Assembly: GCF_900141855.1 (NCBI RefSeq)
Contig: NZ_FQYU01000006.1
Span: 1 to 64,000 of the forward strand
Reading direction: 5' to 3'
DNA length: 64,000 nt
Source: Pseudozobellia thermophila
Lineage (GTDB): Bacteria > Bacteroidota > Bacteroidia > Flavobacteriales > Flavobacteriaceae
This document shows positions 1 through 64,000 of the stretch, piece by piece (the stretch's first letter is position 1; each line of letters starts with the position of its first letter). A model generated the notes under the pieces. It was not told where the DNA came from and ran no database searches. It was given only the letters and a program-made list of their open reading frames with translations. A program made the position numbers and the translations under genes.

Positions 1-2
1 CA

Positions 3-19
3 CGCTAGAAAGTCTAGCG
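3..19. repeat. Perfect 7-bp inverted repeat at window edge
   Basis: CGCTAGA (3-9) and TCTAGCG (13-19) form a perfect hairpin with an AAG loop. A run of G, not T, follows, so it is not a standard terminator on the plus strand. The nine bases CACGCTAGA at 1-9 recur inside the tRNA-Leu at 95-103. It may be the tail of an RNA gene or terminator that lies mostly outside the window; its role is unknown. Confidence 0.4.
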
Positions 20-44
20 CAATAGGGGGGGTAACCAATAAAAT

Positions 45-52
45 TAAGTTTG
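45..52 (+). promoter_or_regulatory. Candidate -7 element for tRNA-Leu
   Basis: TAAGTTTG matches the Bacteroidota sigma-A -7 consensus TAnnTTTG in all fixed positions and lies 19 bases before the tRNA. No TTG (-33) is seen at the usual distance, so the call rests on the -7 box and its position only. Confidence 0.4.
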
Positions 53-71
53 TATTTTTATTGAAATTTAT

Positions 72-153
72 GCAGGCGTGGTGGAATTGGTAGACACGCT
101 AGACTTAGGATCTAGTGCCGCAAGGTGTGAGAGTTCGAGTCTCTCCGCCTGTA
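72..153 (+). tRNA. tRNA-Leu (anticodon UAG)
   Basis: The acceptor stem GCAGGCG (72-78) pairs with CGCCTGT (146-152) and A153 is the discriminator; CCA is not encoded. The anticodon stem CTAGA/TCTAG (99-103/111-115) encloses the loop CTTAGGA, giving anticodon TAG (106-108), which reads CUN leucine codons. A long variable arm and the T-loop GTTCGAGTC are present, as expected of a class II tRNA. Short open reading frames on both strands here are only shadows of this gene. Confidence 0.96.
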
Positions 154-163
154 CAAGTGAGGA

Positions 164-191
164 GCCCTTCAGGAAACTGAGGGGTTTTTTT
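164..191 (+). terminator. Rho-independent terminator of tRNA-Leu
   Basis: CCCTTCAG (165-172) pairs with CTGAGGGG (177-184), with one T-G pair, around a GAAA tetraloop, followed by seven T (185-191). It begins 11 bases after the tRNA and closes that transcript. Confidence 0.85.
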
Positions 192-370
192 GTGGATGAT
201 GTTTCGGGGTGTGAAGGAATAAGGAGAGGGGGGAAGCCTGTCCCGAGCGGAGCCTCAGGAAGTCTTGGGGATATCGGGTCCAATTAATGCAGCGGCTTAT
301 AGGATTTAACAGCTCCTTTAAATGTAAATTAACACCGTATTGGCATTATTTTAGTAAGTTTGTGGGCAAT

Positions 371-679
371 ATGTTACAAGGTCGTTTAAAACAGTACATT
401 ACCTATTTTTTCCTTGTCCTTTTCCTTTCCGTGAAAATGGCAGGGCTGCATGTGCTGTCCCATTCCGATGATAAGGACAACTTGGTCCATTGTACGGTGT
501 GCGACCTGACCACGGCACAGAACCTGCTCCCGGCCATTACTCCGGATCTGCCTGATTTTACGGTAAACAATTTTGAGGAAATTTACCTTCAAGAATCCAA
601 TGCCGAATATGCCTTTGTGGTTAACAGCACATTGGATTCCGATCAACTCTTTTCCAGACCTCCCCCTTCTATACTCTAA
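371..679 (+). CDS. Small exported protein with His and CxxC motif, upstream of metal-type TonB receptor
   Basis: A protein of 102 residues, unnamed. The ATG at 371 is chosen because it puts a basic start (MLQGRLK) directly before a hydrophobic segment (about residues 9-22) that would be a signal or membrane anchor; an earlier in-frame ATG at 287 adds an unlikely leader. After the anchor come HVLSHSDDKDN and HCTVC, a His/Asp-rich stretch followed by a CxxC pair, which could bind a transition metal. The rest is acidic with no recognised domain. It lies 220 bp before a ZnuD-like receptor and two His-rich lipoproteins on the same strand, so a part in metal uptake or sensing is inferred from context. 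An exact TAnnTTTG box at 355-362 is too close to the ATG to be an ordinary promoter for it. Confidence 0.6.
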   Translation: MLQGRLKQYITYFFLVLFLSVKMAGLHVLSHSDDKDNLVHCTVCDLTTAQNLLPAITPDLPDFTVNNFEEIYLQESNAEYAFVVNSTLDSDQLFSRPPPSIL

Positions 680-726
680 TTTTCTCCTGTACGGTTGCAA
701 GTTGTTGCCGTTACGCCTAAGGTAGG

Positions 727-754
727 CCTTTGGACTCCCCAAGGGACTGTTTTT
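727..754 (+). terminator. Hairpin plus T-run: terminator or attenuator before the receptor
   Basis: CCTTTGG (727-733) pairs with CCAAGGG (739-745), with one T-G pair, around ACTCC; five T follow at 750-754. It sits in the 220-bp gap between the small His/Cys gene and the TonB receptor and could end the first transcript or attenuate entry into the receptor gene. The rest of the gap (680-899) shows no convincing gene. Confidence 0.45.
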
Positions 755-899
755 GTATCCGTGGATTTATGCCAAGGGTCGAATGGTCCGGGGTCGCCCC
801 AATACGATGCCGTATCCGTGGCGCACAACTTTCTACAGGGGTTAATACAAATGCTTCCGAGTCTAGATTTTCTATTTCCAATAGTTCTTAGCAAGTAAC

Positions 900-3269
900 A
901 TGATGTACAGATTATTGAGCATATGGCTATGTGTCGGCCTAAGCTCTATGGCTTTTGCACAAGATTCCTTTCGGATCGAAGGATCCGTACTAAATGCAAA
1001 TACCTTACAACCCATAGAAGGAGCCAATATTGTTGGCAAAGGTTTTTATTCCGTTTCATCCTCGACGGGCGCATTCAAGATAAAGAATGTAGCCAAGGGC
1101 CGGTATTCGCTTACCGTATCGCATATTAGCTATCGCCCCAAGACGGTAGAGGTCGAGGTTGGGCCAAATATGGAGGAGGTTCAAATTTTGTTGAGCGAGA
1201 CCACCACTACGCTAGAGGAAGTGGAGGTATATGGGGATTATGAGCAAGAGAAGGCCAAACAGCTTTCTACAGTGTCGCAATCTGTTTCTAAAGCGTTTCT
1301 TGATCAAAACAGGGAAAACAGTCTTATGCAGACCCTTAAGAAAATACCTGGGGTAAGCACGATCACTATCGGTTCAGGGCAATCGAAACCGGTTATTCGC
1401 GGCTTGGGTTTCAACAGGGTGGCCGTTGTCCAAAATGGAATAAAACACGAGGCCCAACAATGGGGAAATGACCATGGTCTTGAAATAGACCAATACGGAA
1501 TCGAAAAGATAGAGATCATAAAAGGGCCGGCTTCTTTGTTGTATGGCTCGGATGCCATTGCCGGGGTGGTAGATATACAGCCCTCGAAAATACCTTTCCC
1601 AAATTCCTTTGGTGGGGAAGTGAACGTATTGGCCGAAAGCAACAACGATCTGTTGGGTGTTTCGGCGGGCGTTCAGGGAAGAAAGGAAAAATGGTATTAC
1701 CGTGGACGTGTGACGTATAGGGATTATGGCGACTATAAGGTGCCTACCGATAAGATCAACTATGAAAATTACATTTTTGAACTCCATGATAACCATTTGA
1801 GAAATACCGCGGGCGAGGAGGCCAACGCAAGTTTTAGTGTCGGCTATGTTTCCGACCACATAAAATCGGAAACCTTTTTCAGTAATGTAAACGCCAAAAA
1901 TGGCTTTTTTGCCAATGCCCATGGTTTAGAGGTGAGGTCCTCCGACATTGATTATGACAGCTCCAGTAGGGACGTAGACCTTCCGTTTCATAAGGTGAAC
2001 CATTTTAAGGTCACCAACAATACCATTGTAAGTGGGGAGAACCACACGTTGCACTTTGATCTGGGCTATCAAAATAACCTGAGGGAGGAACATTCAGAAC
2101 CTGTTCCCCATGGTTACATGCCCAAACCATCGGACAGTAAAGAACGGGTATTTAGCAAGAATACCTATTCCCTTAATGTAAAGGACTCTTTTAAGCCTCA
2201 TAAGAAGCACGATGGCGTGGTGGGCTTAAACCTGGAATTTCAAAACAATAACATAGGCGGGTGGGGCTTCTTGATTCCGGCATACAACCGTTTTGCCGTC
2301 GGAGCCTTTGCCTATGATCAATTTGAGGTAAATCCGGACTTGCATTTTATGGCCGGCATACGGTATGATTACGGATTTATAGATACCAAGGCCTATTTCG
2401 ACTGGTATCCGTCCACCGTAAACAATGCCGATGGGTCTACGTCATATATTTACTTGCAAAGGGCCCGGGACAAGACCTCGACTTTTGCAAACGTAAGTGC
2501 TTCTGCAGGGCTAAGTTATATACATAAAAACACCACCTATAAGGTAAATATGGGAAAGAGCTTTAGAATGCCCTTGCCCAACGAGTTGGCTTCCGATGGG
2601 GTCAATTATCACATGTACCGATACGAGCAGGGAAATCTGGACCTGGACCCCGAAGAATCGTACCAATTGGATGTGGATATAGACCATACGACCCCATCCA
2701 TGAGTGTAGGTGTTAGTCCGTTTGTGAATCTTTTTGACAACTATATCTATCTGAACCCTACTTCCAACTACTATGAAACCTTGCAGATCTATGAGTATAC
2801 ACAAAGCAGGGTGTTTAGGGTAGGAGGTGAAGTCAGGGCCAGTACCACCCTGTTTAAAAATCTGGGATTGGACGCCTCGGCGGAATATGTGTACTCTAGA
2901 CAGACCAGTGGCCCCAAAAAGGATTTTACGATTCCGTTTACGCCGCCTTTGTCCGGACTGGTTTCTGCCAATTATCAATTCAAGGACTTTTTCTTTTTGA
3001 GCAGCCCCCGGTTAATTGCCGACTTGAGGGTGACGGCCGCCCAGAACGAAATTGTTCCGCCGGAAGAAACGACAGAGGGGTACCAGGTGTTGAATATGTC
3101 CCTATTGGCGGATTTGGACATTTTTACGAAAAACCCACCGGTCAGGTTACGGGTAAAGCTCAACAATGTATTCGATACCAAATACTTTGACCATACCAGT
3201 TTTTATCGGTTGATCGATGTGCCGGAAGCCGGTAGAAACCTATCCATATCGCTCACCATGCCTTTTTAA
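900..3269 (+). CDS. TonB-dependent receptor, probable metal (zinc-type) uptake
   Basis: Outer-membrane receptor of 789 residues. A signal peptide ends near AFAQ (residue 21). A carboxypeptidase-regulatory-like domain (about 26-105, starting IEGSVLNANTLQPIEGANI) precedes the plug (about 120-235), which contains KPVIRGLGFNRV and KGPASLLYGSDAIAGVVD. The remainder is a beta-barrel ending in a terminal Phe (LTMPF), as OMPs usually do. The plug segment with EAQQWGNDHG resembles ZnuD/heme-type receptors more than SusC proteins, and there is no SusD partner. Two His-rich DUF4625 lipoproteins follow, which supports metal as cargo. ATG at 900 or 903 could be used. Zinc is inference; copper, heme or a metallophore are alternatives. 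Confidence 0.82.
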   Translation: MMYRLLSIWLCVGLSSMAFAQDSFRIEGSVLNANTLQPIEGANIVGKGFYSVSSSTGAFKIKNVAKGRYSLTVSHISYRPKTVEVEVGPNMEEVQILLSETTTTLEEVEVYGDYEQEKAKQLSTVSQSVSKAFLDQNRENSLMQTLKKIPGVSTITIGSGQSKPVIRGLGFNRVAVVQNGIKHEAQQWGNDHGLEIDQYGIEKIEIIKGPASLLYGSDAIAGVVDIQPSKIPFPNSFGGEVNVLAESNNDLLGVSAGVQGRKEKWYYRGRVTYRDYGDYKVPTDKINYENYIFELHDNHLRNTAGEEANASFSVGYVSDHIKSETFFSNVNAKNGFFANAHGLEVRSSDIDYDSSSRDVDLPFHKVNHFKVTNNTIVSGENHTLHFDLGYQNNLREEHSEPVPHGYMPKPSDSKERVFSKNTYSLNVKDSFKPHKKHDGVVGLNLEFQNNNIGGWGFLIPAYNRFAVGAFAYDQFEVNPDLHFMAGIRYDYGFIDTKAYFDWYPSTVNNADGSTSYIYLQRARDKTSTFANVSASAGLSYIHKNTTYKVNMGKSFRMPLPNELASDGVNYHMYRYEQGNLDLDPEESYQLDVDIDHTTPSMSVGVSPFVNLFDNYIYLNPTSNYYETLQIYEYTQSRVFRVGGEVRASTTLFKNLGLDASAEYVYSRQTSGPKKDFTIPFTPPLSGLVSANYQFKDFFFLSSPRLIADLRVTAAQNEIVPPEETTEGYQVLNMSLLADLDIFTKNPPVRLRVKLNNVFDTKYFDHTSFYRLIDVPEAGRNLSISLTMPF

Positions 3270-3336
3270 TAAATAACAACTAGTACTAATGATTAAAACA
3301 GAACAAATGAAAACAAACCTTTTTAAAACAAACATT

Positions 3337-4116
3337 ATGAAAACAAATTTTAAGTTTTTGGCGGCCATTTCAATGCTTGGCCTTTTGTTGCACTCATGTA
3401 GTAGCGACGATGACGGTTCTTCCGCATTGGATGCACCGGTAATCTCCAATTTTGAATATGGGGAGGGAAGCGACCATTCAACGGAACAGTACGTCTATAA
3501 AGGCTCCGATATTCACCTAGAAGCGGAAATTACTGCAGAAGCAGTGGTAAGCAGCATTACCCTGGAAATTCATGCCCATGACCTAACTCCAGGTGAGGGG
3601 GAAGAAGATTGGGAGTTTGAGCAGGTGTATACAGATGCCGATTACTTGGTGATCAACCCGACGTTTCACGAGCACGTAGATGTACCTGCAAATATACCGG
3701 CAGGGGAATATCACATTGAATTAACGGTTACCGATGAATTGGGGAATAGTACCGAGGTAGAGGGCCACATCCAAATATTGGACCCCATTACCTTAAGCGA
3801 TATTTCTGTTAGCGAAACTGCTGCCAGGGGCAGTGACTTCCACGCAGAGTTTGTGGTAGATGCCGTTAACGGTATCCATAGCATCACCGTCGATGTGCAT
3901 ACACATGAGGTGACCCCAGGTGAGGGAGAGGAAGAGTGGGATTATGAGGAGGAATTCATGGGAGACTACCACGAGCAAACCTCAGCGGAATTTCATGAGC
4001 ATATCGATATTCCCGCTACGGCACCGGCAGGGGAATACCATGTTATTTTTACCGTGGAGGATGAAGATGGCAATACGGTCGAGTACGAGACACACATCGA
4101 TGTTACAGCCGAATAA
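3337..4116 (+). CDS. DUF4625 lipoprotein with two tandem domains
   Basis: Lipoprotein of 259 residues. The start at 3337 (MKTNFKFLAA) is preferred over ATGs at 3289 and 3307 because it gives a compact lipoprotein signal with lipobox LLHSC followed by SSDDD. Two similar halves follow, each with an Ig-like DUF4625 pattern: HAHDLTPGEGEEDWEFE and, in the second half, HTHEVTPGEGEEEWDYE, then FHEHVDVPA / FHEHIDIPA and PAGEYH. His and acidic residues cluster in both, which fits metal capture at the outer-membrane surface. It starts 67 bp after the receptor and is probably co-transcribed. The internal duplication is clear; the ligand is inferred. Confidence 0.8.
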   Translation: MKTNFKFLAAISMLGLLLHSCSSDDDGSSALDAPVISNFEYGEGSDHSTEQYVYKGSDIHLEAEITAEAVVSSITLEIHAHDLTPGEGEEDWEFEQVYTDADYLVINPTFHEHVDVPANIPAGEYHIELTVTDELGNSTEVEGHIQILDPITLSDISVSETAARGSDFHAEFVVDAVNGIHSITVDVHTHEVTPGEGEEEWDYEEEFMGDYHEQTSAEFHEHIDIPATAPAGEYHVIFTVEDEDGNTVEYETHIDVTAE

Positions 4117-4128
4117 AAATTAATCTTA

Positions 4129-4162
4129 CCGTATGGCACTTTAGGGTGCCATGCGGTTTTTA
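4129..4162 (+). terminator. Hairpin terminator between the two DUF4625 genes
   Basis: CCGTATGGCAC (4129-4139) pairs with GTGCCATGCGG (4146-4156), 11 bp with one T-G pair, followed by TTTTTA. It stands 12 bases before the next start codon, so it may partially terminate or modulate the expression ratio of the two lipoproteins. Confidence 0.65.
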
Positions 4163-4173
4163 AATAGTTTTAA

Positions 4174-4653
4174 ATGAAATTTACACCAAAATATTTTTAC
4201 TTTTTATTCCTTGCGTTAACGATAGTTTCGTGTTCCAGCGATGATGGTGTCGGAAAGGATGAGGAAAAGCCCACGATCAGTATCAATTACGCTGAGGGCT
4301 TTCCACAGGCGTGTGAGCAATTGGTAAGGGGTGAGACCTATACCTTTAGGGCCCGGGTGACCGATAATATGGCCCTGGCCTCCTATAGTTTGGACATCCA
4401 CAACAACTTTGACCACCATACCCACGATGATCAGGCCGGAGACTGCGATCTGGAAGAAAAAAAGGACGCCGTCAACCCCATGATATTCATAGAGAACTAT
4501 GCCATAGAAGACGGGGTGGCCAGCTATGAAATAAACATAAGTCTTACCATTCCGGAGGATGTGGATACCGGTGACTACCATTGCTCTTATTCCGTAACCG
4601 ATGAGACCGGTTGGCAGTCAAGGACATCGGTAGACATAAAAATCATTGATTGA
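4174..4653 (+). CDS. DUF4625 lipoprotein, single domain, His-rich
   Basis: Lipoprotein of 159 residues with signal peptide and lipobox (VSC, then SSDDG). One DUF4625-like Ig domain carries a dense metal-ligand patch, DIHNNFDHHTHDDQAGDC, in the place where the two-domain neighbour has its HAHDLTPGEGEE loop. Two further Cys residues (PQACEQ, YHCSYS) could form a disulfide or add ligands. It is the last gene of the receptor cluster and is followed by a bidirectional terminator. The role is inferred as surface metal binding that feeds the receptor. Confidence 0.77.
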   Translation: MKFTPKYFYFLFLALTIVSCSSDDGVGKDEEKPTISINYAEGFPQACEQLVRGETYTFRARVTDNMALASYSLDIHNNFDHHTHDDQAGDCDLEEKKDAVNPMIFIENYAIEDGVASYEINISLTIPEDVDTGDYHCSYSVTDETGWQSRTSVDIKIID

Positions 4654-4683
4654 TATTGTGGCTGGAGGTTATGTACGTCCAAT

Positions 4684-4714
4684 AAAAAAACCGACTTTTG
4701 GGTCGGTTTTTTTT
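4684..4714. terminator. Bidirectional terminator between convergent genes
   Basis: A7-CCGAC (4684-4695) pairs with GTCGG-T8 (4702-4714). The A-tract and T-tract let it work on both strands, between the DUF4625 gene (plus) and the LytTR regulator (minus). Confidence 0.85.
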
Positions 4715-4732
4715 ATTTGGGATGAAGGATAC

Positions 4733-5461
4733 TTAACGGAGTCCCAAGCGCAATAAAAAATTGGCCTTGTAGCTTTCGCCGATCGGGATTCGTATGTCGT
4801 CTATGACCACCCTGTTCCGCTGAATGGAACCGATATGGTTTATATTGATCAAGAACGATTTGTGGGCCCTTTCAAACTGATGTTGGGGCAGTTTGTCGTG
4901 CAGTTCCTTAAAACTCATTAAGGTGAGTATGGGTTTGTTGCTTTGGGTTACATGTATTTTAAGGTAATCCTTAAGTCCCTGCACGTACTTGATGTCGTCG
5001 ATCCTGACTTTTACATTTTCATATTCGGCCTTTACAAAAATAAAATTATCGCTCTTTTCGGGGTCGCCGCTTGACGAGAAGATATGGCTGTCGTTCACTT
5101 CCTTCCTTTTGGAAAAGAGGCCCTGTGCCCTTGAAACGGCCTTTACAAATCGACCGTACCTTATAGGTTTTACCAAATAATCTACGGCATTGAGCTCAAA
5201 GCCGTCTACGGCATAATGCGGATAGGCCGTGGTGAAAATGAAGAAGGGCCTGTTGTCAAGGGAGTCGATAAAGTCTATGCCGTTCATCTGGGGCATTTCG
5301 ATATCGCAGAATATCAGGTCGATGTTCTTCTCTTTGATAACGGGGATGGAATCCAAAGGGTTGGTAAAAGTGCCCTCAAGCTCTAGAAAATCGAGTTTTT
5401 TGCAATATTCACGTAGAATGTCAACAGCTAAGGGTTCGTCATCGATGATTATACACTTCAT
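4733..5461 (-). CDS. LytTR-family response regulator
   Basis: A cytoplasmic DNA-binding regulator of 242 residues. The receiver domain (about 1-120) has the acidic pair DDE at 7-9, the phospho-acceptor Asp53 in FCDIEMPQMNG, and the switch Thr and Lys (FTTAYP, VDYLVKP). The LytTR DNA-binding domain covers about 140-240, with KYVQGLKDYLKIH and FERAHKSFLININHI. It starts one base after the stop of its histidine kinase, so the two are translationally coupled. They end the minus operon that begins with the kelch lipoprotein, which suggests that this envelope module is their input or target. Confidence 0.93.
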   Translation of the reverse strand: MKCIIIDDEPLAVDILREYCKKLDFLELEGTFTNPLDSIPVIKEKNIDLIFCDIEMPQMNGIDFIDSLDNRPFFIFTTAYPHYAVDGFELNAVDYLVKPIRYGRFVKAVSRAQGLFSKRKEVNDSHIFSSSGDPEKSDNFIFVKAEYENVKVRIDDIKYVQGLKDYLKIHVTQSNKPILTLMSFKELHDKLPQHQFERAHKSFLININHIGSIQRNRVVIDDIRIPIGESYKANFLLRLGLR

Positions 5462-5462
5462 T

Positions 5463-6488
5463 TTAGTTTAGATTAAGGTGCAAACGTACTTCGTAATACT
5501 CACCATCGTTGGTGATGTTGAGTTCGTGGCTATCGGGGTATAGCAGGTTCAATCGGTTCTTGACATTTTCGATGCCCACTCCCGAGCTCCCTTCCTTGCC
5601 CTGATGTGCCCCTATAAGGTTCAGCACATACAGGTCTATAGACGCTTCCGATATGTCAAGGTTTATTTCGATCTCGGTATTTCCTTGAAAATCGGTGCCG
5701 TATTTAAAGGCATTTTCAATAAAGGTGATAAACAATAGAGGGGCTATCGCCTTTCCCTCGGGGTCGCCCTTTATCTTTAACTTGACCTTGGCCTCGGTCG
5801 ACAAGCGCAGGCGTTGCAACTGCACGTAATTTTTAAGATAGCTTATTTCCTTGTTCAAGGGCACCTTTTCCCGATTGGCCTCATAGAGCATATAGCGCAT
5901 CAATTCGGAAATGTTCATTACGGCCTCGGGCGTATCGGGCGAATTCTTTACCGACAGCGAATAAATGGTGTTCAGTGAATTAAACAGAAAATGGGGGTTG
6001 AGCTGCGCTTTCAGAAATTGAAGCTCCGAGTTGATCTTCTCCTTTTCGGTAACAATTCTTAAATCTTCGTTTTTTTTCCATTCGGCGTACACTTTAATGA
6101 TGGTGCTGACCGCAAAGGGTATGCCGAAAATCATGATGAACATCAAAGATTGCCTAAACGAACCAAACCCGGGCCTTTTGGGTAAGTTCGGGCGAAGGTT
6201 CTCGATGAACTGCGGCTTAAAGAAGAAATCGGAGACATAGCTGATGCCTACAAGAAGGACCAGGGACAGCACGACATAGATACGGGTTCTCTTTTTTAAC
6301 AGGAATTGGGGCACCAAGAAAAAATAATTGATGTAAAAGATCAAAATGGCCAGGCCCAACCTCGATGGAATGTCGGTGGGAAGCCGTCTTCCCTGCGCGA
6401 TGGTAGGGTACATCAAAAAAATGGCAAAAAAGGCCCAGACAACGAAATGTGCCGCTATTTGGCGAATTTGTGGTTTTTCCAGGCCCAT
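5463..6488 (-). CDS. LytS/YehU-type sensor histidine kinase
   Basis: Membrane kinase of 341 residues. Four hydrophobic segments lie in the first 135 residues (around 12-30, 44-62, 70-88 and 112-130), followed by a short coiled stretch. The His_kinase domain has the phospho-acceptor His166 in LNPHFLFNSLNTIYSL; the ATPase domain has the N-box FITFIENAFKYG and the G-box GVGIENVKNRL. No extracytoplasmic sensor domain is visible, so sensing is probably within the membrane. It pairs with the adjacent LytTR regulator and lies 10 bp after the DUF4907 gene. Confidence 0.93.
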   Translation of the reverse strand: MGLEKPQIRQIAAHFVVWAFFAIFLMYPTIAQGRRLPTDIPSRLGLAILIFYINYFFLVPQFLLKKRTRIYVVLSLVLLVGISYVSDFFFKPQFIENLRPNLPKRPGFGSFRQSLMFIMIFGIPFAVSTIIKVYAEWKKNEDLRIVTEKEKINSELQFLKAQLNPHFLFNSLNTIYSLSVKNSPDTPEAVMNISELMRYMLYEANREKVPLNKEISYLKNYVQLQRLRLSTEAKVKLKIKGDPEGKAIAPLLFITFIENAFKYGTDFQGNTEIEINLDISEASIDLYVLNLIGAHQGKEGSSGVGIENVKNRLNLLYPDSHELNITNDGEYYEVRLHLNLN

Positions 6489-6498
6489 CCTTTCTATG

Positions 6499-6852
6499 TT
6501 ACCTGCCGTTCAGGGCGGTTATTTGCAACGCCTCCAGCTCCGATAAAAAAACCTCGGGACTTTGGTTGTGCGCCAATTTACTGACCACCAGGTCGGCCAC
6601 CCTTTTTGCCTCGGCCGAACTTGAAAAGGCCGTTTTCCCCTGAATGCCAGGTATAAAGTCTTGTTGGATCAATATACGGTTATTGTGAAGAATTTGGTAA
6701 CCGTAACCTGAATCGACATCGATTATTTCGACCGAGAGCCCCCTGGCCCTTTCAACCTTCTTTTCTTTGTCCGCATAATTGGTTGTATAGACAGCCATGG
6801 CGGTAAGTCCGGCAAGAAAAAGTAAAACGGCGGCAATTTTGACTGGGCGCAT
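6499..6852 (-). CDS. DUF4907 family protein
   Basis: A protein of 117 residues with one N-terminal hydrophobic segment (about 5-22), so membrane-anchored or exported. The remainder (about 38-105) matches DUF4907: GYGYQILHNNRILIQQDFIPG and FSSSAEAKRVADLVVSKL. The family is common in Bacteroidota and has no known biochemical role. It is placed between the kelch lipoprotein and the two-component genes in a tight operon, so it may be an accessory of the kelch protein or of the sensor. Confidence 0.78.
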   Translation of the reverse strand: MRPVKIAAVLLFLAGLTAMAVYTTNYADKEKKVERARGLSVEIIDVDSGYGYQILHNNRILIQQDFIPGIQGKTAFSSSAEAKRVADLVVSKLAHNQSPEVFLSELEALQITALNGR

Positions 6853-6891
6853 AGGTTTTTTGTTTACTGGGTTTAGGCCAGGGGAAAAAGT

Positions 6892-7887
6892 TTAGTCTTC
6901 ATCATCGTATTCGTCAAATGGAAAAAACTCGTCAAGGTCGTCCAAATAGAGGGTTCCTGAACGGCCCAGCCCAACAAAGGCCCTGGTTCCGTTCGAAAAG
7001 GCGATGGCGTCTTGCCTTGTCGTGCCCTCGAAACTTGTCTTGGCCTCCCAAGAATCCGTACCGGGTATGTATTCCCAAACCGTGCCCAAGGCCCCTGTAG
7101 CGTATCCACAGGCGATATAACCGTATCCGTTCAGGGTAAAGGCCACGGCATTGCTCCGTACGATGCTGTAATCGTCCTCTTCGTCCAAATCCAATTTTTT
7201 GGTCCATGTTTCGGTGCTCGGATCGAAGGCCCAGAAATCATCGAGATAAATACCGTTGGATACCCCGGTGCCCAAATAGACGGTATTGTCGATCGTAAAG
7301 GTTACGGCGTCCCTTCTTTTGTCTCCCCCGAACCCGACGAGTTCGGACCACGTATCGGTAGAAGGGTCGTACTTCCAAAAATCTTTTCTATCGTTTTCCC
7401 CGTCATATCCCGTGCCAAAGTATCCATATCCGTTTGCGCCGAAGGCAACGGCACTACGTCGGGCGGCAGCTGGGGTAGGGGCTATCTCCGTCCACGTGTT
7501 CGTGCTGGGGTCGTAGGCATAGAAATCGGACAGTTCGTCCAATCCGTCGTATCCCGAACCCAGGTAACCGGTTCCGTCTATTTCAAAACCGACGGCCGCA
7601 TTTCTGGCACTTCCTGGAAAATCGGCTTTCTGCGACCAATAATCCCCTTGTAGGTCGTAAGACCAAAAAGAGTTCAGGTAGTCGTCACCGTCATATCCGA
7701 GTCCCATATAGCCCACATCGCCAATGGTAAACCCCGAGACACTGCTTCGGGGGCTGCCGTCAAAAACAGATCGGTCTACCCAGTTGCCCAAGTTGTCGTC
7801 GTCATCGTCGCTCGAGCAACTGGAGAATGTCAGTAGCGATAGAAATGTAAGGGATAGCACTTGTAAATGGGAAAGTGTTCGGTTCAT
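6892..7887 (-). CDS. Kelch-repeat (beta-propeller) lipoprotein
   Basis: Lipoprotein of 331 residues. The start at 7887 (MNRTLSHLQV) gives a standard signal with lipobox FSSC, then SSDDDDD. Six or so repeats of 45-50 residues share a GYxGxGYDG element followed by a FWxYDPSTxTW element (YDPSTNTWTEI, YDPSTDTWSEL, FDPSTETWTKK), typical of kelch/galactose-oxidase-like propellers. The C-terminus is acidic (FFPFDEYDDED). It probably sits at the outer membrane and binds ligand or protein. It heads the operon with DUF4907, kinase and regulator, and is divergent from a DUF4270 lipoprotein. No catalytic motif is visible. Confidence 0.83.
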   Translation of the reverse strand: MNRTLSHLQVLSLTFLSLLTFSSCSSDDDDDNLGNWVDRSVFDGSPRSSVSGFTIGDVGYMGLGYDGDDYLNSFWSYDLQGDYWSQKADFPGSARNAAVGFEIDGTGYLGSGYDGLDELSDFYAYDPSTNTWTEIAPTPAAARRSAVAFGANGYGYFGTGYDGENDRKDFWKYDPSTDTWSELVGFGGDKRRDAVTFTIDNTVYLGTGVSNGIYLDDFWAFDPSTETWTKKLDLDEEDDYSIVRSNAVAFTLNGYGYIACGYATGALGTVWEYIPGTDSWEAKTSFEGTTRQDAIAFSNGTRAFVGLGRSGTLYLDDLDEFFPFDEYDDED

Positions 7888-7938
7888 ACCATATAAATTT
7901 AAGAGGTTCAATTATTCGTCTATTCATTAAATATCCTC

Positions 7939-7946
7939 CAAAACTA
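7939..7946 (-). promoter_or_regulatory. Candidate -7 element of the kelch operon
   Basis: Read on the minus strand this is TAGTTTTG, an exact TAnnTTTG match, 51 bases before the kelch start. No clear -33 TTG is found at 17-23 bases. Confidence 0.4.
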
Positions 7947-8144
7947 GAGCAACCCTTTACCGGGTGAAACAGAAATAGATGAAGTTGGCTTTTTAAGGTA
8001 TGAACAGGGCGATTTCATCTGCGAAAATATCATGGCCCGTTGGTAGTCTTTTATGGCGCTTAGGTCTTAAAACATATTAGGTTGATCTATTACGGTTTTC
8101 TGGCTGGAAGGGCGCCCATACATTTATCGTAAAATATTTGGAAT

Positions 8145-9443
8145 ATGTTGAAAAAAATTGGGCTGTTGGTCCTTTTATGTGTGGGTGCTTCGTGCAGTAC
8201 GGATGCCGTCAACGACTCTGATTTTGTGGCAGGGGACTCCTTTACGGATAGCAACCTTAGGGTAATGGTATTGGATACTTCCACCGTACTGACCTCTACC
8301 ATGAAGTTCGATAGTATCGTTACCTCCCAATCATCGCGTATGTTGGTGGGCAAATACAACGACCCGGTCTTCGGGACCGTCAAGGCCTCAAGTTACGTAG
8401 AGATCCTTCCCGAAAGCTATAGCATCGATTCCGAAGCGGTCTACGATAGTATTGTCCTTATCTTGAAGTATGACGGTTATTACTACAACGATACCCTCCG
8501 GACCAATTCCATTTATTTAAGGCAGCTTTCGGAAAAACTGGAGCCCGAGGAAGACGATTTTTACAACACGAGCAGCGTTGAAATGTACGATACCGATTTG
8601 GGGCATCTATCCTATATTCCCAGGCCGCTGGGTACGGATTCATTGGAAGTCAGGATGAGCGACAGTCTGGGACTCGAAATTTTCGATAAACTACAACAAC
8701 AGGAAATTACCAACTCCGATGAGTTCCGCGATTTTTTTAAGGGCTTGAACATAAGTTACGGCACTGAAGACGATGGGTCGGTTATCGGCTTCGCGCTCGA
8801 CGAGAGCGTGGTTCGGCTGTACTTTAGCGAATCTGAGGAAAACGAATGGGAACAGGGCGATATCGACCTCTACATCAACACGACGAGTACGCCCACCCCT
8901 TTCTTTAACAGCATTACGGCCGAAAACCCCATCGATTATCTGAGTTCCTTCGAAGATCAGGAAGACAACCTTTACAGTACCGAAAGCGGGAACCAAAGCT
9001 TTATTCAGTCGGGAATAGGTATCGTCACGAAAATTGAATTTCCGCACCTCGAAACGATTCACGACATACCGGGCGAAGGTACCCTGCTGGGGGCGGCCTT
9101 AAAGTTGAAACCCGCAGTGGGCTCCTATAACGACCACCTGATCCTCAGGGATACCCTCTCCGTTTTTTTGGTCGATCAGAACAACGATATCACCGAACAA
9201 CTGGGCGTACAGGCCATTCTCAATCGTACCAACCAAGAGTTCAACGATATTTATTACGAGATTCCCTTGAGCAGTTATATCGAAAGTCTGCTTACGGCGG
9301 AGCGGGAAACCGAAGAGGCCCTGATTTTACTGCCCGATAATTACAATGCCACCGTCGACCGTTTTGTCTTGAACGACAGCAACAACCCCGACTACAACAC
9401 GACCCTGGAAATTAGCTATGCAATTTATGATGAAGATGAATAA
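8145..9443 (+). CDS. DUF4270 lipoprotein
   Basis: Lipoprotein of 432 residues with lipobox GASC (Cys17). The sequence follows the DUF4270 pattern: an early variable part, then the conserved core SRMLVGKYNDPVFGTVKAS, a middle beta-rich region and the C-terminal YYEIPLSSYIESLL segment. The function of the family is unknown; members are outer-membrane lipoproteins of Bacteroidota. It overlaps the next gene, a predicted outer-membrane barrel, by 14 bp or more, so a barrel-lipoprotein pair is likely. Its upstream region is shared with the divergent kelch operon. Confidence 0.83.
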   Translation: MLKKIGLLVLLCVGASCSTDAVNDSDFVAGDSFTDSNLRVMVLDTSTVLTSTMKFDSIVTSQSSRMLVGKYNDPVFGTVKASSYVEILPESYSIDSEAVYDSIVLILKYDGYYYNDTLRTNSIYLRQLSEKLEPEEDDFYNTSSVEMYDTDLGHLSYIPRPLGTDSLEVRMSDSLGLEIFDKLQQQEITNSDEFRDFFKGLNISYGTEDDGSVIGFALDESVVRLYFSESEENEWEQGDIDLYINTTSTPTPFFNSITAENPIDYLSSFEDQEDNLYSTESGNQSFIQSGIGIVTKIEFPHLETIHDIPGEGTLLGAALKLKPAVGSYNDHLILRDTLSVFLVDQNNDITEQLGVQAILNRTNQEFNDIYYEIPLSSYIESLLTAERETEEALILLPDNYNATVDRFVLNDSNNPDYNTTLEISYAIYDEDE

Positions 9444-10683
9444 AGTACGGTTCTCCGTCTCGATAGTACTACTGTTCGTTATGCCCGCGATTATGGCGCA
9501 ATCGGAGGGTTTGACAAGTTCCCCCTATTCGCTTTACGGACTCGGTGCGATAAACCAGACCAGTATCGGAAAGACCAATGGTATGGGCTATTCGGGGATA
9601 GGGCTGAAAACCGATGGCGAAATCAATAACCTCAACGCCGCCAACTTTGCCTTGATTCCAAAGAATTCCTTTTTTTACGATGTAGGTTTAAAAGGGCAGT
9701 ACAATACCTATAGCAACCGAATTAACGATGAGTCCAAGACCACGATCAACTTTTCGAACCTGGCGGTCGCATTTCGAATAGCCGATGACTTTGGGGCCGG
9801 TATCGTAATGGTGCCCTACACCGATGTTGGTTATTCCTTGGTCGGTATCCAGACCAATATCGAGGGCACCAACCAAACGTTCGAAAGCAACGTAAGCGGA
9901 GTGGGGGGATTGAGCGACCTAAGGCTGAATCTGGGGTATGGGATAATCGAAGGCCTGCGGATCGGGGCAAATGCCTCCCTCCTTTTCGGGAATATTGAGG
10001 AAGAGGAATCGTTTACCCTTGGATCGAGTTCCTTTGATCTCACCGAAAAAACCAATTACACCGGGGTGCGATGGGGACTCGGCATGCAGTTCGATTTTAC
10101 CGATGATATTACCCTGGGGAGTACCGTTCAGTTTCCTACCGCCTTAAAGGGCAATCTAAAGCGGTCGGTACTGAAGAACATCGATGCCACCGATATTACC
10201 GTCGAGTCGGAGACTTCCGACGATACGGCCGATTTTAACATGCCTTTGGAACTCGGCCTGGGCTTTAGTGCCAGACTCTTTAAATCGCTCACCGTGAGTG
10301 CCGACTATAAGAACAATTTTTGGAGCGATACCGGGCAGACCGAAAACCTGGGTACCTATGTAGACCAGAGTATTTACGCCGTGGGATTGGAGTTCGTGAA
10401 AAAGAAGGACAGCTATAAATACGGAGACCGTATTCGGTATAGGGCCGGATACAACTACGATACCGGATACCTTTCGGTAAACGGATCCAAAATAGACGGG
10501 CAGAGTTTTACCGCCGGTATCGGCATCCCCGTGGGACAGGGCCAAAGATCCATGCTCAACCTGTCGTACAGTTACGGGTCCCAGGGACAGATACAAAACA
10601 TATTGGTCAAGGAAAATTTTCATTTGCTTACCCTAAACCTTAGCCTGCAAGATGTTTGGTTCCAAAAAAGAAAGATCAATTGA
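9430..10683 (+). CDS. Outer-membrane beta-barrel protein, partner of DUF4270 lipoprotein
   Basis: A protein of 417 residues. Several in-frame ATGs (9418, 9427, 9430, 9436) precede a signal peptide ending AIMAQ; 9430 or 9436 is favoured because both keep the signal compact. The mature part begins SPYSLYGLG, a pattern found in FadL-like flavobacterial outer-membrane proteins, and continues with alternating amphipathic strands (GLGMQFDFTDDITLGSTVQ; LTVSADYKNNFW; RYRAGYNYDTGYL). It overlaps the stop of the DUF4270 gene, which implies translational coupling. Transport of a hydrophobic compound is possible, but no substrate can be read from the sequence. Confidence 0.72.
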   Translation: MKMNKVRFSVSIVLLFVMPAIMAQSEGLTSSPYSLYGLGAINQTSIGKTNGMGYSGIGLKTDGEINNLNAANFALIPKNSFFYDVGLKGQYNTYSNRINDESKTTINFSNLAVAFRIADDFGAGIVMVPYTDVGYSLVGIQTNIEGTNQTFESNVSGVGGLSDLRLNLGYGIIEGLRIGANASLLFGNIEEEESFTLGSSSFDLTEKTNYTGVRWGLGMQFDFTDDITLGSTVQFPTALKGNLKRSVLKNIDATDITVESETSDDTADFNMPLELGLGFSARLFKSLTVSADYKNNFWSDTGQTENLGTYVDQSIYAVGLEFVKKKDSYKYGDRIRYRAGYNYDTGYLSVNGSKIDGQSFTAGIGIPVGQGQRSMLNLSYSYGSQGQIQNILVKENFHLLTLNLSLQDVWFQKRKIN

Positions 10684-10799
10684 TGTCGTTCGACGATGAG
10701 AATTTATAAATGTTTGTTAAGTAACCGTTTTGTACTAAACCTAACAAAAAAGAATGTGTCAAAAGGGCAACTGTTATTAAATAACTAAAATCGATGACT

Positions 10800-11366
10800 A
10801 TGAAAAGAATAGCGATTCTGATTATGGGTATAATTTTGACGACGACCTTTACCCAAGAGGCCACCGCCCAGCGAACTGTCAATAGAAAAGTGGTCACAAC
10901 GAAAAGAACCGTTCGTGTACCGAAAACAAAAGTGGTATATAAAAAGCCCAAGACAAAGGTCGTGTCGGTAAGGACACTGCCAAGTAATAGAAGGGTAATA
11001 AAACACAACGGACTGTCGTACACTTATGTCAACAATAAGTTTTACCGATACTATGGAGGTCGCTATATTCCTGTGGCCCCGGCCATCGGACTCCGAATAA
11101 GTACCCTGCCCGCGGGATATACGCGTATTGTGGTAGGGGGCAGAAACTTTTTCTTTTTTGATGGTATCTATTATGAGGCCGTTGACGACGGGTATTATGA
11201 AGTAGTACAGCCCGAGATAGGTACCATCATTTACGAATTGCCCGAGGAAGCCGAGAGAGTGGAGGTCGATGGCGATATCCTGTACGAATGCGACAATGTG
11301 CTCTATGAAAAGATCCAAGTCGATGGTACAAGGGCCTACGAAGTAGTCGGGATAATAGAAAATTAA
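10800..11366 (+). CDS. DUF6515 family exported protein
   Basis: A protein of 188 residues with a signal peptide ending near EATAQ. A basic, repetitive stretch follows (KTKVVYKKPKTKVV), then the DUF6515-like core: IKHNGLSYTYVNNKFYRYYGG, LPAGYTRIVVGGRNFFFFDGIYYEA and a similar ELPEEAERVEVDGDILYECDN unit. The repeated pattern of a Pro/Gly turn, a short strand and an aromatic patch suggests two or three small beta units. Periplasmic or cell-surface location is inferred; function is unknown. An alternative start at 10794 adds two residues. The next gene starts 20 bp later and is probably co-transcribed. Confidence 0.7.
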   Translation: MKRIAILIMGIILTTTFTQEATAQRTVNRKVVTTKRTVRVPKTKVVYKKPKTKVVSVRTLPSNRRVIKHNGLSYTYVNNKFYRYYGGRYIPVAPAIGLRISTLPAGYTRIVVGGRNFFFFDGIYYEAVDDGYYEVVQPEIGTIIYELPEEAERVEVDGDILYECDNVLYEKIQVDGTRAYEVVGIIEN

Positions 11367-11386
11367 AAAGGGACTTTATCTTACTC

Positions 11387-12139
11387 ATGGGAAAAAACGG
11401 GTTTCGGCTATTTGTGGTAGTGTGTTTTGTGCAGTTGGTCAATGCCGAACCCATTGTTTTGGATACGGTATCAGGGGTTTATGAAGGCATGTCGTACCGT
11501 CTTATGGAAGACGATGACGATTTGGTATTGACCCTTGTTACCTCCGACAAGGCAACGGTTCGCCGGTTGCTGCGTATGGGTACGGTCTTTTATTTTGATG
11601 TCAAGGGCAAAAAGAACAAGTCGGTCTATGTGCGTTATCCCCTGCCCGGGAAGCGCCCCGAAATGGCGGAGCGGCCATTACCGGATGAAGAAGGGCCCGA
11701 TTTGACCCAGCTTTTGGCCAATTTGCCCCAAGAAGGGGAGTACGGTGCCCATGGGGAAACGGAGCTTTTCCATCCCATGCTGAACAGTCTTGGTATCGAG
11801 ATTGTCATTGAGGCTACAACGGTCGAAAAAGGGGCAACTTCGGAAGAGGGCCTTCTATACCGGTTGAGAATTCCGAAAGGTAGAATAGCGATCGATCCCG
11901 GTACGGATCTCTCCCGCCTAAGTGTAGGAGTGGGCAGCAATCCACGGCAGGAAGGGGAAAAGGCCGAAAAACCCGTTGACGGAAAACCCTCGATGGGAAG
12001 GGGTGGGGGTCGTAGGGGCGGCAGTCGTGGCGGAGGACGGGCAGGGGCAATGAGCCCTCGGAACGCTGTTGGCCCCAAGGAACGACCGGTGGTAGATCCT
12101 ATAGACTTTTGGTTCGATGCCCACTTGGAACAAGATTAA
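11387..12139 (+). CDS. Exported protein with Gly/Arg-rich tail, unknown function
   Basis: A protein of 250 residues, not recognised. A hydrophobic N-terminus (about 6-20, ending VNA) looks like a signal peptide. The middle (about 25-165) is a mixed domain with segments such as LVLTLVTSDKATVRRLL and HPMLNSLGIEIVIE. From about residue 170 the protein becomes low-complexity; residues about 205-222 are GRGGGRRGGSRGGGRAG, an RG/RGG-type stretch. It ends VVDPIDFWFDAHLEQD. RGG stretches bind RNA in other proteins, but here an exported location is predicted, so polyanion (polysaccharide or DNA) binding is as likely. A terminator follows. Confidence 0.6.
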   Translation: MGKNGFRLFVVVCFVQLVNAEPIVLDTVSGVYEGMSYRLMEDDDDLVLTLVTSDKATVRRLLRMGTVFYFDVKGKKNKSVYVRYPLPGKRPEMAERPLPDEEGPDLTQLLANLPQEGEYGAHGETELFHPMLNSLGIEIVIEATTVEKGATSEEGLLYRLRIPKGRIAIDPGTDLSRLSVGVGSNPRQEGEKAEKPVDGKPSMGRGGGRRGGSRGGGRAGAMSPRNAVGPKERPVVDPIDFWFDAHLEQD

Positions 12140-12214
12140 TTGGAATGGGCCCTGGACAGTGATTGAACAATTCTTCTGGTTTTTTTTTGAATATTTGATG
12201 TTGTATTAGCTATG

Positions 12215-12253
12215 ATCCCAAGGTCGCCAAGGCGCCTTGGGATTGTTTTTTTT
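12215..12253. terminator. Terminator between convergent genes
   Basis: ATCCCAAGG (12215-12223) pairs with CCTTGGGAT (12235-12243), with inner CGC/GCG pairing, followed by TGTTTTTTTT. It ends the DUF6515 operon on the plus strand; the minus operon ends at 12300. Confidence 0.75.
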
Positions 12254-12299
12254 CGATTACGGACCAAGCCTGTTCTTTTAGCCGATAGTAATCGGTTAC

Positions 12300-13382
12300 T
12301 TAAAGGTCGACCGATCTTTGGGTGCGGATCGATTGGTCGCAGGCAAAGGCGATACGCAGGCTGTTTACGGCATCTTCGAGATGCGGTCTTAAATCGATGT
12401 TTTCCTTGATGGCCTTGTACAGGTACTGTTGTTCCCTCGTGCAAAGCTCAAGGTGGTCGGGCTCGTCCTCTAGGTTAATAAAGGTATCGCTTTCGGTAAA
12501 TTGGTTGTTTTCGTCCAATGAAGCCGGGTGGTAGCGTATGGTCTCGGTCTGGGTGTGCGATTCCACCGAGTCCGATTTTCCCGAGGCCGAAGCCTTTTTC
12601 GCCACTATCGATACCGATCCCTTGGGGCCAAAAACGTCCTTTATGAAAAATGCCGTTTCGCTTACCATGGGTCCCCAGCCCGCTTCGTACCAGCCCACGG
12701 ATCCGTCTTCAAAGCGTATTTGCAGTTGACCGTAGTTATAGTTCCATTCCGGAACGTCATCCGTTAGCCTTGCCCCAATGGCATTTACCTGCACGGGTTT
12801 CGACCGGGTCATTTGGCACATCACATCGATATAGTGTACCCCACAATCTACAATGGGGCTAAGGCTCTTCATGAGGTTGCGGTGTACGTTCCACATTTCA
12901 CCCTTGCTCTGCTGGTTCAGGTTCATGCGCATGACCAAGGGCTTGCCCAGGTTCTGGCTGAGTTCTACAAAGCGTTGCCACGAGGGGTGGTGCCTTAAAA
13001 TATAGCCCACAACCAGTTTTTTACCGACCTCCAAGGCCTTTTGGGCAATTCGCTCCGCTCCTTCCACCGTATCGGCCAAAGGCTTTTCCATAAAGACATG
13101 GCATCCTTTTTCCAAGGCCATCAAGGCAAACTCTTCGTGGGTGTCGGGGTAGGTCGATATGCACACGATATCGGGGCGGGTAGAGTTCAATGCCTCCTTG
13201 TAGTCGTCGAACAGGGCGTAGGTGTTTCCTAGTTTTTGGTTTAGGCTTTCTTTGCTCTTGCCGGTAGAAACCAATCCACAAATAGTGAATTCTGATAAGT
13301 TGTGGTAGGCCATCGCATGTGAGCTTCCCATGTTTCCACAACCGACGACCAATACTCGAAGCGATTTTTTTAAATCTGTCAT
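12300..13382 (-). CDS. Gfo/Idh/MocA family oxidoreductase
   Basis: A cytoplasmic NAD(P)-dependent sugar dehydrogenase of 360 residues; no signal peptide. The N-terminal Rossmann domain has GCGNMG (14-19) and the family signature MEKPLAD with EKP at 99-101. The C-terminal domain carries DCGVHYIDV, with His183 as the probable catalytic residue. It is the last gene of the SusCD operon, after the transporter, so it would act on an imported sugar or derivative. The second oxidoreductase of the operon has a Tat signal, so the two probably act in different compartments. Confidence 0.9.
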   Translation of the reverse strand: MTDLKKSLRVLVVGCGNMGSSHAMAYHNLSEFTICGLVSTGKSKESLNQKLGNTYALFDDYKEALNSTRPDIVCISTYPDTHEEFALMALEKGCHVFMEKPLADTVEGAERIAQKALEVGKKLVVGYILRHHPSWQRFVELSQNLGKPLVMRMNLNQQSKGEMWNVHRNLMKSLSPIVDCGVHYIDVMCQMTRSKPVQVNAIGARLTDDVPEWNYNYGQLQIRFEDGSVGWYEAGWGPMVSETAFFIKDVFGPKGSVSIVAKKASASGKSDSVESHTQTETIRYHPASLDENNQFTESDTFINLEDEPDHLELCTREQQYLYKAIKENIDLRPHLEDAVNSLRIAFACDQSIRTQRSVDL

Positions 13383-13439
13383 AGGTTTTCTTGTCTTTAT
13401 ATAATTTCGTGCCCAAGTGCAACCGTTGAAAGCCTTTCT

Positions 13440-14642
13440 TTATTGGGTAGGGGCATCAACCGTCTTTTCCTTGAACAATAGTATGAATAAAACTGCCGTA
13501 ACTAGGGCTATGGTTGCCGGAACCATCCAAATCGATTGCCAATCATAGCCTGCCGGGCCCACGGCGACCGTAAATCGCTGGGTTACCCATCCCGAAACGT
13601 AGGAACCTATCAACATGCCTACCCCATAGGTGGCAAAGGTAATCAGGCCCTGGGCGGCATTGCGAAACGACTTTTCAGCTTTTTTGTCTATGTAAATCTG
13701 CCCCGATACAAAAAAGAAATCGTAGCAGATGCCGTGCAATACAATGGCCGTGTAAAGCATCCAATTGTTTTCGCTACCATCTGCGAAGGCAAACATAAGG
13801 TATCGGACCGCCCAGGCCAACATGCCGACGAGCATCACTTTCTTTAGCCCAAATTTACGAAATGCGAAGGGCATCAATAGCAAAAAAAGGAATTCGGAAA
13901 CCTGTCCCAAGGTCATTTTGCCCGCCGCATTTTCGAAACCTATATCGTTAAGAAAGGGATTGGCAAAGCTATAGTAGAAGGCCAGGGGGATGCAAATAAT
14001 GATCGAACTTAAAAAAAATACGATAAACGATCGGTCTCTGAACAGAACCAGGGCATCGAGGCCTAAAATGGAGGCCAGGCTTTTTTTCTGGCCATTCGGT
14101 GGCGTATTGGGCAAAAAGAGGCAAAGTACGGCTAGTGCAATGGAGCAGGCCGCCGCTATCTGAAAGGTAAGGTGTGAGGTTTCCCATTCCATAAAACCGA
14201 CCCATAGCCCCGCTATGATCCAGCCCAGGGTGCCGAAGACCCTGATAAGGGGGAATTCTTTGTCGGGCTCGTCCATTTGCGAGAACGATATGGAGTTGAC
14301 AAGTGAAATGGTCGGCATGTACAAAAGGGTGTACAGAAGTATGAGCCACCAAAAATCTTGAAAGTTGTCGGCAAGGCTAATTAAATAAAGTGAGATGCCG
14401 CCCAAAACATGGAGGGTCGCCAGAACCTTTTGCGCCGAAAAAAAGCGGTCGGCGATCAAACCGATAAAAATGGGCGATAGAATGGCCGCGATGGATAGGT
14501 TGGCATAGGCCGACCCTACCTGGGCCGCCCCCACGTCCAGGGAGTTCAACAGGTAGGTGCCCATGGTAACGTACCAGGCGCCCCAAACAAAATACTCCAA
14601 TAGCATAAGTACGGATAATTTTATTCGGAGTGTGTTTTTCAT
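13440..14642 (-). CDS. MFS transporter, NupG/nucleoside:H+ symporter type
   Basis: Inner-membrane protein of 400 residues with about 12 hydrophobic segments. The start (LLEYFVWGAWYVTMGTYL) and IADRFFSAQKVLA are typical of the NHS family of the major facilitator superfamily, as is FLSSIIICIPLAFYYSFANPFL in the middle. Such members in carbohydrate operons probably move a sugar or sugar-like product rather than nucleosides. It lies between the MlrC-like gene (44 bp upstream) and an oxidoreductase (57 bp downstream), consistent with import of the product made in the periplasm. Confidence 0.88.
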   Translation of the reverse strand: MKNTLRIKLSVLMLLEYFVWGAWYVTMGTYLLNSLDVGAAQVGSAYANLSIAAILSPIFIGLIADRFFSAQKVLATLHVLGGISLYLISLADNFQDFWWLILLYTLLYMPTISLVNSISFSQMDEPDKEFPLIRVFGTLGWIIAGLWVGFMEWETSHLTFQIAAACSIALAVLCLFLPNTPPNGQKKSLASILGLDALVLFRDRSFIVFFLSSIIICIPLAFYYSFANPFLNDIGFENAAGKMTLGQVSEFLFLLLMPFAFRKFGLKKVMLVGMLAWAVRYLMFAFADGSENNWMLYTAIVLHGICYDFFFVSGQIYIDKKAEKSFRNAAQGLITFATYGVGMLIGSYVSGWVTQRFTVAVGPAGYDWQSIWMVPATIALVTAVLFILLFKEKTVDAPTQ

Positions 14643-14686
14643 GGGTTCGGTCGGCTTGGTTTAACAGATACGTATCGAAAATGTGC

Positions 14687-16240
14687 TCAGCGGGGATAGG
14701 TAGAAGGTACGAATTCATCGGAAGCGGGAATCCATTTGGCCTTTAAATCAGGTTCGAATTGGTGCTTGTCAAAAGGAAACATCGGTCTTTGGATCCTTCT
14801 GTAGTCGAGACTGTGCAGGTCTTGGTCGACCCCTCCCGGGGTTAGGGCCATGATCCAATCTTTGCGCATGTTGTAAAGGTCGGGCACCAGGTATCCCATT
14901 TTGACGACAATAATGTCGGTTTTCAGGGGGTCTAGGCCCAAGTCGGAAAAATGGGTGTTTCGGTTTCGGTCGTGTGCAACGATTACCCGCACACTTCCGA
15001 CCCTGATGACAACGGCTTTTTCGCCAATGCCTTCGACGGTTCCGTCAAGTTTTATGGGAGGGGCGAAACGGGCATCTATTTGGGCCCCGACATAACCACT
15101 TACCTTTTGGCCAAGGCCGGCCGACTTGGCCAGTTTAAACAATTCCGGTCCGGGAATCGAGGCGTAAATAAGCGAAGGGCCCTTCTTAGACTTGAATTCG
15201 GGCCGCTCCAGTATTTTTTTCAAGGTCCATGTAACGTCGCCGGCACCACCTGCAGTGGGGTTGTCGCCTGAATCACTGATAAAGAAAGGGCGTTTTTTAC
15301 TGGCCAAGGCCTTGTTTAGGCTTCCGGTCAGGGAGTCTACCGGGGCGACAAAGCCGAATTCCGACCTAACCTTCCAAAAACTGGAAGCCAGGTTTTCGGC
15401 GGCCTCACCTACTTGAATCCTGTCGTCTCCGGTAACCATTACCACGGCATGGTTTCTCGGCTCATCGGCCCATGCGTAGCCGATCCAGATGGCGGCATCG
15501 ATAATGCCCGATTGTTTGGTAACCTCCGGAATTTTGGCATACAGGCTTTTGGCGGGCTCTACCCTAGTGCTCGTTTTTTCGCCCGGCAGTAAAATGGGTA
15601 CGGGCACCCATGCCTTATAGGCAGGTTTGCCCTGGCCGCTTTCCAACCGGTCCAAAAGATTTACGATGGCCCTCTTTTTGGTCTCATATCGGTCTTCGTG
15701 GGGCGCCATGCGAAAACAGGTGATCAAGTCGGTATTTTTGGCCAAGCGCCACGAAACGTTGCCATGTAGGTCCATCGAGGTCGAGATCAAGGTTTCCGTT
15801 CCGACCACCTCGCGTATTCTGGCAATAAGGTCGCCTTCGGGGTCGTCAAGGCCCACAACGCTCATGGCTCCGTGAATGTCAAAATAAAGTCCGTCGTAAG
15901 GACCGTTCTTCTTCAGTGAATCCAGTGTTTCCTGTACCAGGGACTCGTAGGCTTCCCTGGTTACCGCCCCTCCGGGAGAGGTGGCCGCTACAAGGGCGGG
16001 CAACCATGTGGCACGTCCCCTGACCATTGAATCGGGAACCATAAAGGGATAGGCGTCCAGGGCTTCTGGCCCCTTTCTTATGCGAAAGGCCTCCCTGGCC
16101 GTCAAGGCAGGGGAGAAGGTGCTCGACTCGGTGGCTATGCCGGCTATGGCAATTCGCGGAAGGTCTTTCTCCTGGGCTTTTCCCGCCAAGGTACTGATGA
16201 GAAAGGAGAACAATAGGGTAGTGAGTATACTGTTTTTCAT
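14687..16240 (-). CDS. M81 family metallopeptidase-like protein (MlrC-like)
   Basis: A protein of 517 residues with a signal peptide ending near GKAQ, so periplasmic. The N-terminal MlrC domain shows IAGIATESSTFSP, YFDIHGAMSV and SMDLHGNVSW, which hold the probable metal-binding Asp/His residues. The MlrC C-terminal domain has FISDSGDNPTAGGAGDVTW and NTHFSDLGLDP. Known MlrC acts on linearised microcystin, but most homologues have unknown substrates and are often near amidohydrolases or sugar genes. Its presence in a SusCD operon suggests cleavage of an amide, ester or related bond in the imported compound. Confidence 0.88.
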   Translation of the reverse strand: MKNSILTTLLFSFLISTLAGKAQEKDLPRIAIAGIATESSTFSPALTAREAFRIRKGPEALDAYPFMVPDSMVRGRATWLPALVAATSPGGAVTREAYESLVQETLDSLKKNGPYDGLYFDIHGAMSVVGLDDPEGDLIARIREVVGTETLISTSMDLHGNVSWRLAKNTDLITCFRMAPHEDRYETKKRAIVNLLDRLESGQGKPAYKAWVPVPILLPGEKTSTRVEPAKSLYAKIPEVTKQSGIIDAAIWIGYAWADEPRNHAVVMVTGDDRIQVGEAAENLASSFWKVRSEFGFVAPVDSLTGSLNKALASKKRPFFISDSGDNPTAGGAGDVTWTLKKILERPEFKSKKGPSLIYASIPGPELFKLAKSAGLGQKVSGYVGAQIDARFAPPIKLDGTVEGIGEKAVVIRVGSVRVIVAHDRNRNTHFSDLGLDPLKTDIIVVKMGYLVPDLYNMRKDWIMALTPGGVDQDLHSLDYRRIQRPMFPFDKHQFEPDLKAKWIPASDEFVPSTYPR

Positions 16241-16291
16241 AAAGCGTATGTGTTGTTTATAAATGCAATGGACTTAGGGCTTGCCCGAACT

Positions 16292-16906
16292 CTAGTCGAG
16301 CTCTTGTACCCGAATGTTTTTCCAGCGAACCTTGATACCGCCGCCACTGTGTATCTGTAGGGCAATGGAGCCCCTGCCCTGTCCTATTTTTTCATCTTCC
16401 AGTTCTACCATTTTATTCCCGTTGAGCCAACTTGTGATCTTGTCGCCCCTGGCTTCGATCCGCATGTGGTTCCAGTCGTCGGGCTTCAGGTGTTTCTCGT
16501 CTTTGGGGTCGGGTTTGATCAACCATCCCCTTCCGCCCAGGGTAGACTCGTAAATACCACCGGTATGGAGGTTGGGGGGAGCCACCTCTACCTGCCACCC
16601 GCGTATGGTCGTACCATCGTCACCACCTACATGCGAACGGATGAAGACACCGCTATTGCCATTGGCCTCCAATTTAAAATCAAGGTTTAAAATAAAGTTT
16701 TTATAGGGTTTGTTGGTCGATAGGTAGCCGTATTTTTCTTCCGGGCCGCTCTCGCACACCAGTTCGCCGTTTTCGACATACCAGTATTCGGTACCGTGCT
16801 TGGTCCAACCCGACAGGTCTTCGCCGTTAAAGATACTTTTATCGGTTTGGGCCTGGGCCATATAGAGGTTGCATACGATGCATAGGGCAATAAGTGTATT
16901 TCTCAT
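16292..16906 (-). CDS. DUF1080 protein (3-keto-disaccharide hydrolase/lyase family), single domain
   Basis: A protein of 204 residues with a signal peptide ending AQAQ, predicted periplasmic. The whole mature part is a DUF1080 (concanavalin-like jelly-roll) domain: FNGEDLSGWTKHG, FKLEANGNSGVFIRSH, GWQVEVAPP, DDWNHMRIEARGD and a final KNIRVQELD. Members of this family have been linked to cleavage of 3-keto-glycosides made by Gfo/Idh/MocA oxidoreductases, which are also present in this operon. It lies between the SUMF1-fold gene and the MlrC-like gene. Specificity is unknown. Confidence 0.87.
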   Translation of the reverse strand: MRNTLIALCIVCNLYMAQAQTDKSIFNGEDLSGWTKHGTEYWYVENGELVCESGPEEKYGYLSTNKPYKNFILNLDFKLEANGNSGVFIRSHVGGDDGTTIRGWQVEVAPPNLHTGGIYESTLGGRGWLIKPDPKDEKHLKPDDWNHMRIEARGDKITSWLNGNKMVELEDEKIGQGRGSIALQIHSGGGIKVRWKNIRVQELD

Positions 16907-16926
16907 AGTCGTTTAGTATTAGGGTT

Positions 16927-17937
16927 TTAAAAGTCTTCCATTACCGAAAGCCAGTATTTTTCAATTTCTTGTTTTGACGGTGTTTCCTTGGGCCTGACCA
17001 AGCGGAAACCGATGAATGGGGCATCGGTCAGCCACCATATGCTTTTGGGCATTTGCGGGTCGCGCTGTTTCCATTTCTTTGAAGAGCCATGTCTATTGGC
17101 CGATCGCAGATCTTCTGCAGGATCCATCCAAGATCCCCCGCGAACCGAGCGGGGATAAAGTTGGGTCGGTTCAAAAAGCGGGTTGCTTGAAGGGTTGCCT
17201 TTTAGGCTTTTGAAGTAATCGGCCTTGTACTCGTCCATGGTCCACTCGGCCACATTGCCGTGCATATCGTATAGGCCGTAGGCATTTGGCGATTTGCTCC
17301 CCACCTTGTGGTATTTTTCGTTGCTGTTCGACTTGAACCAGGCATACTTGGCCAATTGGCTTTCGTCATTGCCGAAATGGTATGCGGTATTCGAACCCGA
17401 ACGGCAGGCGTATTCCCATTCGGCCTCGGTCGGCAGTCTATAGAAACGGCCGGTTTTGGCAAAAAGCCACTTGGCGTACATGGCAGCGGCATATTGGGTC
17501 ATGTTGATGGCGGGATAGCCCTCCTTGCCCATGCCGAAGCTCATATCGATGTACATGGGGGTTGCGGTAGCCACTCCGTCTACGACCATTTTGGAACCGT
17601 CCCTTAGGGTGATGCTTCTTTCTGAAATATTTTGGGCATTATCATCGAGGAACTGCGTGTACTGTTCCCAGGTTATTTCATAGGCACCCATCCAAAAGGA
17701 ATTGACCCGTACCCTTCGCTGTGGTCCTTCATCGCTGTTGCGGCCCTTTTCGGTGTTCGGACTGCCCATGAGGAAGGTACCGCCTTCAATGGGCACCATT
17801 TTTATTTCAAGATCTGAATGGGGTATCCGCTCCGAGTAGGGGTGAAATTCCGATTCGGTCCTAATTTCATATTGAGTAGATCCGAGTAATAAGAAACAAA
17901 GAAACGATAAGCCTATAAGTCGTTTAAGATATTGCAT
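16927..17937 (-). CDS. SUMF1/formylglycine-generating-enzyme-fold protein lacking the active-site Cys
   Basis: A protein of 336 residues. The start at 17937 (MQYLKRLIGL) gives a signal peptide; the longer frame adds a non-coding-like leader. The SUMF1 fold is clear: PIEGGTFLMGSP, WMGAYEITWEQY, RLPTEAEWEYACR, YGLYDMHGNVAEW, SVRGGSW and the final FIGFRLVRP. Genuine sulfatase-maturing enzymes have Cys at the last motif (GFRC-type) and a second Cys nearby; here Leu is found and no Cys pair exists. No sulfatase gene is in the window. It is therefore probably not a sulfatase activator but a fold relative with another catalytic or binding role in this operon. Confidence 0.83.
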   Translation of the reverse strand: MQYLKRLIGLSFLCFLLLGSTQYEIRTESEFHPYSERIPHSDLEIKMVPIEGGTFLMGSPNTEKGRNSDEGPQRRVRVNSFWMGAYEITWEQYTQFLDDNAQNISERSITLRDGSKMVVDGVATATPMYIDMSFGMGKEGYPAINMTQYAAAMYAKWLFAKTGRFYRLPTEAEWEYACRSGSNTAYHFGNDESQLAKYAWFKSNSNEKYHKVGSKSPNAYGLYDMHGNVAEWTMDEYKADYFKSLKGNPSSNPLFEPTQLYPRSVRGGSWMDPAEDLRSANRHGSSKKWKQRDPQMPKSIWWLTDAPFIGFRLVRPKETPSKQEIEKYWLSVMEDF

Positions 17938-17971
17938 CGGTTTATAGCTTTTTGTATTTAAAAATAGGATG

Positions 17972-18040
17972 TACGGGCCCCTATTCCCTTTGCAAGGAAT
18001 GTAACCGGTCATGGTAGGGTCAGGGGCTCGGACTCCCGTA
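17972..18040 (-). ncRNA. Candidate structured RNA element in operon spacer (upstream of SUMF1-fold gene)
   Basis: TACGGG (17972-17977) pairs with CCCGTA (18035-18040); CCCCT (17978-17982) pairs with AGGGG (18022-18026); inside, ATTCC/GGAAT (17983-17987/17996-18000) forms a hairpin. No T-run follows on either strand. It fills the 105-bp spacer before the SUMF1-fold gene and ends 34 bases before its start. It may act as an mRNA processing or stability element. Confidence 0.35.
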
Positions 18041-18042
18041 TA

Positions 18043-18813
18043 TTAGTTTAGTATTGGGGCAATTTGTTCCGCTGAGGTTACTCCTGGGGGAAGTTCGGTT
18101 ACCCTTAGATTGCGAAAATGTATTTCGGCCCCTTCGGATTCGAGGCATAGGTATCCCTTTTTCTGTGAAACCTTGGAGATGCCGTTAACAAATTTACCGT
18201 TTACGGCAAGTTTGGCCACACCATCCACACAAACGACGTCGTAGGTATTCCAGATACCCTTGCCCTTGGCCCGGTTTTCAATGGATTTGCTCCGTTCTCC
18301 CCTGGGGTTGTCGGGAACGGCGGTAACCCCGCCAACTCCAAACAGTTCGCCGTGTACATAGGCGATAGGTGGTTTTTTTCCATCGCGGAGGTTGAGGTTC
18401 ACCCAGTCGAGTTCCAACATTTGGATTTCCAGTCCGTCGGGCAGTTCCTTCCCCTCTTCGGGGTTGGCATTGCTCCAGGCGAATATTCCGGAATTTCCAC
18501 CGGCTTCCATATGCCTCCACTCCACATGAAGAATAAAGTTCTCGTATTGCTTTTCGGAACGTACCACCCCTATGGGCAGGCCTTTGCATACCAAGGTGCC
18601 GTCATCCTTCACCGACCATGTGCTTTCCTCGGTGTTTACGTTCACCCATTTAATGGTCTCCGCTTGCCCGGTGTCGCCCAGGTAAAGGTCTTCCATAGTG
18701 GTAACGGAACCGAATTCAAAACCGAAATCGGGCGTTTGCGCTCCAATGGCCCCGGCAGATAAAAAAGTTAGGACGGCCGCTAGGCCAGGGGCCAACTTGT
18801 TAAGGTATTTCAT
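18043..18813 (-). CDS. DUF1080 protein, second single-domain copy of the operon
   Basis: A protein of 256 residues; start at 18813 ([10 protein letters not shown]) chosen because it gives a clear signal peptide ending GAIGAQ. The DUF1080 fold is seen in [59 protein letters not shown] and [13 protein letters not shown]. It differs strongly from the other DUF1080 copy of the operon: it has a longer N-terminal segment and a different loop after the IQMLELD motif, so the two are not recent duplicates and may act on different linkages or steps. Confidence 0.85.
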
Positions 18814-18849
18814 AATTCCATTTTTAATGACGATAGGCAGCGGTAAAAA

Positions 18850-18932
18850 CATTTAGGAGAGCTGGGTAAGCCAGACTGCTAATGTTAAAGGCCCCCAAAG
18901 ATTAATCAGGTCTTTGGTTACTCTCCTAAATG
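18850..18932 (-). ncRNA. Candidate structured RNA element closed by a perfect 12-bp inverted repeat
   Basis: CATTTAGGAGAG (18850-18861) and CTCTCCTAAATG (18921-18932) are exact reverse complements. Within them are two further hairpins: CTGG/CCAG (18862-18865/18871-18874) and CCAAAGA/TCTTTGG (18895-18901/18911-18917). The result is a three-way-junction-like layout of 83 bases without a T-run. It lies in the 151-bp spacer between the oxidoreductase and DUF1080 genes, 36 bases before the DUF1080 start. Confidence 0.45.
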
Positions 18933-18964
18933 AACCAACTTCTTCGCTACCGAATCGATAGTTG

Positions 18965-20254
18965 TTATATAAATTTGGTCTTTCCGGGTACGGCTATGTC
19001 CGGCCCCTTGAATTTCAGGTTCCAGTCATAGGCGTCGGGGCCCAATACCTCGGTTGAGTTTAGGGCATCGTCCCAAGTTATGGTCTGTCCGGTATAAGCG
19101 GCCATTCTACCCATTATTCCCATAAGGGTACTTTTGGCGCTCATTTCCCCATCGTTTATCGCCGCGCCTTCGCGGATCGATTTGAACAGGGCATCGTGCT
19201 CCGATTGGTACATGTCGTTTACCTCGCCCCCGTATTTCCATGGGTTTTTGCCTGTAATCTCATGACGACTGCCCTCGTAATAGGCATTGCCCAGGGAGCC
19301 TTGTATTTCTACACCGTTTTTGGTCGAGCCTCCGCGTTGTTGCCTGGTAAAGCAAAACCCCTTGGTTCCGTCGGCATAGTCGTATTCCATGGCGAAGTGG
19401 TCGTAAATGTTTCCGTACTTTTTATCGGTACGCCATTGTCTTCCGCCCGTGGCCGTTGCCGCAATTGGCGTTTTTTCACCAAGGGCCCAGGTAATCATGT
19501 CCAAGCTATGCACGAACATTTCCACAATGAAGTCTCCTGACAGCCAATTTTGGTAATACCAATTTCTGAGTTGGTATTCCATGTCCGTCCACCCGGGTTG
19601 CCTTTCCTTATACCACAGCTCCCCGCCGTTACGGGTAGAGGATATGGATTTGATGTCCCCGATGGCACCGTCCAAGACCTTACCGTACAGTGCCTGTTTT
19701 TGCAGGTCGTACCTAAAGCAGAAACCTGAGACCATGGATAGGTTTTTGGCCTTTGCCTTTTTTGCGGCTTCGAGAACCTTACGGACACCCGGGGCGTCAA
19801 CCGCCACGGGTTTTTCATAAAAAACGTGTTTGCCGGCATCGATGGCGGCCTCCAGATGTTTGGGCCGAAAGCCCGGGGGGCTGGCCAGAAGAACGACATC
19901 GACTCCCGAGTCTATAAGTTTTTGATAGGCGTCGAAGCCAATAAACTGTCTGGCCTTGTCGACCTCTATACGCCCTCCATGTGCCTTTTTAAGCAGGCCC
20001 AGGGAGCTCGTAAGCCGATCTTCGAACGCATCAGCCATGGCATGGAGCACAACGTCGGGGTCGGCGTTCAGTGCCTGTACGGCGGCCCCTGTTCCACGGC
20101 CTCCACAGCCGACCAAACCGACCTTCACCTTGCGCTTTTTGCCACGGGCCAACTCGTTGGCGAAGGCCATCGGTGCTTGAAACGAGCCCGCACTAAAAAT
20201 GGCGGCGGCCCCTGCCTTTTTAATGAATTTTCTACGGGTTTCCTTGTTTTTCAT
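18965..20254 (-). CDS. Tat-exported Gfo/Idh/MocA family oxidoreductase
   Basis: A protein of 429 residues; start at 20254 (MKNKETRRKF). The N-terminus has a twin-arginine motif RRKFIKKAG and a hydrophobic stretch ending AFANE, so it is predicted to be exported folded with its nucleotide bound. The Rossmann motif is VGCGGRGTG (48-56) and the EKP signature is at 147-149 (YEKPVAVD). VEMFVHSLDMITW holds the probable catalytic His. Exported members of this family keep NAD tightly bound and can exchange redox between sugars. With DUF1080 proteins in the same operon it would oxidise the glycoside to its 3-keto form in the periplasm. Confidence 0.9.
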   Translation of the reverse strand: MKNKETRRKFIKKAGAAAIFSAGSFQAPMAFANELARGKKRKVKVGLVGCGGRGTGAAVQALNADPDVVLHAMADAFEDRLTSSLGLLKKAHGGRIEVDKARQFIGFDAYQKLIDSGVDVVLLASPPGFRPKHLEAAIDAGKHVFYEKPVAVDAPGVRKVLEAAKKAKAKNLSMVSGFCFRYDLQKQALYGKVLDGAIGDIKSISSTRNGGELWYKERQPGWTDMEYQLRNWYYQNWLSGDFIVEMFVHSLDMITWALGEKTPIAATATGGRQWRTDKKYGNIYDHFAMEYDYADGTKGFCFTRQQRGGSTKNGVEIQGSLGNAYYEGSRHEITGKNPWKYGGEVNDMYQSEHDALFKSIREGAAINDGEMSAKSTLMGIMGRMAAYTGQTITWDDALNSTEVLGPDAYDWNLKFKGPDIAVPGKTKFI

Positions 20255-20261
20255 CGTTTTA

Positions 20262-21833
20262 CTAATTTGTATATCCTGGGTTTTGTGTAATGACATCGTT
20301 AATGTCCATTTCCTTTTGTGGAATGGGCCAGCAATAATCCCTGTCCGGGTTGAATTTGGCGACTTGTCCATAATCTAGAATTTCCCATTCGCCCGAACTT
20401 TCGTCGATATAGTACATGCCCTGTAACAGGCCGACCTTTTCCTCTCCCAACTGCCATCGGTTGAGGTCGAACAAACGCAGTCCCTCGAAGGCCAGTTCCC
20501 TAACGCGCTCGTCGCGAACGATTTCCCTTAGTTCGGCCTGGGTCTTGCCCTCAGTGATAACAGGTACCTCTACCGTCGGACGCTGCCTGATGGCGTTTAT
20601 GGCATCGTACACCGAGGTGTCGATTTCATTGAGCTCTATTTTAGACTCCGCGTACATGAGCAATACATCGGCATAGCGGATGAGGATCATGTTCACATCG
20701 CCCAGATCGGGGTTGTCCACATAGGTTTCGTAGTCTACCCATTTCTTCAGGTTGTAACCGTACAAGGTGGCCCATTCGCTACCGCTTACCCGATCGGGTG
20801 TATCGCTGGTAGGCCATGAGTTATAGATGTTGTTGCCGATCGGCTGGCCGGTGTAGAACACGTTGTAGTTCCACCGGGGATCCTTGTTCTCATAGGGGTC
20901 GTCGGGGTTTTCCGGTCCGATGTACTCGTATTTGTTGAAAAGGCCCATCATGGGCTCAACGGTCGAATTACCGCCTATTGAGGCCGCCGAGTACCCAAAG
21001 TTGTTGTAGGTACTGCCGCCTACGGCGTATTGCCTGTCAAATATAACTTCCGACGAATTTTGCCCCTCGGCCTGGAATAGGCCTTGGTAGCTGGGGTATA
21101 GCTCGTAGATGCCCAGGTTCATAACGGCCAGGGCCGCATCGCGGGCCAGTTCGAATTTACTGTTGCGAATAGCTATCCTTGCCTTGGTCGCCAAGGCAGC
21201 CCCATGGGTAACCCTGCCCAGGTTGTCGTTGTTATAGCTCAGGGGCAAGACTTCGCTATCGATAATGGCATCCAGTTCATCGATTACAAAATCGACTATC
21301 TCCTCCTTGGAATTGGTAGGACGTTGATCGTTTACGTCCAAGGGTTCCAGAATGAGGGGGACATTGCACCAGAGACTGGAGAGCTGCATGTAATAATAGG
21401 CCCTTAGAAACCTGGCCTCGGCGGTCAACCTGGCCAGGGTGGCGGGATCGCCGTCCTCGATCCTATCGATATTGGCCAAAACGTCATTGGCCTTTCGTAT
21501 GCCCCTATAATACCTTTCCCATATGCCGGTGATGGTTCCATTGGAAGGGTCTATCTCGCCCAAGCGCACATCGTTGAAGGTGGGCACGTTCGATGCGGAA
21601 CGAAACCCTATATCGGTTATACCGTCCAACTCGATTACCGACTGGGTGTTGTCAAGCTCGTTGTATACGGCATTGACCGCCAATTCGGCATCGCGTTCGG
21701 TAGACCAGTATACCGTTTCGGAAACGGCCCCGGTAGGCTCAATGTCAAGTCCTTCATCCAAGCCGTCGGCACATCCGAAGAACAGTGCCGAGACCAATAA
21801 AACTAATCCTTTTGTTATATCTAAATTTTTCAT
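20262..21833 (-). CDS. SusD/RagB family outer-membrane lipoprotein
   Basis: A lipoprotein of 523 residues; start at 21833 (MKNLDITKGL), lipobox FFGC. SusD-type helical (TPR-like) core: AELAVNAVYNELDN, RLTAEARFLRAYYYMQL, NPDDPYENKDPRWNYN, LIRYADVLLMYAESKIELN and the C-terminal PIPQKEMDINDVITQNPGY. It forms the lid that binds glycan or another ligand over the SusC barrel encoded immediately upstream (19-bp gap). The ligand is unknown. Confidence 0.95.
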   Translation of the reverse strand: MKNLDITKGLVLLVSALFFGCADGLDEGLDIEPTGAVSETVYWSTERDAELAVNAVYNELDNTQSVIELDGITDIGFRSASNVPTFNDVRLGEIDPSNGTITGIWERYYRGIRKANDVLANIDRIEDGDPATLARLTAEARFLRAYYYMQLSSLWCNVPLILEPLDVNDQRPTNSKEEIVDFVIDELDAIIDSEVLPLSYNNDNLGRVTHGAALATKARIAIRNSKFELARDAALAVMNLGIYELYPSYQGLFQAEGQNSSEVIFDRQYAVGGSTYNNFGYSAASIGGNSTVEPMMGLFNKYEYIGPENPDDPYENKDPRWNYNVFYTGQPIGNNIYNSWPTSDTPDRVSGSEWATLYGYNLKKWVDYETYVDNPDLGDVNMILIRYADVLLMYAESKIELNEIDTSVYDAINAIRQRPTVEVPVITEGKTQAELREIVRDERVRELAFEGLRLFDLNRWQLGEEKVGLLQGMYYIDESSGEWEILDYGQVAKFNPDRDYCWPIPQKEMDINDVITQNPGYTN

Positions 21834-21852
21834 AATAGCTTTTTTTTGTTTC

Positions 21853-24800
21853 TTAAAACACGACGTTAAGACCAACACTCATAGTTTTCGTGTGAGGAAA
21901 GAATTGGCTCCTGCCCCTTGGGGTTTCGGGATCGAACAACTTTTGGGCGGTGATGGTAAGCATGTTTTCGCCCGAGACGTATAATCTCAGTTTTGAGAAT
22001 ATGTCTTGTTTGAAAGTGTAGCCCAACTGAAAGTTTTTCAACCTGGCGTATTTGCTGTCTATCAACCAGAAATCGGATTTGACGATGTTCCACGAGTTTC
22101 CTGCGGTAACCAGGGGCCAATCGCCATCGGGGTTTCTTTCGGGGTGGTAGCTTCTTTCGGCCATTTCTTTATGGATAAAGTTCTGAAATGCCGGTCCTTC
22201 AGGTATGGCACCGTCCAGCAGGTGTTGTTTTTTGAGTACGCCTTGCCAAAACATGCTGAAGTCGAACCCCTTGTACGAGGCCTCGAAGTTTATACCGAAT
22301 TCGTAGCGAGGGTCTTCGTTGCCGATGATCACTTGGTCACCGCCTGGGGCGATCGATTGCGTGATCTGGCCATCGCCATTGACATCCTCATAAATAATAT
22401 CGCCGATACCTACACTGGGGTGTATGGTCGCAGGGTAGTTGGCCAGGTCTTCCTCGGTTCGGTACAGCCCGGGAGAGGTGAGTCCCCTTAAGGTATTAAT
22501 GGAGTGGCCTTCGGTCCAGATCGAAAAGTTGTCAGGGAAGAAGGGGCCTGCACCGTTCAGGTCCTCGATTTTGTTCACCACATCGGAAAAATTGAGCCCT
22601 ACCGAGTAATTGAAGCCGCCGTCGGGTTTATAGGCCCCTTGGTAATTGATGCCGATTTCATAGCCATTGTTCGAAACGGCTGCGGCATTCTGAACGGGGG
22701 GGTCTACACCAATGGTACTCGAAATGGGCAGGTCCAACAGGATATCGTCGGTATATTTCCAAAAGTATTCGGCCACTAACGAAAGGCGGTTGTTGAGAAA
22801 GGTGGCGTCAAATCCCACGTTCGTCATGGTCGATGTTTCCCAGGTGATATCGGGGTTACCGGCCTGCGTAATGGCCGATCCCGAAACGATGTTTCCTCCA
22901 AATTGGTAGCTTTGGTCGAGGTCGTAGGTACTGCGGAATCGGTTGAGGCCGATGTTTTGGTTGCCCAATTGCCCCCATGAGGCCCTTAGCTTGATGCTGG
23001 AGACAAAGGAATCCTCGATCAAATCTGCCATGAAGGTCTCGTTGGTGATGTTCCAACCTGCCGAAATCGAAGGGAAGAGTCCCCATCGGTTGCCGTCGCC
23101 AAATCGCGATGACCCATCGTATCTCAGGTTTCCTTGGATAAGGTACTTGTTGTCGAACGAATAATTTAACCTGCCAAAAAAGGAACGCAACCGCCACTCT
23201 TCGTTATAGCCGCTGATATCTTGGTTGTCAACGCCCCCGGCATCGAGATCCCTAAGGTCGTTGTTAAAGAAGTTTTGCCTGCTTGCGGAAACGTATTTGA
23301 ACTTGTTGTGGATTTCCTCGTATCCGACCAGGGCTTCCACATCGTGGACATCAAAACTTTTGGAGTAGTTCAGGTATAGCCTTTGGCTAAGCTCGCGGGT
23401 AGTTTTCTTGGTTTCGGTAAGCTCGTTGGTGGCGAACCACCCCGATACGGCAACCGGTTCACCGGTAATGTAATTGGTCATGCCTGCCAGACTGTTCATA
23501 AATTGCGAGGTCGATTCGTTGTCCAATTTGTAGGTAACGTTCCCTTCCAACGAAAGGTCTTCGGTAATGGCATACTCGAATCCCCCTTGGGCGACCACGT
23601 CGTCGGAGATCATACTGGTCTCGCCTTCATTGGCCATGGCATGGGGGTTCCAGTAGCCGGACACCAGGTCGTAGGTGCCATCGGGGTATTCCATGACGAC
23701 ATTTCTGTTGATGTGCAAGAGGCCCTGAACGATCTGTTGGCCGGCCACACCCGCTGAATTTATGGCGTGTCCGGGACCGGAAAAGTTGCCGTTTCTGTAC
23801 ATGAGCCCCATTTTAAAGGTCAATTTGTCGTTCGCATACATATCGGCATTGATAAGCATGGTGGTCCTTTTGTTGTTGAAGTTTTGAAGGATCCCGTCGG
23901 AATCGTTATAGTTCAATGAAGCGAATATCTTTCCTCTTTCGCCACCGCTGGAGATTGAAAATGCGTGTTGCTGCATTAGGGCGTCGTCGTTGAAAATGCC
24001 CTCTTCCCAATTGGCCCAGGGAAATTCGTAGGGGTTGGTGCCGGCCACTGCGTTTTGGATGTATTCCTCGGAGTAGGTAGGGGTACCACCGGCATTTACC
24101 TGTGCCTCGTTCTCTAACCTTAACCACGATTCGGTATCGGCCTTTTCGGGGAAGAAACTGGCGTTTTGAACGCCGACGTAGGCATCGTAGGTGAGCGTCG
24201 TACCTTTGGCGGCTCCTCTTTTAGTGGTGACAAGTATGACCCCGTTGGCCGCCCTTGACCCGTAAATGGCAGCTGAGGCCGCATCTTTCAAAATGGAGAT
24301 CGATTCAATGTTTTGGGGTTCGACCGAACTGAGGGATTGTTCGATCCCATCGATTAAGACCAAGGGGTTGGAGTTGTTCAGGGTTCCGATCCCCCTTATT
24401 CGTATACCGACATCCTCGACACCTGGTGCACCGCCATTGTTTTGGATGGTCAGACCGGGAGACTGCCCTTGCAAGGCCGTGGCCGCACTGGTAACGGGGC
24501 GTTGGGTCAGGCCTTCCCCGTCAACGGAACTGATCGCTCCGGTAACCTTGGCCCTGCTCTGGGTTCCATAGCCCACCAACACAACCTCTTCCAGGCTAGC
24601 GGCGTTTTCCGACATGGTAACGGTCAGGTTGGTTTGGCCGTCAACAGGTACTTCTTGGGTAGAAAATCCGATATAGGAAAACACCAAAATGGCATCTTCT
24701 CCCACGGTAATTGAAAAATTCCCGTCGAAATCGGTTTGGGTACCATTGGTTGTTCCTTTTTCAAGAATATTGGCCCCGGGCAAGGGTTGTCCGTCCATGT

Positions 24801-25248
24801 CCAAAACTAGGCCCGAAACCTGTTCCTGGACATCTTTCTTCGGAGGGTTCTTCGTTTTTTGTTCCTTTTCGGCCGGTTGGCGTATGGGTTCTTTGTTGGT
24901 CAGGATTACCTGCCGGTTTACGGTGCGGTATTCGATGTCTGTGTTGTCGAACAGCAATCCTAAAATCTGGTTGATCTTGAAATTTTTGACATGCAGGGTT
25001 ACTTTGCGCTGAAGGTCTATTTGACCACTTTCGTACATAAACCGAAATTCGGTGGTGGCCTCTATCTCGTTAAAAACTTCACGGAGGCTTACATTGTCAA
25101 AATCAAGGCTTAGCTCGGTGTTTTGGTCGTAAGAATTTGCATGTACACTGCAAAGCGATATCAAGAATAGTAAAACGGATAGTTTTACTTTAAAACAGGG
25201 TTTCTTTGAGAACCGAGTCAGCAGTTTGCTCAAAAGGTTTTTTTTCAT
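21853..25248 (-). CDS. SusC/RagA TonB-linked outer-membrane protein with STN signalling domain
   Basis: A protein of 1131 residues. After a signal peptide (ending VHANS) comes an STN domain (about 45-115: LDFDNVSLREVFNEIEA, VTLHVKNFKINQILGLLFD), a carboxypeptidase-regulatory domain (about 143-220), the plug (about 228-345, with LVGYGTQSRAKVTG and ILKDAASAAIYGSRAANGVI) and the barrel. The STN domain is the part that contacts FecR-type anti-sigma factors, and the adjacent upstream gene is FecR. Transport and signalling are therefore coupled: substrate binding should release the sigma factor encoded at 26679. TonB energy may come from the ExbB/ExbD system at 54 kb. Confidence 0.96.
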   Translation of the reverse strand: MKKNLLSKLLTRFSKKPCFKVKLSVLLFLISLCSVHANSYDQNTELSLDFDNVSLREVFNEIEATTEFRFMYESGQIDLQRKVTLHVKNFKINQILGLLFDNTDIEYRTVNRQVILTNKEPIRQPAEKEQKTKNPPKKDVQEQVSGLVLDMDGQPLPGANILEKGTTNGTQTDFDGNFSITVGEDAILVFSYIGFSTQEVPVDGQTNLTVTMSENAASLEEVVLVGYGTQSRAKVTGAISSVDGEGLTQRPVTSAATALQGQSPGLTIQNNGGAPGVEDVGIRIRGIGTLNNSNPLVLIDGIEQSLSSVEPQNIESISILKDAASAAIYGSRAANGVILVTTKRGAAKGTTLTYDAYVGVQNASFFPEKADTESWLRLENEAQVNAGGTPTYSEEYIQNAVAGTNPYEFPWANWEEGIFNDDALMQQHAFSISSGGERGKIFASLNYNDSDGILQNFNNKRTTMLINADMYANDKLTFKMGLMYRNGNFSGPGHAINSAGVAGQQIVQGLLHINRNVVMEYPDGTYDLVSGYWNPHAMANEGETSMISDDVVAQGGFEYAITEDLSLEGNVTYKLDNESTSQFMNSLAGMTNYITGEPVAVSGWFATNELTETKKTTRELSQRLYLNYSKSFDVHDVEALVGYEEIHNKFKYVSASRQNFFNNDLRDLDAGGVDNQDISGYNEEWRLRSFFGRLNYSFDNKYLIQGNLRYDGSSRFGDGNRWGLFPSISAGWNITNETFMADLIEDSFVSSIKLRASWGQLGNQNIGLNRFRSTYDLDQSYQFGGNIVSGSAITQAGNPDITWETSTMTNVGFDATFLNNRLSLVAEYFWKYTDDILLDLPISSTIGVDPPVQNAAAVSNNGYEIGINYQGAYKPDGGFNYSVGLNFSDVVNKIEDLNGAGPFFPDNFSIWTEGHSINTLRGLTSPGLYRTEEDLANYPATIHPSVGIGDIIYEDVNGDGQITQSIAPGGDQVIIGNEDPRYEFGINFEASYKGFDFSMFWQGVLKKQHLLDGAIPEGPAFQNFIHKEMAERSYHPERNPDGDWPLVTAGNSWNIVKSDFWLIDSKYARLKNFQLGYTFKQDIFSKLRLYVSGENMLTITAQKLFDPETPRGRSQFFPHTKTMSVGLNVVF

Positions 25249-25293
25249 AGTTAGTTTGTTTAGGTATTTATACAGGGTGTTGTAGGTAATTTG

Positions 25294-25308
25294 GCAGTTC
25301 GTAACTGC
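25294..25308. repeat. Inverted repeat in the fecR-susC spacer
   Basis: GCAGTT (25294-25299) and AACTGC (25303-25308) are perfect complements around CGT. On the minus strand it lies in the leader of susC, about 45 bases before its start. It could be an operator or an mRNA hairpin that sets the fecR/susC ratio; there is no T-run on that strand. Confidence 0.35.
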
Positions 25309-25353
25309 TGCTTTTTCTTTTGTTATTTCTTCATAGGCAGTGTTTTAGGGTTG

Positions 25354-26493
25354 TTAATCGATTATAATGGTTCTGTCTTCTATGCGGTAATCAAAGTTTT
25401 GGATTTGCTTTAAGGATGTAAGGATGTCTTCGATGTTTTCGACCTTGACATTGAACCGCGCATTCAATGTTTTGGTGGCGAGAAGCGTGTTGTTGTTAAC
25501 AATGGATACATTGTACTGACGCTCCAGCTTTTTTGCCATTTCATTGAAGGAGACATCCCTGAATATAAGCTCGCCCGAGAGCCAAGCGGTGTATATTTCA
25601 ACGTCGACCTCCTCTATTTGGGTCGTATGGGCGGTTTTTGTCCAGATTGCTTTTTGCCCGGGTTTCAATAGGGCCTTGTCGCCAGGGGCAAAGGTATTGG
25701 TCATATCTACCGAACCTTCGACCAGTACGGTCCTGATTTCCTTGTCATCGGCATAGGACGTTATGTTGAACTCGGTGCCGAGAACCCGTACGGCAACTGC
25801 ATCTGCATTTACGATAAACGGGTGTTCGGTATCTTTCGCAACCTTGAAGTAGGCCTCCCCTTCGATAAAGACTTCCCTGTTGTGGCCGGGTAGGAATTTT
25901 ACAGGATACTTGATCCGGGTGCCCGAGTTAAGATGTACCGAGGTGCCATCGGATAGCTCTACATTGAAAATTTTTCCATTGGGTATTTTGAGTTCATTGT
26001 ATATGACTCGGTCAATTTGCGAATCGTTGGAGTAGGTAAGCGTGTTCCCATTTTGTTTTCCAACGACTATGCCGTCAGTGGAAACAATTTTTTGCTCGTC
26101 GTTCTCCTTGATCAGCTTGACCTTGCTTTCGCCTACTTTCAGGGTTATGGAGTTTTGGGGCTGAAGTTCAGTGGGGTCTAGGGAGGTGTCTTCCTTTTTA
26201 ACCATATACAGTACCGCCGCCACGCCAACAAAGACCGCTGCGTATTTTGTGAACTTCCTCCATAAGGGTATTACCGGTGTTTTCTTATCGGCTATTTTGT
26301 TTTTTAGGGCATTCCAGCTTTCATCCGTATCGGATTCTTCCATCAATCGCAAAGATTCGTCCAACAAACCTCCGTTATAGAGCTGGTAGATGAGCTGTTT
26401 TTCTTCATCGGATAAACCTATCAGGTCTTTCGTATCTATTTTTTCGGTATTTTTAATACGTTCCAGTACCGATTTTAAATCCTTCTTTGACAT
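25354..26493 (-). CDS. FecR-type anti-sigma factor with DUF4974 C-terminus
   Basis: An inner-membrane protein of 379 residues. The cytoplasmic N-terminal part (1-80) is followed by one membrane segment (FTKYAAVFVGVAAVLYMV, about 85-102). The FecR domain (about 160-260) contains IPNGKIFNVELSDGTSVHLNSG, FIEGEAYFKVAKD and LGTEFNITSYADD. The C-terminal DUF4974 domain (about 305-379) has FRDVSFNEMAKKLERQYNVSI. It should hold the ECF sigma factor of the divergent gene inactive until the SusC STN domain signals. It is the first gene of the minus operon, 105 bp before susC. Confidence 0.94.
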   Translation of the reverse strand: MSKKDLKSVLERIKNTEKIDTKDLIGLSDEEKQLIYQLYNGGLLDESLRLMEESDTDESWNALKNKIADKKTPVIPLWRKFTKYAAVFVGVAAVLYMVKKEDTSLDPTELQPQNSITLKVGESKVKLIKENDEQKIVSTDGIVVGKQNGNTLTYSNDSQIDRVIYNELKIPNGKIFNVELSDGTSVHLNSGTRIKYPVKFLPGHNREVFIEGEAYFKVAKDTEHPFIVNADAVAVRVLGTEFNITSYADDKEIRTVLVEGSVDMTNTFAPGDKALLKPGQKAIWTKTAHTTQIEEVDVEIYTAWLSGELIFRDVSFNEMAKKLERQYNVSIVNNNTLLATKTLNARFNVKVENIEDILTSLKQIQNFDYRIEDRTIIID

Positions 26494-26551
26494 TTCACGA
26501 GGTTTGTTTCTCTTAGGTTGCAGGAATTCTTATTTAGGGTGACGGATATTT

Positions 26552-26570
26552 ACTTTTTTAACAAAAAAGT
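26552..26570. repeat. A/T hairpin in the divergent fecR-sigma control region
   Basis: ACTTTTTT (26552-26559) and AAAAAAGT (26563-26570) are perfect inverted repeats around AAC, in the 185-bp region between fecR (minus) and the sigma gene (plus). The whole region (26494-26678) is A/T-rich and must hold both promoters; no exact TAnnTTTG box was found, the nearest being TATTATTG near 26602. Confidence 0.35.
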
Positions 26571-26678
26571 TTAAAAGTTCTTTATATATGGATATAAATG
26601 AATATTATTGAATGCCCTAAACTCCAATATCGTTGAGATTTTTTAGGTTGGACTACGGGAATCACTTAATCGATAAAA

Positions 26679-27218
26679 ATGAAATTTTCACCATTGGATG
26701 TGGAGGACTTAGAAGCATTTTTTAAGGAGAACCACACGTATCTTTGTTTGGTGGCACTGGCCATCGTTAGGGATGGGGACGTGGCCAAGGATATCGTTCA
26801 AGATTTTTTTATATCGTATTGGGAAAAAAGGAAGTCGGTCAAATTTACTGTATCGTTCAAGGCCTATGCCGTAAAGGCGGTACGGAATCTGAGCCTGCAG
26901 CATTTGAGAAAGGTAAAGAGGCAAGAACTGCTGGTCGAGCATCTCACCTACGGCGATAAGGCCGAAAATGAAGCCCAAGAGAGCTTGGGCAATAGGCAAA
27001 AGCTCCATGAGCTGTTGCAACGACTGCCCGAGAGCCGGAGAAAAATTTTCATATCCTATGTGATATATGGGCAGAGCTATTCCGAAATAGCCGAGAACAA
27101 CGGTATTTCGATAAATACGGTAAAGACCCAAATGAAACGGGCTTACGGGTTTTTAAGGTCCGAGGCCAATCCTGATATTTTGTACTTCCTCTTTTTGAGT
27201 GTCCTTCCAATGGGCTAG
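26679..27218 (+). CDS. ECF RNA polymerase sigma factor (FecI-like, PUL type)
   Basis: A protein of 179 residues. Sigma region 2 (about 8-80) has LVALAIVRDGDVAKDIVQDFF and FKAYAVKAVRNLSLQHLRK; region 4 (about 108-165) has LPESRRKIFISYVIYGQSY and GISINTVKTQMKRAYGFL, the helix-turn-helix. This is the Bacteroidota group of sigma factors linked to SusC/FecR. It is divergent from fecR, whereas these pairs are commonly in the same direction. It should drive the 12.3-26.5 kb operon. Confidence 0.93.
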   Translation: MKFSPLDVEDLEAFFKENHTYLCLVALAIVRDGDVAKDIVQDFFISYWEKRKSVKFTVSFKAYAVKAVRNLSLQHLRKVKRQELLVEHLTYGDKAENEAQESLGNRQKLHELLQRLPESRRKIFISYVIYGQSYSEIAENNGISINTVKTQMKRAYGFLRSEANPDILYFLFLSVLPMG

Positions 27219-27545
27219 GGGGCGTTCTTGGCCACCAGGTTGGCCGCTTCGAAAAATGACGGACGGCTGCCCCACATCGATCCATTACTATCCGAACTGA
27301 ACTTCGTCGCGGCAGCGACGCTCCGTAGTCTTTCCTCTTTTGGCCATAAACCGGAAATTTTTAAAATACAATATTTAAAAAAAAACTTAACATTTACGTA
27401 AGAAAAATAGTACTATATACGTTATGGTCTTGATATTGCCGGTCAAACCCTTGGGTTCGGCGGCTTAAGGGGGCACTTTTGTGGCCACCGAATGCCTAAG
27501 GCCAAATTGAAATATCGATTTATAGTAACCTAAATCTTAAAAGAA
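27219..27545. other. Gene-free region between sigma gene and usher-like cluster
   Basis: 327 bp without a supportable gene. It holds a hairpin GGCCA/TGGCC (27230-27234/27241-27245) just after the sigma gene, and a stronger one, CGTCGC/GCGACG (27305-27310/27315-27320), followed after some 12 bases by TTTCCTCTTTT, which could end the sigma transcript. From 27350 to 27430 it is very A/T-rich and is the likely promoter region of the next cluster, although no exact TAnnTTTG box is seen. Confidence 0.5.
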
Positions 27546-28184
27546 ATGCGAGTGATTGACCTTTTACCTGTGGTTGTATTAAGTGCGATGGTCCATGTAG
27601 GGTTTTCCCAAGACAATAATGACACCAATGTTGCCACCCATCCTTTAAACGTTTCGATTCCGGAGGTGGCCTTGATTGATGTCTACGACAACAATACGGG
27701 CCTTGAAGCTGCCGCCATAGACTTCGATTTGGCCGATGCGACAAGTGGTGGCACGAATTCCGAAGCCGGTCTGTACAATTTTCAGGATTTGGAGTATACC
27801 GATTTATGGATCAATTACACCAGCGTTACCGGGGCGGGAGGCTCGGGTTTTGACGTATCTCGACAAATTGATGTGCAAATGGAGGCGGGAAGTACCTTTC
27901 CTTCCAGTTTCGACCTTAGAATTACCCCCGAAGCCCCGGTAATTGTTGCCAATGGCGGGACGGTCGATTCTGCCGGTACCGTAACCACGGGGGGCGTAGC
28001 CTTGGGCACAACGACCGCCATAGGAACCAATGCCACGCTTGTAAGTGGTATTGAAAGTGTTTACACCGGCGACGAGACCCAAGGGGTAAGGCTTACCTAC
28101 TCCCTTGAACAAAACGGGAATTTCGCCGGATACGAGGCAGGGGTATACACGGCCACACTTCGATATACCTTGTCGGATCTATAG
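27546..28184 (+). CDS. Exported beta-rich protein, candidate major fibre subunit
   Basis: A protein of 212 residues with a signal peptide ending VGFSQ. The mature part is rich in Thr, Gly, Val and Asp, with no Cys. It resembles the protein of the gene at 31862: HPLNVSIPEVALIDV versus FLSADLLEVQLVDV; DLWINYTS versus DLWLNITS; QGVRLTYSLEQ versus KGFQLRYTITN; both end in a hydrophobic alternating strand (ATLRYTLSDL here). Size, composition and the pairing with chaperone-like and usher-like genes suggest a pilin-type subunit. It is first in the cluster, and a hairpin follows it, as is common after abundant subunits. No named family was recognised. Confidence 0.6.
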   Translation: MRVIDLLPVVVLSAMVHVGFSQDNNDTNVATHPLNVSIPEVALIDVYDNNTGLEAAAIDFDLADATSGGTNSEAGLYNFQDLEYTDLWINYTSVTGAGGSGFDVSRQIDVQMEAGSTFPSSFDLRITPEAPVIVANGGTVDSAGTVTTGGVALGTTTAIGTNATLVSGIESVYTGDETQGVRLTYSLEQNGNFAGYEAGVYTATLRYTLSDL

Positions 28185-28200
28185 AATAAGCCAATCTAGG

Positions 28201-28234
28201 GCGGGAAGGCCATAGTCTTATGTCTTCCCTCCGC
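28201..28234 (+). terminator. Hairpin after first subunit gene: partial terminator or mRNA stabiliser
   Basis: GGGAAG (28203-28208) pairs with CTTCCC (28224-28229), with outer GC/GC pairing possible around a one-base bulge; TGTTTT follows at 28238. It stands between subunit and chaperone-like genes and could make the subunit message more abundant than the rest of the cluster. Confidence 0.5.
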
Positions 28235-28324
28235 GATGTGTTTTATGGGATAGGGGCGCTTTATGGGCATGGTATCCGTAAAGATGAATGATTTCGGGGG
28301 CACATTCTTTAAGTTGTATACACC

Positions 28325-29107
28325 ATGAAACCAATCCGATTACTTCTACTTTTTTTCTTTATTGTTTCTTTTGGTTCGTTTGCCAATGTTTCAGTGATTA
28401 ATGGTCTCACGCATGTTTATTCAGGGGTTTCGGGAGACGTGATTACGGGAGAGATCATACTGGTGAACTATTCCTCAACCGTAGAACGGGTAAGGTTCGA
28501 TGTTCAGGAGGCCATCTATTCCTGCGCCGAGGCCAGGATCTTTACCGGTGATGCCACCCATCCCTTATCGTCCTCATCTTGGCTGAACAGTAATGTAAAC
28601 GAACGGGTTTTGGCCCCTAAAGAGCGTTATGTGCTAAAATTCACCATTAATATTCCCGAGGGGGACGAGCTGCGCGGGTCGTATTGGTCGGTATTGATGG
28701 TTTCGGTAGAAAAGCCGATCAAGGAAGAAATGATAAGCGAAAGCATCGGTATCGGTACCAAAATTCAGTATGCCATAGGCCTTATAACGAACGTCAATGC
28801 ACTGGACGAGGTAAATATTGGCTTTGACGACGTGCTTTCTACCGAAGGAGACGAAAAGAATTTACGGATCAGGGTGAAGAACGACGGCCGGTTTGCCGAG
28901 GCCACGTTACTTTCGTTGGAAGTGTACGATCAGAACGGGGTTATGGTAAGAGAGTACAAAACAAGGAGGTTATTGGTGTTTCCGGAGGTTTGCAGGGATT
29001 ACCTTCTTACGATTTCAGATCTCGACAAGGGCGCCTACGATTGCGTTTTGGTGGCCGATTCGCGGGAGGCTTTTGTCGGAACCAATCTCCGGCTCACCAT
29101 AGATTAA
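28325..29107 (+). CDS. Periplasmic Ig-like protein, candidate fibre chaperone
   Basis: A protein of 260 residues with signal peptide (LLLFFFIVSFGSFA). It appears to have two Ig-like halves. The first (about 20-135) runs GDVITGEIILVNYSSTVERVRFDVQEA to VLAPKERYVLKFTINIPEG and SYWSVLMVSVEKP; the second (about 150-260) has LRIRVKNDGRFAEATLLSLEVYD and DKGAYDCVLVAD. A two-domain Ig protein of about 240 mature residues is the layout of PapD-type chaperones, and the pattern also resembles the DUF916 proteins of WxL systems. Sequence identity to known chaperones cannot be claimed. Neighbours are subunit-like and usher-like genes. Confidence 0.55.
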   Translation: MKPIRLLLLFFFIVSFGSFANVSVINGLTHVYSGVSGDVITGEIILVNYSSTVERVRFDVQEAIYSCAEARIFTGDATHPLSSSSWLNSNVNERVLAPKERYVLKFTINIPEGDELRGSYWSVLMVSVEKPIKEEMISESIGIGTKIQYAIGLITNVNALDEVNIGFDDVLSTEGDEKNLRIRVKNDGRFAEATLLSLEVYDQNGVMVREYKTRRLLVFPEVCRDYLLTISDLDKGAYDCVLVADSREAFVGTNLRLTID

Positions 29108-29144
29108 GTAAGTAGGGAACACTTGCCTCGATTTAAACCAACAA

Positions 29145-31859
29145 ATGTTGAACAACATATCATTTTATGCAATGTTTCTATTGTTTTCGTGTAATCTTCT
29201 GGCACAAGTGGATATTCGCATAAAAAACGATAGTGTTTTGTATGACATGAGGCCCGAATCGAAACGTACCCTGGTTGCCGAAGTCGAGAACCTGTCAGAT
29301 ACGGTTCAATTTGTTAGAACCGTTCTCGATCTGGAAGACAATTGGGAAATTATTTCCAACGGCTTTACCGGCAATCTTCGGCCGGGTGAAAAAAGATTGG
29401 TCCTGGTAACCGTCTATGTGCCGAACAAGGTATTGCCCGGTAAACGTAGGGCCAACCTGCGGTTGCTCTCTTTTAAGGAAAAGGTTTTAAAATCCATTGC
29501 CCTTCAAATGTTGGTGCCCGAGCATCATCGGTTATCGATAAGCAAGTTGTCGTCGCCCGACCTGGTCTTCGCGGGGGAAACGATCTACAATAAGTTTGAA
29601 ATAGTCAACAAGGGCAATGTAGACGAAGAGGTAATGCTCCATTCCGATAGCGATATAGAAGGGGCAAGGGCTCAAAAAATCGAGGCTGGTTCATCGTTGG
29701 TAATAACCCTAAAGAAGGAAACGGATAAACGGTTTCGCAAGATGAAGACCGAAAATACACACTTAAGCCTGGTCAGGACCGGTGATTCGGTCGTTACGGC
29801 ACGCGGTTATGCCCTTACCAAGGTCTACCCCCTTAAAATGGAGGCGGAAGATGCTTTTTTTAGGTTTCCCATAGAGGCGAGCCTTTATTACAATACCTTT
29901 AACTCCAAAGAGAACAACTACGCCTCTTTTATGGTCGAAACCCGGGGTGAAGGGTACTTGGACCAGGGCAAATCGCACCATTTCGATTTTTTGGTCAGAA
30001 CCCCAAATCAAAACCGTGTAAACCGGTTCGGAATGAACGACCAATATAGCTTTACGTACGATTACGACAACGAGTTCAACGTAGTGCTGGGCGATTATAG
30101 TTATAGGCCCCATAGGCTGGGGTTTGTAAGTAGGTATGGCTTTGGCCTGAAAATGGAATACCATAGCGGAAATACCAAGTTTACGACCTTCTATGCCAAG
30201 CCCCGATTGCCCTTTTTGTATACGGAGTCCATTGCCGGACTAAAGGTTGGACAAAAGCTTTCGGAAACCTTCACCGTGGGAGCCTCGATAGCGTCGTCTA
30301 CCGAAAATGTTCTTTCGGCCAACACCCTATCGTTGGAACCTGAATTGCGAACCGGGCAAATTTTGGTCGTCGAATCGGGATATAAAACAAAAAATACCCT
30401 TATCAACCACGAATCGTCGATAAGTACGGTCAATTCCACAACCGGATCTGCACACGACTTGAGCGTAAGCCAAAAATTGGATAATGTAAGCTACAACGGC
30501 AGCTTTACCTTTGCGGGAAAGAACTATTTCGGAGGCTTGGGCAATAGTCTTAGATATGCGAACAGCCTAAGTTACCGCCATGGCAAATGGGGCGTAGGGG
30601 CGGGGCAGGCATTATCGAAAGTAAATGAACGTTATAACCCGGTCTACGCCTTGCCCGAACCCTTCTATGAGAATTATTACATCGTAGGCGACTACAAGAT
30701 TGGCAAAAGACAACAGGTCAATGTTCGGTGGAGCAATGCGGTAAGGGAAGATCGGCAGGTTCAAAAAAGTTACCACTATAAGGAGCACGGCCTAGACTAT
30801 ACCTATAGGTACATGCATCAGGGACTTAGTCTATCGCTTAACGGTAGGTTCTCCAAGACCCGAAACATCCTGAGCTTGGATAAGACCTATAGAAGTACCT
30901 ATGGACACAATCTGAGCGGGGCCTACCGGTTGACGACCGTATTGGGGCTGAGGGCCAATATGAACCACAACTACACCAATCGCTATGGAATTTCGGGGCA
31001 AACGAGCAATTTTTATAATTACGGATTGGGCTTTAACCTGAACCTGAAGGGAAGAACGACCCTGTCGGCCATGTTCAACAGTGGTTTTAGTCCGGAAGAC
31101 AGCTACCTGCAGCGCGATTTTATCAACCTGAACCTCAATACAAAAATACGTCGGGTCCATAGGCTCTCGGTAAGGTTGAATTACTATGAAAATGCCTTGG
31201 CGGCAAACCGTAGGGAGGTCTTCAGTTTTTTAAAGTACACCTATTCCTTAGGAGCTCCCCTTAAGCGTATCAGGTGGCGTGGAACCCTGGGGGGAAGCAT
31301 CCTTACCCATAATAAGGGCATTTCCGTTGACAGGGTCAAGGTAAATGCATCGGGTCAAGATACCTATACCGATGCTTTCGGAAATTTTGAAATAAAGAAC
31401 CTGTCCGTAGGGACCAACTACCTCGTAATCGATGAGTCGACCCTGCCCATAGGCGTCGTTGCGGTTCAGCGTATGCCCATTGAAATCGATGTGCGGCAAG
31501 ACAAGGAAGTGCAATGTGAAATAGAGCTGGTAGAGGCGGCCATGGTCGAGGGTTCGTTACTACTCGGGCAAAATAAGGGCGGGGAAGCTCCCAACCTTGA
31601 GGGCTATTTAAAGCTCGAAGGAGCGGTACACACCTACTATACCGAGAGCGATAAAAACGGAAAATTCACCATCAAATCCTTGGTGCCCGGTAGCTACGAA
31701 CTGTCGGTAGTTCGGTTAAAGCACGAAAACGACCTGAAACCAAGCAAAACATATAGAATTACCCTGGCCGAAGGCGAAACCCTTGAAACTACCGTAGAAC
31801 TGGCAAAGAAGGATAGGGGCATCAAATTCAGGTCATCGGGGTTTTCGGTAAAAATATAA
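29145..31859 (+). CDS. Large outer-membrane barrel with Ig-like ends, candidate usher
   Basis: A protein of 904 residues with a signal peptide ending NLLAQ. N-terminal part: two Ig-like/NEW3-like domains (about 21-115, with LVAEVENLSDTVQFVRTVL and LRPGEKRLVLVTVYVPN; about 120-230). Middle part (about 235-765): long run of amphipathic, Tyr/Asn-rich strands (FNVVLGDYSYRPHRLGFVSR, YKTKNTLINHES, LSLNGRFSKTRN, LRANMNHNYTNRYG), a large beta-barrel. C-terminal part: two carboxypeptidase-regulatory/SdrB-like domains (about 790-830, VNASGQDTYTDAFGNFEIKNL; about 835-895, LEGAVHTYYTESDKNGKF). Globular N-terminus, barrel and two C-terminal beta-domains is the layout of fimbrial ushers. The match is architectural, not by recognised signature. 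Confidence 0.6.
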   Translation: MLNNISFYAMFLLFSCNLLAQVDIRIKNDSVLYDMRPESKRTLVAEVENLSDTVQFVRTVLDLEDNWEIISNGFTGNLRPGEKRLVLVTVYVPNKVLPGKRRANLRLLSFKEKVLKSIALQMLVPEHHRLSISKLSSPDLVFAGETIYNKFEIVNKGNVDEEVMLHSDSDIEGARAQKIEAGSSLVITLKKETDKRFRKMKTENTHLSLVRTGDSVVTARGYALTKVYPLKMEAEDAFFRFPIEASLYYNTFNSKENNYASFMVETRGEGYLDQGKSHHFDFLVRTPNQNRVNRFGMNDQYSFTYDYDNEFNVVLGDYSYRPHRLGFVSRYGFGLKMEYHSGNTKFTTFYAKPRLPFLYTESIAGLKVGQKLSETFTVGASIASSTENVLSANTLSLEPELRTGQILVVESGYKTKNTLINHESSISTVNSTTGSAHDLSVSQKLDNVSYNGSFTFAGKNYFGGLGNSLRYANSLSYRHGKWGVGAGQALSKVNERYNPVYALPEPFYENYYIVGDYKIGKRQQVNVRWSNAVREDRQVQKSYHYKEHGLDYTYRYMHQGLSLSLNGRFSKTRNILSLDKTYRSTYGHNLSGAYRLTTVLGLRANMNHNYTNRYGISGQTSNFYNYGLGFNLNLKGRTTLSAMFNSGFSPEDSYLQRDFINLNLNTKIRRVHRLSVRLNYYENALAANRREVFSFLKYTYSLGAPLKRIRWRGTLGGSILTHNKGISVDRVKVNASGQDTYTDAFGNFEIKNLSVGTNYLVIDESTLPIGVVAVQRMPIEIDVRQDKEVQCEIELVEAAMVEGSLLLGQNKGGEAPNLEGYLKLEGAVHTYYTESDKNGKFTIKSLVPGSYELSVVRLKHENDLKPSKTYRITLAEGETLETTVELAKKDRGIKFRSSGFSVKI

Positions 31860-31861
31860 GT

Positions 31862-32455
31862 ATGAAGACAACATTGGGGATATTTCTTTGGATGCTACTG
31901 CCGGGCCTTGTTTGGGCCCAAGAGACCATAGATGCCAGCGACCCCGCAAATTATATTGTCGGAGGGGCCCAGGGCTACCATTTTTTAAGTGCGGATCTGC
32001 TGGAGGTACAGCTGGTCGACGTAGAGCCGGAAATAGACAATGCCCTGTCCTTTGAGGTCGACCCTAATACCTTGGAGGCCGGCCTGCCCGTGTTTTCAGC
32101 GTCGGGAGGCGGGGTAAACGAAGATTTGTGGCTCAACATCACATCGCGGACGGCTGGTCTTGAAAAATATCAGGTAAGGGTGTATGGCAATCAGCCCCTT
32201 CCCCCCGAAATAGAAATTCAGGTCCAGGTAGTGAACGCAACAAGTGTAGGGGGAGTGGGCGATACGGGGACCGCATCCACCACGGCGGTCACCTTAAGTG
32301 AAACACCCACGGTACTCATTTCGGATATAGGCCGGGGTTTTACGACGGATGGGATCAATAAGGGATTTCAATTGAGGTATACCATTACCAATCTTGGAGG
32401 AGGGGCCCTGCCTGTTGGTTTTGAGGTAATATACGATATGCAATTGCAAATTTAA
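31862..32455 (+). CDS. Exported beta-rich protein, candidate second fibre subunit
   Basis: A protein of 197 residues with signal peptide ending LVWAQ; it starts two bases after the usher-like gene. It shares a full-length pattern with the protein at 27546: LLEVQLVDV, DLWLNITS, a central IQVQVVNATS strand, TTDGINKGFQLRYTITN, and a final hydrophobic strand (FEVIYDMQLQI). No Cys. Likely a paralogous minor or adaptor subunit of the same fibre. Homology to the first subunit was seen by eye only. Confidence 0.58.
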   Translation: MKTTLGIFLWMLLPGLVWAQETIDASDPANYIVGGAQGYHFLSADLLEVQLVDVEPEIDNALSFEVDPNTLEAGLPVFSASGGGVNEDLWLNITSRTAGLEKYQVRVYGNQPLPPEIEIQVQVVNATSVGGVGDTGTASTTAVTLSETPTVLISDIGRGFTTDGINKGFQLRYTITNLGGGALPVGFEVIYDMQLQI

Positions 32456-32464
32456 GTAGGTGGC

Positions 32465-33040
32465 ATGAGAATAATTTATGTAGGTATACTGTGGTTTTTT
32501 TGTTTGTCCGGTTGTTATGGGCAATTGTTGTCGGGCAGTTTGTACGGTACCTCGGGCCCAACGTACTCACAAACCTTGGGCGACCTGGTGACCGAGGCCG
32601 GGGAAGACGGTACCGGAACGGCCTACGAGACCGGCGCAAGTGAGGTAATGCTTAGTTTTAGGCTCGATCCGGGCCTCTTAAGTAGCTCGGCCCAACGGTG
32701 TACTTCCAACGTGTACAAGTACAAAGTTTTCATTCACATTCAAAATGCCCCGGAGGGCTTGGTTCTCGAGGCACGTACCTTTAGCAATGCCGGCGATCGA
32801 TATCCGGCAAGTATCCTGTACGATGTTTTGCCGGTCAATGGCCCGAGGGACCTATACCCGGAGAACGGTGGCGACTATATAACGATTCCGGACGACGAGA
32901 CGGCGGCGATTAAGTTGTTCGAATTTACGGGATGTAGGGAGAATATCCCCATACAGTTTAGGATTTCGGCGAGTGTACTTGCCGAACCGGGCGCTAGCAG
33001 TACGGAGATTTATTATACCGTAGTCGGAAGCCTGAATTGA
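32465..33040 (+). CDS. Exported protein with one Cys pair, candidate tip subunit
   Basis: A protein of 191 residues with a signal peptide (FFCLSGCYGQ). It differs from the two subunit-like proteins: the mature part has two Cys (QRCTSN and FTGCREN) likely to form a disulfide, and the fold pattern VMLSFRLDPGLL, YKVFIHIQNAPEGLVLEA, IPIQFRISASVLAEPG is beta-rich. The C-terminus (TEIYYTVVGSLN) is again a hydrophobic alternating strand. As last gene of the cluster, 9 bp after the second subunit, it could be a tip adhesin or terminator subunit. Not recognised as a named family. Confidence 0.55.
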   Translation: MRIIYVGILWFFCLSGCYGQLLSGSLYGTSGPTYSQTLGDLVTEAGEDGTGTAYETGASEVMLSFRLDPGLLSSSAQRCTSNVYKYKVFIHIQNAPEGLVLEARTFSNAGDRYPASILYDVLPVNGPRDLYPENGGDYITIPDDETAAIKLFEFTGCRENIPIQFRISASVLAEPGASSTEIYYTVVGSLN

Positions 33041-33272
33041 CAAAGGAAGTTTATGGGCTTAAAATGAATCCGATGGGGAGGTTTGGCATTGAAAACGAAA
33101 AAGGTCGCTTCTCAATTGGTCAATGGCGTCGTGTGAATCAGGTGGGCGGTTATCGTCCAGTGTAGGCGAAGTAAAGGGGGCTTTCTATATGGACGACAAA
33201 ATATTCGAAAAATGTTTACCCGGTTTGGGAATGTGGCGTAAATTACCTATTCTTCGGAGAAATTGCATTGGT

Positions 33273-33857
33273 ATGGAGCGTAATGAGTTATATCCTGTCT
33301 TCTTAAAAGTCTCAGAGTTGAATATTTTAATTGTTGGCGGGGGCAATGTGGCGCACGAGAAATTAAGCTTCTTGTTGAAATCGAGCCCCTCTGCCCGGGT
33401 AGAGATGGTGGCGCCCCTGTATCGTGAAGAAACCATTGCCCTGGCAAAACAATACAATATTCAAATGCACAAGGCCCCTTACGATGCCTCATACCTTGAG
33501 GGGCGGCATGTGGTCGTGGCCACGACCGACAAAATCGAGGTGAACGAGCAGGTGTATCACGACTGTCGGGATCGGAGTATTTTGGTAAACGTTGCCGACA
33601 ACCCGCCGCTGTGTGATTTTTACATGGGGGGCATTGTTACCAAGGGCAATGTAAAGGTGGCCATATCGACCAATGGTAAATCGCCCACCACCGCTAAGAG
33701 GTTGCGGCAGTTTTTTGAGGATGTGCTTCCGGATAACATCGATGACTTGGTAAAAAACCTGAACGCGTACCGAAAATCGATCAAGGGAAGCTTTGAACAA
33801 AAAGTTGAGGCCTTGAACGAATTTACCAAGGGCCTTGTTGAAAACAACGATAATTAA
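33273..33857 (+). CDS. Precorrin-2 dehydrogenase / sirohydrochlorin ferrochelatase (CysG N-terminal type)
   Basis: A cytoplasmic enzyme of 194 residues that oxidises precorrin-2 with NAD and can insert iron to make siroheme. Start at 33273 (MERNELYPVF); the longer frame upstream is not protein-like. The Rossmann motif is ILIVGGGNVAHEKL (18-31); NVADNPPLCDFYMGG holds the conserved catalytic Asp; VAISTNGKSPTTAKRLR is the usual ending of the dimerisation part. The methyltransferase (CobA) half is absent and is not nearby, so it must be encoded elsewhere. The flanking clusters have no clear link to siroheme. Confidence 0.92.
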   Translation: MERNELYPVFLKVSELNILIVGGGNVAHEKLSFLLKSSPSARVEMVAPLYREETIALAKQYNIQMHKAPYDASYLEGRHVVVATTDKIEVNEQVYHDCRDRSILVNVADNPPLCDFYMGGIVTKGNVKVAISTNGKSPTTAKRLRQFFEDVLPDNIDDLVKNLNAYRKSIKGSFEQKVEALNEFTKGLVENNDN

Positions 33858-34444
33858 CAGGATAATTCTTTCTTTCTTGTAAACCGATGAAATTTTTTTT
33901 CGTGTTTCAACAAAAAAAATGTGTTTTGTGAAAATTTGGATCAAATTGTAATCGGTTGCATGACTTGTTTAAAAAATAGGCGGCCTAAGAAATTTTAATT
34001 TTTCTTTAACAATATTTTGTTCATTCGCTTGCAGCCCTTTATTTAATGGGCAAAATGCAACTTTCCACTACCGATGCGAAACCTCTTTCTGGTTTCATGA
34101 TTCCTGTAATTTTTTAGAATCCTAATAATATTGGGGCTTGTGTAAATTTTTATCAATATGGCAATAATTTAAATTTACCGCTGTCAAGTCCTTAATTATA
34201 ACCCTCTATTTTTTGGTTTTTATTTGTATAAGTAAAATCGGAAACCTATTTTCGTTTGTAGAAGGCGTAATTTTAACATGAATTTTAGAATTGCAACTTC
34301 GACGGCAGCCAAATTAAAATGGAATTCTAACTCTAAAGAAAATATGTCTATGAAATGAACTTAAACGATTTCGTCATTCGTGGCGATACAACTCTTCCCA
34401 ATCTAAACTTTATAAGTAACTAACAATTTTTAACTAACTACAAC
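33858..34444. other. Long A/T-rich control region before the second susCD locus
   Basis: 587 bp with no supportable gene on either strand. It contains a perfect LacI-type operator (33947-33960) and many A and T runs. A near -7 match, TTTATTTG, is at 34219-34226. The susC transcript may have a leader of several hundred bases, or the promoter may lie in the last 200 bp with the operator acting from a distance. No riboswitch class was recognised. Confidence 0.55.
33947..33960. promoter_or_regulatory. LacI/GalR-type operator
   Basis: TGTAATCGGTTGCA matches the LacI-family half-site pattern TGnAAnCGnTTnCA at all ten fixed positions; its departures from perfect symmetry are all transitions. It lies 484 bp before susC and 90 bp after the precorrin gene. 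No LacI-family gene is in the window, so the regulator is elsewhere. Confidence 0.55.
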
Positions 34445-37400
34445 ATGAAAAACATTACATGTATTGTGGGTACAAGTTGTGATAGGTTCTTTAACCCTTT
34501 TTTTCGAGCCTTATTCACGATTTTACTTGTTGTACCTATTTTTTCCGGTCATGCAAACGATTACGCAACAAATGACCCCAATATTAATTTGGATGGAGTT
34601 CCCGAACAATCAACGGTTTCGGGTACGGTAAAGGATGGCAATGGGGTTCCCTTGGCGGGTGCCAGTGTCGTGGTAAAAGGGACCACACGCGGGACCACCA
34701 CCGATTTTGATGGAAATTTCTCGATTTCGGCCGATGGATCGGCCACATTGGTCGTCAGCTATATAGGCTATAAAACGGCGCAGGTGGCAATTAATGACCG
34801 GTCGACGATCCAAATAAGCTTGGAGGAAGATTCTGCCCAGCTCGATGAGGTGGTCGTGGTCGGTTACGGAACCCAAAAGAAGGGTGAGGTAACCGGATCT
34901 ATATCAACCATTGGATCTGAAGCAATTGAAAAAATAGCTACTTCCAGCAGTGTCGATGCAATAAAGGGCCAGGTAGCAGGGGTCGATATTCAGGCCAATG
35001 GGGGTCGACCAGGTGAAAACTCTACCGTTAGGATCCGTGGACGAAGATCTATTTCCGCCTCGAACGATCCGTTATACGTAATTGACGGTATACCTCAAAT
35101 AAGCGGTAATGCCGCCGTTGCCGATATCAATCCCCAGGACATTGAATCGATGAACGTTCTAAAAGATGCGGCTGCGACCGCGATCTATGGGTCAAGAGGT
35201 GCGAACGGGGTTATTCTTATTACCACCAAACGCGGTAGTGTCGGGGGTACCAAGGTTACCTATAGTACGCACTACGGTATAACTTCGGCCACGCGATTGG
35301 TCGATATGATGAATGGTGAGGAGTTCGCCGCTCTGAAAAGGGAGTCTAGAAGAAGGGGGGCTACCGAAGATGACCCTGCTTGGAACGGTACCATACCGGC
35401 CGATGATGTGGTTTTTGAAGATCCCGTGGAACTGGAGTCGATCGCCTTGGGCCGGTCGACGGATTATTTGGACCTGGTATTGAACCAAGGCTGGCAGACC
35501 AACCACCAATTAAGTGTTAGCGGGGGCTCTGAAAAGACGACCTTCAACACCTCGGTGGGCTATTTCAATGAGCAGGGTATCATAAGCAATATGGATTTCG
35601 AGAGATTCACCGGACGTTTGAACCTAGACCATAGGATCAACGATACTTTTAAGGTCGGAATGTCGTTCACCGTATCGCACTCCATCCAGAACTGGGGTTC
35701 AAGTGCCACCATGGGAGAGGCTTTGTCGAACAACCCGTTAGGGCTGCCCTATGATGAAGAGGGGGAACTAAGATTCCTTCCCACCAACGATGGTATTCGT
35801 ACCAACCCTTTGAACGAATTGGTCGAAGGGGCCTACATTGACGAACGAAAAGTGACAAGGGTTTTTGCTCCTGTTTATTTGGATATCAATATAGCGGAAG
35901 GCCTGAAATGGACGACCAACTTTGGTCCGGACATTAGGTATTACCGAAGGGGCCAGTTTAGGGGCAGTCTGACCAACGATAACAGGGGAGGCCCAGGAGA
36001 TGCCGAGGTGCAGAACCTTCAAAACTTCGGGTATACCTTGGAGAATATTTTGAACTATAATAAACTCTTTAACGATAGACATAACCTAGGGGTTACCTTG
36101 CTACAGAGTATCCAAAGTTCAAGGGAGGAAGAATTTTATGCGTCCGTTTCCAGTATACCCTATGAAGAACAGCAGTTCTATAACATGAGTACGGCCTCTG
36201 TAAAAAAGGATATAAATTCCAATCTCGAAGAGTGGACCTTGGCTTCGTTTATGGGTAGGGTCAATTACGACTTTGATGGCAAATACCTCTTTCAGGCCTC
36301 GCTTCGTGCCGATGGCTCCTCAAGGTTGGCCGAGGGTAACAAATGGAACTATTTTCCCGGGGTGTCGGCAGGTTGGAGAATTTCTCAGGAAGACTTCTTG
36401 GTCAATTCCAATACCGTTTCTGACTTAAAGCTGCGTGTTTCATACGGAGAAGTAGGTAATACATCCGTTAATCCCTATCAGACCCAAGGTACTTTGGGGG
36501 CTTCGGACTATGCGTATGGAGAGGATTCGGCCCTAGGTTTTGCACTTAGTGAGATTCCGAACAAAACATTGGGATGGGAAGTTTCAAAAACCATTGACGT
36601 TGGTTTTGACTATGGTTTCTTTAACAATAGGATCAGTGGCTCCTTCGATTACTATTCCACAAAAACTTCAGATTTATTACTGGATCGTACCTTGCCCCCA
36701 ACTTCGGGTTACTCGAGTGTATTCCAAAATGTGGGGTCCACGGCCACTAAAGGGGTCGAGTTCAATATTAATGGCGATATATTCAGGAATCCAGATGGTT
36801 TTAACTGGAATGTGGCCTTTAATATTGCCAGTTATAAGGAGGAAATTACCGAACTCCCCTTAAAGGATGAAAACGGTAACTCGCTTGACGATATTGGAAA
36901 CCGTTGGTTTATTGGCCAACCGGTAAACGTTTTCTATGATTATGAGAAAATCGGTATTTACCAGATTGACGAAGCGGCCTTGGCAGAGAGCGCCGAAGAC
37001 AAGGTGCCGGGCGAGATAAAGCTTAAAGACCAGAACGGAGATGGGGTGATTACCGATGAGGATAGGGTCATATTGGGAACTGATATTCCCGACTTCTACG
37101 GAGGTATCACCAACACTTTTGAGTATAAGGGGTGGGACTTGAGTTTCTTTTTCTACTTCCGTCAAGGGCAGATGATCCGGTCTAGGTTTCACGATAGCAA
37201 CAATGGTTTGTTCGGTCGGTACAATAACTTGGATGTGGACTATTGGACCATCGACAATCCTTCTAACGAGGCCCCGAGGCCGAATGAGAACCAAGAAAGT
37301 CCAAGAAATGCCTCTACCATGTCGTATTTCGATGGAAGCTACGTAAAACTGAGAAACCTTCAATTGGGGTACAACTTTCCTAAGTCACTGACCGAAAAAT

Positions 37401-37576
37401 TGAACATCTCCAATATGAGGTTATATGTCGCCGGCCAAAACCTTTGGTTCTTGACCGACTATGAAACTTTTGATCCCGAAGTATCCGAAGAGGATGATGA
37501 TGGGGGTAACGGGGTTTCCAGTAGTACGATACCGAGTAACAAAATGTTCTCGTTGGGCTTAAACGTGACTTTTTAG
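34445..37576 (+). CDS. SusC/RagA TonB-linked outer-membrane protein (no STN domain)
   Basis: A protein of 1043 residues. Signal peptide (ending SGHAND), carboxypeptidase-regulatory domain (about 57-140: VSGTVKDGNGVPLAGASVVV, DFDGNFSIS), plug (about 145-260: VVVGYGTQKKGEVTGS, LKDAAATAIYGSRGANGVI), then the barrel to the C-terminal LGLNVTF. Unlike the SusC at 21.8-25.2 kb it has no STN domain, so it is not expected to signal to a FecR/sigma pair; this agrees with a LacI-type operator upstream. It pairs with the SusD gene 35 bp downstream. Confidence 0.96.
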   Translation: MKNITCIVGTSCDRFFNPFFRALFTILLVVPIFSGHANDYATNDPNINLDGVPEQSTVSGTVKDGNGVPLAGASVVVKGTTRGTTTDFDGNFSISADGSATLVVSYIGYKTAQVAINDRSTIQISLEEDSAQLDEVVVVGYGTQKKGEVTGSISTIGSEAIEKIATSSSVDAIKGQVAGVDIQANGGRPGENSTVRIRGRRSISASNDPLYVIDGIPQISGNAAVADINPQDIESMNVLKDAAATAIYGSRGANGVILITTKRGSVGGTKVTYSTHYGITSATRLVDMMNGEEFAALKRESRRRGATEDDPAWNGTIPADDVVFEDPVELESIALGRSTDYLDLVLNQGWQTNHQLSVSGGSEKTTFNTSVGYFNEQGIISNMDFERFTGRLNLDHRINDTFKVGMSFTVSHSIQNWGSSATMGEALSNNPLGLPYDEEGELRFLPTNDGIRTNPLNELVEGAYIDERKVTRVFAPVYLDINIAEGLKWTTNFGPDIRYYRRGQFRGSLTNDNRGGPGDAEVQNLQNFGYTLENILNYNKLFNDRHNLGVTLLQSIQSSREEEFYASVSSIPYEEQQFYNMSTASVKKDINSNLEEWTLASFMGRVNYDFDGKYLFQASLRADGSSRLAEGNKWNYFPGVSAGWRISQEDFLVNSNTVSDLKLRVSYGEVGNTSVNPYQTQGTLGASDYAYGEDSALGFALSEIPNKTLGWEVSKTIDVGFDYGFFNNRISGSFDYYSTKTSDLLLDRTLPPTSGYSSVFQNVGSTATKGVEFNINGDIFRNPDGFNWNVAFNIASYKEEITELPLKDENGNSLDDIGNRWFIGQPVNVFYDYEKIGIYQIDEAALAESAEDKVPGEIKLKDQNGDGVITDEDRVILGTDIPDFYGGITNTFEYKGWDLSFFFYFRQGQMIRSRFHDSNNGLFGRYNNLDVDYWTIDNPSNEAPRPNENQESPRNASTMSYFDGSYVKLRNLQLGYNFPKSLTEKLNISNMRLYVAGQNLWFLTDYETFDPEVSEEDDDGGNGVSSSTIPSNKMFSLGLNVTF

Positions 37577-37611
37577 AAAATTGCAATGTTGAACAAGAAA
37601 AATATAGAATT

Positions 37612-39246
37612 ATGTCAATAAAAAAATATACATATTTGCTTGCGACACTGTTTATTACTACACAGTCTTGTGAGAGCTTTTTGGAAGAGGAGCTTGTTTC
37701 CGAAGTATCGGCGGGAACGTACTATACCACCGAATCGGGCCTTGAAGATGCAGTTGATGCAACCTATGCTTGGCTCAAAGGGTTCTATGGGCCTGAGCGG
37801 GGATTTACCATGACCACCTTTGGGACCGATATTTGGACCAATGGTGCGGATGGAAGCCATAAAACCATCAACCTGTACGATGGGGCGCTCAATGCGACGC
37901 AGAGTTATATGAATGAGGCGTGGCGCGATTGGTACCGTGGTGTAAACCAGGCGAATGCCGTAATCAATAGGGCCGAAGAGGTCGAAATGGATGAGGCCCT
38001 AAAGAATATCCGTATTGCTGAGGTACGTTGGTTGCGGGCCTTCTACTATTTTGATATCGTTAGAACCTATGGCGATGCCCACCTAAGTCTCGAAGAGACC
38101 GAAGGTGTGGAGGTCGAGGCCAATCGAACCCCGGCTTCTGAAATCTATGAGCAGGCCATTATTCCCGATTTGGAATTTGCCATCGCCAATTTGCCAGAGG
38201 TACAAGACGATTACGGTAGGGCCACCAAGGCCGCTGCAGAATTTTTGTTGGGCAAGGTTTTGATGAGGCGTAGCTACACTTCTTATGCGGCAAGCAATGA
38301 TGCAGAAAGGGCAGAAACGCTTTTTTCGAATGTAATCAACAATTATGGTTTTGAGTTGTTGCCCGATTATGGAGACCTTTGGGACATTAACAACCAAGAA
38401 AATTCAGAAATCGTCTGGAACCTGACTATTTCAAAGGCCTTGGTCGACGATGGCACCGATGAAGAAGGCCATAGGGGGCACTTGTACTTTTTGTTCGAGT
38501 ATGATGTTCGTCGTGGAATGGTTCGTGACATTGAGAACGGAAGACCATGGAAAAGGTTTAGGCCTACTCCTTTTTTGCTGGGCCTTTGGGATAGAAGTAT
38601 CGATACCAGGTACGATAAAGGATTTAAGCACGTCTGGTACGCCAATACCGAAGTGAGCGACGAAAGGGGTAATTTGGCCATCGGCGATACGGCCATTTAT
38701 ATTCCCGGGCCCCAGAAGGATATCGAATGGCCCCAAAGTAGAAAAGATGCGGCTCCCTATTTGGTTTATACCGAAGAAGACTATACCGAACGTATATTTC
38801 CTACCATGAGTAAGTGGTTGGATAATACACGACCCGATCGGCAACATACCCAAGGCCAAAGGGATGTGGTGCTGATGCGTTTGGCCGATGCCTACCTTTT
38901 TAGGGCCGAGGCACGGTTAAAGCAAGGTGACCCTGCAGGAGCGGCAGAGGATATCAACGTTGTACGTAGAAGGGCTGCGGTACCCGGTATGGAGGCGTCA
39001 ATTGAAATTTCCGCCGGGGATGTGGATTTGGATTTCCTTTTGGATGAACGGGCAAGGGAAGTGTTCGGAGAACATGCCAGATGGTGGGACCTGACCCGTA
39101 CCGGTAAGTTGGTCGAAAGGGTTCGTCTGCACAATGCCCAAGCCGCAGGGAACATTCAAGACTATCATGTGGTAAGGCCAATAGGCCAGGATCAGATTGA
39201 CAGGGCCTTGGGAGGTTACCCGCAAAACCCCGGATATCCACAATAA
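37612..39246 (+). CDS. SusD/RagB family outer-membrane lipoprotein
   Basis: A lipoprotein of 544 residues with lipobox TTQSC (Cys20). Typical SusD segments: SGLEDAVDATYAWLKGFYG, RIAEVRWLRAFYYFDIVRTYG, PASEIYEQAIIPDLEFAI, MRLADAYLFRAEARLKQGD, LLDERAREVFGEHARWWDL and the terminal RALGGYPQNPGYPQ. It contains an extra-long middle section with PGPQKDIEWPQSRKDAAPY that may shape the ligand site. It is the lid of the SusC encoded just upstream; a terminator follows. Confidence 0.95.
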   Translation: MSIKKYTYLLATLFITTQSCESFLEEELVSEVSAGTYYTTESGLEDAVDATYAWLKGFYGPERGFTMTTFGTDIWTNGADGSHKTINLYDGALNATQSYMNEAWRDWYRGVNQANAVINRAEEVEMDEALKNIRIAEVRWLRAFYYFDIVRTYGDAHLSLEETEGVEVEANRTPASEIYEQAIIPDLEFAIANLPEVQDDYGRATKAAAEFLLGKVLMRRSYTSYAASNDAERAETLFSNVINNYGFELLPDYGDLWDINNQENSEIVWNLTISKALVDDGTDEEGHRGHLYFLFEYDVRRGMVRDIENGRPWKRFRPTPFLLGLWDRSIDTRYDKGFKHVWYANTEVSDERGNLAIGDTAIYIPGPQKDIEWPQSRKDAAPYLVYTEEDYTERIFPTMSKWLDNTRPDRQHTQGQRDVVLMRLADAYLFRAEARLKQGDPAGAAEDINVVRRRAAVPGMEASIEISAGDVDLDFLLDERAREVFGEHARWWDLTRTGKLVERVRLHNAQAAGNIQDYHVVRPIGQDQIDRALGGYPQNPGYPQ

Positions 39247-39264
39247 CCTAATTATATTTGTCTT

Positions 39265-39292
39265 AAAGCCAGTGCTCATGCACTGGCTTTTT
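39265..39292 (+). terminator. Terminator after susD of the second locus
   Basis: AAAGCCAGTGC (39265-39275) pairs with GCACTGGCTTT (39280-39290) around TCAT; the T-run is TTTTT (39288-39292). It divides susCD from the DUF1080/oxidoreductase pair, so these may be separate transcripts or read-through may be partial. Confidence 0.8.
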
Positions 39293-39395
39293 GCATTAAG
39301 ATGCATTCGCAACAGTTGCAAGAAAAACGATTACGCAACTTGTTGCTCTGTAAAAATTCATATCTTGAAGGCCAAATCAAAATACCCAAATAAAA

Positions 39396-40790
39396 ATGAA
39401 GATTACTGAATTTAAAAGAAGAAAGTTTTTTCCTGGGTTGACCATGATGGTGTTAGCCGTTTTGGCATCCTGCGGTGAAGCCGTAAAAGACGATACCCCA
39501 TGGGTCGAGCTCTTTGATGGAAAGACCCTGAACGGATGGACCCAAAAAGGGGGCGAGGCCAATTACGAGGTGCGCGATGGCATGATCGTGGGCAGTACGG
39601 TGCACGATACGCCCAATTCTTTCTTGACCTCCGACAAAATGTACGACGACTTTATATTGGAGCTCGAATACAAGGTAGATTCGACCATGAATTCCGGTAT
39701 CCAAATACGGAGCAATAGCTTTCCGTATTACAGAAACGGAAGGGTGCACGGCTATCAAATAGAGATCGACCCTTCAGAAAGGGCGTGGAGTGCCGGCATC
39801 TACGACGAGGCCCGAAGAGGATGGCTCAATCCCTTGGAAAACAACCCCGAGGCACAAAAGGCCTTTAAGCAAAACGATTGGAACCATTATCGCATCGAGG
39901 CCATTGGCGATACCATACAAACTTGGATCAACGGGGTGCCCGCGGCAAATTTGATCGACGACAAGACTTCCAGTGGCTTTATAGCGCTTCAGGTGCATAG
40001 CATCCCCAAGAAGAATAAGGCCGGAACCGAGATCATGTGGAGGAACATCAAGATATTGACCGATAGCCTTTCCAAATACAACAGGCCTACTCCAGTACCT
40101 CCGATCACTACCAAAAATTCCTTGACAAAATCGGAAAGGGAAAAGGGATGGAAACTGCTGTGGGACGGCAAGACGACCGAAGGTTGGCGCGGTGCAAAGT
40201 TGGACGAGTTTCCCGATAAGGGCTGGAAAATAGAGGACGGCGTGCTTAGTGTACTCTCATCGGGAGGGGAAGAGTCGGCCGCAGGGGGCGATATAGTAAC
40301 GAAGGAACTGTATGGCGACTTCGAACTGAAGGTAGACTTTAAGCTGACCGAAGGCGGCAACAGTGGTATCAAGTACTTTGTCAACACCGACCTGAACAAG
40401 GGTCCGGGCTCCTCCATAGGTCTTGAATATCAAATTCTAGACGATGCCAAGCATCCCGATGCGAAAAAAGGAAACCACGAGGGCAGCCGTACCGTTGCCT
40501 CCCTTTATGATTTGATCAAGGCCGACGAGAACAAGCCGATCAATCCTATCGGTGAGTGGAACACGGCCCATATCGTTTCAAAGGGAAACCATGTAGAACA
40601 TTGGTTGAACGGCGTAAAGGTCCTCGAATACGAACGTAGGACGCCTGAGTTCAGAAAGTTGGTGGCCGAAAGCAAGTACGTAAAATGGCCGAATTTCGGG
40701 GAAGGCGACAAAGGCCATATCCTACTCCAGGATCACGGCGACCTAGTTTCTTTTCGAAATGTCAAGATCAGGGACCTTAGTGAAGAGTAA
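39396..40790 (+). CDS. Lipoprotein with two tandem DUF1080 domains
   Basis: A lipoprotein of 464 residues, lipobox LASC (Cys26). Two DUF1080 domains: the first (about 34-225) begins [13 protein letters not shown] and has [32 protein letters not shown]; the second (about 250-462) begins [13 protein letters not shown] and has [32 protein letters not shown] and ends [11 protein letters not shown]. The two halves are distinct, parallel to the two separate DUF1080 proteins of the first operon. Anchored at the outer membrane, it would act on glycosides held or imported by SusCD, together with the oxidoreductase that follows 103 bp downstream. Confidence 0.88.
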
Positions 40791-40813
40791 GTATAGGGTG
40801 CGGGTTTTTCGGG

Positions 40814-40835
40814 TTGCATGCCAGGCTTGGCGCAA
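40814..40835. repeat. Small hairpin in DUF1080-oxidoreductase spacer
   Basis: TTGC (40814-40817) pairs with GCAA (40832-40835), and GCCA (40820-40823) with TGGC (40828-40831), with a two-base bulge and loop GGCT. No T-run follows. It may be a stability hairpin in the 103-bp spacer. Confidence 0.35.
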
Positions 40836-40893
40836 TAAACCTTCCGCGATACCCAGTGGAGTGAGAATCAATTTAAACTATAGTTAACATATT

Positions 40894-42237
40894 ATGAGTT
40901 CAGATAGAAGAAATTTCATCAAAAAGGCCTCCGTTGGTGCCGCGGGCATTGCCTTTGGCGGTAGTATCAATGCCATGTCAATGAGCGGATACACTAGGAT
41001 CTTAGGGGCCAACGACAAGATCAGGTGCGCCGTTATCGGTGTGCGGAGTAGGGCCAAGGCCCATATCAAGGCAATTAATGAAGACCCCAATGCCAAAATA
41101 ATCTATAGCTGTGATGTAGACGACAAGATTATTGAAGAGCACAACGAGTGGTGTAAAAAGAATATCGGTTACGTTCCCAAGGTCGAGAAAGATTTTAGAA
41201 AGGTGCTCGAAGACAAAAAGGTAGACGCCGTATTTATCGCCACTCCCGAGCATTGGCATGCCCCCATGGCCATTATGGCCCTCCAGGCGGGCAAACATGT
41301 TTATGTAGAGAAACCGTGCAGCCATAACCCCTATGAGAATACCCTGTTGGTAGAGGCCCAGAAAAAGTACGGCATGAAAGTGCAGATGGGCAACCAGCAA
41401 CGTTCCTCAAAATCTTCCGCCCTTGCGGTCAAGGAGATTAAGGAAGGCATTATCGGAAACGTTTTTAAGGGAGAAGCCTATTATTCGAACAACCGGGGAT
41501 CCATAGGTACGGGCAAGAAAATACCCGTGCCTTCGACCTTGGATTGGGAAATGTGGCAAGGTCCGGCCGTTCGCGAAGATTACAGGGACAATATCCACCC
41601 TTATAACTGGCATTGGTTCAGAAACTGGGGCACCGGTGAGGTCCATAACAACGGTACCCATGAAATCGATATTTGTCGATGGGCATTGGGTGTGGATCTG
41701 CCCGATAGCGTTACTTCCTTTGGTGGTAAATATGCCTACGACGACGATTGGGAGTTTGTAGACAACCAACAGGTTACCTATAAGTTCGGCGACGATAAAT
41801 TCATTACCTGGACGGGCCACAGCAGGGGGAAAATAATGCCCAACCAACCCGGTAGGGGCATTACCATTTATGGAAGCAAGGGGATAATCACGCTGAGTAG
41901 GAGCGGTTATCAATTGTATGATCTCGACGGTAACCAGCTCAAGGATATAAAGGAAGGCGGAAACCAGAGTGCAGGCACCAATACCCAAGGGGGAGGTGGT
42001 CTGGATGTCAACCACGTAGGCAATTTCTTCGCGGCTATTCGGGAAGACAAATCGCTTAATTCCGATATTAGGGATGCGAGTGTCTCTACCATGTTATGCC
42101 ACTTGGGCAATATGGCACAGGCTGCCGGTGAGACCATTAAGGTCGATAAGGCGACCGGAAAGGTGCTCAACAACGATAAGGTGATGAAAGATTGGTGGAA
42201 AAGGGAGTACGCCCCCGGGTGGGAGCCCAAACTCTAA
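40894..42237 (+). CDS. Tat-exported Gfo/Idh/MocA family oxidoreductase
   Basis: A protein of 447 residues. The N-terminus has a twin-arginine motif (DRRNFIKKAS) and a hydrophobic segment to about residue 30, so export with bound NAD is predicted. The EKP signature is at 139-141 (VEKPCSHN), and NNGTHEIDICRWALG holds the probable catalytic His. The dinucleotide-binding turn reads VIGVRSRAK instead of the usual GxGxxG, a departure seen in some exported members and worth checking. It is the partner of the tandem DUF1080 lipoprotein and would make or use 3-keto sugars in the periplasm. Confidence 0.9.
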   Translation: MSSDRRNFIKKASVGAAGIAFGGSINAMSMSGYTRILGANDKIRCAVIGVRSRAKAHIKAINEDPNAKIIYSCDVDDKIIEEHNEWCKKNIGYVPKVEKDFRKVLEDKKVDAVFIATPEHWHAPMAIMALQAGKHVYVEKPCSHNPYENTLLVEAQKKYGMKVQMGNQQRSSKSSALAVKEIKEGIIGNVFKGEAYYSNNRGSIGTGKKIPVPSTLDWEMWQGPAVREDYRDNIHPYNWHWFRNWGTGEVHNNGTHEIDICRWALGVDLPDSVTSFGGKYAYDDDWEFVDNQQVTYKFGDDKFITWTGHSRGKIMPNQPGRGITIYGSKGIITLSRSGYQLYDLDGNQLKDIKEGGNQSAGTNTQGGGGLDVNHVGNFFAAIREDKSLNSDIRDASVSTMLCHLGNMAQAAGETIKVDKATGKVLNNDKVMKDWWKREYAPGWEPKL

Positions 42238-42260
42238 TTCCCTGATTGAAATGCTTAAGG

Positions 42261-42301
42261 CCCTTTTGGAATTCTATGAATTCCGAAAGGGTTTCTTTTT
42301 T
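42261..42301 (+). terminator. Strong terminator of the second susCD locus
   Basis: CCCTTTTGGAATTC (42261-42274) pairs with GAATTCCGAAAGGG (42278-42291) over 14 bp with a single T-G pair and a TAT loop, followed by TTTCTTTTTT. Confidence 0.92.
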
Positions 42302-42404
42302 CTTGTAAGGCACACAATAGGGATGCGCCTGATAAAAGCTATTAGGTGCAATTTTTTTTCCCGCGCACACGTACAAGGGCCCTGGGTTTCGCGAAACTTG
42401 GCAA

Positions 42405-42536
42405 CTAGTCGAAAATGCCGATGATATCCAAAATAAGGGCAACGGGTATGGCAATCAATATCAATACCAAACACCCTACCACTATTCGAAGAAACAAATT
42501 CAACAGTTTTACGCCGATGGGTAATTCTTGTTCCAT
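42405..42536 (-). CDS. Small single-span membrane protein (43 aa)
   Basis: A short frame of 44 codons. It starts at ATG 42536 with an A-rich stretch before it and ends at TAG 42405. The protein begins MEQELPIGVKLLNLFLRIVV, has a continuous hydrophobic span of about 25 residues (RIVVGCLVLILIAIPVALIL) and ends DIIGIFD. The polar start, the single membrane span and codon use like its neighbours support a real gene. Function unknown; it lies between a terminator and kdtA on the same strand as kdtA. Confidence 0.55.
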   Translation of the reverse strand: MEQELPIGVKLLNLFLRIVVGCLVLILIAIPVALILDIIGIFD

Positions 42537-42678
42537 TTTCTTAATGTTTACTTAAAGTTAAGAAAAAATTGCGTATATGGCTGATTTGAGGGCTGTTATT
42601 TGGGATGTTGATATAATTTGTGCCTTGCGTTTGCTGTTTTTTTAAATAGCGGGCAGAACTTGGCTAGGCGTACCGGAC

Positions 42679-43914
42679 TCAGAGTATTTCGTTTATACGG
42701 TTCATGATTTTTAGGCTGGCCCCCTTGTTTTTGGAGACATAGTTGGCGTTGATCGCACCTGTTTTATGACGGAAATCTTGACTCTGGACAAATTTTTTCA
42801 TGAGTTCCCCAAAAGACCATTTATCGGCGATGGGCCATATGCCCTTTAGCCTTACCAGGTCCTCTGCTTCGTTAAAGCCCTTGTAGTCCGGCCCTATAAT
42901 GACGGGAATGCCGAAAACGGCCGGTTCCAAGGTGTTGTGCAGGCCCGTTGCAAAAGCACCCCCTACATAGGCAAGGTCGGCATAGCTATAGATCCGGGTA
43001 AGCAGTCCGATGTGGTCGATGATAAGGACGTCGTACTGGGCCAGCTTGTCGTTGTCCATGCCCGAATAAAGGATGGTTTTTTTGGTCAAAGCCCCTGCCA
43101 GGCCCAAAATTCTATCTTTCTTGATGGTGTGGGGGGCAAGTACGAATTTCAGTTCCTTGGGCGTATTGTTGATGTAATCGACTATAATGGCCTCGTCTTC
43201 CGGCCAGGTACTTCCGGCAACGAAACAGAGCTTGTCGTTTTTAAAGGCTTCCATGAAATCCAACGCATTGTCGCGGTCCAAAATTTTGGAAACCCGGTCC
43301 AGTCGCGTATCCCCGCTAACGGTAATGTCCCCTATGCCGATCGATCTTAGCAAAGCCTCCGATCGTTCGTCTTGGACAAAATAATGGGAAAAACGTTTTA
43401 GGGCTTTCCGCATAAAGCCACCGTAGCTTTTAAAATAGACCTGGCCTTCCCTAAAGATCGCCGATATGAGCAGGGTAGGTATATGGTTCTCTTGGAGCTC
43501 CCGTAAATAGTTGGGCCATACTTCGTACTTTACGAAAATGGCCAAGGTGGGATGCACCGTTTTGATAAACCTGCGTGCGTTGGCCTTGGTATCTATTGGA
43601 AGGTAGCAAACGGTATCGGCCAAGGCCGTATTTTTCCTTACCTCGTAACCCGAAGGGGAAAAGAAGGTTACTACGATCTTGTACTGTGGGTAGTTGGCCT
43701 TTACTTCCTCGATTATGGGCAGGCCTTGCTCGTATTCGCCTAAAGAGGCCGCGTGCACCCACAGGGTCTTGTCGTCGTTCGAAAGGGTGTTTTCCAGAAT
43801 GCCGAAAGATTCCTTTCGCCCCCTAACGAACAATTTTATTTTGGCATTGTAAAGGGCTACGATCTGTAGCACGAACCAAGAGCTTTTGGCAATCAGGTTG
43901 TAGATGAAATGCAC
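42679..43914 (-). CDS. kdtA: 3-deoxy-D-manno-octulosonic acid (Kdo) transferase
   Basis: An enzyme of 411 residues that adds Kdo to lipid A precursor at the inner membrane (GT30). N-terminal hydrophobic anchor (about 4-22); LWVHAASLGEYEQGLPII contains the conserved Glu; FFSPSGYEVRKN, LVRLKGIWPIADKW and VGGAFATGLHNTLEPAVFGIP (sugar-nucleotide site) are typical. It is divergent from a DegT aminotransferase/galE pair, all concerned with envelope sugars. Also known as waaA. Confidence 0.95.
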   Translation of the reverse strand: MHFIYNLIAKSSWFVLQIVALYNAKIKLFVRGRKESFGILENTLSNDDKTLWVHAASLGEYEQGLPIIEEVKANYPQYKIVVTFFSPSGYEVRKNTALADTVCYLPIDTKANARRFIKTVHPTLAIFVKYEVWPNYLRELQENHIPTLLISAIFREGQVYFKSYGGFMRKALKRFSHYFVQDERSEALLRSIGIGDITVSGDTRLDRVSKILDRDNALDFMEAFKNDKLCFVAGSTWPEDEAIIVDYINNTPKELKFVLAPHTIKKDRILGLAGALTKKTILYSGMDNDKLAQYDVLIIDHIGLLTRIYSYADLAYVGGAFATGLHNTLEPAVFGIPVIIGPDYKGFNEAEDLVRLKGIWPIADKWSFGELMKKFVQSQDFRHKTGAINANYVSKNKGASLKIMNRINEIL

Positions 43915-43973
43915 GAGTGTCTATTTTGGGCTAAAATAAGGTTCTTTGCTGAATATGTTAGGCCTCCGTTTCG

Positions 43974-43981
43974 TATTTTTG
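43974..43981 (+). promoter_or_regulatory. Candidate -7 element of the DegT-galE transcript
   Basis: TATTTTTG is an exact TAnnTTTG match, 25 bases before the DegT start codon. TTTG at 43945-43948 could serve as -33, although the 25-base spacing is longer than usual. Confidence 0.5.
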
Positions 43982-44006
43982 CCGACGTATTGATTAACAA
44001 GGTAGA

Positions 44007-45161
44007 ATGAAAAAAATCCAAATGGTCGACTTGGGCGGCCAATACGCTGGGATAAAAGATCGGGTGGGCGATGCCATTGCCGATATTCTGGAGTCGTCTT
44101 CATTTATCAATGGCCCGGAAGTGCACGCCTTTCAAGCGGAGCTGGAAGAGTACCTTGGGGTAAAACACGTAATACCTTGTGGCAACGGTACCGACGCCCT
44201 TCAAATTGCCATGATGGGACTGGGGCTGAAGCCCGGTGACGAGGTTATTACGGCCGATTTTACTTTTGCCGCCACCGTAGAGGTAATCGCCCTGTTGCGT
44301 TTGACTCCCGTTTTGGTCGATGTCTATCCCGATTCGTTTAACATAGATGTCTCGGCAATAGAAAGGGCGATCACACCGAGGACGAAGGCCATCGTTCCGG
44401 TACATCTTTTTGGCCAGTGCGCCCATATGGAGGCCATCTTGGAACTGGCCGAAAAGCACGGTCTTTACGTAATAGAGGACAATGCACAGGCCATAGGGGC
44501 CAATTATACCTTTGAAAACGGAAAAAAACAGAAGGCGGGTACCCTCGGCCATGTGGGCGCCACCTCTTTTTTTCCATCAAAAAATCTCGGTGCCTACGGG
44601 GACGGAGGCGCCATTTTTACCAATGACGATGCGCTGGCCCATACGCTGCGCGGAATCGTCAACCACGGGATGTACGAGCGCTACCACCACGACGTGGTCG
44701 GGGTCAACTCCAGATTGGATTCGATCCAGGCCGCTGTTTTGAGGGCCAAATTGCCCAAGCTTGACGAATACTGCGACAAAAGAAGGGCCGCCGCGCGAAA
44801 GTATTCTGCGGCCTTCGACGGTATAGAGGGCATCATCGTTCCCAAAACGGTGGCCAATTGCGAAGGGATATGCGATACCTGCGATTGCCATGTGTTCCAC
44901 CAATATACCCTGCGTATCGGGAATGGTAAAAGGGACGGCCTGGCCAGGCATTTGGGGGAGAAGCAGATTCCTTTCGGCATATATTATCCGATTCCCTTGC
45001 ACAAACAAAAGGCCTATGCCGACGAAAGGTACGACGAGAACGATTTTACCGTTACCAATCGGTTGGTCGACGAGGTTATTTCATTGCCCATGCATACCGA
45101 ACTGGACGATGACCAAATCGACTACATAACCAAGACGGTCATAGAATTCGTTGCGGGTTAG
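44007..45161 (+). CDS. DegT/DnrJ/EryC1/StrS family sugar aminotransferase
   Basis: A PLP-dependent enzyme of 384 residues for making amino sugars from nucleotide keto sugars. The motifs are PCGNGTDALQIAM, VIEDNAQAIGA and FFPSKNLGAYGDGG, with Lys192 as the probable Schiff-base residue. VVGVNSRLDSIQAAVLRAKL and HQYTLRI follow as usual. Unusual is a Cys cluster, C285, C289, C292 and C294 (NCEGICDTCDCHVFH), in a loop near the active site; it may bind metal. The gene is followed after 37 bp by galE, and both lie divergent to kdtA, which points to a surface polysaccharide or lipooligosaccharide. Confidence 0.92.
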   Translation: MKKIQMVDLGGQYAGIKDRVGDAIADILESSSFINGPEVHAFQAELEEYLGVKHVIPCGNGTDALQIAMMGLGLKPGDEVITADFTFAATVEVIALLRLTPVLVDVYPDSFNIDVSAIERAITPRTKAIVPVHLFGQCAHMEAILELAEKHGLYVIEDNAQAIGANYTFENGKKQKAGTLGHVGATSFFPSKNLGAYGDGGAIFTNDDALAHTLRGIVNHGMYERYHHDVVGVNSRLDSIQAAVLRAKLPKLDEYCDKRRAAARKYSAAFDGIEGIIVPKTVANCEGICDTCDCHVFHQYTLRIGNGKRDGLARHLGEKQIPFGIYYPIPLHKQKAYADERYDENDFTVTNRLVDEVISLPMHTELDDDQIDYITKTVIEFVAG

Positions 45162-45198
45162 GCTTGTCGGCCATCATGCTAAAACAAAAAGATAAAAT

Positions 45199-46215
45199 AT
45201 GAAAATACTGGTTACCGGAGGATTGGGTTTTATAGGCTCGCACACTGTTGTAGAACTGCAGAACGAAGGTTTTGAGGTCGTTATCATAGACGATTGTTCG
45301 AATTCTTCGGAAGAAGTGCTGAAGGGCATTGTCAACATTACCGGAAAAACACCCATTTTCGAAAAGATCGACCTTAAGGAAAAAGACAAGGTCTCCGATT
45401 TTTTTCAAAGGCATACCGATATTGGGGGGGTAATCCATTTTGCCGCTTCCAAGGCGGTAGGCGAGAGTGTCGAAAAACCCTTGTTGTACTACGAGAACAA
45501 TATCGCTACCTTGGTCTACCTGTTAAAGGAGCTTTCGGCCAAGGCTAAATCGAACTTCATCTTCAGCTCCTCGTGCACGGTTTATGGCCAGGCCGACAAA
45601 ATGCCCATTACCGAGGATGCCCCGGTTAAACCGGCCGAATCGCCTTATGGCAATACCAAGCAAATAGGTGAGGAAATTATTAGGGAGACCTGTCGGGTGA
45701 CACCGGGACTTAATGCCATAGCGCTGAGGTATTTTAACCCCATGGGCGCCCATCCGAGCGCTGAAATAGGCGAGTTGCCGATCGGCGTACCCCAAAACTT
45801 GGTGCCCTTTATTACCCAGACCGGGGTAGGGCTTCGAAAGGAGTTGTCCGTTTTCGGCGACGACTATCCCACGGCCGACGGCACCTGTATCCGCGACTAT
45901 ATCTATGTGGTCGATTTGGCCAAGGCCCATGTGCGGGCCCTGCAGCGCCTTTTGAACGGGGAGAATACCGAAAATTACGAGGTGTTCAATCTCGGGACCG
46001 GAAAAGGGAGCTCGGTGTTGGAGGTTATTCACAGCTTTGAACGGGTTTCGGGCAAGAAACTGAACTACAAGATCGTCGATCGAAGGCCTGGCGATATTAC
46101 CGAGGCCTATGCCGATACCACCAAGGCCAACGAAGTGTTGGGTTGGAAAGCTCGGTACACCCTTGACGAAGCCATGAAATCGGCTTGGGACTGGGAATGT
46201 AAGATCCGGGGTTAA
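45199..46215 (+). CDS. galE: UDP-glucose 4-epimerase
   Basis: An extended short-chain dehydrogenase of 338 residues. NAD site GGLGFIGSH (7-15), HFAASKAVGES, Ser in FSSSCTVYG (122-130), catalytic Tyr150 and Lys154 (YGNTK), ALRYFNPMGAHPSAEIGE and RDYIYVVDLAKAHV are all characteristic of GalE. It interconverts UDP-glucose and UDP-galactose (possibly the N-acetyl forms). Co-directional with the DegT gene, 37 bp away. Confidence 0.95.
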   Translation: MKILVTGGLGFIGSHTVVELQNEGFEVVIIDDCSNSSEEVLKGIVNITGKTPIFEKIDLKEKDKVSDFFQRHTDIGGVIHFAASKAVGESVEKPLLYYENNIATLVYLLKELSAKAKSNFIFSSSCTVYGQADKMPITEDAPVKPAESPYGNTKQIGEEIIRETCRVTPGLNAIALRYFNPMGAHPSAEIGELPIGVPQNLVPFITQTGVGLRKELSVFGDDYPTADGTCIRDYIYVVDLAKAHVRALQRLLNGENTENYEVFNLGTGKGSSVLEVIHSFERVSGKKLNYKIVDRRPGDITEAYADTTKANEVLGWKARYTLDEAMKSAWDWECKIRG

Positions 46216-46317
46216 AAGAAGGCCTTAGGTGCCCTCGAACGGGCCTTTTGGGCAAGAAGGGGCTGCGTACAAACGGTCGGGCTGAACCAAACTAAGCCTT
46301 GGGGTCGTAAATAGGAT

Positions 46318-46674
46318 ATGTCTATGAATTTTCCAAATAGTACGGCCCTTCTGCAAAAGGCCGAAGAAGCCTCGCTTTACGAGAAGCTGGTGTCCCAGAT
46401 CCGAAAGGATTTTGGCTTGGCCAACATTTACATCGACCTGCCTGAAGGGATATTGCCCAAAGCCCTGGTCGGTTTGCTCCGTGAAAAAATCTATTATTTG
46501 ATCATGGAACGCTTTTCGGAATATTTGAACCTTTTGTACGTCGTCGATATTCCCGAAAGGGAATTCAGGAAAATTCAGGTGACCGACGTGGTCGAAGTGG
46601 CCGAACAGGTGGTCTTTTTGCTTCTGAACAGGGAAATGCAAAAGGTATGGCTCAAGCAAAAGTACAGCGGCTGA
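46318..46674 (+). CDS. Conserved-type hypothetical protein (118 aa)
   Basis: A small cytoplasmic protein with no signal peptide or membrane span. It seems mainly helical, with a mixed core: LYEKLVSQIRKDFGLANIYID, LPKALVGLLREKIYYLIMERF, YLNLLYVVDIPEREFRKI, VVEVAEQVVFLLLNREMQKVW. It reads as a compact fold without catalytic motifs; I do not recognise a named family. It starts 102 bp after galE, on the same strand, and precedes the sucA promoter region. Confidence 0.65.
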   Translation: MSMNFPNSTALLQKAEEASLYEKLVSQIRKDFGLANIYIDLPEGILPKALVGLLREKIYYLIMERFSEYLNLLYVVDIPEREFRKIQVTDVVEVAEQVVFLLLNREMQKVWLKQKYSG

Positions 46675-46997
46675 TTCCTTGTTTGGTCGCTTGGGGCTCC
46701 CTTTTCGGATTTTAGGTTTTCAACAATGAAGGGGTATTTTGATGATTATCTTTAAATTTTAATTATTGGCGGTGCAGATTTCTTCCAAATATGCGAAATG
46801 TTGTATTTTTGTACGAACTTATCTTTGGTTTTCTTGATGCCCGGGATTTTGACAATTGGTTGCTAATTAACGCCTTTGCCCGCCTTTGTCAAGGTAAGGG
46901 CTGATAAGGACGGATGGATTGAGGCAAATCGATGGTCTGGTAGAATCGGAAAATTAGGGACAAGTTTTAATTTTATTTGCACGACAGATAACCTTTT
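46675..46997. other. Gene-free leader region of sucA
   Basis: 323 bp with no supportable gene. It contains an exact -7 element TATTTTTG at 46804-46811, which would give a sucA leader of about 180 bases. A second A/T-rich stretch lies at 46964-46978 (TTTTAATTTTATTTG), closer to the start, and may be a weaker promoter. No terminator hairpin with a T-run was found after the 118-residue gene. Confidence 0.5.
46804..46811 (+). promoter_or_regulatory. Candidate -7 element of sucA-sucB
   Basis: TATTTTTG matches TAnnTTTG exactly, 186 bases before the sucA start; no clear -33 TTG lies at the usual distance. Confidence 0.42.
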
Positions 46998-49820
46998 ATG
47001 GACAAGTATTCCTTTCTAAACGCCGCACACACTACTTTTTTTGCGGATCTATACGACAAGTACCTTAAAGCCCCCGATAGCATAGAGCCTAGTTGGCGCG
47101 CGTTCTTTCAAGGCTTTGACCTGGGCTCCGAACTGGCCTTGGATGAAATCGACGTCGAGGCATTGGCCAACGGCACGGGCCACGATACGAACGGAGGGGT
47201 CGAAATACCCGAATCCCTTCAAAAAGAATTTCAGGTCATCAGGCTGATTGATGGCTATAGGAGCCGTGGTCACCTATTTACGAAAACCAACCCGGTGCGG
47301 GAGCGTAGAAAATACGAGCCCACCCTGGATATCGAAAATTTCGGGCTTTCGCAAGACGATATGGATACCGTTTTCAATGCCGGCGAACTTTTAGGTATCG
47401 GGGCCAGTACCTTGGGCAGTATTATCGAGCACCTGCAAAATATCTATTGCGACGCTATCGGTGTCGAATACATGTATATTCGAAAGCCGGAGCGTATCGA
47501 GTGGATCCAGAAATGGCTTAACGTCAACGATAACCATCCCAGGTTCGACGCGGCCCATAAAAAACGGATCTTGAAAAAGTTGAACCAGGCTGTATCGTTC
47601 GAGAGCTTCCTGCACACCAAATATGTAGGGCAAAAGCGCTTTTCCCTAGAGGGGAACGAATCGCTGATCCCCGCCTTGGACGCCGTAGTGGAGCGCGCCG
47701 CAGAATTGGGCGTGGAGCAGTTCGTTATGGGGATGGCCCATAGGGGTAGGCTCAATGTCCTCACCAATATTTTTGGAAAGGCGGCCAAGGACATTTTTAG
47801 CGAATTCGACGGCAAGGATTATGAACAGGAGATTTTTGACGGCGATGTCAAGTATCACTTGGGGTGGACGTCGGAGCGAAAAACCGACAACGGCAAGAGA
47901 ATTAAAATGAACATAGCCCCGAACCCCTCCCATTTGGAGACGGTCGGAGCGGTGGTCGAAGGCATAACCAGGGCCAAGCAGGATGCGCATTTTCCGGACG
48001 ACTTTTCAAAAGTGTTGCCCATTGTGGTGCATGGGGATGCGGCCATTGCCGGCCAGGGATTGGTATACGAAGTGGTCCAGATGGCCAACCTCGATGGGTA
48101 TAGGACCAACGGAACCATACATATCGTGGTCAACAACCAGATCGGTTTTACCACCAACTATCTCGATGCGAGGAGTTCTACCTATTGTACCGATGTGGGC
48201 AAGGTTACCTTGAGTCCTGTCCTACATGTTAACTCCGATGATGTGGAAGCCGTAGTGCACGCCTCCCTGTTTGCCTTGGAGTACCGTATGCGCTTCAAGC
48301 GCGATGTTTTCCTCGATTTGTTGGGCTATAGAAAATACGGGCATAACGAAGGGGACGAACCTCGTTTTACCCAGCCCAAATTGTACAAGGTCATTGCGAA
48401 GCATTCGAACCCCCGCGATATCTATGCGGCGAAGTTGATCCAGGAAGGGGTCATTGAAAAGGGTTATGTAAAACAACTTGAGGAAGAATATAAGGCTTCC
48501 CTTGAGGAAGAGCTGCAAGACTCCCGAAAGGAGGACAAGACCAAGGTTACGCCCTTTATGGCCGACGAGTGGAAAGGTTTTTCCAACGTCAGGGAGTGGG
48601 AGATGATGGACAAGGTGGACACTACCTTCGACCAGGGAAAATTGGCCGAGATCGCCAAGGTCATAACGGAATTGCCACCCGATAAAAAGTTCTTGAGAAA
48701 GGTAGAGAAACTGGTAAGGGACCGCAAAAAAATGTTCTTCGAAACCGACAGTCTCGATTGGGCCATGGGCGAATTATTGGCTTATGGCACCTTGCTCTAT
48801 GAAGGGCACGGGGTACGTATGTCGGGCCAGGATGTCGAACGCGGTACCTTCTCCCATAGGCATGCCGTCATGAAGGTCGAGGAGAGCGAGGAAGAGGTGA
48901 TGCTTCTCAACCATATATCCGACAAGCAGGGCCGCTTCCAAATTTATAACTCGCTCTTGTCGGAATACGGGGTTGTTGGCTTTGATTATGGTTATGCCAT
49001 GGCCAGTCCGGGTACCTTGACCATATGGGAAGCCCAGTTCGGCGATTTTAGCAACGGTGCACAGATCATGATCGATCAATATATCTCGGCCGCCGAAGAC
49101 AAGTGGAAGCTGCAGAATGGTTTGGTCATGCTGTTGCCCCACGGTTATGAAGGCCAGGGAGCGGAACATTCCTCCGCCCGAATGGAGCGTTACCTGCAAT
49201 TGTGCGCACGCGACAATATGTACATAGCCGATGTAACGACCCCGGCACAGATGTTCCATATTCTAAGAAGGCAGATGAAGGTAAACTTTAGAAAGCCATT
49301 GATCATCTTTACGCCCAAGAGTCTTTTGCGTCATCCAAAGGCCGTCTCTACGGTGTCCGAACTTGCAAACGGATCCTTCCAGGAAGTGCTCGACGACCCG
49401 ATGGCCGATGTAAATAAGGTCAAAAGCCTTGTGTTCTGTACCGGTAAGTTCTACTACGACCTGTTGGCCGCCAGGGAAGAGCGTTCCCGTGATGATGTGG
49501 CCTTGGTTCGTGTGGAGCAATTGTTTCCGTTGCCGACCGAGCAGATGAGGGACATTATCGAGAAATACAAAAATGCCGATGATCTGGTTTGGGCCCAAGA
49601 AGAACCCCGCAACATGGGGGCTTGGAGCCATATGATGATGCATTTTCCCGAATCGCAAAAATTCAGGGTGGCCTCGAGAAGATTTTATGCCTCACCGGCC
49701 GCGGGTAGCGCGGTGCGTTCAAAGATGAGGCATCAACAGGTTATCGACTATGTTTTCGACAAGAAAAAGGATAATATGCCCAAGCCCATTCCGAAACCCA
49801 AGGAAGGGGCGAAGGGTTGA
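46998..49820 (+). CDS. sucA: 2-oxoglutarate dehydrogenase E1 component
   Basis: A thiamine-diphosphate enzyme of 940 residues that decarboxylates 2-oxoglutarate in the TCA cycle. The N-terminal segment (FFADLYDKYLKAPDSIEPSW) is typical of OGDH E1. The active-site region contains VMGMAHRGRLNVLTN, NPSHLE, VHGDAAIAGQGLVYE and TIHIVVNNQIGFTT; the transketolase-like part has SPGTLTIWEAQFGDF and LPHGYEGQGAEHSSARMERYL. Length agrees with the family. sucB follows 40 bp downstream; the E3 subunit is not in the window. Confidence 0.97.
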   Translation: MDKYSFLNAAHTTFFADLYDKYLKAPDSIEPSWRAFFQGFDLGSELALDEIDVEALANGTGHDTNGGVEIPESLQKEFQVIRLIDGYRSRGHLFTKTNPVRERRKYEPTLDIENFGLSQDDMDTVFNAGELLGIGASTLGSIIEHLQNIYCDAIGVEYMYIRKPERIEWIQKWLNVNDNHPRFDAAHKKRILKKLNQAVSFESFLHTKYVGQKRFSLEGNESLIPALDAVVERAAELGVEQFVMGMAHRGRLNVLTNIFGKAAKDIFSEFDGKDYEQEIFDGDVKYHLGWTSERKTDNGKRIKMNIAPNPSHLETVGAVVEGITRAKQDAHFPDDFSKVLPIVVHGDAAIAGQGLVYEVVQMANLDGYRTNGTIHIVVNNQIGFTTNYLDARSSTYCTDVGKVTLSPVLHVNSDDVEAVVHASLFALEYRMRFKRDVFLDLLGYRKYGHNEGDEPRFTQPKLYKVIAKHSNPRDIYAAKLIQEGVIEKGYVKQLEEEYKASLEEELQDSRKEDKTKVTPFMADEWKGFSNVREWEMMDKVDTTFDQGKLAEIAKVITELPPDKKFLRKVEKLVRDRKKMFFETDSLDWAMGELLAYGTLLYEGHGVRMSGQDVERGTFSHRHAVMKVEESEEEVMLLNHISDKQGRFQIYNSLLSEYGVVGFDYGYAMASPGTLTIWEAQFGDFSNGAQIMIDQYISAAEDKWKLQNGLVMLLPHGYEGQGAEHSSARMERYLQLCARDNMYIADVTTPAQMFHILRRQMKVNFRKPLIIFTPKSLLRHPKAVSTVSELANGSFQEVLDDPMADVNKVKSLVFCTGKFYYDLLAAREERSRDDVALVRVEQLFPLPTEQMRDIIEKYKNADDLVWAQEEPRNMGAWSHMMMHFPESQKFRVASRRFYASPAAGSAVRSKMRHQQVIDYVFDKKKDNMPKPIPKPKEGAKG

Positions 49821-49860
49821 TCAGGTGTGAACAAAACAAAAACAGCAAATTAAGTATAGC

Positions 49861-51099
49861 ATGATATTAGAAATGAAAGTTCCGTCCCCGGGAGAATCGA
49901 TTACCGAAGTGGAAATAGCGGAGTGGTTGGTCGAAGATGGCGATTACGTCGAAAAGGACCAGGCCATTGCCGAGGTAGATTCCGATAAGGCTACGCTAGA
50001 ACTGCCCGCCGAAGAAAGTGGGATCATTACCCTGAAGGCCGAGGTCGGTGATGCCGTTGCCGTAGGGGAGGTCGTATGTTTGATCGATACCGAGGGGGCC
50101 AAGCCGGAAGGTGGGTCCGCGGCAGCGACCGATAGTGCCGAAAAATCGGAAAGTCAGACGGCCAAGGCCCCGGAACCAAAAGCTGCGGAGGCCCCACAGG
50201 CCGCTCCCGCAAAAGAGACCTATGCCTCGGGGGTGGCTTCGCCTGCGGCAAAGAAGATACTTAAGGAAAAGGGTATCGAGGCCTCTGCCGTAAAAGGAAC
50301 GGGAAAAGACGGCCGGATCACCAAGGACGATGCGGTAAAGGCCGTGCCTTCAATGGGTACCCCGGGTGGAGGTAGTCGCGGGGAAACGCGTTCAAAACTC
50401 TCGATGTTGAGAAGAAAGGTGGCCGAACGTTTGGTCGCCGTTAAGAACGAAACGGCGATGTTGACCACCTTCAACGAAGTCGATATGTCGCCCATTTTCG
50501 AGTTGCGAAAGAAGTACAAGGAAGACTTCAAGGCAAAGCACGGGGTAGGCCTAGGCTTTATGTCGTTCTTCACTTTAGCTGTGGTGAGGGCCTTGAAAGA
50601 ATACCCTGCCGTTAATTCGATGATCGACGGAAAAGAGATGGTATCGTTCGATTTCTGCGATATCAGCATTGCCGTATCGGGTCCCAAGGGATTGATGGTA
50701 CCGGTAATCAGAAATGCCGAGAACCTGAGCTTTAGGGGAGTCGAATCGGAGGTGAAAAGGTTGGCCATCCGTGCGAGGGAAGGAGAGATTACGGTCGATG
50801 AAATGACGGGAGGTACCTTTACCATTACCAATGGGGGCGTCTTCGGGTCCATGTTGTCGACCCCGATAATCAACCCGCCGCAAAGTGCCATTTTAGGAAT
50901 GCACAATATTGTGGAAAGGCCGATAGTACGCGATGGTGCCATCGCCATTGCCCCGATCATGTACGTCGCCCTGTCCTATGACCATAGGATCATCGACGGA
51001 AAGGAATCGGTGGGCTTTTTGGTCGCTGTGAAAGAGGCCTTGGAGAACCCGGTGGAGCTGTTGATGGACGGCAATGTTACGCGAGCGCTCGAACTGTAG
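49861..51099 (+). CDS. sucB: 2-oxoglutarate dehydrogenase E2 (dihydrolipoyl succinyltransferase)
   Basis: An E2 subunit of 412 residues. One lipoyl domain (1-77) with the lipoyl Lys43 in VDSDKATLELP; a linker rich in Ala, Pro, Glu and Lys; a peripheral-subunit-binding domain (about 120-160, ASPAAKKILKEKGIEASAVKG); and the catalytic domain with SYDHRIIDG (His375, Asp379). It transfers the succinyl group from E1 to CoA. Second gene of the sucAB operon, closed by a terminator. Also called odhB. Confidence 0.96.
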   Translation: MILEMKVPSPGESITEVEIAEWLVEDGDYVEKDQAIAEVDSDKATLELPAEESGIITLKAEVGDAVAVGEVVCLIDTEGAKPEGGSAAATDSAEKSESQTAKAPEPKAAEAPQAAPAKETYASGVASPAAKKILKEKGIEASAVKGTGKDGRITKDDAVKAVPSMGTPGGGSRGETRSKLSMLRRKVAERLVAVKNETAMLTTFNEVDMSPIFELRKKYKEDFKAKHGVGLGFMSFFTLAVVRALKEYPAVNSMIDGKEMVSFDFCDISIAVSGPKGLMVPVIRNAENLSFRGVESEVKRLAIRAREGEITVDEMTGGTFTITNGGVFGSMLSTPIINPPQSAILGMHNIVERPIVRDGAIAIAPIMYVALSYDHRIIDGKESVGFLVAVKEALENPVELLMDGNVTRALEL

Positions 51100-51120
51100 T
51101 TTTTCAATTGCATCCCGATA

Positions 51121-51166
51121 AAAAAAAAGGACCCGGAAGTCAAAATCGACATCCGGGTCTTTTTTT
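51121..51166. terminator. Bidirectional terminator between sucB and aspartyl protease
   Basis: A8 then GGACCCGGA (51129-51137) pair with TCCGGGTCT7 (51152-51166); inner GTC/GAC pairing is possible. It serves sucB on the plus strand and the protease gene on the minus strand. Confidence 0.87.
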
Positions 51167-51190
51167 GATGTGCTGTTGATGGCCCTGCCC

Positions 51191-51631
51191 TTATTGTTTC
51201 AGGTAAACACAAGATTTGTCGTAATCGATAACGGCCTTGGCCTTTTTGAGTACATCGGCCCCTATGATGCCATCGACAGGTGCCACGTTGTGCGCAACCA
51301 GGGCCTCGTTGACATGTACCAGGTCGAACAGTACGATTTTTATTTTCTTCTTCTTCCAACCGCCGATGTTTATTTTGTTCTTGGTCGAGATCAGGGTTTC
51401 CAAATTGGTGCCCCCCGCGCCGGCGGCCTTGATTTCCGATGCTTCCGAAACCAGTTTGAAGGTATCCACTTTGTCGAAGCCGATGCACGTGTTCGAGGCC
51501 CCCGTGTCCAAAATAAACCTTCCGGGTATGCCATTGATCTTTGCGCCGATTTCAAAATGGTCGGTTTGGGTGACTATGAGGGGTATTTGGATGTAGTTTT
51601 TGTTCCGCAGGAATTTTTTTAATGAAGCCAT
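51191..51631 (-). CDS. Retropepsin-like aspartyl protease family protein
   Basis: A protein of 146 residues; start at 51631 (MASLKKFLRN) is preferred, because the upstream part of the frame overlaps the promoter region. The active-site motif is FILDTGASNTCIG (Asp in DTGA), with a second conserved part DGIIGADVLKKAKAVIDYD, as in single-domain clan AA proteases that work as dimers. No signal peptide or membrane span, so a cytoplasmic location is likely. Substrate unknown. It is alone on the minus strand, divergent from tatD. Confidence 0.87.
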   Translation of the reverse strand: MASLKKFLRNKNYIQIPLIVTQTDHFEIGAKINGIPGRFILDTGASNTCIGFDKVDTFKLVSEASEIKAAGAGGTNLETLISTKNKINIGGWKKKKIKIVLFDLVHVNEALVAHNVAPVDGIIGADVLKKAKAVIDYDKSCVYLKQ

Positions 51632-51704
51632 ATAAATGGGACAGGTTTCTTGGTTTGTCGAAGGGCGCCCTATGCCTTTTCTTGTTCGTCGCAATCGATG
51701 GGTG

Positions 51705-51731
51705 CAAAGATAGGGCAAATGGGCTTGCCAA
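51705..51731 (-). promoter_or_regulatory. Promoter of the aspartyl protease gene
   Basis: On the minus strand TTG (51731-51729) is followed after 16 bases by TATCTTTG (51712-51705), an exact TAnnTTTG. The same 16-base spacing is seen before asnS. It predicts a leader of about 70 bases. Confidence 0.55.
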
Positions 51732-51778
51732 TGTTCTTGTTAGTTGCCCAATCGTTTCGATATCCTAAAAGTTAAGGT

Positions 51779-51786
51779 TATTTTTG
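51779..51786 (+). promoter_or_regulatory. Candidate -7 element directly before tatD
   Basis: TATTTTTG is an exact TAnnTTTG match that ends only four bases before the tatD ATG (51791). Transcription would start at or next to the start codon, so the message could be leaderless. Confidence 0.45.
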
Positions 51787-51790
51787 CCGC

Positions 51791-52558
51791 ATGGTTTTAA
51801 CGGATACCCATACCCATTTGTACAGCGAGGCCTTTAACGAAGACAGGCAAGAGGTTATCGAACGTGCCATAGCCAATGGCGTGGAGCGGTTCTTTATTCC
51901 CGCGATCGATTCTACGTACACCGAGGCGATGTTGGCGCTTGAGGCCCATGACCCCAAACGTATGTTTTTGATGATGGGCCTGCATCCCACACATGTAAAG
52001 GAAAATTATTTGTCCGAATTAAAACATGTCGAAGCCATGTTGGCTGAACGGAGGTTTTACGCGGTCGGCGAAATCGGCATCGATCTGTACTGGGACAAAT
52101 CTTTTTTAAAAGAGCAGCAAGACGCGTTTCGGTCTCAAATTCGACTTGCAAAAAAGTATAGGTTGCCCATCGTCATCCATTGTCGCGATGCCTTCGACGA
52201 GGTCTTTGAAGTGTTGGAAAGCGAGGCGGGGGATGGCCTTTTCGGTATTTTTCATTGTTTTACCGGCACCGTTGAACAGGCACGACTGGCCATATCGTAC
52301 GGCATGAAGTTGGGCATAGGAGGGGTGGTAACCTTTAAAAACGGGAAAATCGACCGTTTTTTGGCCGAAATACCCCTGCGGCATATTGTATTGGAGACCG
52401 ATTCGCCCTATCTCGCGCCCACACCCTATCGGGGAAAACGCAATGAAAGCGCGTATCTGGTCAATGTATTGAATAAGTTATCGGAAATATACGGCGTAGA
52501 TCCGGAAGAGATCGCGCGAACGACCACGGAGAACTCAAAAGAGGTCTTCGGGGTCTAG
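51791..52558 (+). CDS. TatD family metal-dependent hydrolase (DNase-like)
   Basis: A cytoplasmic TIM-barrel enzyme of 255 residues. Metal ligands are visible in order: DTHTHL (His7, His9), VGEIGIDLYW (Glu), VIHCRDAF (His), GIFHCFTG (His) and VLETDSPYLAP (Asp). These fit TatD/YcfH DNases with 3'-5' exonuclease activity. The stop lies 15 bp before the asparaginase gene, so both are likely one transcript. Confidence 0.94.
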   Translation: MVLTDTHTHLYSEAFNEDRQEVIERAIANGVERFFIPAIDSTYTEAMLALEAHDPKRMFLMMGLHPTHVKENYLSELKHVEAMLAERRFYAVGEIGIDLYWDKSFLKEQQDAFRSQIRLAKKYRLPIVIHCRDAFDEVFEVLESEAGDGLFGIFHCFTGTVEQARLAISYGMKLGIGGVVTFKNGKIDRFLAEIPLRHIVLETDSPYLAPTPYRGKRNESAYLVNVLNKLSEIYGVDPEEIARTTTENSKEVFGV

Positions 52559-52573
52559 TCAATAGGCTTTGCC

Positions 52574-53602
52574 ATGGAGAAAAAGACCAGCATATTGTTG
52601 ATATATACCGGGGGTACGATCGGTATGGTCAAGGATTATAGATCGGGGGCGCTAAAGGCCTTTGATTTTGGCGAGTTGCTAAAAAGGATTCCCGAGCTCA
52701 ACCAGTTGGATTGTCGGATCGATTCCATTTCCTTCGACAAGCCGATCGATTCGTCCAACATGAATACGGCCCATTGGGCCCATATCGCAACCTTGATCGA
52801 AGAGAATTACGACGACTACGATGGCTTTGTGGTCTTGCACGGAAGCGACACGATGAGCTATACCGCCTCGGCGCTCAGTTTTATGCTCGAAAACTTGGGC
52901 AAGCCGGTCATTTTTACCGGCTCGCAGCTGCCTATAGGGGACTTGCGGACCGATGCCAAGGAGAACCTTATCACATCGATCCAGATTGCCGCCCTTCGAG
53001 AAAAGGGGCTTCCCGTCATACGCGAGGTGGGCCTGTATTTTGAGTACAAACTGTATCGGGCCAACCGAACGACCAAGATCAATGCCGAACATTTTGAGGC
53101 CTTTGCTTCCTTGAACCATCCTCCCTTGATTGAGTCGGGCGTTCATCTAAAGGTGTATAAGGATAGTGTTTGGAGGCCTGACCTTGGTAAAAAACTGAAG
53201 GTCCACAAGAATATGGACGACCATGTGGCCATCTTAAAACTGTTCCCGGGCATGGGCGAACCCGTTTTGAACAGTGTGCTGGGGATTCCCGGACTAAAGG
53301 GACTGGTGCTTGAAACCTATGGGGCGGGGAACGCCCCGACGGAACCCTGGCTGATCGCATCCTTGCGAAAGGCGGTTGCTAAAGGAATATATATTGTCAA
53401 CGTTACCCAATGCTCCGGGGGCGGGGTGGTTATGGGCAGGTATGAAACCAGTAAGCACCTCGAGGACCTGCAAATAATTAATGGTAAGGATATTACGACC
53501 GAGTCGGCGATAACGAAGATGATGTACCTTTTGGGGTGCGATGTATCGGCCAAGCTTTTTAAAACGGTTTTTGAAACCCCGTTACGTGGCGAAATGCAAT
53601 AA
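52574..53602 (+). CDS. ansA: L-asparaginase, type I (cytoplasmic)
   Basis: An enzyme of 342 residues that hydrolyses asparagine to aspartate and ammonia. Catalytic Thr15 is in YTGGTIGMV and the second Thr motif is LHGSDTMSYTASAL (89-94 HGSDTM). VIFTGSQLPIGDLRTDAKEN and VLETYGAGNAP are also conserved. There is no signal peptide, which separates it from the exported type II. Second gene after tatD. Confidence 0.94.
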   Translation: MEKKTSILLIYTGGTIGMVKDYRSGALKAFDFGELLKRIPELNQLDCRIDSISFDKPIDSSNMNTAHWAHIATLIEENYDDYDGFVVLHGSDTMSYTASALSFMLENLGKPVIFTGSQLPIGDLRTDAKENLITSIQIAALREKGLPVIREVGLYFEYKLYRANRTTKINAEHFEAFASLNHPPLIESGVHLKVYKDSVWRPDLGKKLKVHKNMDDHVAILKLFPGMGEPVLNSVLGIPGLKGLVLETYGAGNAPTEPWLIASLRKAVAKGIYIVNVTQCSGGGVVMGRYETSKHLEDLQIINGKDITTESAITKMMYLLGCDVSAKLFKTVFETPLRGEMQ

Positions 53603-53713
53603 AAATTACCTTATAATTTCATCAACTAATATTTTTTTTGTTATTTGGCGCACCCTAATAAGGTGAGCCTGTCTCGTCTTGATGAAATGAAGCGGGAGGG
53701 GCGATTAAGATAT

Positions 53714-53801
53714 AGAGAGGTGGCCGAGTGGTCGAAGGCGCACGCCTGGAAAGTGTGTATACACCAAAAGTGTATCGAGGGTTCGAATCCCTTCCTCTCT
53801 G
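53714..53801 (+). tRNA. tRNA-Ser (anticodon GGA)
   Basis: Acceptor stem AGAGAGG (53714-53720) pairs with CCTCTCT (53794-53800); G53801 is the discriminator and CCA is not encoded. Anticodon stem CACGC/GTGTG encloses CTGGAAA, giving anticodon GGA (53748-53750). The long variable arm (TATACACCAAAAGTGTAT) and GGTTCGAATCC T-arm mark a class II serine tRNA. Confidence 0.96.
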
Positions 53802-54050
53802 CAAGGACAAAAAAATAGTTGTTGGTCAAAAGTACTTTGGTCCATAATTATTTGTAAGTTTAATTTCAATCTGTCAAAATCGAGTTCCGATCCATAAAGT
53901 TCGGGGCAATTGTATTCGTATTGGAATATAGTTGTCGTACCTTGTGGGAACTTAGCTGAGGGCTTGCCGACAGCATTGAAGTTTTACTTTTTTTGTTGCG
54001 ATTTTTTTTTATCTTTAACCCTATTAAATAACTAATCTAAGTTTGAAAAA

Positions 54051-54797
54051 ATGAAAAAATTATCCTCTATCCTAGCCATGGGCGGGTTGTTTGTATTGAG
54101 CACAAATACTGTAAATGCAATGGCGACTGCCGCGACTATGTTACAAGATGCGCCCGCTGAAGCGGAAAAAGGTTTTACCCAGGTCTTAAAAGAAATGTTT
54201 ATCCAGGGTGGTGCCGGCTTTATGGGTATTGTGCTTTTGTGTTTGATTTTGGGCTTGGCCGTAGCTATCGAAAGAATTATCTATTTGAACATGGCTACCA
54301 CGAACACCACTAAATTAAAGCAACAAGTTGAAGACGCTTTGGCTTCTGGTGGAGTAGAGGCTGCAAAAGAGGTTTGTAGAAATACAAAGGGACCTGTTGC
54401 TTCCATTTATTACCAAGGTTTGGATAGGGCCGGGGAAAGCGTTGAATCTGCCGAAAAGGCCGTTGTGGCTTACGGTGGTGTCCAGATGGGGCAATTGGAG
54501 AAAAACGTGTCTTGGTTGACCCTCTTTATCGCAATTGCGCCGATGCTTGGGTTCATGGGTACGGTAATCGGTATGATCCAGGCCTTCCAGAAAATTAGTG
54601 CGGTAGGTAACTTGAGCGCCTCGTTGATCGCGGGTGATATCCAGGTAGCGTTATTGACAACCGTATTTGGTCTGATTACTGCCATTATCCTTCAAATATT
54701 CTATAACTATATCATTGCTAAAATCGATAGTATAGTCAACGATATGGAAGATTCTTCCATCGTTTTGATCGATATGTTGGTTGACCACAAAAAATAA
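54051..54797 (+). CDS. exbB: MotA/TolQ/ExbB proton channel family protein
   Basis: An inner-membrane protein of 248 residues. After an N-terminal hydrophobic segment come the ExbB parts: FIQGGAGFMGIVLLCLILGLAVAIERIIYL (first main span, about 58-80), a cytoplasmic region, then WLTLFIAIAPMLGFMGTVIGMIQAF and ALLTTVFGLITAIILQIFYNYI. It forms with ExbD the motor that powers TonB-dependent receptors. Start of a four-gene set with a small membrane protein and two ExbD genes. A near -7 match (TATCTTTA, 54010-54017) lies upstream. Confidence 0.92.
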   Translation: MKKLSSILAMGGLFVLSTNTVNAMATAATMLQDAPAEAEKGFTQVLKEMFIQGGAGFMGIVLLCLILGLAVAIERIIYLNMATTNTTKLKQQVEDALASGGVEAAKEVCRNTKGPVASIYYQGLDRAGESVESAEKAVVAYGGVQMGQLEKNVSWLTLFIAIAPMLGFMGTVIGMIQAFQKISAVGNLSASLIAGDIQVALLTTVFGLITAIILQIFYNYIIAKIDSIVNDMEDSSIVLIDMLVDHKK

Positions 54798-54823
54798 GTC
54801 GCACACCTTAAACCCATATAATT

Positions 54824-55264
54824 ATGCATAAAATTGTAAAAATTGCGCTTGTAGTTGTTGGTTTGATAGGTGCCGTGCTTTGGTTCATGTTGCCGGAGTC
54901 GGAGATGCCGGTCACCGAGGCGGTGAATAACGGTGCGCTTAATACCATGTTTACGATAACCTATATCCTATTGGGTGTGGCTATACTGTTCAGTTTGGTA
55001 TTCTCCTTGATGAACCTCTTTGCCAACCCGGCAAGCCTTAAAAAGAGCTTGTTTGTAATTGTAGGTTTTCTTTTGGTCTTGGGCATTGGTTACGTGATGG
55101 CCGATGGTACGGATGTAAGCATCCAGGAAATGGCCGATAGGGGAATTACAACGGATGAAAGCACCATCAGGCAGATTGGAGCGGGAATCAATGTCTTCTT
55201 CATACTTACCCTTATAGCCGTCGGTGCTATGCTTTGGGGCGGTGTGAGAAAGATGATCAAATAA
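54824..55264 (+). CDS. Membrane protein of the ExbB/ExbD operon
   Basis: A protein of 146 residues with four hydrophobic spans (about 7-23, 45-65, 73-91 and 121-139) and a short loop, MADGTDVSIQEMADRGITTD, between the third and fourth. It is not a known ExbB or ExbD subunit. Its fixed place between exbB (26 bp) and exbD (18 bp) suggests an accessory of the energy complex. Function unknown. Confidence 0.75.
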   Translation: MHKIVKIALVVVGLIGAVLWFMLPESEMPVTEAVNNGALNTMFTITYILLGVAILFSLVFSLMNLFANPASLKKSLFVIVGFLLVLGIGYVMADGTDVSIQEMADRGITTDESTIRQIGAGINVFFILTLIAVGAMLWGGVRKMIK

Positions 55265-55282
55265 TTTAAAACATATACCATT

Positions 55283-55891
55283 ATGTCAAAAAGAGGAGCA
55301 CCACCAGAGGTAAATGCCGGGTCTATGGCAGACATCGCATTCTTGTTGCTGATATTTTTCTTGGTAACAACGACTATTGAGACCGATGCTGGTTTGGACC
55401 GTATGTTGCCCCCGATTGAACCGCCCGATACCGATGTTGTTATTAAGCAAAAGAATATTTTTGAGGTCAATATCAACAAGAACGGACAATTGTTGGTCGA
55501 GGACGAATTGGTCGACATCAAGAATTTGAGGGAGAAAGCCAAGGCCTTCTTGGATAATGGAGGCGATGGTACCTGTACCTATTGCAAGGGCCAAAAGAAT
55601 CCCGAGTCTTCCGATAACCCTACAAAGGCGATCATTTCTTTGAAAAATGACAGGGAGACCAAGTACAGTACCTACATTACGGTGCAGAACGAACTGGTAG
55701 GGGCTTACAACGATTTGAGGAACCGGGAGGCACAACGCCTTTTTAAACGTGATTTTACCGATTTGGAGGCTGAATACCTTAATCCCGAGACGGATCCTGC
55801 AAGAAAAGAGGATTTGAAGGAAAAGGTAAAGCGTATTCAGGATTTGTTTCCGCAGAAACTTTCCGAAGCCGAAACCAGCTCAGGTAATTAA
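55283..55891 (+). CDS. exbD: ExbD/TolR family protein with CxxC insert
   Basis: A protein of 202 residues with one membrane span near the N-terminus. The proton-path Asp is in GSMADIAFLLLIFFLVTTTI. The periplasmic domain follows (IFEVNINKNGQLLVEDELV), but it carries an insert with TCTYCKGQ, a CxxC motif, around residues 95-105, and a long C-terminal helix (TDLEAEYLNPETD to RIQDLFPQKL). It is longer than typical ExbD (about 140 residues). Likely works as a heteromer with the second ExbD. Confidence 0.9.
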   Translation: MSKRGAPPEVNAGSMADIAFLLLIFFLVTTTIETDAGLDRMLPPIEPPDTDVVIKQKNIFEVNINKNGQLLVEDELVDIKNLREKAKAFLDNGGDGTCTYCKGQKNPESSDNPTKAIISLKNDRETKYSTYITVQNELVGAYNDLRNREAQRLFKRDFTDLEAEYLNPETDPARKEDLKEKVKRIQDLFPQKLSEAETSSGN

Positions 55892-55914
55892 TAACAGTTT
55901 TAACAAGAATACAT

Positions 55915-56397
55915 ATGTCAAAGTTTGCAAAGAAAAAGGATGCTGGATTGCCGGCTGTTAATACGGCCTCACTGCCAGACATCGTCTTCATGTTATTATT
56001 CTTCTTTATGACTGTAACGGTTATGAAAGACAGTACGCTTAAGGTAGAGAACGTATTGCCCAACGCCAGCGAGACCAAAAAATTGGAAAAGAAGGATAGG
56101 GTGATCTACATCTACGTCGGAGCGCCTACGTCCCAGTATATATCACAATTCGGTAAGGAGCCTAAGATCCAGTTGAACGACAAGTTCGCCGACCCTTCGG
56201 CGGTAGGGGATTACATTCTTCAGGAAAGGGCCAAAAAGCCACAGGAACTGCAGAACGTTTTGACCACTGCCCTAAAGGTCGATAAGAATGCAAACATGGG
56301 TCTGATTTCCGATATCAAGCAAGAACTTAGAAAGGTTAATGCCTTAAAGGTAAATTATACTACTTATGAAGGTGATGCATTCAACAACCTACAATAG
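55915..56397 (+). CDS. ExbD/TolR family protein, second copy
   Basis: A protein of 160 residues. The Asp-containing span is SLPDIVFMLLFFFMTVTVM (about 20-38); the periplasmic domain has RVIYIYVGAPTSQYISQFGKEP and LKVDKNANMGLISDIKQELRKV. It lacks the CxxC insert of the first copy. Two different ExbD genes in one operon suggest a mixed ExbD dimer. A strong terminator follows. Confidence 0.9.
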   Translation: MSKFAKKKDAGLPAVNTASLPDIVFMLLFFFMTVTVMKDSTLKVENVLPNASETKKLEKKDRVIYIYVGAPTSQYISQFGKEPKIQLNDKFADPSAVGDYILQERAKKPQELQNVLTTALKVDKNANMGLISDIKQELRKVNALKVNYTTYEGDAFNNLQ

Positions 56398-56422
56398 TTA
56401 GATAGTATTTAGAGATAAATAA

Positions 56423-56459
56423 ACGCCCCGGACTTTGGTTCGGGGCGTTTTTTATTTTT
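56423..56459 (+). terminator. Terminator of the ExbB/ExbD operon
   Basis: ACGCCCCG (56423-56430) pairs with CGGGGCGT (56441-56448), followed by TTTTTTATTTTT. It lies just before the PorT-like gene, whose start codon (56474) is only 15 bases after the T-run. Confidence 0.9.
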
Positions 56460-56473
56460 CTATTTTTACAGTG

Positions 56474-57166
56474 ATGAAGAAATGTCTGCTAGTTTTTTTG
56501 TGGGTGCTCACGGCCCAGGGCGCCATGGCCCAAACCAATGGCGATACGGTGGCCCTCGACACGAGATACCTCGAAGACCAGTTTTATATCGGTCTTACTT
56601 ATAATTTCTTGTTGGAAAAGCCCGATGTGGTCAATCAATCCAACCTGTCGTACGGACTACAGATGGGGTTTATAAAGGACATGCCCATAAATGCCGGACG
56701 CACCGTAGCCTTGGGGCTCGGATTGGGCTACGGGCTGTATTCCTATTACTCCAACTTGCAGGCAGTTGAGCTTGAAGAAGACTTCGGGTATCTCATCATC
56801 GACGACGAGGCCGATTTTAAGCGCAACAAGATCGAAAGCCATATGATCGAAGTGCCCTTTGAGTTTCGATGGCGAAGTTCCAACGAGGTGTCCTACAAAT
56901 TCTGGAGGGTCTATACCGGGTTTAAAGTGGGTTATGCCCTCGGAAGTCGTTCAAAATTGGTCCCGACTGAAGGCGCGAAGACCTCTTTTTACAATACCGA
57001 TATACGAAAGTTCCAATACGGGCTGACCTTTAATTTTGGCTATAATACCTTTAATCTGCACGCCTATTATTCCTTAAGCAATCTCTTTGACGATAATGTC
57101 TATTTGGATGGTGATCCTATCGATATCAAGCCACTGCGATTGGGCATCGTCTTTTATATTTTGTAG
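56474..57166 (+). CDS. PorT family outer-membrane beta-barrel protein
   Basis: A protein of 230 residues with a signal peptide ending GAMAQ. Start at 56474 (MKKCLLVFLW) is chosen because the earlier in-frame start would lie in the terminator hairpin. Mature part: DQFYIGLTYNFLLEKP, VALGLGLGYGLYSYYSNLQ, IEVPFEFRWRSS, RVYTGFKVGYALGSR and a C-terminal LRLGIVFYIL, alternating strands of a small barrel. It resembles the PorT family linked to the type IX secretion system; a direct role in secretion is not shown. Confidence 0.75.
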   Translation: MKKCLLVFLWVLTAQGAMAQTNGDTVALDTRYLEDQFYIGLTYNFLLEKPDVVNQSNLSYGLQMGFIKDMPINAGRTVALGLGLGYGLYSYYSNLQAVELEEDFGYLIIDDEADFKRNKIESHMIEVPFEFRWRSSNEVSYKFWRVYTGFKVGYALGSRSKLVPTEGAKTSFYNTDIRKFQYGLTFNFGYNTFNLHAYYSLSNLFDDNVYLDGDPIDIKPLRLGIVFYIL

Positions 57167-57187
57167 TGGCCCGCCTCTGCTTGGGAC

Positions 57188-57793
57188 CTATAACCATAAG
57201 CGGATCATGAGCAGTTGGGAAAGCAGGCCGATAAGAAAACCGATCAGCAACTCGGGTTTGGAATGCGCCTTCAGATAAAGGCGTGACGTGGTTACCAGCC
57301 CCGTGGCGAAGGTGACAAGGCTGATGGCCAATGTTATGTTGATTTCGAAATGGATGCTCAACCCGATCAAGAACATGAGCAAACTGCCCATGCCCATTAA
57401 GTGCATACTTGCCTTCACCTTTATCAGGATAAGCATTAACGTGGTCATGGACGCGGTTATGATACCCAGAAAATAGAAATGAAGTTCGGCCACGTAGTAA
57501 TTGGGTAGCACCTTGTAGATAACCAAAAGCAACAATAAAATGTTGATGTAAAGGGGGTATTTGCGTTCTTTGGCCGTGGGCATAAAAACGGAATGCACGA
57601 CGCCTAGATTTTTTAATATGAGATAGGTGATTATCGGAATGATGACCGTTAAGATGAAGGTGGGCAGCAGTATGACATTCTGTATGTCGCTCGAGCTGTA
57701 TTTGGGGGTGGTGATAAAATAGGCGGCGGTGCCGGCCATGGGAATGAACAGCGGGTGGAATATATAGGAAATAAGTTTTAAGAAAAACCTCAT
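57188..57793 (-). CDS. PAP2-like membrane protein with degenerate active site
   Basis: A protein of 201 residues with six hydrophobic spans. The last part, SRLYLKAHSKPELLIGFLIG, matches the third PAP2 phosphatase motif (SRxxxxxHxxxD) except that Glu replaces Asp; the central SGH motif is replaced by ASMH (KASMHLMGMG), and KERKYPL may be what is left of the first. It is therefore probably not a standard phosphatase. ATG at 57793 overlaps the last base of the rpoN stop codon (TGATG), so it is translationally coupled to rpoN. Confidence 0.65.
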   Translation of the reverse strand: MRFFLKLISYIFHPLFIPMAGTAAYFITTPKYSSSDIQNVILLPTFILTVIIPIITYLILKNLGVVHSVFMPTAKERKYPLYINILLLLLVIYKVLPNYYVAELHFYFLGIITASMTTLMLILIKVKASMHLMGMGSLLMFLIGLSIHFEINITLAISLVTFATGLVTTSRLYLKAHSKPELLIGFLIGLLSQLLMIRLWL

Positions 57794-59253
57794 CAAATTT
57801 GTTTGCGCAATCGGGCAACCGGTATGTCGAGTTGCTCCCTGTATTTTGCAACGGTACGTCTCGCAATGGGATAGCCCTTCTCCTTGAGTATCGCCGCCAA
57901 CTTGTCGTCGGTGAGGGGTTTCTTTTTCGATTCTTCGCCGATTACCGTCTCCAGGATCTTTTTGATTTCCTTGGTGGAAACGTCTTCCCCTTGGTCGTTT
58001 TTCATCGACTCCGAAAAGTATTCCTTGATCAGTTTTGTGCCGTAAGGGGTATCTACGTATTTGCTGTTCGCCACCCGCGAAACGGTCGATACGTCCATGT
58101 CTATTTCATCGGCAATGTCCTTTAGGATCATCGGGCGCAGATTGCGCTCGTCACCGGTAAGAAAATACTCCTTCTGGTAGTTCATGATCGCGTTCATGGT
58201 AATGAACAGGGTCTGTTGCCTCTGGCGAATCGCATCGATAAACCATTTGGCGGCATCGAGTTTTTGCTTGATAAAAAGAATGGTGTCCTTTTGCGATTTC
58301 GACTTGGTCTTGGCGTCCTTATACCCCTTGAGCATATTGGAGTATTCTTTGGATACGTGCAGCTCGGGGGCATTGCGGCCGTTTAACGACAGTTCCAGTT
58401 CGCCATCGACGATACGGATGGAAAAATCGGGTACCACGTGCTCTATCATTCTGTTGTTGCCCGAATAGGAGCCGCCGGGTTTCGGGTTCAACTTTTCGAT
58501 TTCCGAAATGGCCCCCTTTAGCTGTTCTTCCGTGATGTCGTGCCTTTGCAGGAGTTTTTTAAAGTGCTTTTTGGTGAACTGTTCGAACGACTTTTCCAAT
58601 ATGGAAATAGCCAATTCTATGGTCGGAGAAGCTTCTTTTCTTTTGAGCTGTATGATTAGGCATTCTTCGAGAGAACGTGCGGCTACGCCCGGCGGATCGA
58701 GTTTTTGGACGATCTTGAGCACCTTTTCGATGGTTTCCTCATCGGTGTAAATGTTTTGGGTAAAGGCCAGGTCGTCCAAAATGTCGCTAAGTGGCCTGCG
58801 TATATAGCCACTTTCGTCAACACTGCCTACAAGAAATTCGGCGATGTTCCACTCTTCATCGCTTAGGTAGACGGTGTTGAGCTGGTTCAAAAGGTATTGG
58901 TTGAACGATATGCCGGCCGCATAGGGTACGTTCTTTTCCTCGTCGTCGGCACTATAGTTGTTGGCCTTGGTGCGGTATTCGGGTATTTCGTCATCACTGA
59001 GGTAGTCGTCTATATTGATGTCCTCGGTGTTGATGGTCTCCCCTTCGCCCTCCTCGTTTTCATAGGGGTCGGCAAACTCGTCCTCGAAATTGTCCGATTC
59101 TTCCTTGCCGCTCTCCAATGCGGGGTTTTCTTCCAATTCTTGCTTCAGTCGTTGTTCGAATGCCTGGGTGGGCAGTTGGATCAACTTCATCAGCTGTATC
59201 TGCTGAGGCGATAGCTTCTGCGATAATTTGAACTGTAAGTGTTGTTTTAGCAT
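57793..59253 (-). CDS. rpoN: RNA polymerase sigma-54 factor
   Basis: A protein of 486 residues. The Gln/Leu-rich activator-interaction region (LKQHLQFKLSQKLSPQQIQL, 2-21) is intact, followed by an acidic linker (about 48-110), core-binding domain, and DNA-binding domain ending in the RpoN box ARRTVAKYRE near residue 464. It directs transcription from -24/-12 promoters with enhancer-binding proteins. It lies 45 bp after asnS and is probably part of its transcript. Confidence 0.97.
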   Translation of the reverse strand: MLKQHLQFKLSQKLSPQQIQLMKLIQLPTQAFEQRLKQELEENPALESGKEESDNFEDEFADPYENEEGEGETINTEDINIDDYLSDDEIPEYRTKANNYSADDEEKNVPYAAGISFNQYLLNQLNTVYLSDEEWNIAEFLVGSVDESGYIRRPLSDILDDLAFTQNIYTDEETIEKVLKIVQKLDPPGVAARSLEECLIIQLKRKEASPTIELAISILEKSFEQFTKKHFKKLLQRHDITEEQLKGAISEIEKLNPKPGGSYSGNNRMIEHVVPDFSIRIVDGELELSLNGRNAPELHVSKEYSNMLKGYKDAKTKSKSQKDTILFIKQKLDAAKWFIDAIRQRQQTLFITMNAIMNYQKEYFLTGDERNLRPMILKDIADEIDMDVSTVSRVANSKYVDTPYGTKLIKEYFSESMKNDQGEDVSTKEIKKILETVIGEESKKKPLTDDKLAAILKEKGYPIARRTVAKYREQLDIPVARLRKQI

Positions 59254-59298
59254 TGGGGTCTTTTGTTGAACAGGCTTTATAAAGTTAACGAATTCTGG

Positions 59299-60732
59299 TT
59301 AAAACTCCGCGTTTTGGGGTGTTCTGGGAAAAGGGATCACATCCCTGATATTGCCCATGCCCGTGGCGAAAAGCACCAGTCTCTCAAAACCGAGCCCGAA
59401 ACCGCTATGCACCGCCGTACCGAATTTTCTTAGGTCGAGGTACCACCAAAGTTCTTCCTCGGGGATGTTGAGGTCGGCCATCTTTTGCTTGAGCACGTCG
59501 AGTCGTTCCTCGCGCTGCGAACCTCCCACGATTTCCCCGATTCCCGGAAAGAGGATGTCCATGGCACGCACGGTTTTTCCGTCCTCGTTCAGTCGCATGT
59601 AGAACGCCTTGATCTTTGCCGGATAGTCAAACAGGATGACGGGACATTTAAAGTGTTTCTCGACCAAGAAGCGCTCGTGTTCGCTTTGCAGGTCGGCGCC
59701 CCACTCGTCAATGGGGTATTGGAATTTTTTCTTTTTATTGGGTTTGCTGTTCCGCAAAATGTCAATGGCCTCGGTATAGCTGACCCTTTTAAAACTGTTC
59801 TCCGAAACGAATTTCAGCTTTTCGATCAGGGCCATATCGCTGCGCTGTGCCTGGGGCTTCGTTTTTTCTTCGTCCAACAACCGTTTTTCGAGAAACTGAA
59901 GATCTTCTTGGCAATGCTCCAAGACGTAGCCGATAACACTTTTGATGAAGTCCTCGGCCAGGTCCATGTTGGCATCCAGGTCGTAAAAGGCCATCTCGGG
60001 CTCTATCATCCAAAATTCGGCCAGGTGCCTTGAGGTGTTCGAGTTTTCGGCGCGGAAGGTGGGCCCAAAGGTATATACCTTGCCCAATGCCATGGCGTAG
60101 GCCTCGGCTTCCAATTGGCCCGATACGGTGAGGTTGGTCTCTTTTCCGAAGAAATCCTCTTTGTAATCGACCTCCCCTTCTTCGGTTAACTTGGGGTTTT
60201 TGTCGCTTAGGGTCGTAACCCTGAACATTTCACCGGCGCCTTCGGCATCGGAACCTGTAATGATAGGGGCGTGGAAGTAGTAAAACCCGTTCTCGCGAAA
60301 ATACTTGTGTATGGCGAATGCCAGTGCCGAGCGAACCCTCATTACGGCCGCGAAGGTATTCGTCCTTACGCGCAGGTGCGCCTTTTCGCGCAGGAATTCC
60401 AAAGAGTGTTTTTTGGGCTGTATGGGATATTCTTCGGGATCGGCCTCGCCGTGTATTTTTATTTCGTTTGCCTGGATCTCCACATTTTGGCCCTTGCCCA
60501 GGCTCTCTACCAAGGTGCCCGTTACCTTAATGGCCGCCCCGGTGTTGATTTTTTTGAGAAGTTTTTCGTCAAATTTTTCAAAGTCTACCACACATTGGAT
60601 GTTCGTCAAGGTCGAACCGTCGTTAAGGGCGATAAAACGATTGCTTCTAAATGTCTTTACCCAGCCGTTCACGGCTACCTCCTGTAATAAATGATTTCCT
60701 TTGAGCAGTTCCTTTACGCTGTAAGCTTTCAT
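59299..60732 (-). CDS. asnS: Asparagine-tRNA ligase
   Basis: A class IIb aminoacyl-tRNA synthetase of 477 residues. N-terminal OB fold (about 15-105), motif 2 in [20 protein letters not shown], motif 3 in [16 protein letters not shown] and the final [18 protein letters not shown] identify AsnRS rather than AspRS. First gene of a transcript with rpoN and the PAP2-like gene. Confidence 0.97.
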
Positions 60733-60757
60733 GTTAGGTCACTTGAAAATTGAAGCG

Positions 60758-60784
60758 CAAAGATAACTTTTTGGTTAAAAACAA
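60758..60784 (-). promoter_or_regulatory. Promoter of asnS-rpoN
   Basis: On the minus strand TTG (60784-60782) is followed after 16 bases by TATCTTTG (60765-60758), an exact TAnnTTTG. The start codon is 25 bases downstream. Confidence 0.6.
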
Positions 60785-60821
60785 ACCGATTCGCGACCAG
60801 TTAAATCGGTGAAGTTTTGGC

Positions 60822-63209
60822 TTATCGGTCCAAGTCCTTTTTGGGCAGAATGTCGATTTGGGGTTTCTTGAGTATTTTTTTACTGGCTATCGTCCTTTCC
60901 AATGAGAGCAAGAGCGATGGCAACAAGATCAGGTTGGCCAGCATGGCGAACAACAAAGTGGCCGAGACCAGTGCGCCCAGGGCCACCGTACCGCCAAAAC
61001 TGGAGATGATGAAGACCGAAAAACCGAAAAACAAAACTATGGAGGTATAGAACATACTCACCCCTGTCTCGCGCAAGGCCGCATAAACCGACTTTTTTAT
61101 GTGCCACTTGTTGGCGATCAGCTCTTGACGGTACTTGGCCAAAAAGTGGATCGTATCGTCGACCGAAATACCAAAAGCGATACTGAAGACCAAAATGGTC
61201 GACGGTTTTATGGGTACCCCCGCATAGCCCATGACGCCGGCCGTAATCACCAAGGGCAATAAGTTGGGGATCAACGAGATGACGATCATTCGAAACGAGC
61301 GGAACAGATAGGCCATGAACATGGCGATAAGAAATATGGCGAAGGCCAACGACAGGATAAGGTTCTTGACCAAATACTTCGTACCCTTCAAAAAGATAAG
61401 GGCGCTGCCCGTCATATAAACGTCGAAGCGATCGGCCGGAAAGAACTTGTCGATGTTCTCCAAAAGCCTTTCCTCTATTTGCTCCATGCGTTCGGTTTTT
61501 ACATCGCGCATAAAGGTGGTGATCCGGGCGGTCTGTCCGGTACTGTCGACAAAATTCTTTAATAGGTTCTCGTTGCCCGACGAATTTTGGGCCACTTTCA
61601 TTATAAAGTTGTTCTCCTGCGAAGTGGGCAGTTGGTAGTACTTGGGAATGCCATTGTAGAAGGCCTGTTTCGAATATTTTACCAAGTTCACTATCGAAAT
61701 GGGACTTGAGAGTTCGGGAATTTCCGTAATGACCTCGCTTAACTGGTCCATACGTCTCAGGTTGGCAGGTTTAAGAACGCCTTTGGGCCTTTTGGTGTCG
61801 ACTACTATTTCCACCGGCATGATCCCGTCAAATTCCTGTTCAAAGAAGCGGATGTCCTTGAAGAACTGGGCGTTTTTCGGCATGTCTTCTATGGGGCTTC
61901 CCGAAATCTCTATTTGGTAGATGCCGATTATACTGGTTATCAAAAGGATCAGTGATACGGTGTAGACCGTAATCCTGCGATGGCGAACTATGCCTTCCAT
62001 CCAATTGACGAAACCATCGATCCATTTTTTGTTCAAGTGCTTGAGGTGCCTTGTTTTGGGAAGCGATAAAAAGCTGTAAATGATAGGGATGATCAGAAGG
62101 GAAAGGATAAAGATACCTATGATGTTTATCGAGGCTACTATGCCGAACTCCTTCAACAATTGGCTATCGGTTATGATAAAGGTGGCAAAACCGGAAGCCG
62201 TTGTCATATTGGTCATCAATGTGGCGTTGCCGATTTTTGAAATGACCCGTTGTAGCGACAAGGCCTGGTTGCCGTGTTTTTTTACCTCTTGCTGGTACTT
62301 GTTGATCAAAAAGATACAATTCGGTATTCCTATTACTATGATCAAGGGAGGTATTAGGGCGGTCAAAACCGTTATTTCGTACTGTAGCAGTCCGAGTATA
62401 CCGAAAGCCCACATTACACCAATGATAACGATGCACATCGATATAAGGGTGGCCCGAAAGCTTCTAAAGAAAAAGAAGAATATCAACGAGGTTACGCCCA
62501 GGGCGGCCAGAATGAACTTGCCGATCTCGTCGATAATGTTCTGGGAGTTCATCGTACGGATGTAGGGCATGCCCGAAACATGGACGTTCAAGCCCGTTTC
62601 CTCTTCGAAATCTTCGACGAGGTTGGTAAGGTCTTGTAGTATAAAGTCTTTTCTTACCGTGGTGTTGACGATATCCTTGTCGAGGTTCGCCACGGTCCTT
62701 ATCGTCGAACTTTCCTTGTTGAAAAGGAGTTTGTCGTAAAAGGGGAGGTCGTCGAAAAGATGGTTCTTGATGCTGTCGACCTCTTTTTTTGTACTGACCT
62801 TTCCGTTGATCAGGGGGCGTAGTTCAAATTCTTGGTTTTCGTTGTCTTTTTTGAGTTCTTGCAGGTTGTCCAAAGACAGGACGAAGTCTATCTCCGGGAA
62901 AGCCACGAGCTGCTTGCTGAACTTGTTCCAACGGTTGATGTTCTCGGGTGTGAACAGGGCGGAATCGCGAATGGCGAATACAATGGCATTGCCCTCTTCA
63001 CCGAACTGTTCCAAAAATTCTTGGTACTTTAGGTTGACCGGGTGATGGTCGGGGAGGAGGTTGGCCTGCGAGCTGCTAAAGCGCATGTTCTCCCATTGCA
63101 TGCCCAGGAAAACGGTAAGGGCCGCGATCAGGCAAAGTATCAAAATTCGGTTGCGAAGAATGATACGCGCCGTCCTTTCCCAAAAATTTTTCGTGAATTT
63201 AGCTGCCAT
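60822..63209 (-). CDS. RND/MMPL family transporter
   Basis: An inner-membrane protein of 795 residues with two halves of the RND fold. Each half has one span, a periplasmic domain of about 200 residues and a five-span block: first VTSLIFFFFFRSFRATLISM and LIPPLIIVIGIPNCIFLINKY; second LAFAIFLIAMFMAYLFRSFRM and ILVFSIAFGISVDDTIHFLA, with the Asp pair likely in proton transfer. It is of the MMPL/hopanoid-lipid transporter kind rather than AcrB-like, so lipid or hydrophobic cargo is likely. No membrane-fusion or TolC partner lies nearby. Confidence 0.9.
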   Translation of the reverse strand: MAAKFTKNFWERTARIILRNRILILCLIAALTVFLGMQWENMRFSSSQANLLPDHHPVNLKYQEFLEQFGEEGNAIVFAIRDSALFTPENINRWNKFSKQLVAFPEIDFVLSLDNLQELKKDNENQEFELRPLINGKVSTKKEVDSIKNHLFDDLPFYDKLLFNKESSTIRTVANLDKDIVNTTVRKDFILQDLTNLVEDFEEETGLNVHVSGMPYIRTMNSQNIIDEIGKFILAALGVTSLIFFFFFRSFRATLISMCIVIIGVMWAFGILGLLQYEITVLTALIPPLIIVIGIPNCIFLINKYQQEVKKHGNQALSLQRVISKIGNATLMTNMTTASGFATFIITDSQLLKEFGIVASINIIGIFILSLLIIPIIYSFLSLPKTRHLKHLNKKWIDGFVNWMEGIVRHRRITVYTVSLILLITSIIGIYQIEISGSPIEDMPKNAQFFKDIRFFEQEFDGIMPVEIVVDTKRPKGVLKPANLRRMDQLSEVITEIPELSSPISIVNLVKYSKQAFYNGIPKYYQLPTSQENNFIMKVAQNSSGNENLLKNFVDSTGQTARITTFMRDVKTERMEQIEERLLENIDKFFPADRFDVYMTGSALIFLKGTKYLVKNLILSLAFAIFLIAMFMAYLFRSFRMIVISLIPNLLPLVITAGVMGYAGVPIKPSTILVFSIAFGISVDDTIHFLAKYRQELIANKWHIKKSVYAALRETGVSMFYTSIVLFFGFSVFIISSFGGTVALGALVSATLLFAMLANLILLPSLLLSLERTIASKKILKKPQIDILPKKDLDR

Positions 63210-63228
63210 GGTAGGTTTTTACCGTGCG

Positions 63229-63236
63229 CAAAGGTA
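63229..63236 (-). promoter_or_regulatory. Candidate -7 element of the RND/MMPL gene
   Basis: Minus strand TACCTTTG is an exact TAnnTTTG match, 19 bases before the start. No -33 TTG at the usual distance. Confidence 0.45.
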
Positions 63237-63329
63237 TTGAATGATCGTGTGTGTTCCTAAAAATGATGACTTGAAATATTGACGGTAGGGGTAAATTTAC
63301 AGGGCTACCGGTAGAAATGGGAACAATGT

Positions 63330-63360
63330 AAAAAAAGCGACCCCAAAAAGTCGCTTTTTT
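63330..63360. terminator. Terminator after frr
   Basis: A7-GCGAC (63330-63340) pairs with GTCGC-T6 (63350-63360), 3 bases after the frr stop. The A- and T-tracts make it potentially active on both strands. Confidence 0.88.
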
Positions 63361-63362
63361 CG

Positions 63363-63917
63363 TTAAACGGTCATGATCTCTTTCTCCTTTAGCGCCAAAA
63401 AGTCATCGGTTTTCTTAATGTACTCGTTGGTAAGTTCCTGTACGTCTACCGTGGCATTCTTTTGGAGGTCTTCGGAGGCGTCCAACTCCTTGATTTCCTT
63501 GTTCGCTTCTTGGCGGGCACTTCTGATACTGACCTTGCAGTCCTCCGCTTCCGCCTTGGCCTGTTTGGTCAATTGAATTCGACGTTCCTCGGTCAATGGG
63601 GGTACGTTTATGATTACCAATTCCCCGTTGTTCATGGGGTTGAAGCCCAAGTTGGAGTTGATAATGGCCTTTTCTATCTCGGGCAGCATGCTCTTTTCCC
63701 AAGGTTGTACCGAAATGGTACGTCCGTCGGGGGTATTGATATTGGCAACTTGTGAGAGCGGGGTCTGCGACCCGTAGTATTCGACCATTACGGAAGACAG
63801 CATGGCTGGACTTGCCTTGCCGGCCCTTATCTTTACAAATTCCTTCTCTAGGTGCTTTAAAGCGGCTTCCATGCTTTCCTTTGCGGAATCGAGTATAAAC
63901 TGTACCTCTTCATTCAT
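63363..63917 (-). CDS. frr: Ribosome recycling factor
   Basis: A protein of 184 residues, the normal length. Family motifs: FVKIRAGKASPAMLSSVMVEYYG, TPLSQVANINTPDGRTI, INSNLGFNPMNNGELVIINVPPLTEERR and VSIRSARQEANKEIKE. With EF-G it splits the ribosome after termination. It lies 41 bp after pyrH on the minus strand, the common pyrH-frr order. Confidence 0.98.
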   Translation of the reverse strand: MNEEVQFILDSAKESMEAALKHLEKEFVKIRAGKASPAMLSSVMVEYYGSQTPLSQVANINTPDGRTISVQPWEKSMLPEIEKAIINSNLGFNPMNNGELVIINVPPLTEERRIQLTKQAKAEAEDCKVSIRSARQEANKEIKELDASEDLQKNATVDVQELTNEYIKKTDDFLALKEKEIMTV

Positions 63918-63958
63918 AGTTCAAATAGTATTTAAGCGTATATCACAAATTAGTACTG

Positions 63959-64000
63959 TCAGAGGTTAACGACAGTTCCTATGTTCTCTCCTTCGACCAA
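63959..64000 (-). CDS. pyrH: UMP kinase, C-terminal end only
   Basis: The last 13 codons and TGA stop (63961-63959) of a gene that runs out of the window. They read LVEGENIGTVVNL, like the usual PyrH ending (GxxxGTxV), and the place just upstream of frr is the standard one for pyrH. Confidence 0.75.
   Translation of the reverse strand: MVEGENIGTVVNL

Follow-up and report, generated by a model that had tools for sequence, protein, structure and literature searches.

We identify in Pseudozobellia thermophila a compact operon of five plus-strand reading frames that probably encodes a chaperone–usher-like assembly system for a surface fibre or a short surface polymer (positions 27546–33040 of the window, the 64,000-nucleotide stretch of DNA analysed here; Table 1). 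It looks like a new, widespread chaperone–usher-like variant that bridges the WxL/WxLIP and PapD worlds, and none of the open papers that we searched describes it. The first-pass annotation had claimed five same-strand genes that encode only exported proteins; all five reading frames were found where expected on one strand, and each product starts with a hydrophobic stretch that reads, by eye, as a signal peptide. Pfam matched no named family in the five proteins except carboxypeptidase-regulatory-like domains at the C terminus of the barrel. The intergenic gaps are 140, 37, 2 and 9 nt, in 5′ to 3′ order. An attenuator hairpin in the gap after subunit 1 was rejected, its fold energy being the same as that of shuffled sequences, and terminator-like sites were dropped as an attenuation signal (6 observed against 10.1 expected).

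Table 1 Features of the five-gene operon in the window
Feature	Position	Strand	Description
Subunit 1 (candidate major subunit)	27546..28184	+	212 aa; signal-peptide-like start, beta-rich body
Gap between subunit 1 and chaperone gene	28185..28324	+	140 nt; RNA fold unremarkable (z 0.02)
Putative periplasmic chaperone-like protein	28325..29107	+	260 aa; two Ig-like domains, WxLIP-homologous family (DUF916/DUF3324)
Usher-like outer-membrane barrel	29145..31859	+	904 aa; Ig-like N terminus, strands, two C-terminal domains
Subunit 2	31862..32455	+	197 aa; belongs to the subunit 1 family
Subunit 3 (candidate terminal or tip subunit)	32465..33040	+	191 aa; distant member of the subunit 1/2 family

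The operon is more than a chance arrangement, because homologous operons with identical gene order recur. Of 62 barrel loci, 60 have a chaperone gene directly beside the barrel and 40 show the five-gene order of the window (31 of these from one genus), which bears out the co-occurrence that the initial reading had looked for. In 20 of the 62, we did not recover a distinct gene for each of subunits 2 and 3 downstream of the barrel, owing in part to contig ends, divergence or fusion (L066). The chaperone family was present in all 10 barrel-bearing genomes and in 3 of 50 genomes without a near-full-length barrel match; in those three, a divergent barrel adjoins the chaperone gene or lies one gene apart. 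In related operons of a second subtype, as many as five subunit genes stand in tandem, and a 477-residue tip-adhesin candidate with a subunit-like C terminus is encoded as well. For the barrel relatives from the profile search, we used 44 near-full-length places and excluded a fragment (G419) and partial, much weaker matches. Many of the latter lie in the carboxypeptidase-regulatory-like part or in a short stretch of barrel, and three (G356, G276 and G363) are possible divergent barrel relatives. Some PF06030 matches sit in frames of 779–936 aa and look like cross-hits. A pattern scan of viral_contigs and a search of the plasmid collection confirmed no relatives, and the idea that the barrel is a viral or plasmid gene was set aside.

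Profile comparison shows homology between the chaperone family and the WxLIP proteins (DUF916/DUF3324) found in WxL clusters of Gram-positive bacteria. Aligned by hhalign with eight WxLIP proteins from lactic acid bacteria and enterococci, it matched over both domains at E 4e-15 (reversed control 0.39), and its profile matched the EfmWxLIP1 structures 9i25_C and 9i1y_A at E 6e-13. The Pfam models WxLIP_HBD and WxLIP_PGBD were found in 21 and 20 of 55 alignment rows, respectively, 17 of the rows being subunits alone. On its own, the window chaperone, which has three cysteines, matched neither WxLIP Pfam model nor PapD_N. The earlier statement that no PapD signature is recognizable therefore holds for the window protein and fails for its family, which is linked by profile to WxLIP and, through the intermediates described below, to PapD. 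The predicted fold is that of the L006 orthologue rather than of the window protein. Its best match was WxLIP (Z 15.9, rmsd 6.8 Å, 229 aligned), and it also matched the chaperones CfaA (Z 13.5, rmsd 5.6 Å, 195 aligned), FimC (Z 13.2, rmsd 4.5 Å, 182 aligned), Csu (CsuC) and Caf1M (Z about 12–13 for the last two). This PapD-like predicted fold agrees with the description of the second gene product as a two-Ig-domain periplasmic protein, which is closer to WxLIP than to PapD. The L006 model ends in a strand, and no C-terminal transmembrane helix is visible on reading the window protein, which ends in ...GTNLRLTID. The window DNA is that of a Flavobacteriaceae-type bacterium, and the nearest known relative of its chaperone sits on Gram-positive surfaces.

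All three small proteins form one homologous family, in which subunit 3 matched subunits 1 and 2 at E 5.5e-9 by hhalign (reversed control 0.066). The subunit 1/2 family has two genes in its own genome, both inside this operon. Subunit 1 contains an alternating-hydrophobic stretch, HPLNVSIPEVAL, and a C-terminal strand, YTATLRYTLSDL; in the model of its L006 orthologue, residues 21–35 have pLDDT below 50. Subunits 1 and 2 are free of cysteine and hence of a lipobox. Subunit 3 has two cysteines in its mature region (79 and 157), a putative pair on which its first description as Cys-paired rests, and a lipobox-like LSGC, which was seen in one other aligned relative (L054) and is otherwise not conserved. 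No pilin or WxL family was recognized by Pfam in 40 subunits (WxL up to E 1). By hhalign, subunits matched WxL at E 0.0017–0.011 in the C-terminal stretch only (shuffled controls 0.64–0.98), with the match at E 0.011 covering just the last 15 columns; we keep these matches as a lead and do not assign the subunits as WxL domains. A linked subunit–chaperone model of the L006 orthologues reached pTM 0.52, in line with two halves that do not dock firmly.

The barrel model (mean pLDDT 85.9, pTM 0.63) has beta-rich Ig-like N-terminal domains at about 24–230, followed by a series of 26–27 strands (238–721). Two C-terminal carboxypeptidase-regulatory-like domains (717–798 and 829–886) were recognized by Pfam and are also beta-domains in the model, in agreement with the layout first proposed for this protein: a globular N-terminal part, a barrel and two C-terminal beta-domains. 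Ig-like Pfam models recur in the N-terminal part of barrel relatives (NPCBM_assoc and FixG_C, each in 18 of 48). The more specific forecast of about 24 strands, a plug and Ig-like ends was right about the Ig-like N-terminal domains and wrong about the strand number and the plug: the longest gap between strands is 14 residues, leaving no plug-sized insertion in the model.

Structure searches gave two answers. Against the PDB, the eight best Foldseek matches of the barrel were FimD chains (best E 6.8e-17, 751–788 alignment columns), with low query TM-scores of 0.27–0.31. From rank 9 onwards came clearly unrelated ciliary axoneme proteins at E 7e-13, so Foldseek E-values alone are not specific; PapC was at rank 12. 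In VIA, the first match was MtrB (Z 20.1, rmsd 5.9 Å, 426 aligned), far above PapC (Z 14.7, rmsd 9.8 Å, 441 aligned over barrel residues 137–888), and the list consisted mostly of porins, with an LptD model among them. An unrelated transporter barrel was what the first-pass annotation had taken to argue against a fibre system; VIA points to one, and Foldseek counters with FimD.

By sequence, the usher link of the barrel is only suggestive, and it rests on the predicted fold. As the annotation had said, no usher signature is recognizable: the window barrel did not match PF00577 at E up to 1, its own genome has no PF00577 usher, and PF00577 does not appear among the 25 of 75 Pfam families listed for 48 barrel relatives. 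CooC_C, an usher domain of CS1 pili, was found in 2 of the 48 (best E 1.3e-5). The barrel part showed no sequence match to six K-12 ushers (E 0.078 against 0.13 reversed), and the barrel alone matched nothing in the PDB up to E 10. Searched with the full profile, the PDB gave no match inside the barrel region; NOMO2 (1.2e-16) led the matches to the C-terminal domains, and sialidases (7.5e-4) matched the Ig-like region at the N terminus. Two candidate links were discarded. LGDxxY..RYGRG resembles the usher motif LGDxYT..FRG by eye; hhalign left it unaligned, and blocks around LGDxxY scored E 0.46 with K-12 ushers and 0.092 with barrels of the f38 group described next (shuffled controls 0.013–0.69). 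Compared as single sequences, EcpC of K-12 and the barrel aligned at E 0.004 within the first C-terminal domain and nowhere else, and this was not used.

Divergent usher operons in other Bacteroidota (f38, comprising L116 and L123–L126, and L117) tie the window chaperone family to PapD at the profile level. Their chaperones (A13) matched the window family at E 1.5e-20 and, at E 8.3e-6 (probability 83.5%; reversed 0.14), a set of eight PapD-type chaperones from E. coli K-12. Their barrels, of 949–1505 aa, carry sub-cut-off PF00577 matches in 4 of 395 genomes (E 2e-5 to 7e-4) and, in alignments inspected by eye, apparently keep usher-like N-terminal and plug-like segments; in L116 at least, SPOR domains occupy an extension at the C terminus of the barrel. 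The window-type barrel matched these barrels at E 1.6e-9 in the C-terminal part and at 0.0016 over the barrel alone (reversed 0.38), this link being owed mostly to the C-terminal domains. In these operons too, small secreted subunit-like genes lie upstream, with weak profile matches only. The intermediates differ from the window in their larger barrels and apparent plug-like segment.

Taken together, the chaperone fold, the ranking of FimD, the subunit family and the gene linkage lend partial support to the fibre-system interpretation proposed at first pass, against which the missing plug and the VIA ranking of MtrB speak. From these data we infer strand donation, export through the barrel, polymerization and a fibre. 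In such a mechanism, the three small proteins would reach the periplasm by Sec, each as a beta-sandwich presumably one strand short. The WxLIP/PapD-like chaperone would donate a strand of its first domain and keep the subunit folded; in a published AlphaFold prediction, WxLIP lends a strand to WxL. The Ig-like domains of the barrel may be the docking site for the chaperone–subunit complex. The subunit would then traverse the barrel; its chaperone strand would be displaced by the next subunit's N-terminal extension, lengthening the chain. The repeat unit would be subunit 1, with subunits 2 and 3 as specialized ends.

Several other readings have to be weighed. A fixed WxL-like adhesive surface complex, which the barrel would anchor or export once without forming a polymer, seems unlikely. 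Like Firmicutes WxL/WxLIP clusters, the operon sets one gene of the homologous chaperone family beside small beta-rich genes whose C-terminal stretch weakly matches WxL, and the single copy of each subunit gene in the window would suit this reading. The window subunits differ, however, in having no domain-wide WxL match; the outer-membrane barrel is absent from Gram-positive clusters; ushers are the top Foldseek matches of that barrel; and the tandem subunits of related operons suit a repeating unit. WxLIP moreover ends in a transmembrane helix (PMC10599100), and the window protein shows no such helix by eye. It is somewhat less probable again that the operon is an ordinary member of the known chaperone–usher class (FimC/FimD, CfaA, CsuC, Caf1M) that has drifted beneath profile cut-offs. 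It shares with that class the subunit–chaperone–usher–subunit gene order, the PapD-like chaperone fold, the FimD-like barrel matches and, in the second subtype, the candidate tip protein, and the in-between barrels and chaperones of other Bacteroidota would fit such drift. By contrast, the predicted architecture of the window barrel (Ig-like N terminus, 26–27 strands, plugless), its lack of PF00577, subunits that match no pilin family and a chaperone nearer to WxLIP all set it apart.

We consider it improbable that the small proteins are accessory surface proteins of an unrelated MtrB- or LptD-like barrel, a transporter or porin-type scaffold: the VIA ranking and the lack of any usher profile match to the window protein would agree with this, whereas the eight leading FimD chains, the linked PapD/WxLIP-type chaperone and the absence of any cytochrome or LPS-transport domain from the five proteins (Pfam) do not. 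Least plausible, and very improbable, is a product of type V (FimA/Mfa1) fimbriae or type IX secretion. Type V fimbriae of Porphyromonas and Bacteroides are surface fibres thought to use strand exchange, in the same phylum, and accounts of Bacteroidota usually list only type V pili and type IX secretion. The LSGC of subunit 3 and weak matches among 55 rows (four to Por_Secre_tail, best E 0.0016; one to CHU_C, 1.3e-4; one to Mfa2, 9.8e-4) lean the same way. Against it, subunits 1 and 2 are not lipoprotein precursors, LSGC is hardly conserved, the operon has its own chaperone and barrel, and at E up to 1 Pfam gave the window proteins no match to a fimbrillin or other type V pilus family or to a type IX sorting domain, in keeping with the separate route first suggested.

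The preferred reading, a chaperone–usher-like assembly system, opens a broader possibility, to which we give somewhat less than an even chance: WxL/WxLIP display and chaperone–usher assembly may be two ends of one ancient family of strand-donating chaperones, with Bacteroidota as the missing middle. The window lineage would belong to that middle, its WxLIP-type chaperone passing subunits to an usher that has 26 strands, lacks a plug and offers Ig-like domains for docking. Present-day intermediates make the origin of donor-strand assembly testable by comparison.

Few bacterial surface organelles have been studied as thoroughly as chaperone–usher fibres. An usher-like operon with a WxLIP-type chaperone would give environmental and commensal bacteria another fibre system, would reveal which usher parts (the plug, the N-terminal domain) are replaceable, and would lend WxLIP a testable role as a chaperone. 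If the common-origin reading is true, the operon would represent a distinct route of surface-fibre assembly that is widespread in the order of the window, the Flavobacteriales.

Five plus-strand ORFs, read in the first-pass annotation as a chaperone–usher-like fibre system, were recovered exactly where it had placed them, with intergenic gaps of, in order, 140, 37, 2 and 9 nt. None of the five proteins had an NCBIfam match at E up to 1. Pfam recognized carboxypeptidase-regulatory-like and similar domains at the C terminus of the barrel, and the remaining Pfam matches of the five proteins up to E 1 were weak and all below cut-off. The genome bearing the operon is 5.04 Mb; a Maribacter MAG, the single relative identified by name, carries the same five genes, with 61% identity in the barrel, on which grounds the host was read as one of the Flavobacteriaceae. 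At the operon end lies a near-consensus sigma-70-type promoter (11/12). Promoters of Bacteroidota differ from this type, so the site may be due to chance.

Features of the operon and its surroundings
Feature	Position	Strand	Length (aa)	Location or source
ECF sigma-factor gene	26679–27218			upstream; Pfam
Anti-sigma-like gene		−		upstream; read from sequence
SusC-like gene		−		upstream; read from sequence
Subunit 1	27546–28184	+	212	operon
Chaperone	28325–29107	+	260	operon
Barrel	29145–31859	+	904	operon
Subunit 2	31862–32455	+	197	operon
Subunit 3	32465–33040	+	191	operon
Lipobox-like LSGC	32465–32515			subunit 3 signal region
Promoter-like site	33037–33065			operon end
Siroheme-synthase-like gene	33123–33857			downstream; Pfam

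Barrel matches were found in 5 of 60 genomes in a first sample of relatives (own genome counted), in 43 of 395 genomes of an order-level sample (44 near-full-length matches, weaker partial ones being left out) and, at E up to 1e-12, in 17 of 395 genomes of a phylum-level sample. Loci were inspected at 43 of the 44 order-level places (all but G150) and in all 13 further phylum-level genomes. The resulting set, in which several genomes give two loci, comprises 62 barrel loci including the window; all contain the barrel by construction, and 32 come from a single genus label, g41. In 60 of the 62 loci a gene of the chaperone family adjoins the barrel gene in the same orientation; the exceptions are L099 and L091, the latter a contig-end fragment. 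Forty of the 62 loci (31 within g41 and 9 outside) share the order subunit–chaperone–barrel–subunit 2–subunit 3, and one further locus has this order with an extra subunit. Subunit 1 is absent from L009, which lies at a contig start, and at L066:436–1470 one 345-aa frame spans subunits 2 and 3. In the reverse check, the chaperone profile matched in all ten barrel-bearing genomes and in 3 of 50 genomes without a near-full-length barrel match; all three have a divergent barrel adjacent to the chaperone gene or one gene off, together with subunit-like genes.

The chaperone falls on the side of its family occupied by WxLIP, a surface protein of Gram-positive WxL clusters. By hhalign, its family matched eight WxLIPs from lactic acid bacteria and enterococci at E 4e-15 (reversed 0.39), and a 34-sequence profile retrieved two WxLIP structures from Enterococcus faecium, 9i25 and 9i1y (E 6e-13). 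In an alignment of 55 rows, some of them subunits only, 21 rows matched one WxLIP Pfam domain and 20 the other; the window chaperone by itself matched neither. We modelled the orthologue from locus L006 with AlphaFold2, linked to its subunit by read-through of stops (mean pLDDT 81.7; chaperone part mostly ~90 or above, 71–75 at residues 361–380). VIA placed WxLIP first for the chaperone fold (Z 15.9, rmsd 6.8 Å, 229 aligned), followed by CfaA (13.5), FimC (13.2) and many other PapD-family chaperones. A term search of the main text of PMC10599100 found neither 'chaperone' nor 'usher'. The chaperone at L009:333–1499 has a low-complexity acidic insertion of ~120 residues near its middle. A Klebsiella pneumoniae plasmid record (CP069367.1, 101782–102447) contains a 73% match to enterococcal WxLIP, perhaps from a contaminated assembly.

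Subunits 1 and 2 are paralogues with mutual profile matches, and subunit 3 is their distant relative (hhalign E 5.5e-9; reversed 0.066). In the linked L006 model (pTM 0.52), the start of subunit 1 lies outside the fold, with pLDDT under 50 at residues 21–35; alternating hydrophobics follow, and a conserved strand forms the C-terminal end of the family members. Pilin N-terminal extensions resemble this start. The lipobox-like motif of subunit 3 is not conserved among 20 aligned homologues, with one other instance seen by eye (L054). Other g41 genomes hold a second operon subtype, which combines tandem subunit genes and genes for chaperone and barrel with one for a 477-aa protein whose C terminus is subunit-like. 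Loci of this subtype (L113–L115, L118 and also L135–L137) have a WxLIP-type chaperone, a divergent barrel and a candidate tip adhesin of 339–478 aa; subunit genes number from one (L136) to five (L113), and L135 and L136 have their adhesin-like gene between chaperone and barrel.

The barrel model, built from a 48-sequence alignment (pLDDT 85.9), shows beta-rich N-terminal domains and two C-terminal domains, with 27 strands between residues 238 and 721; the last of these strands is probably part of the first C-terminal domain. The eight top Foldseek matches in the PDB were FimD (E 6.8e-17 to 1e-13; query-based TM-scores 0.27–0.31), and PapC followed at rank 12; these E-values alone are not specific, because axoneme proteins with Ig-like repeats appear from rank 9 at 7e-13. 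VIA ranked the MtrB barrel first (Z 20.1, rmsd 5.9 Å, 426 aligned) and gave PapC Z 14.7 (rmsd 9.8 Å, 441 aligned, residues 137–888). CooC_C was matched in 2 of 48 barrel relatives (best E 1.3e-5), and the barrel region had no sequence match to Escherichia coli K-12 ushers (E 0.078 versus 0.13 reversed). Two homologues (L007:4602–8513 and L041:6149–10312) have an extra N-terminal region of ~400–500 residues, in which Pfam finds no domain at E up to 0.01; the L007 protein has a somewhat lipoprotein-like start.

Intermediate Bacteroidota loci, of family label f38 and the L117 type, encode chaperones homologous to two groups: by hhalign they match the window family at E 1.5e-20 and eight K-12 PapD-type chaperones at E 8.3e-6 (probability 83.5%; reversed 0.14). 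Compared directly, the window family and the K-12 chaperones match weakly (E 0.002, probability 13.8%). In a small set of ORFs, both profiles, window family and PapD-type, matched the L117 chaperone (8e-14 and 5e-8). The usher family PF00577 had above-cut-off matches in 0/395 genomes and sub-cut-off matches in four, all f38. The f38/L117 barrels matched six K-12 ushers at E 3.8e-4 with the N-terminal half (reversed 0.59) and 0.0015 with full proteins (reversed 0.054), and by eye their alignment contains a segment resembling the usher plug. The window barrel family matched them at E 9.9e-12 over the full length, a match owed more to the C-terminal domains (1.6e-9) than to the barrel (0.0016; reversed 0.38). 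The usher reading of the window barrel is therefore based on its fold, its domain layout and the genes beside it rather than on sequence. The divergent ushers at L116, L117 and L123–L126 (949–1505 aa) apparently keep usher-like N-terminal and plug-like segments, and that of L116 carries SPOR domains within a C-terminal extension.

Among the matches listed in open-access searches on chaperone–usher systems in Bacteroidota or Flavobacteria and on WxL/WxLIP, no title or abstract start described this system, which is weak evidence of novelty; PMC4793230 leaves chaperone–usher systems out of its coverage. The original proposal holds in outline and is sharpened: the operon is chaperone–usher-like, with a chaperone from the WxLIP side of its family. 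The plug it expected is absent from the barrel model, by which the barrel has lost, or never had, one. Two defining usher features were tested for and found lacking, so we do not file the operon as a classical chaperone–usher system; as far as anatomy can tell, it works like one.
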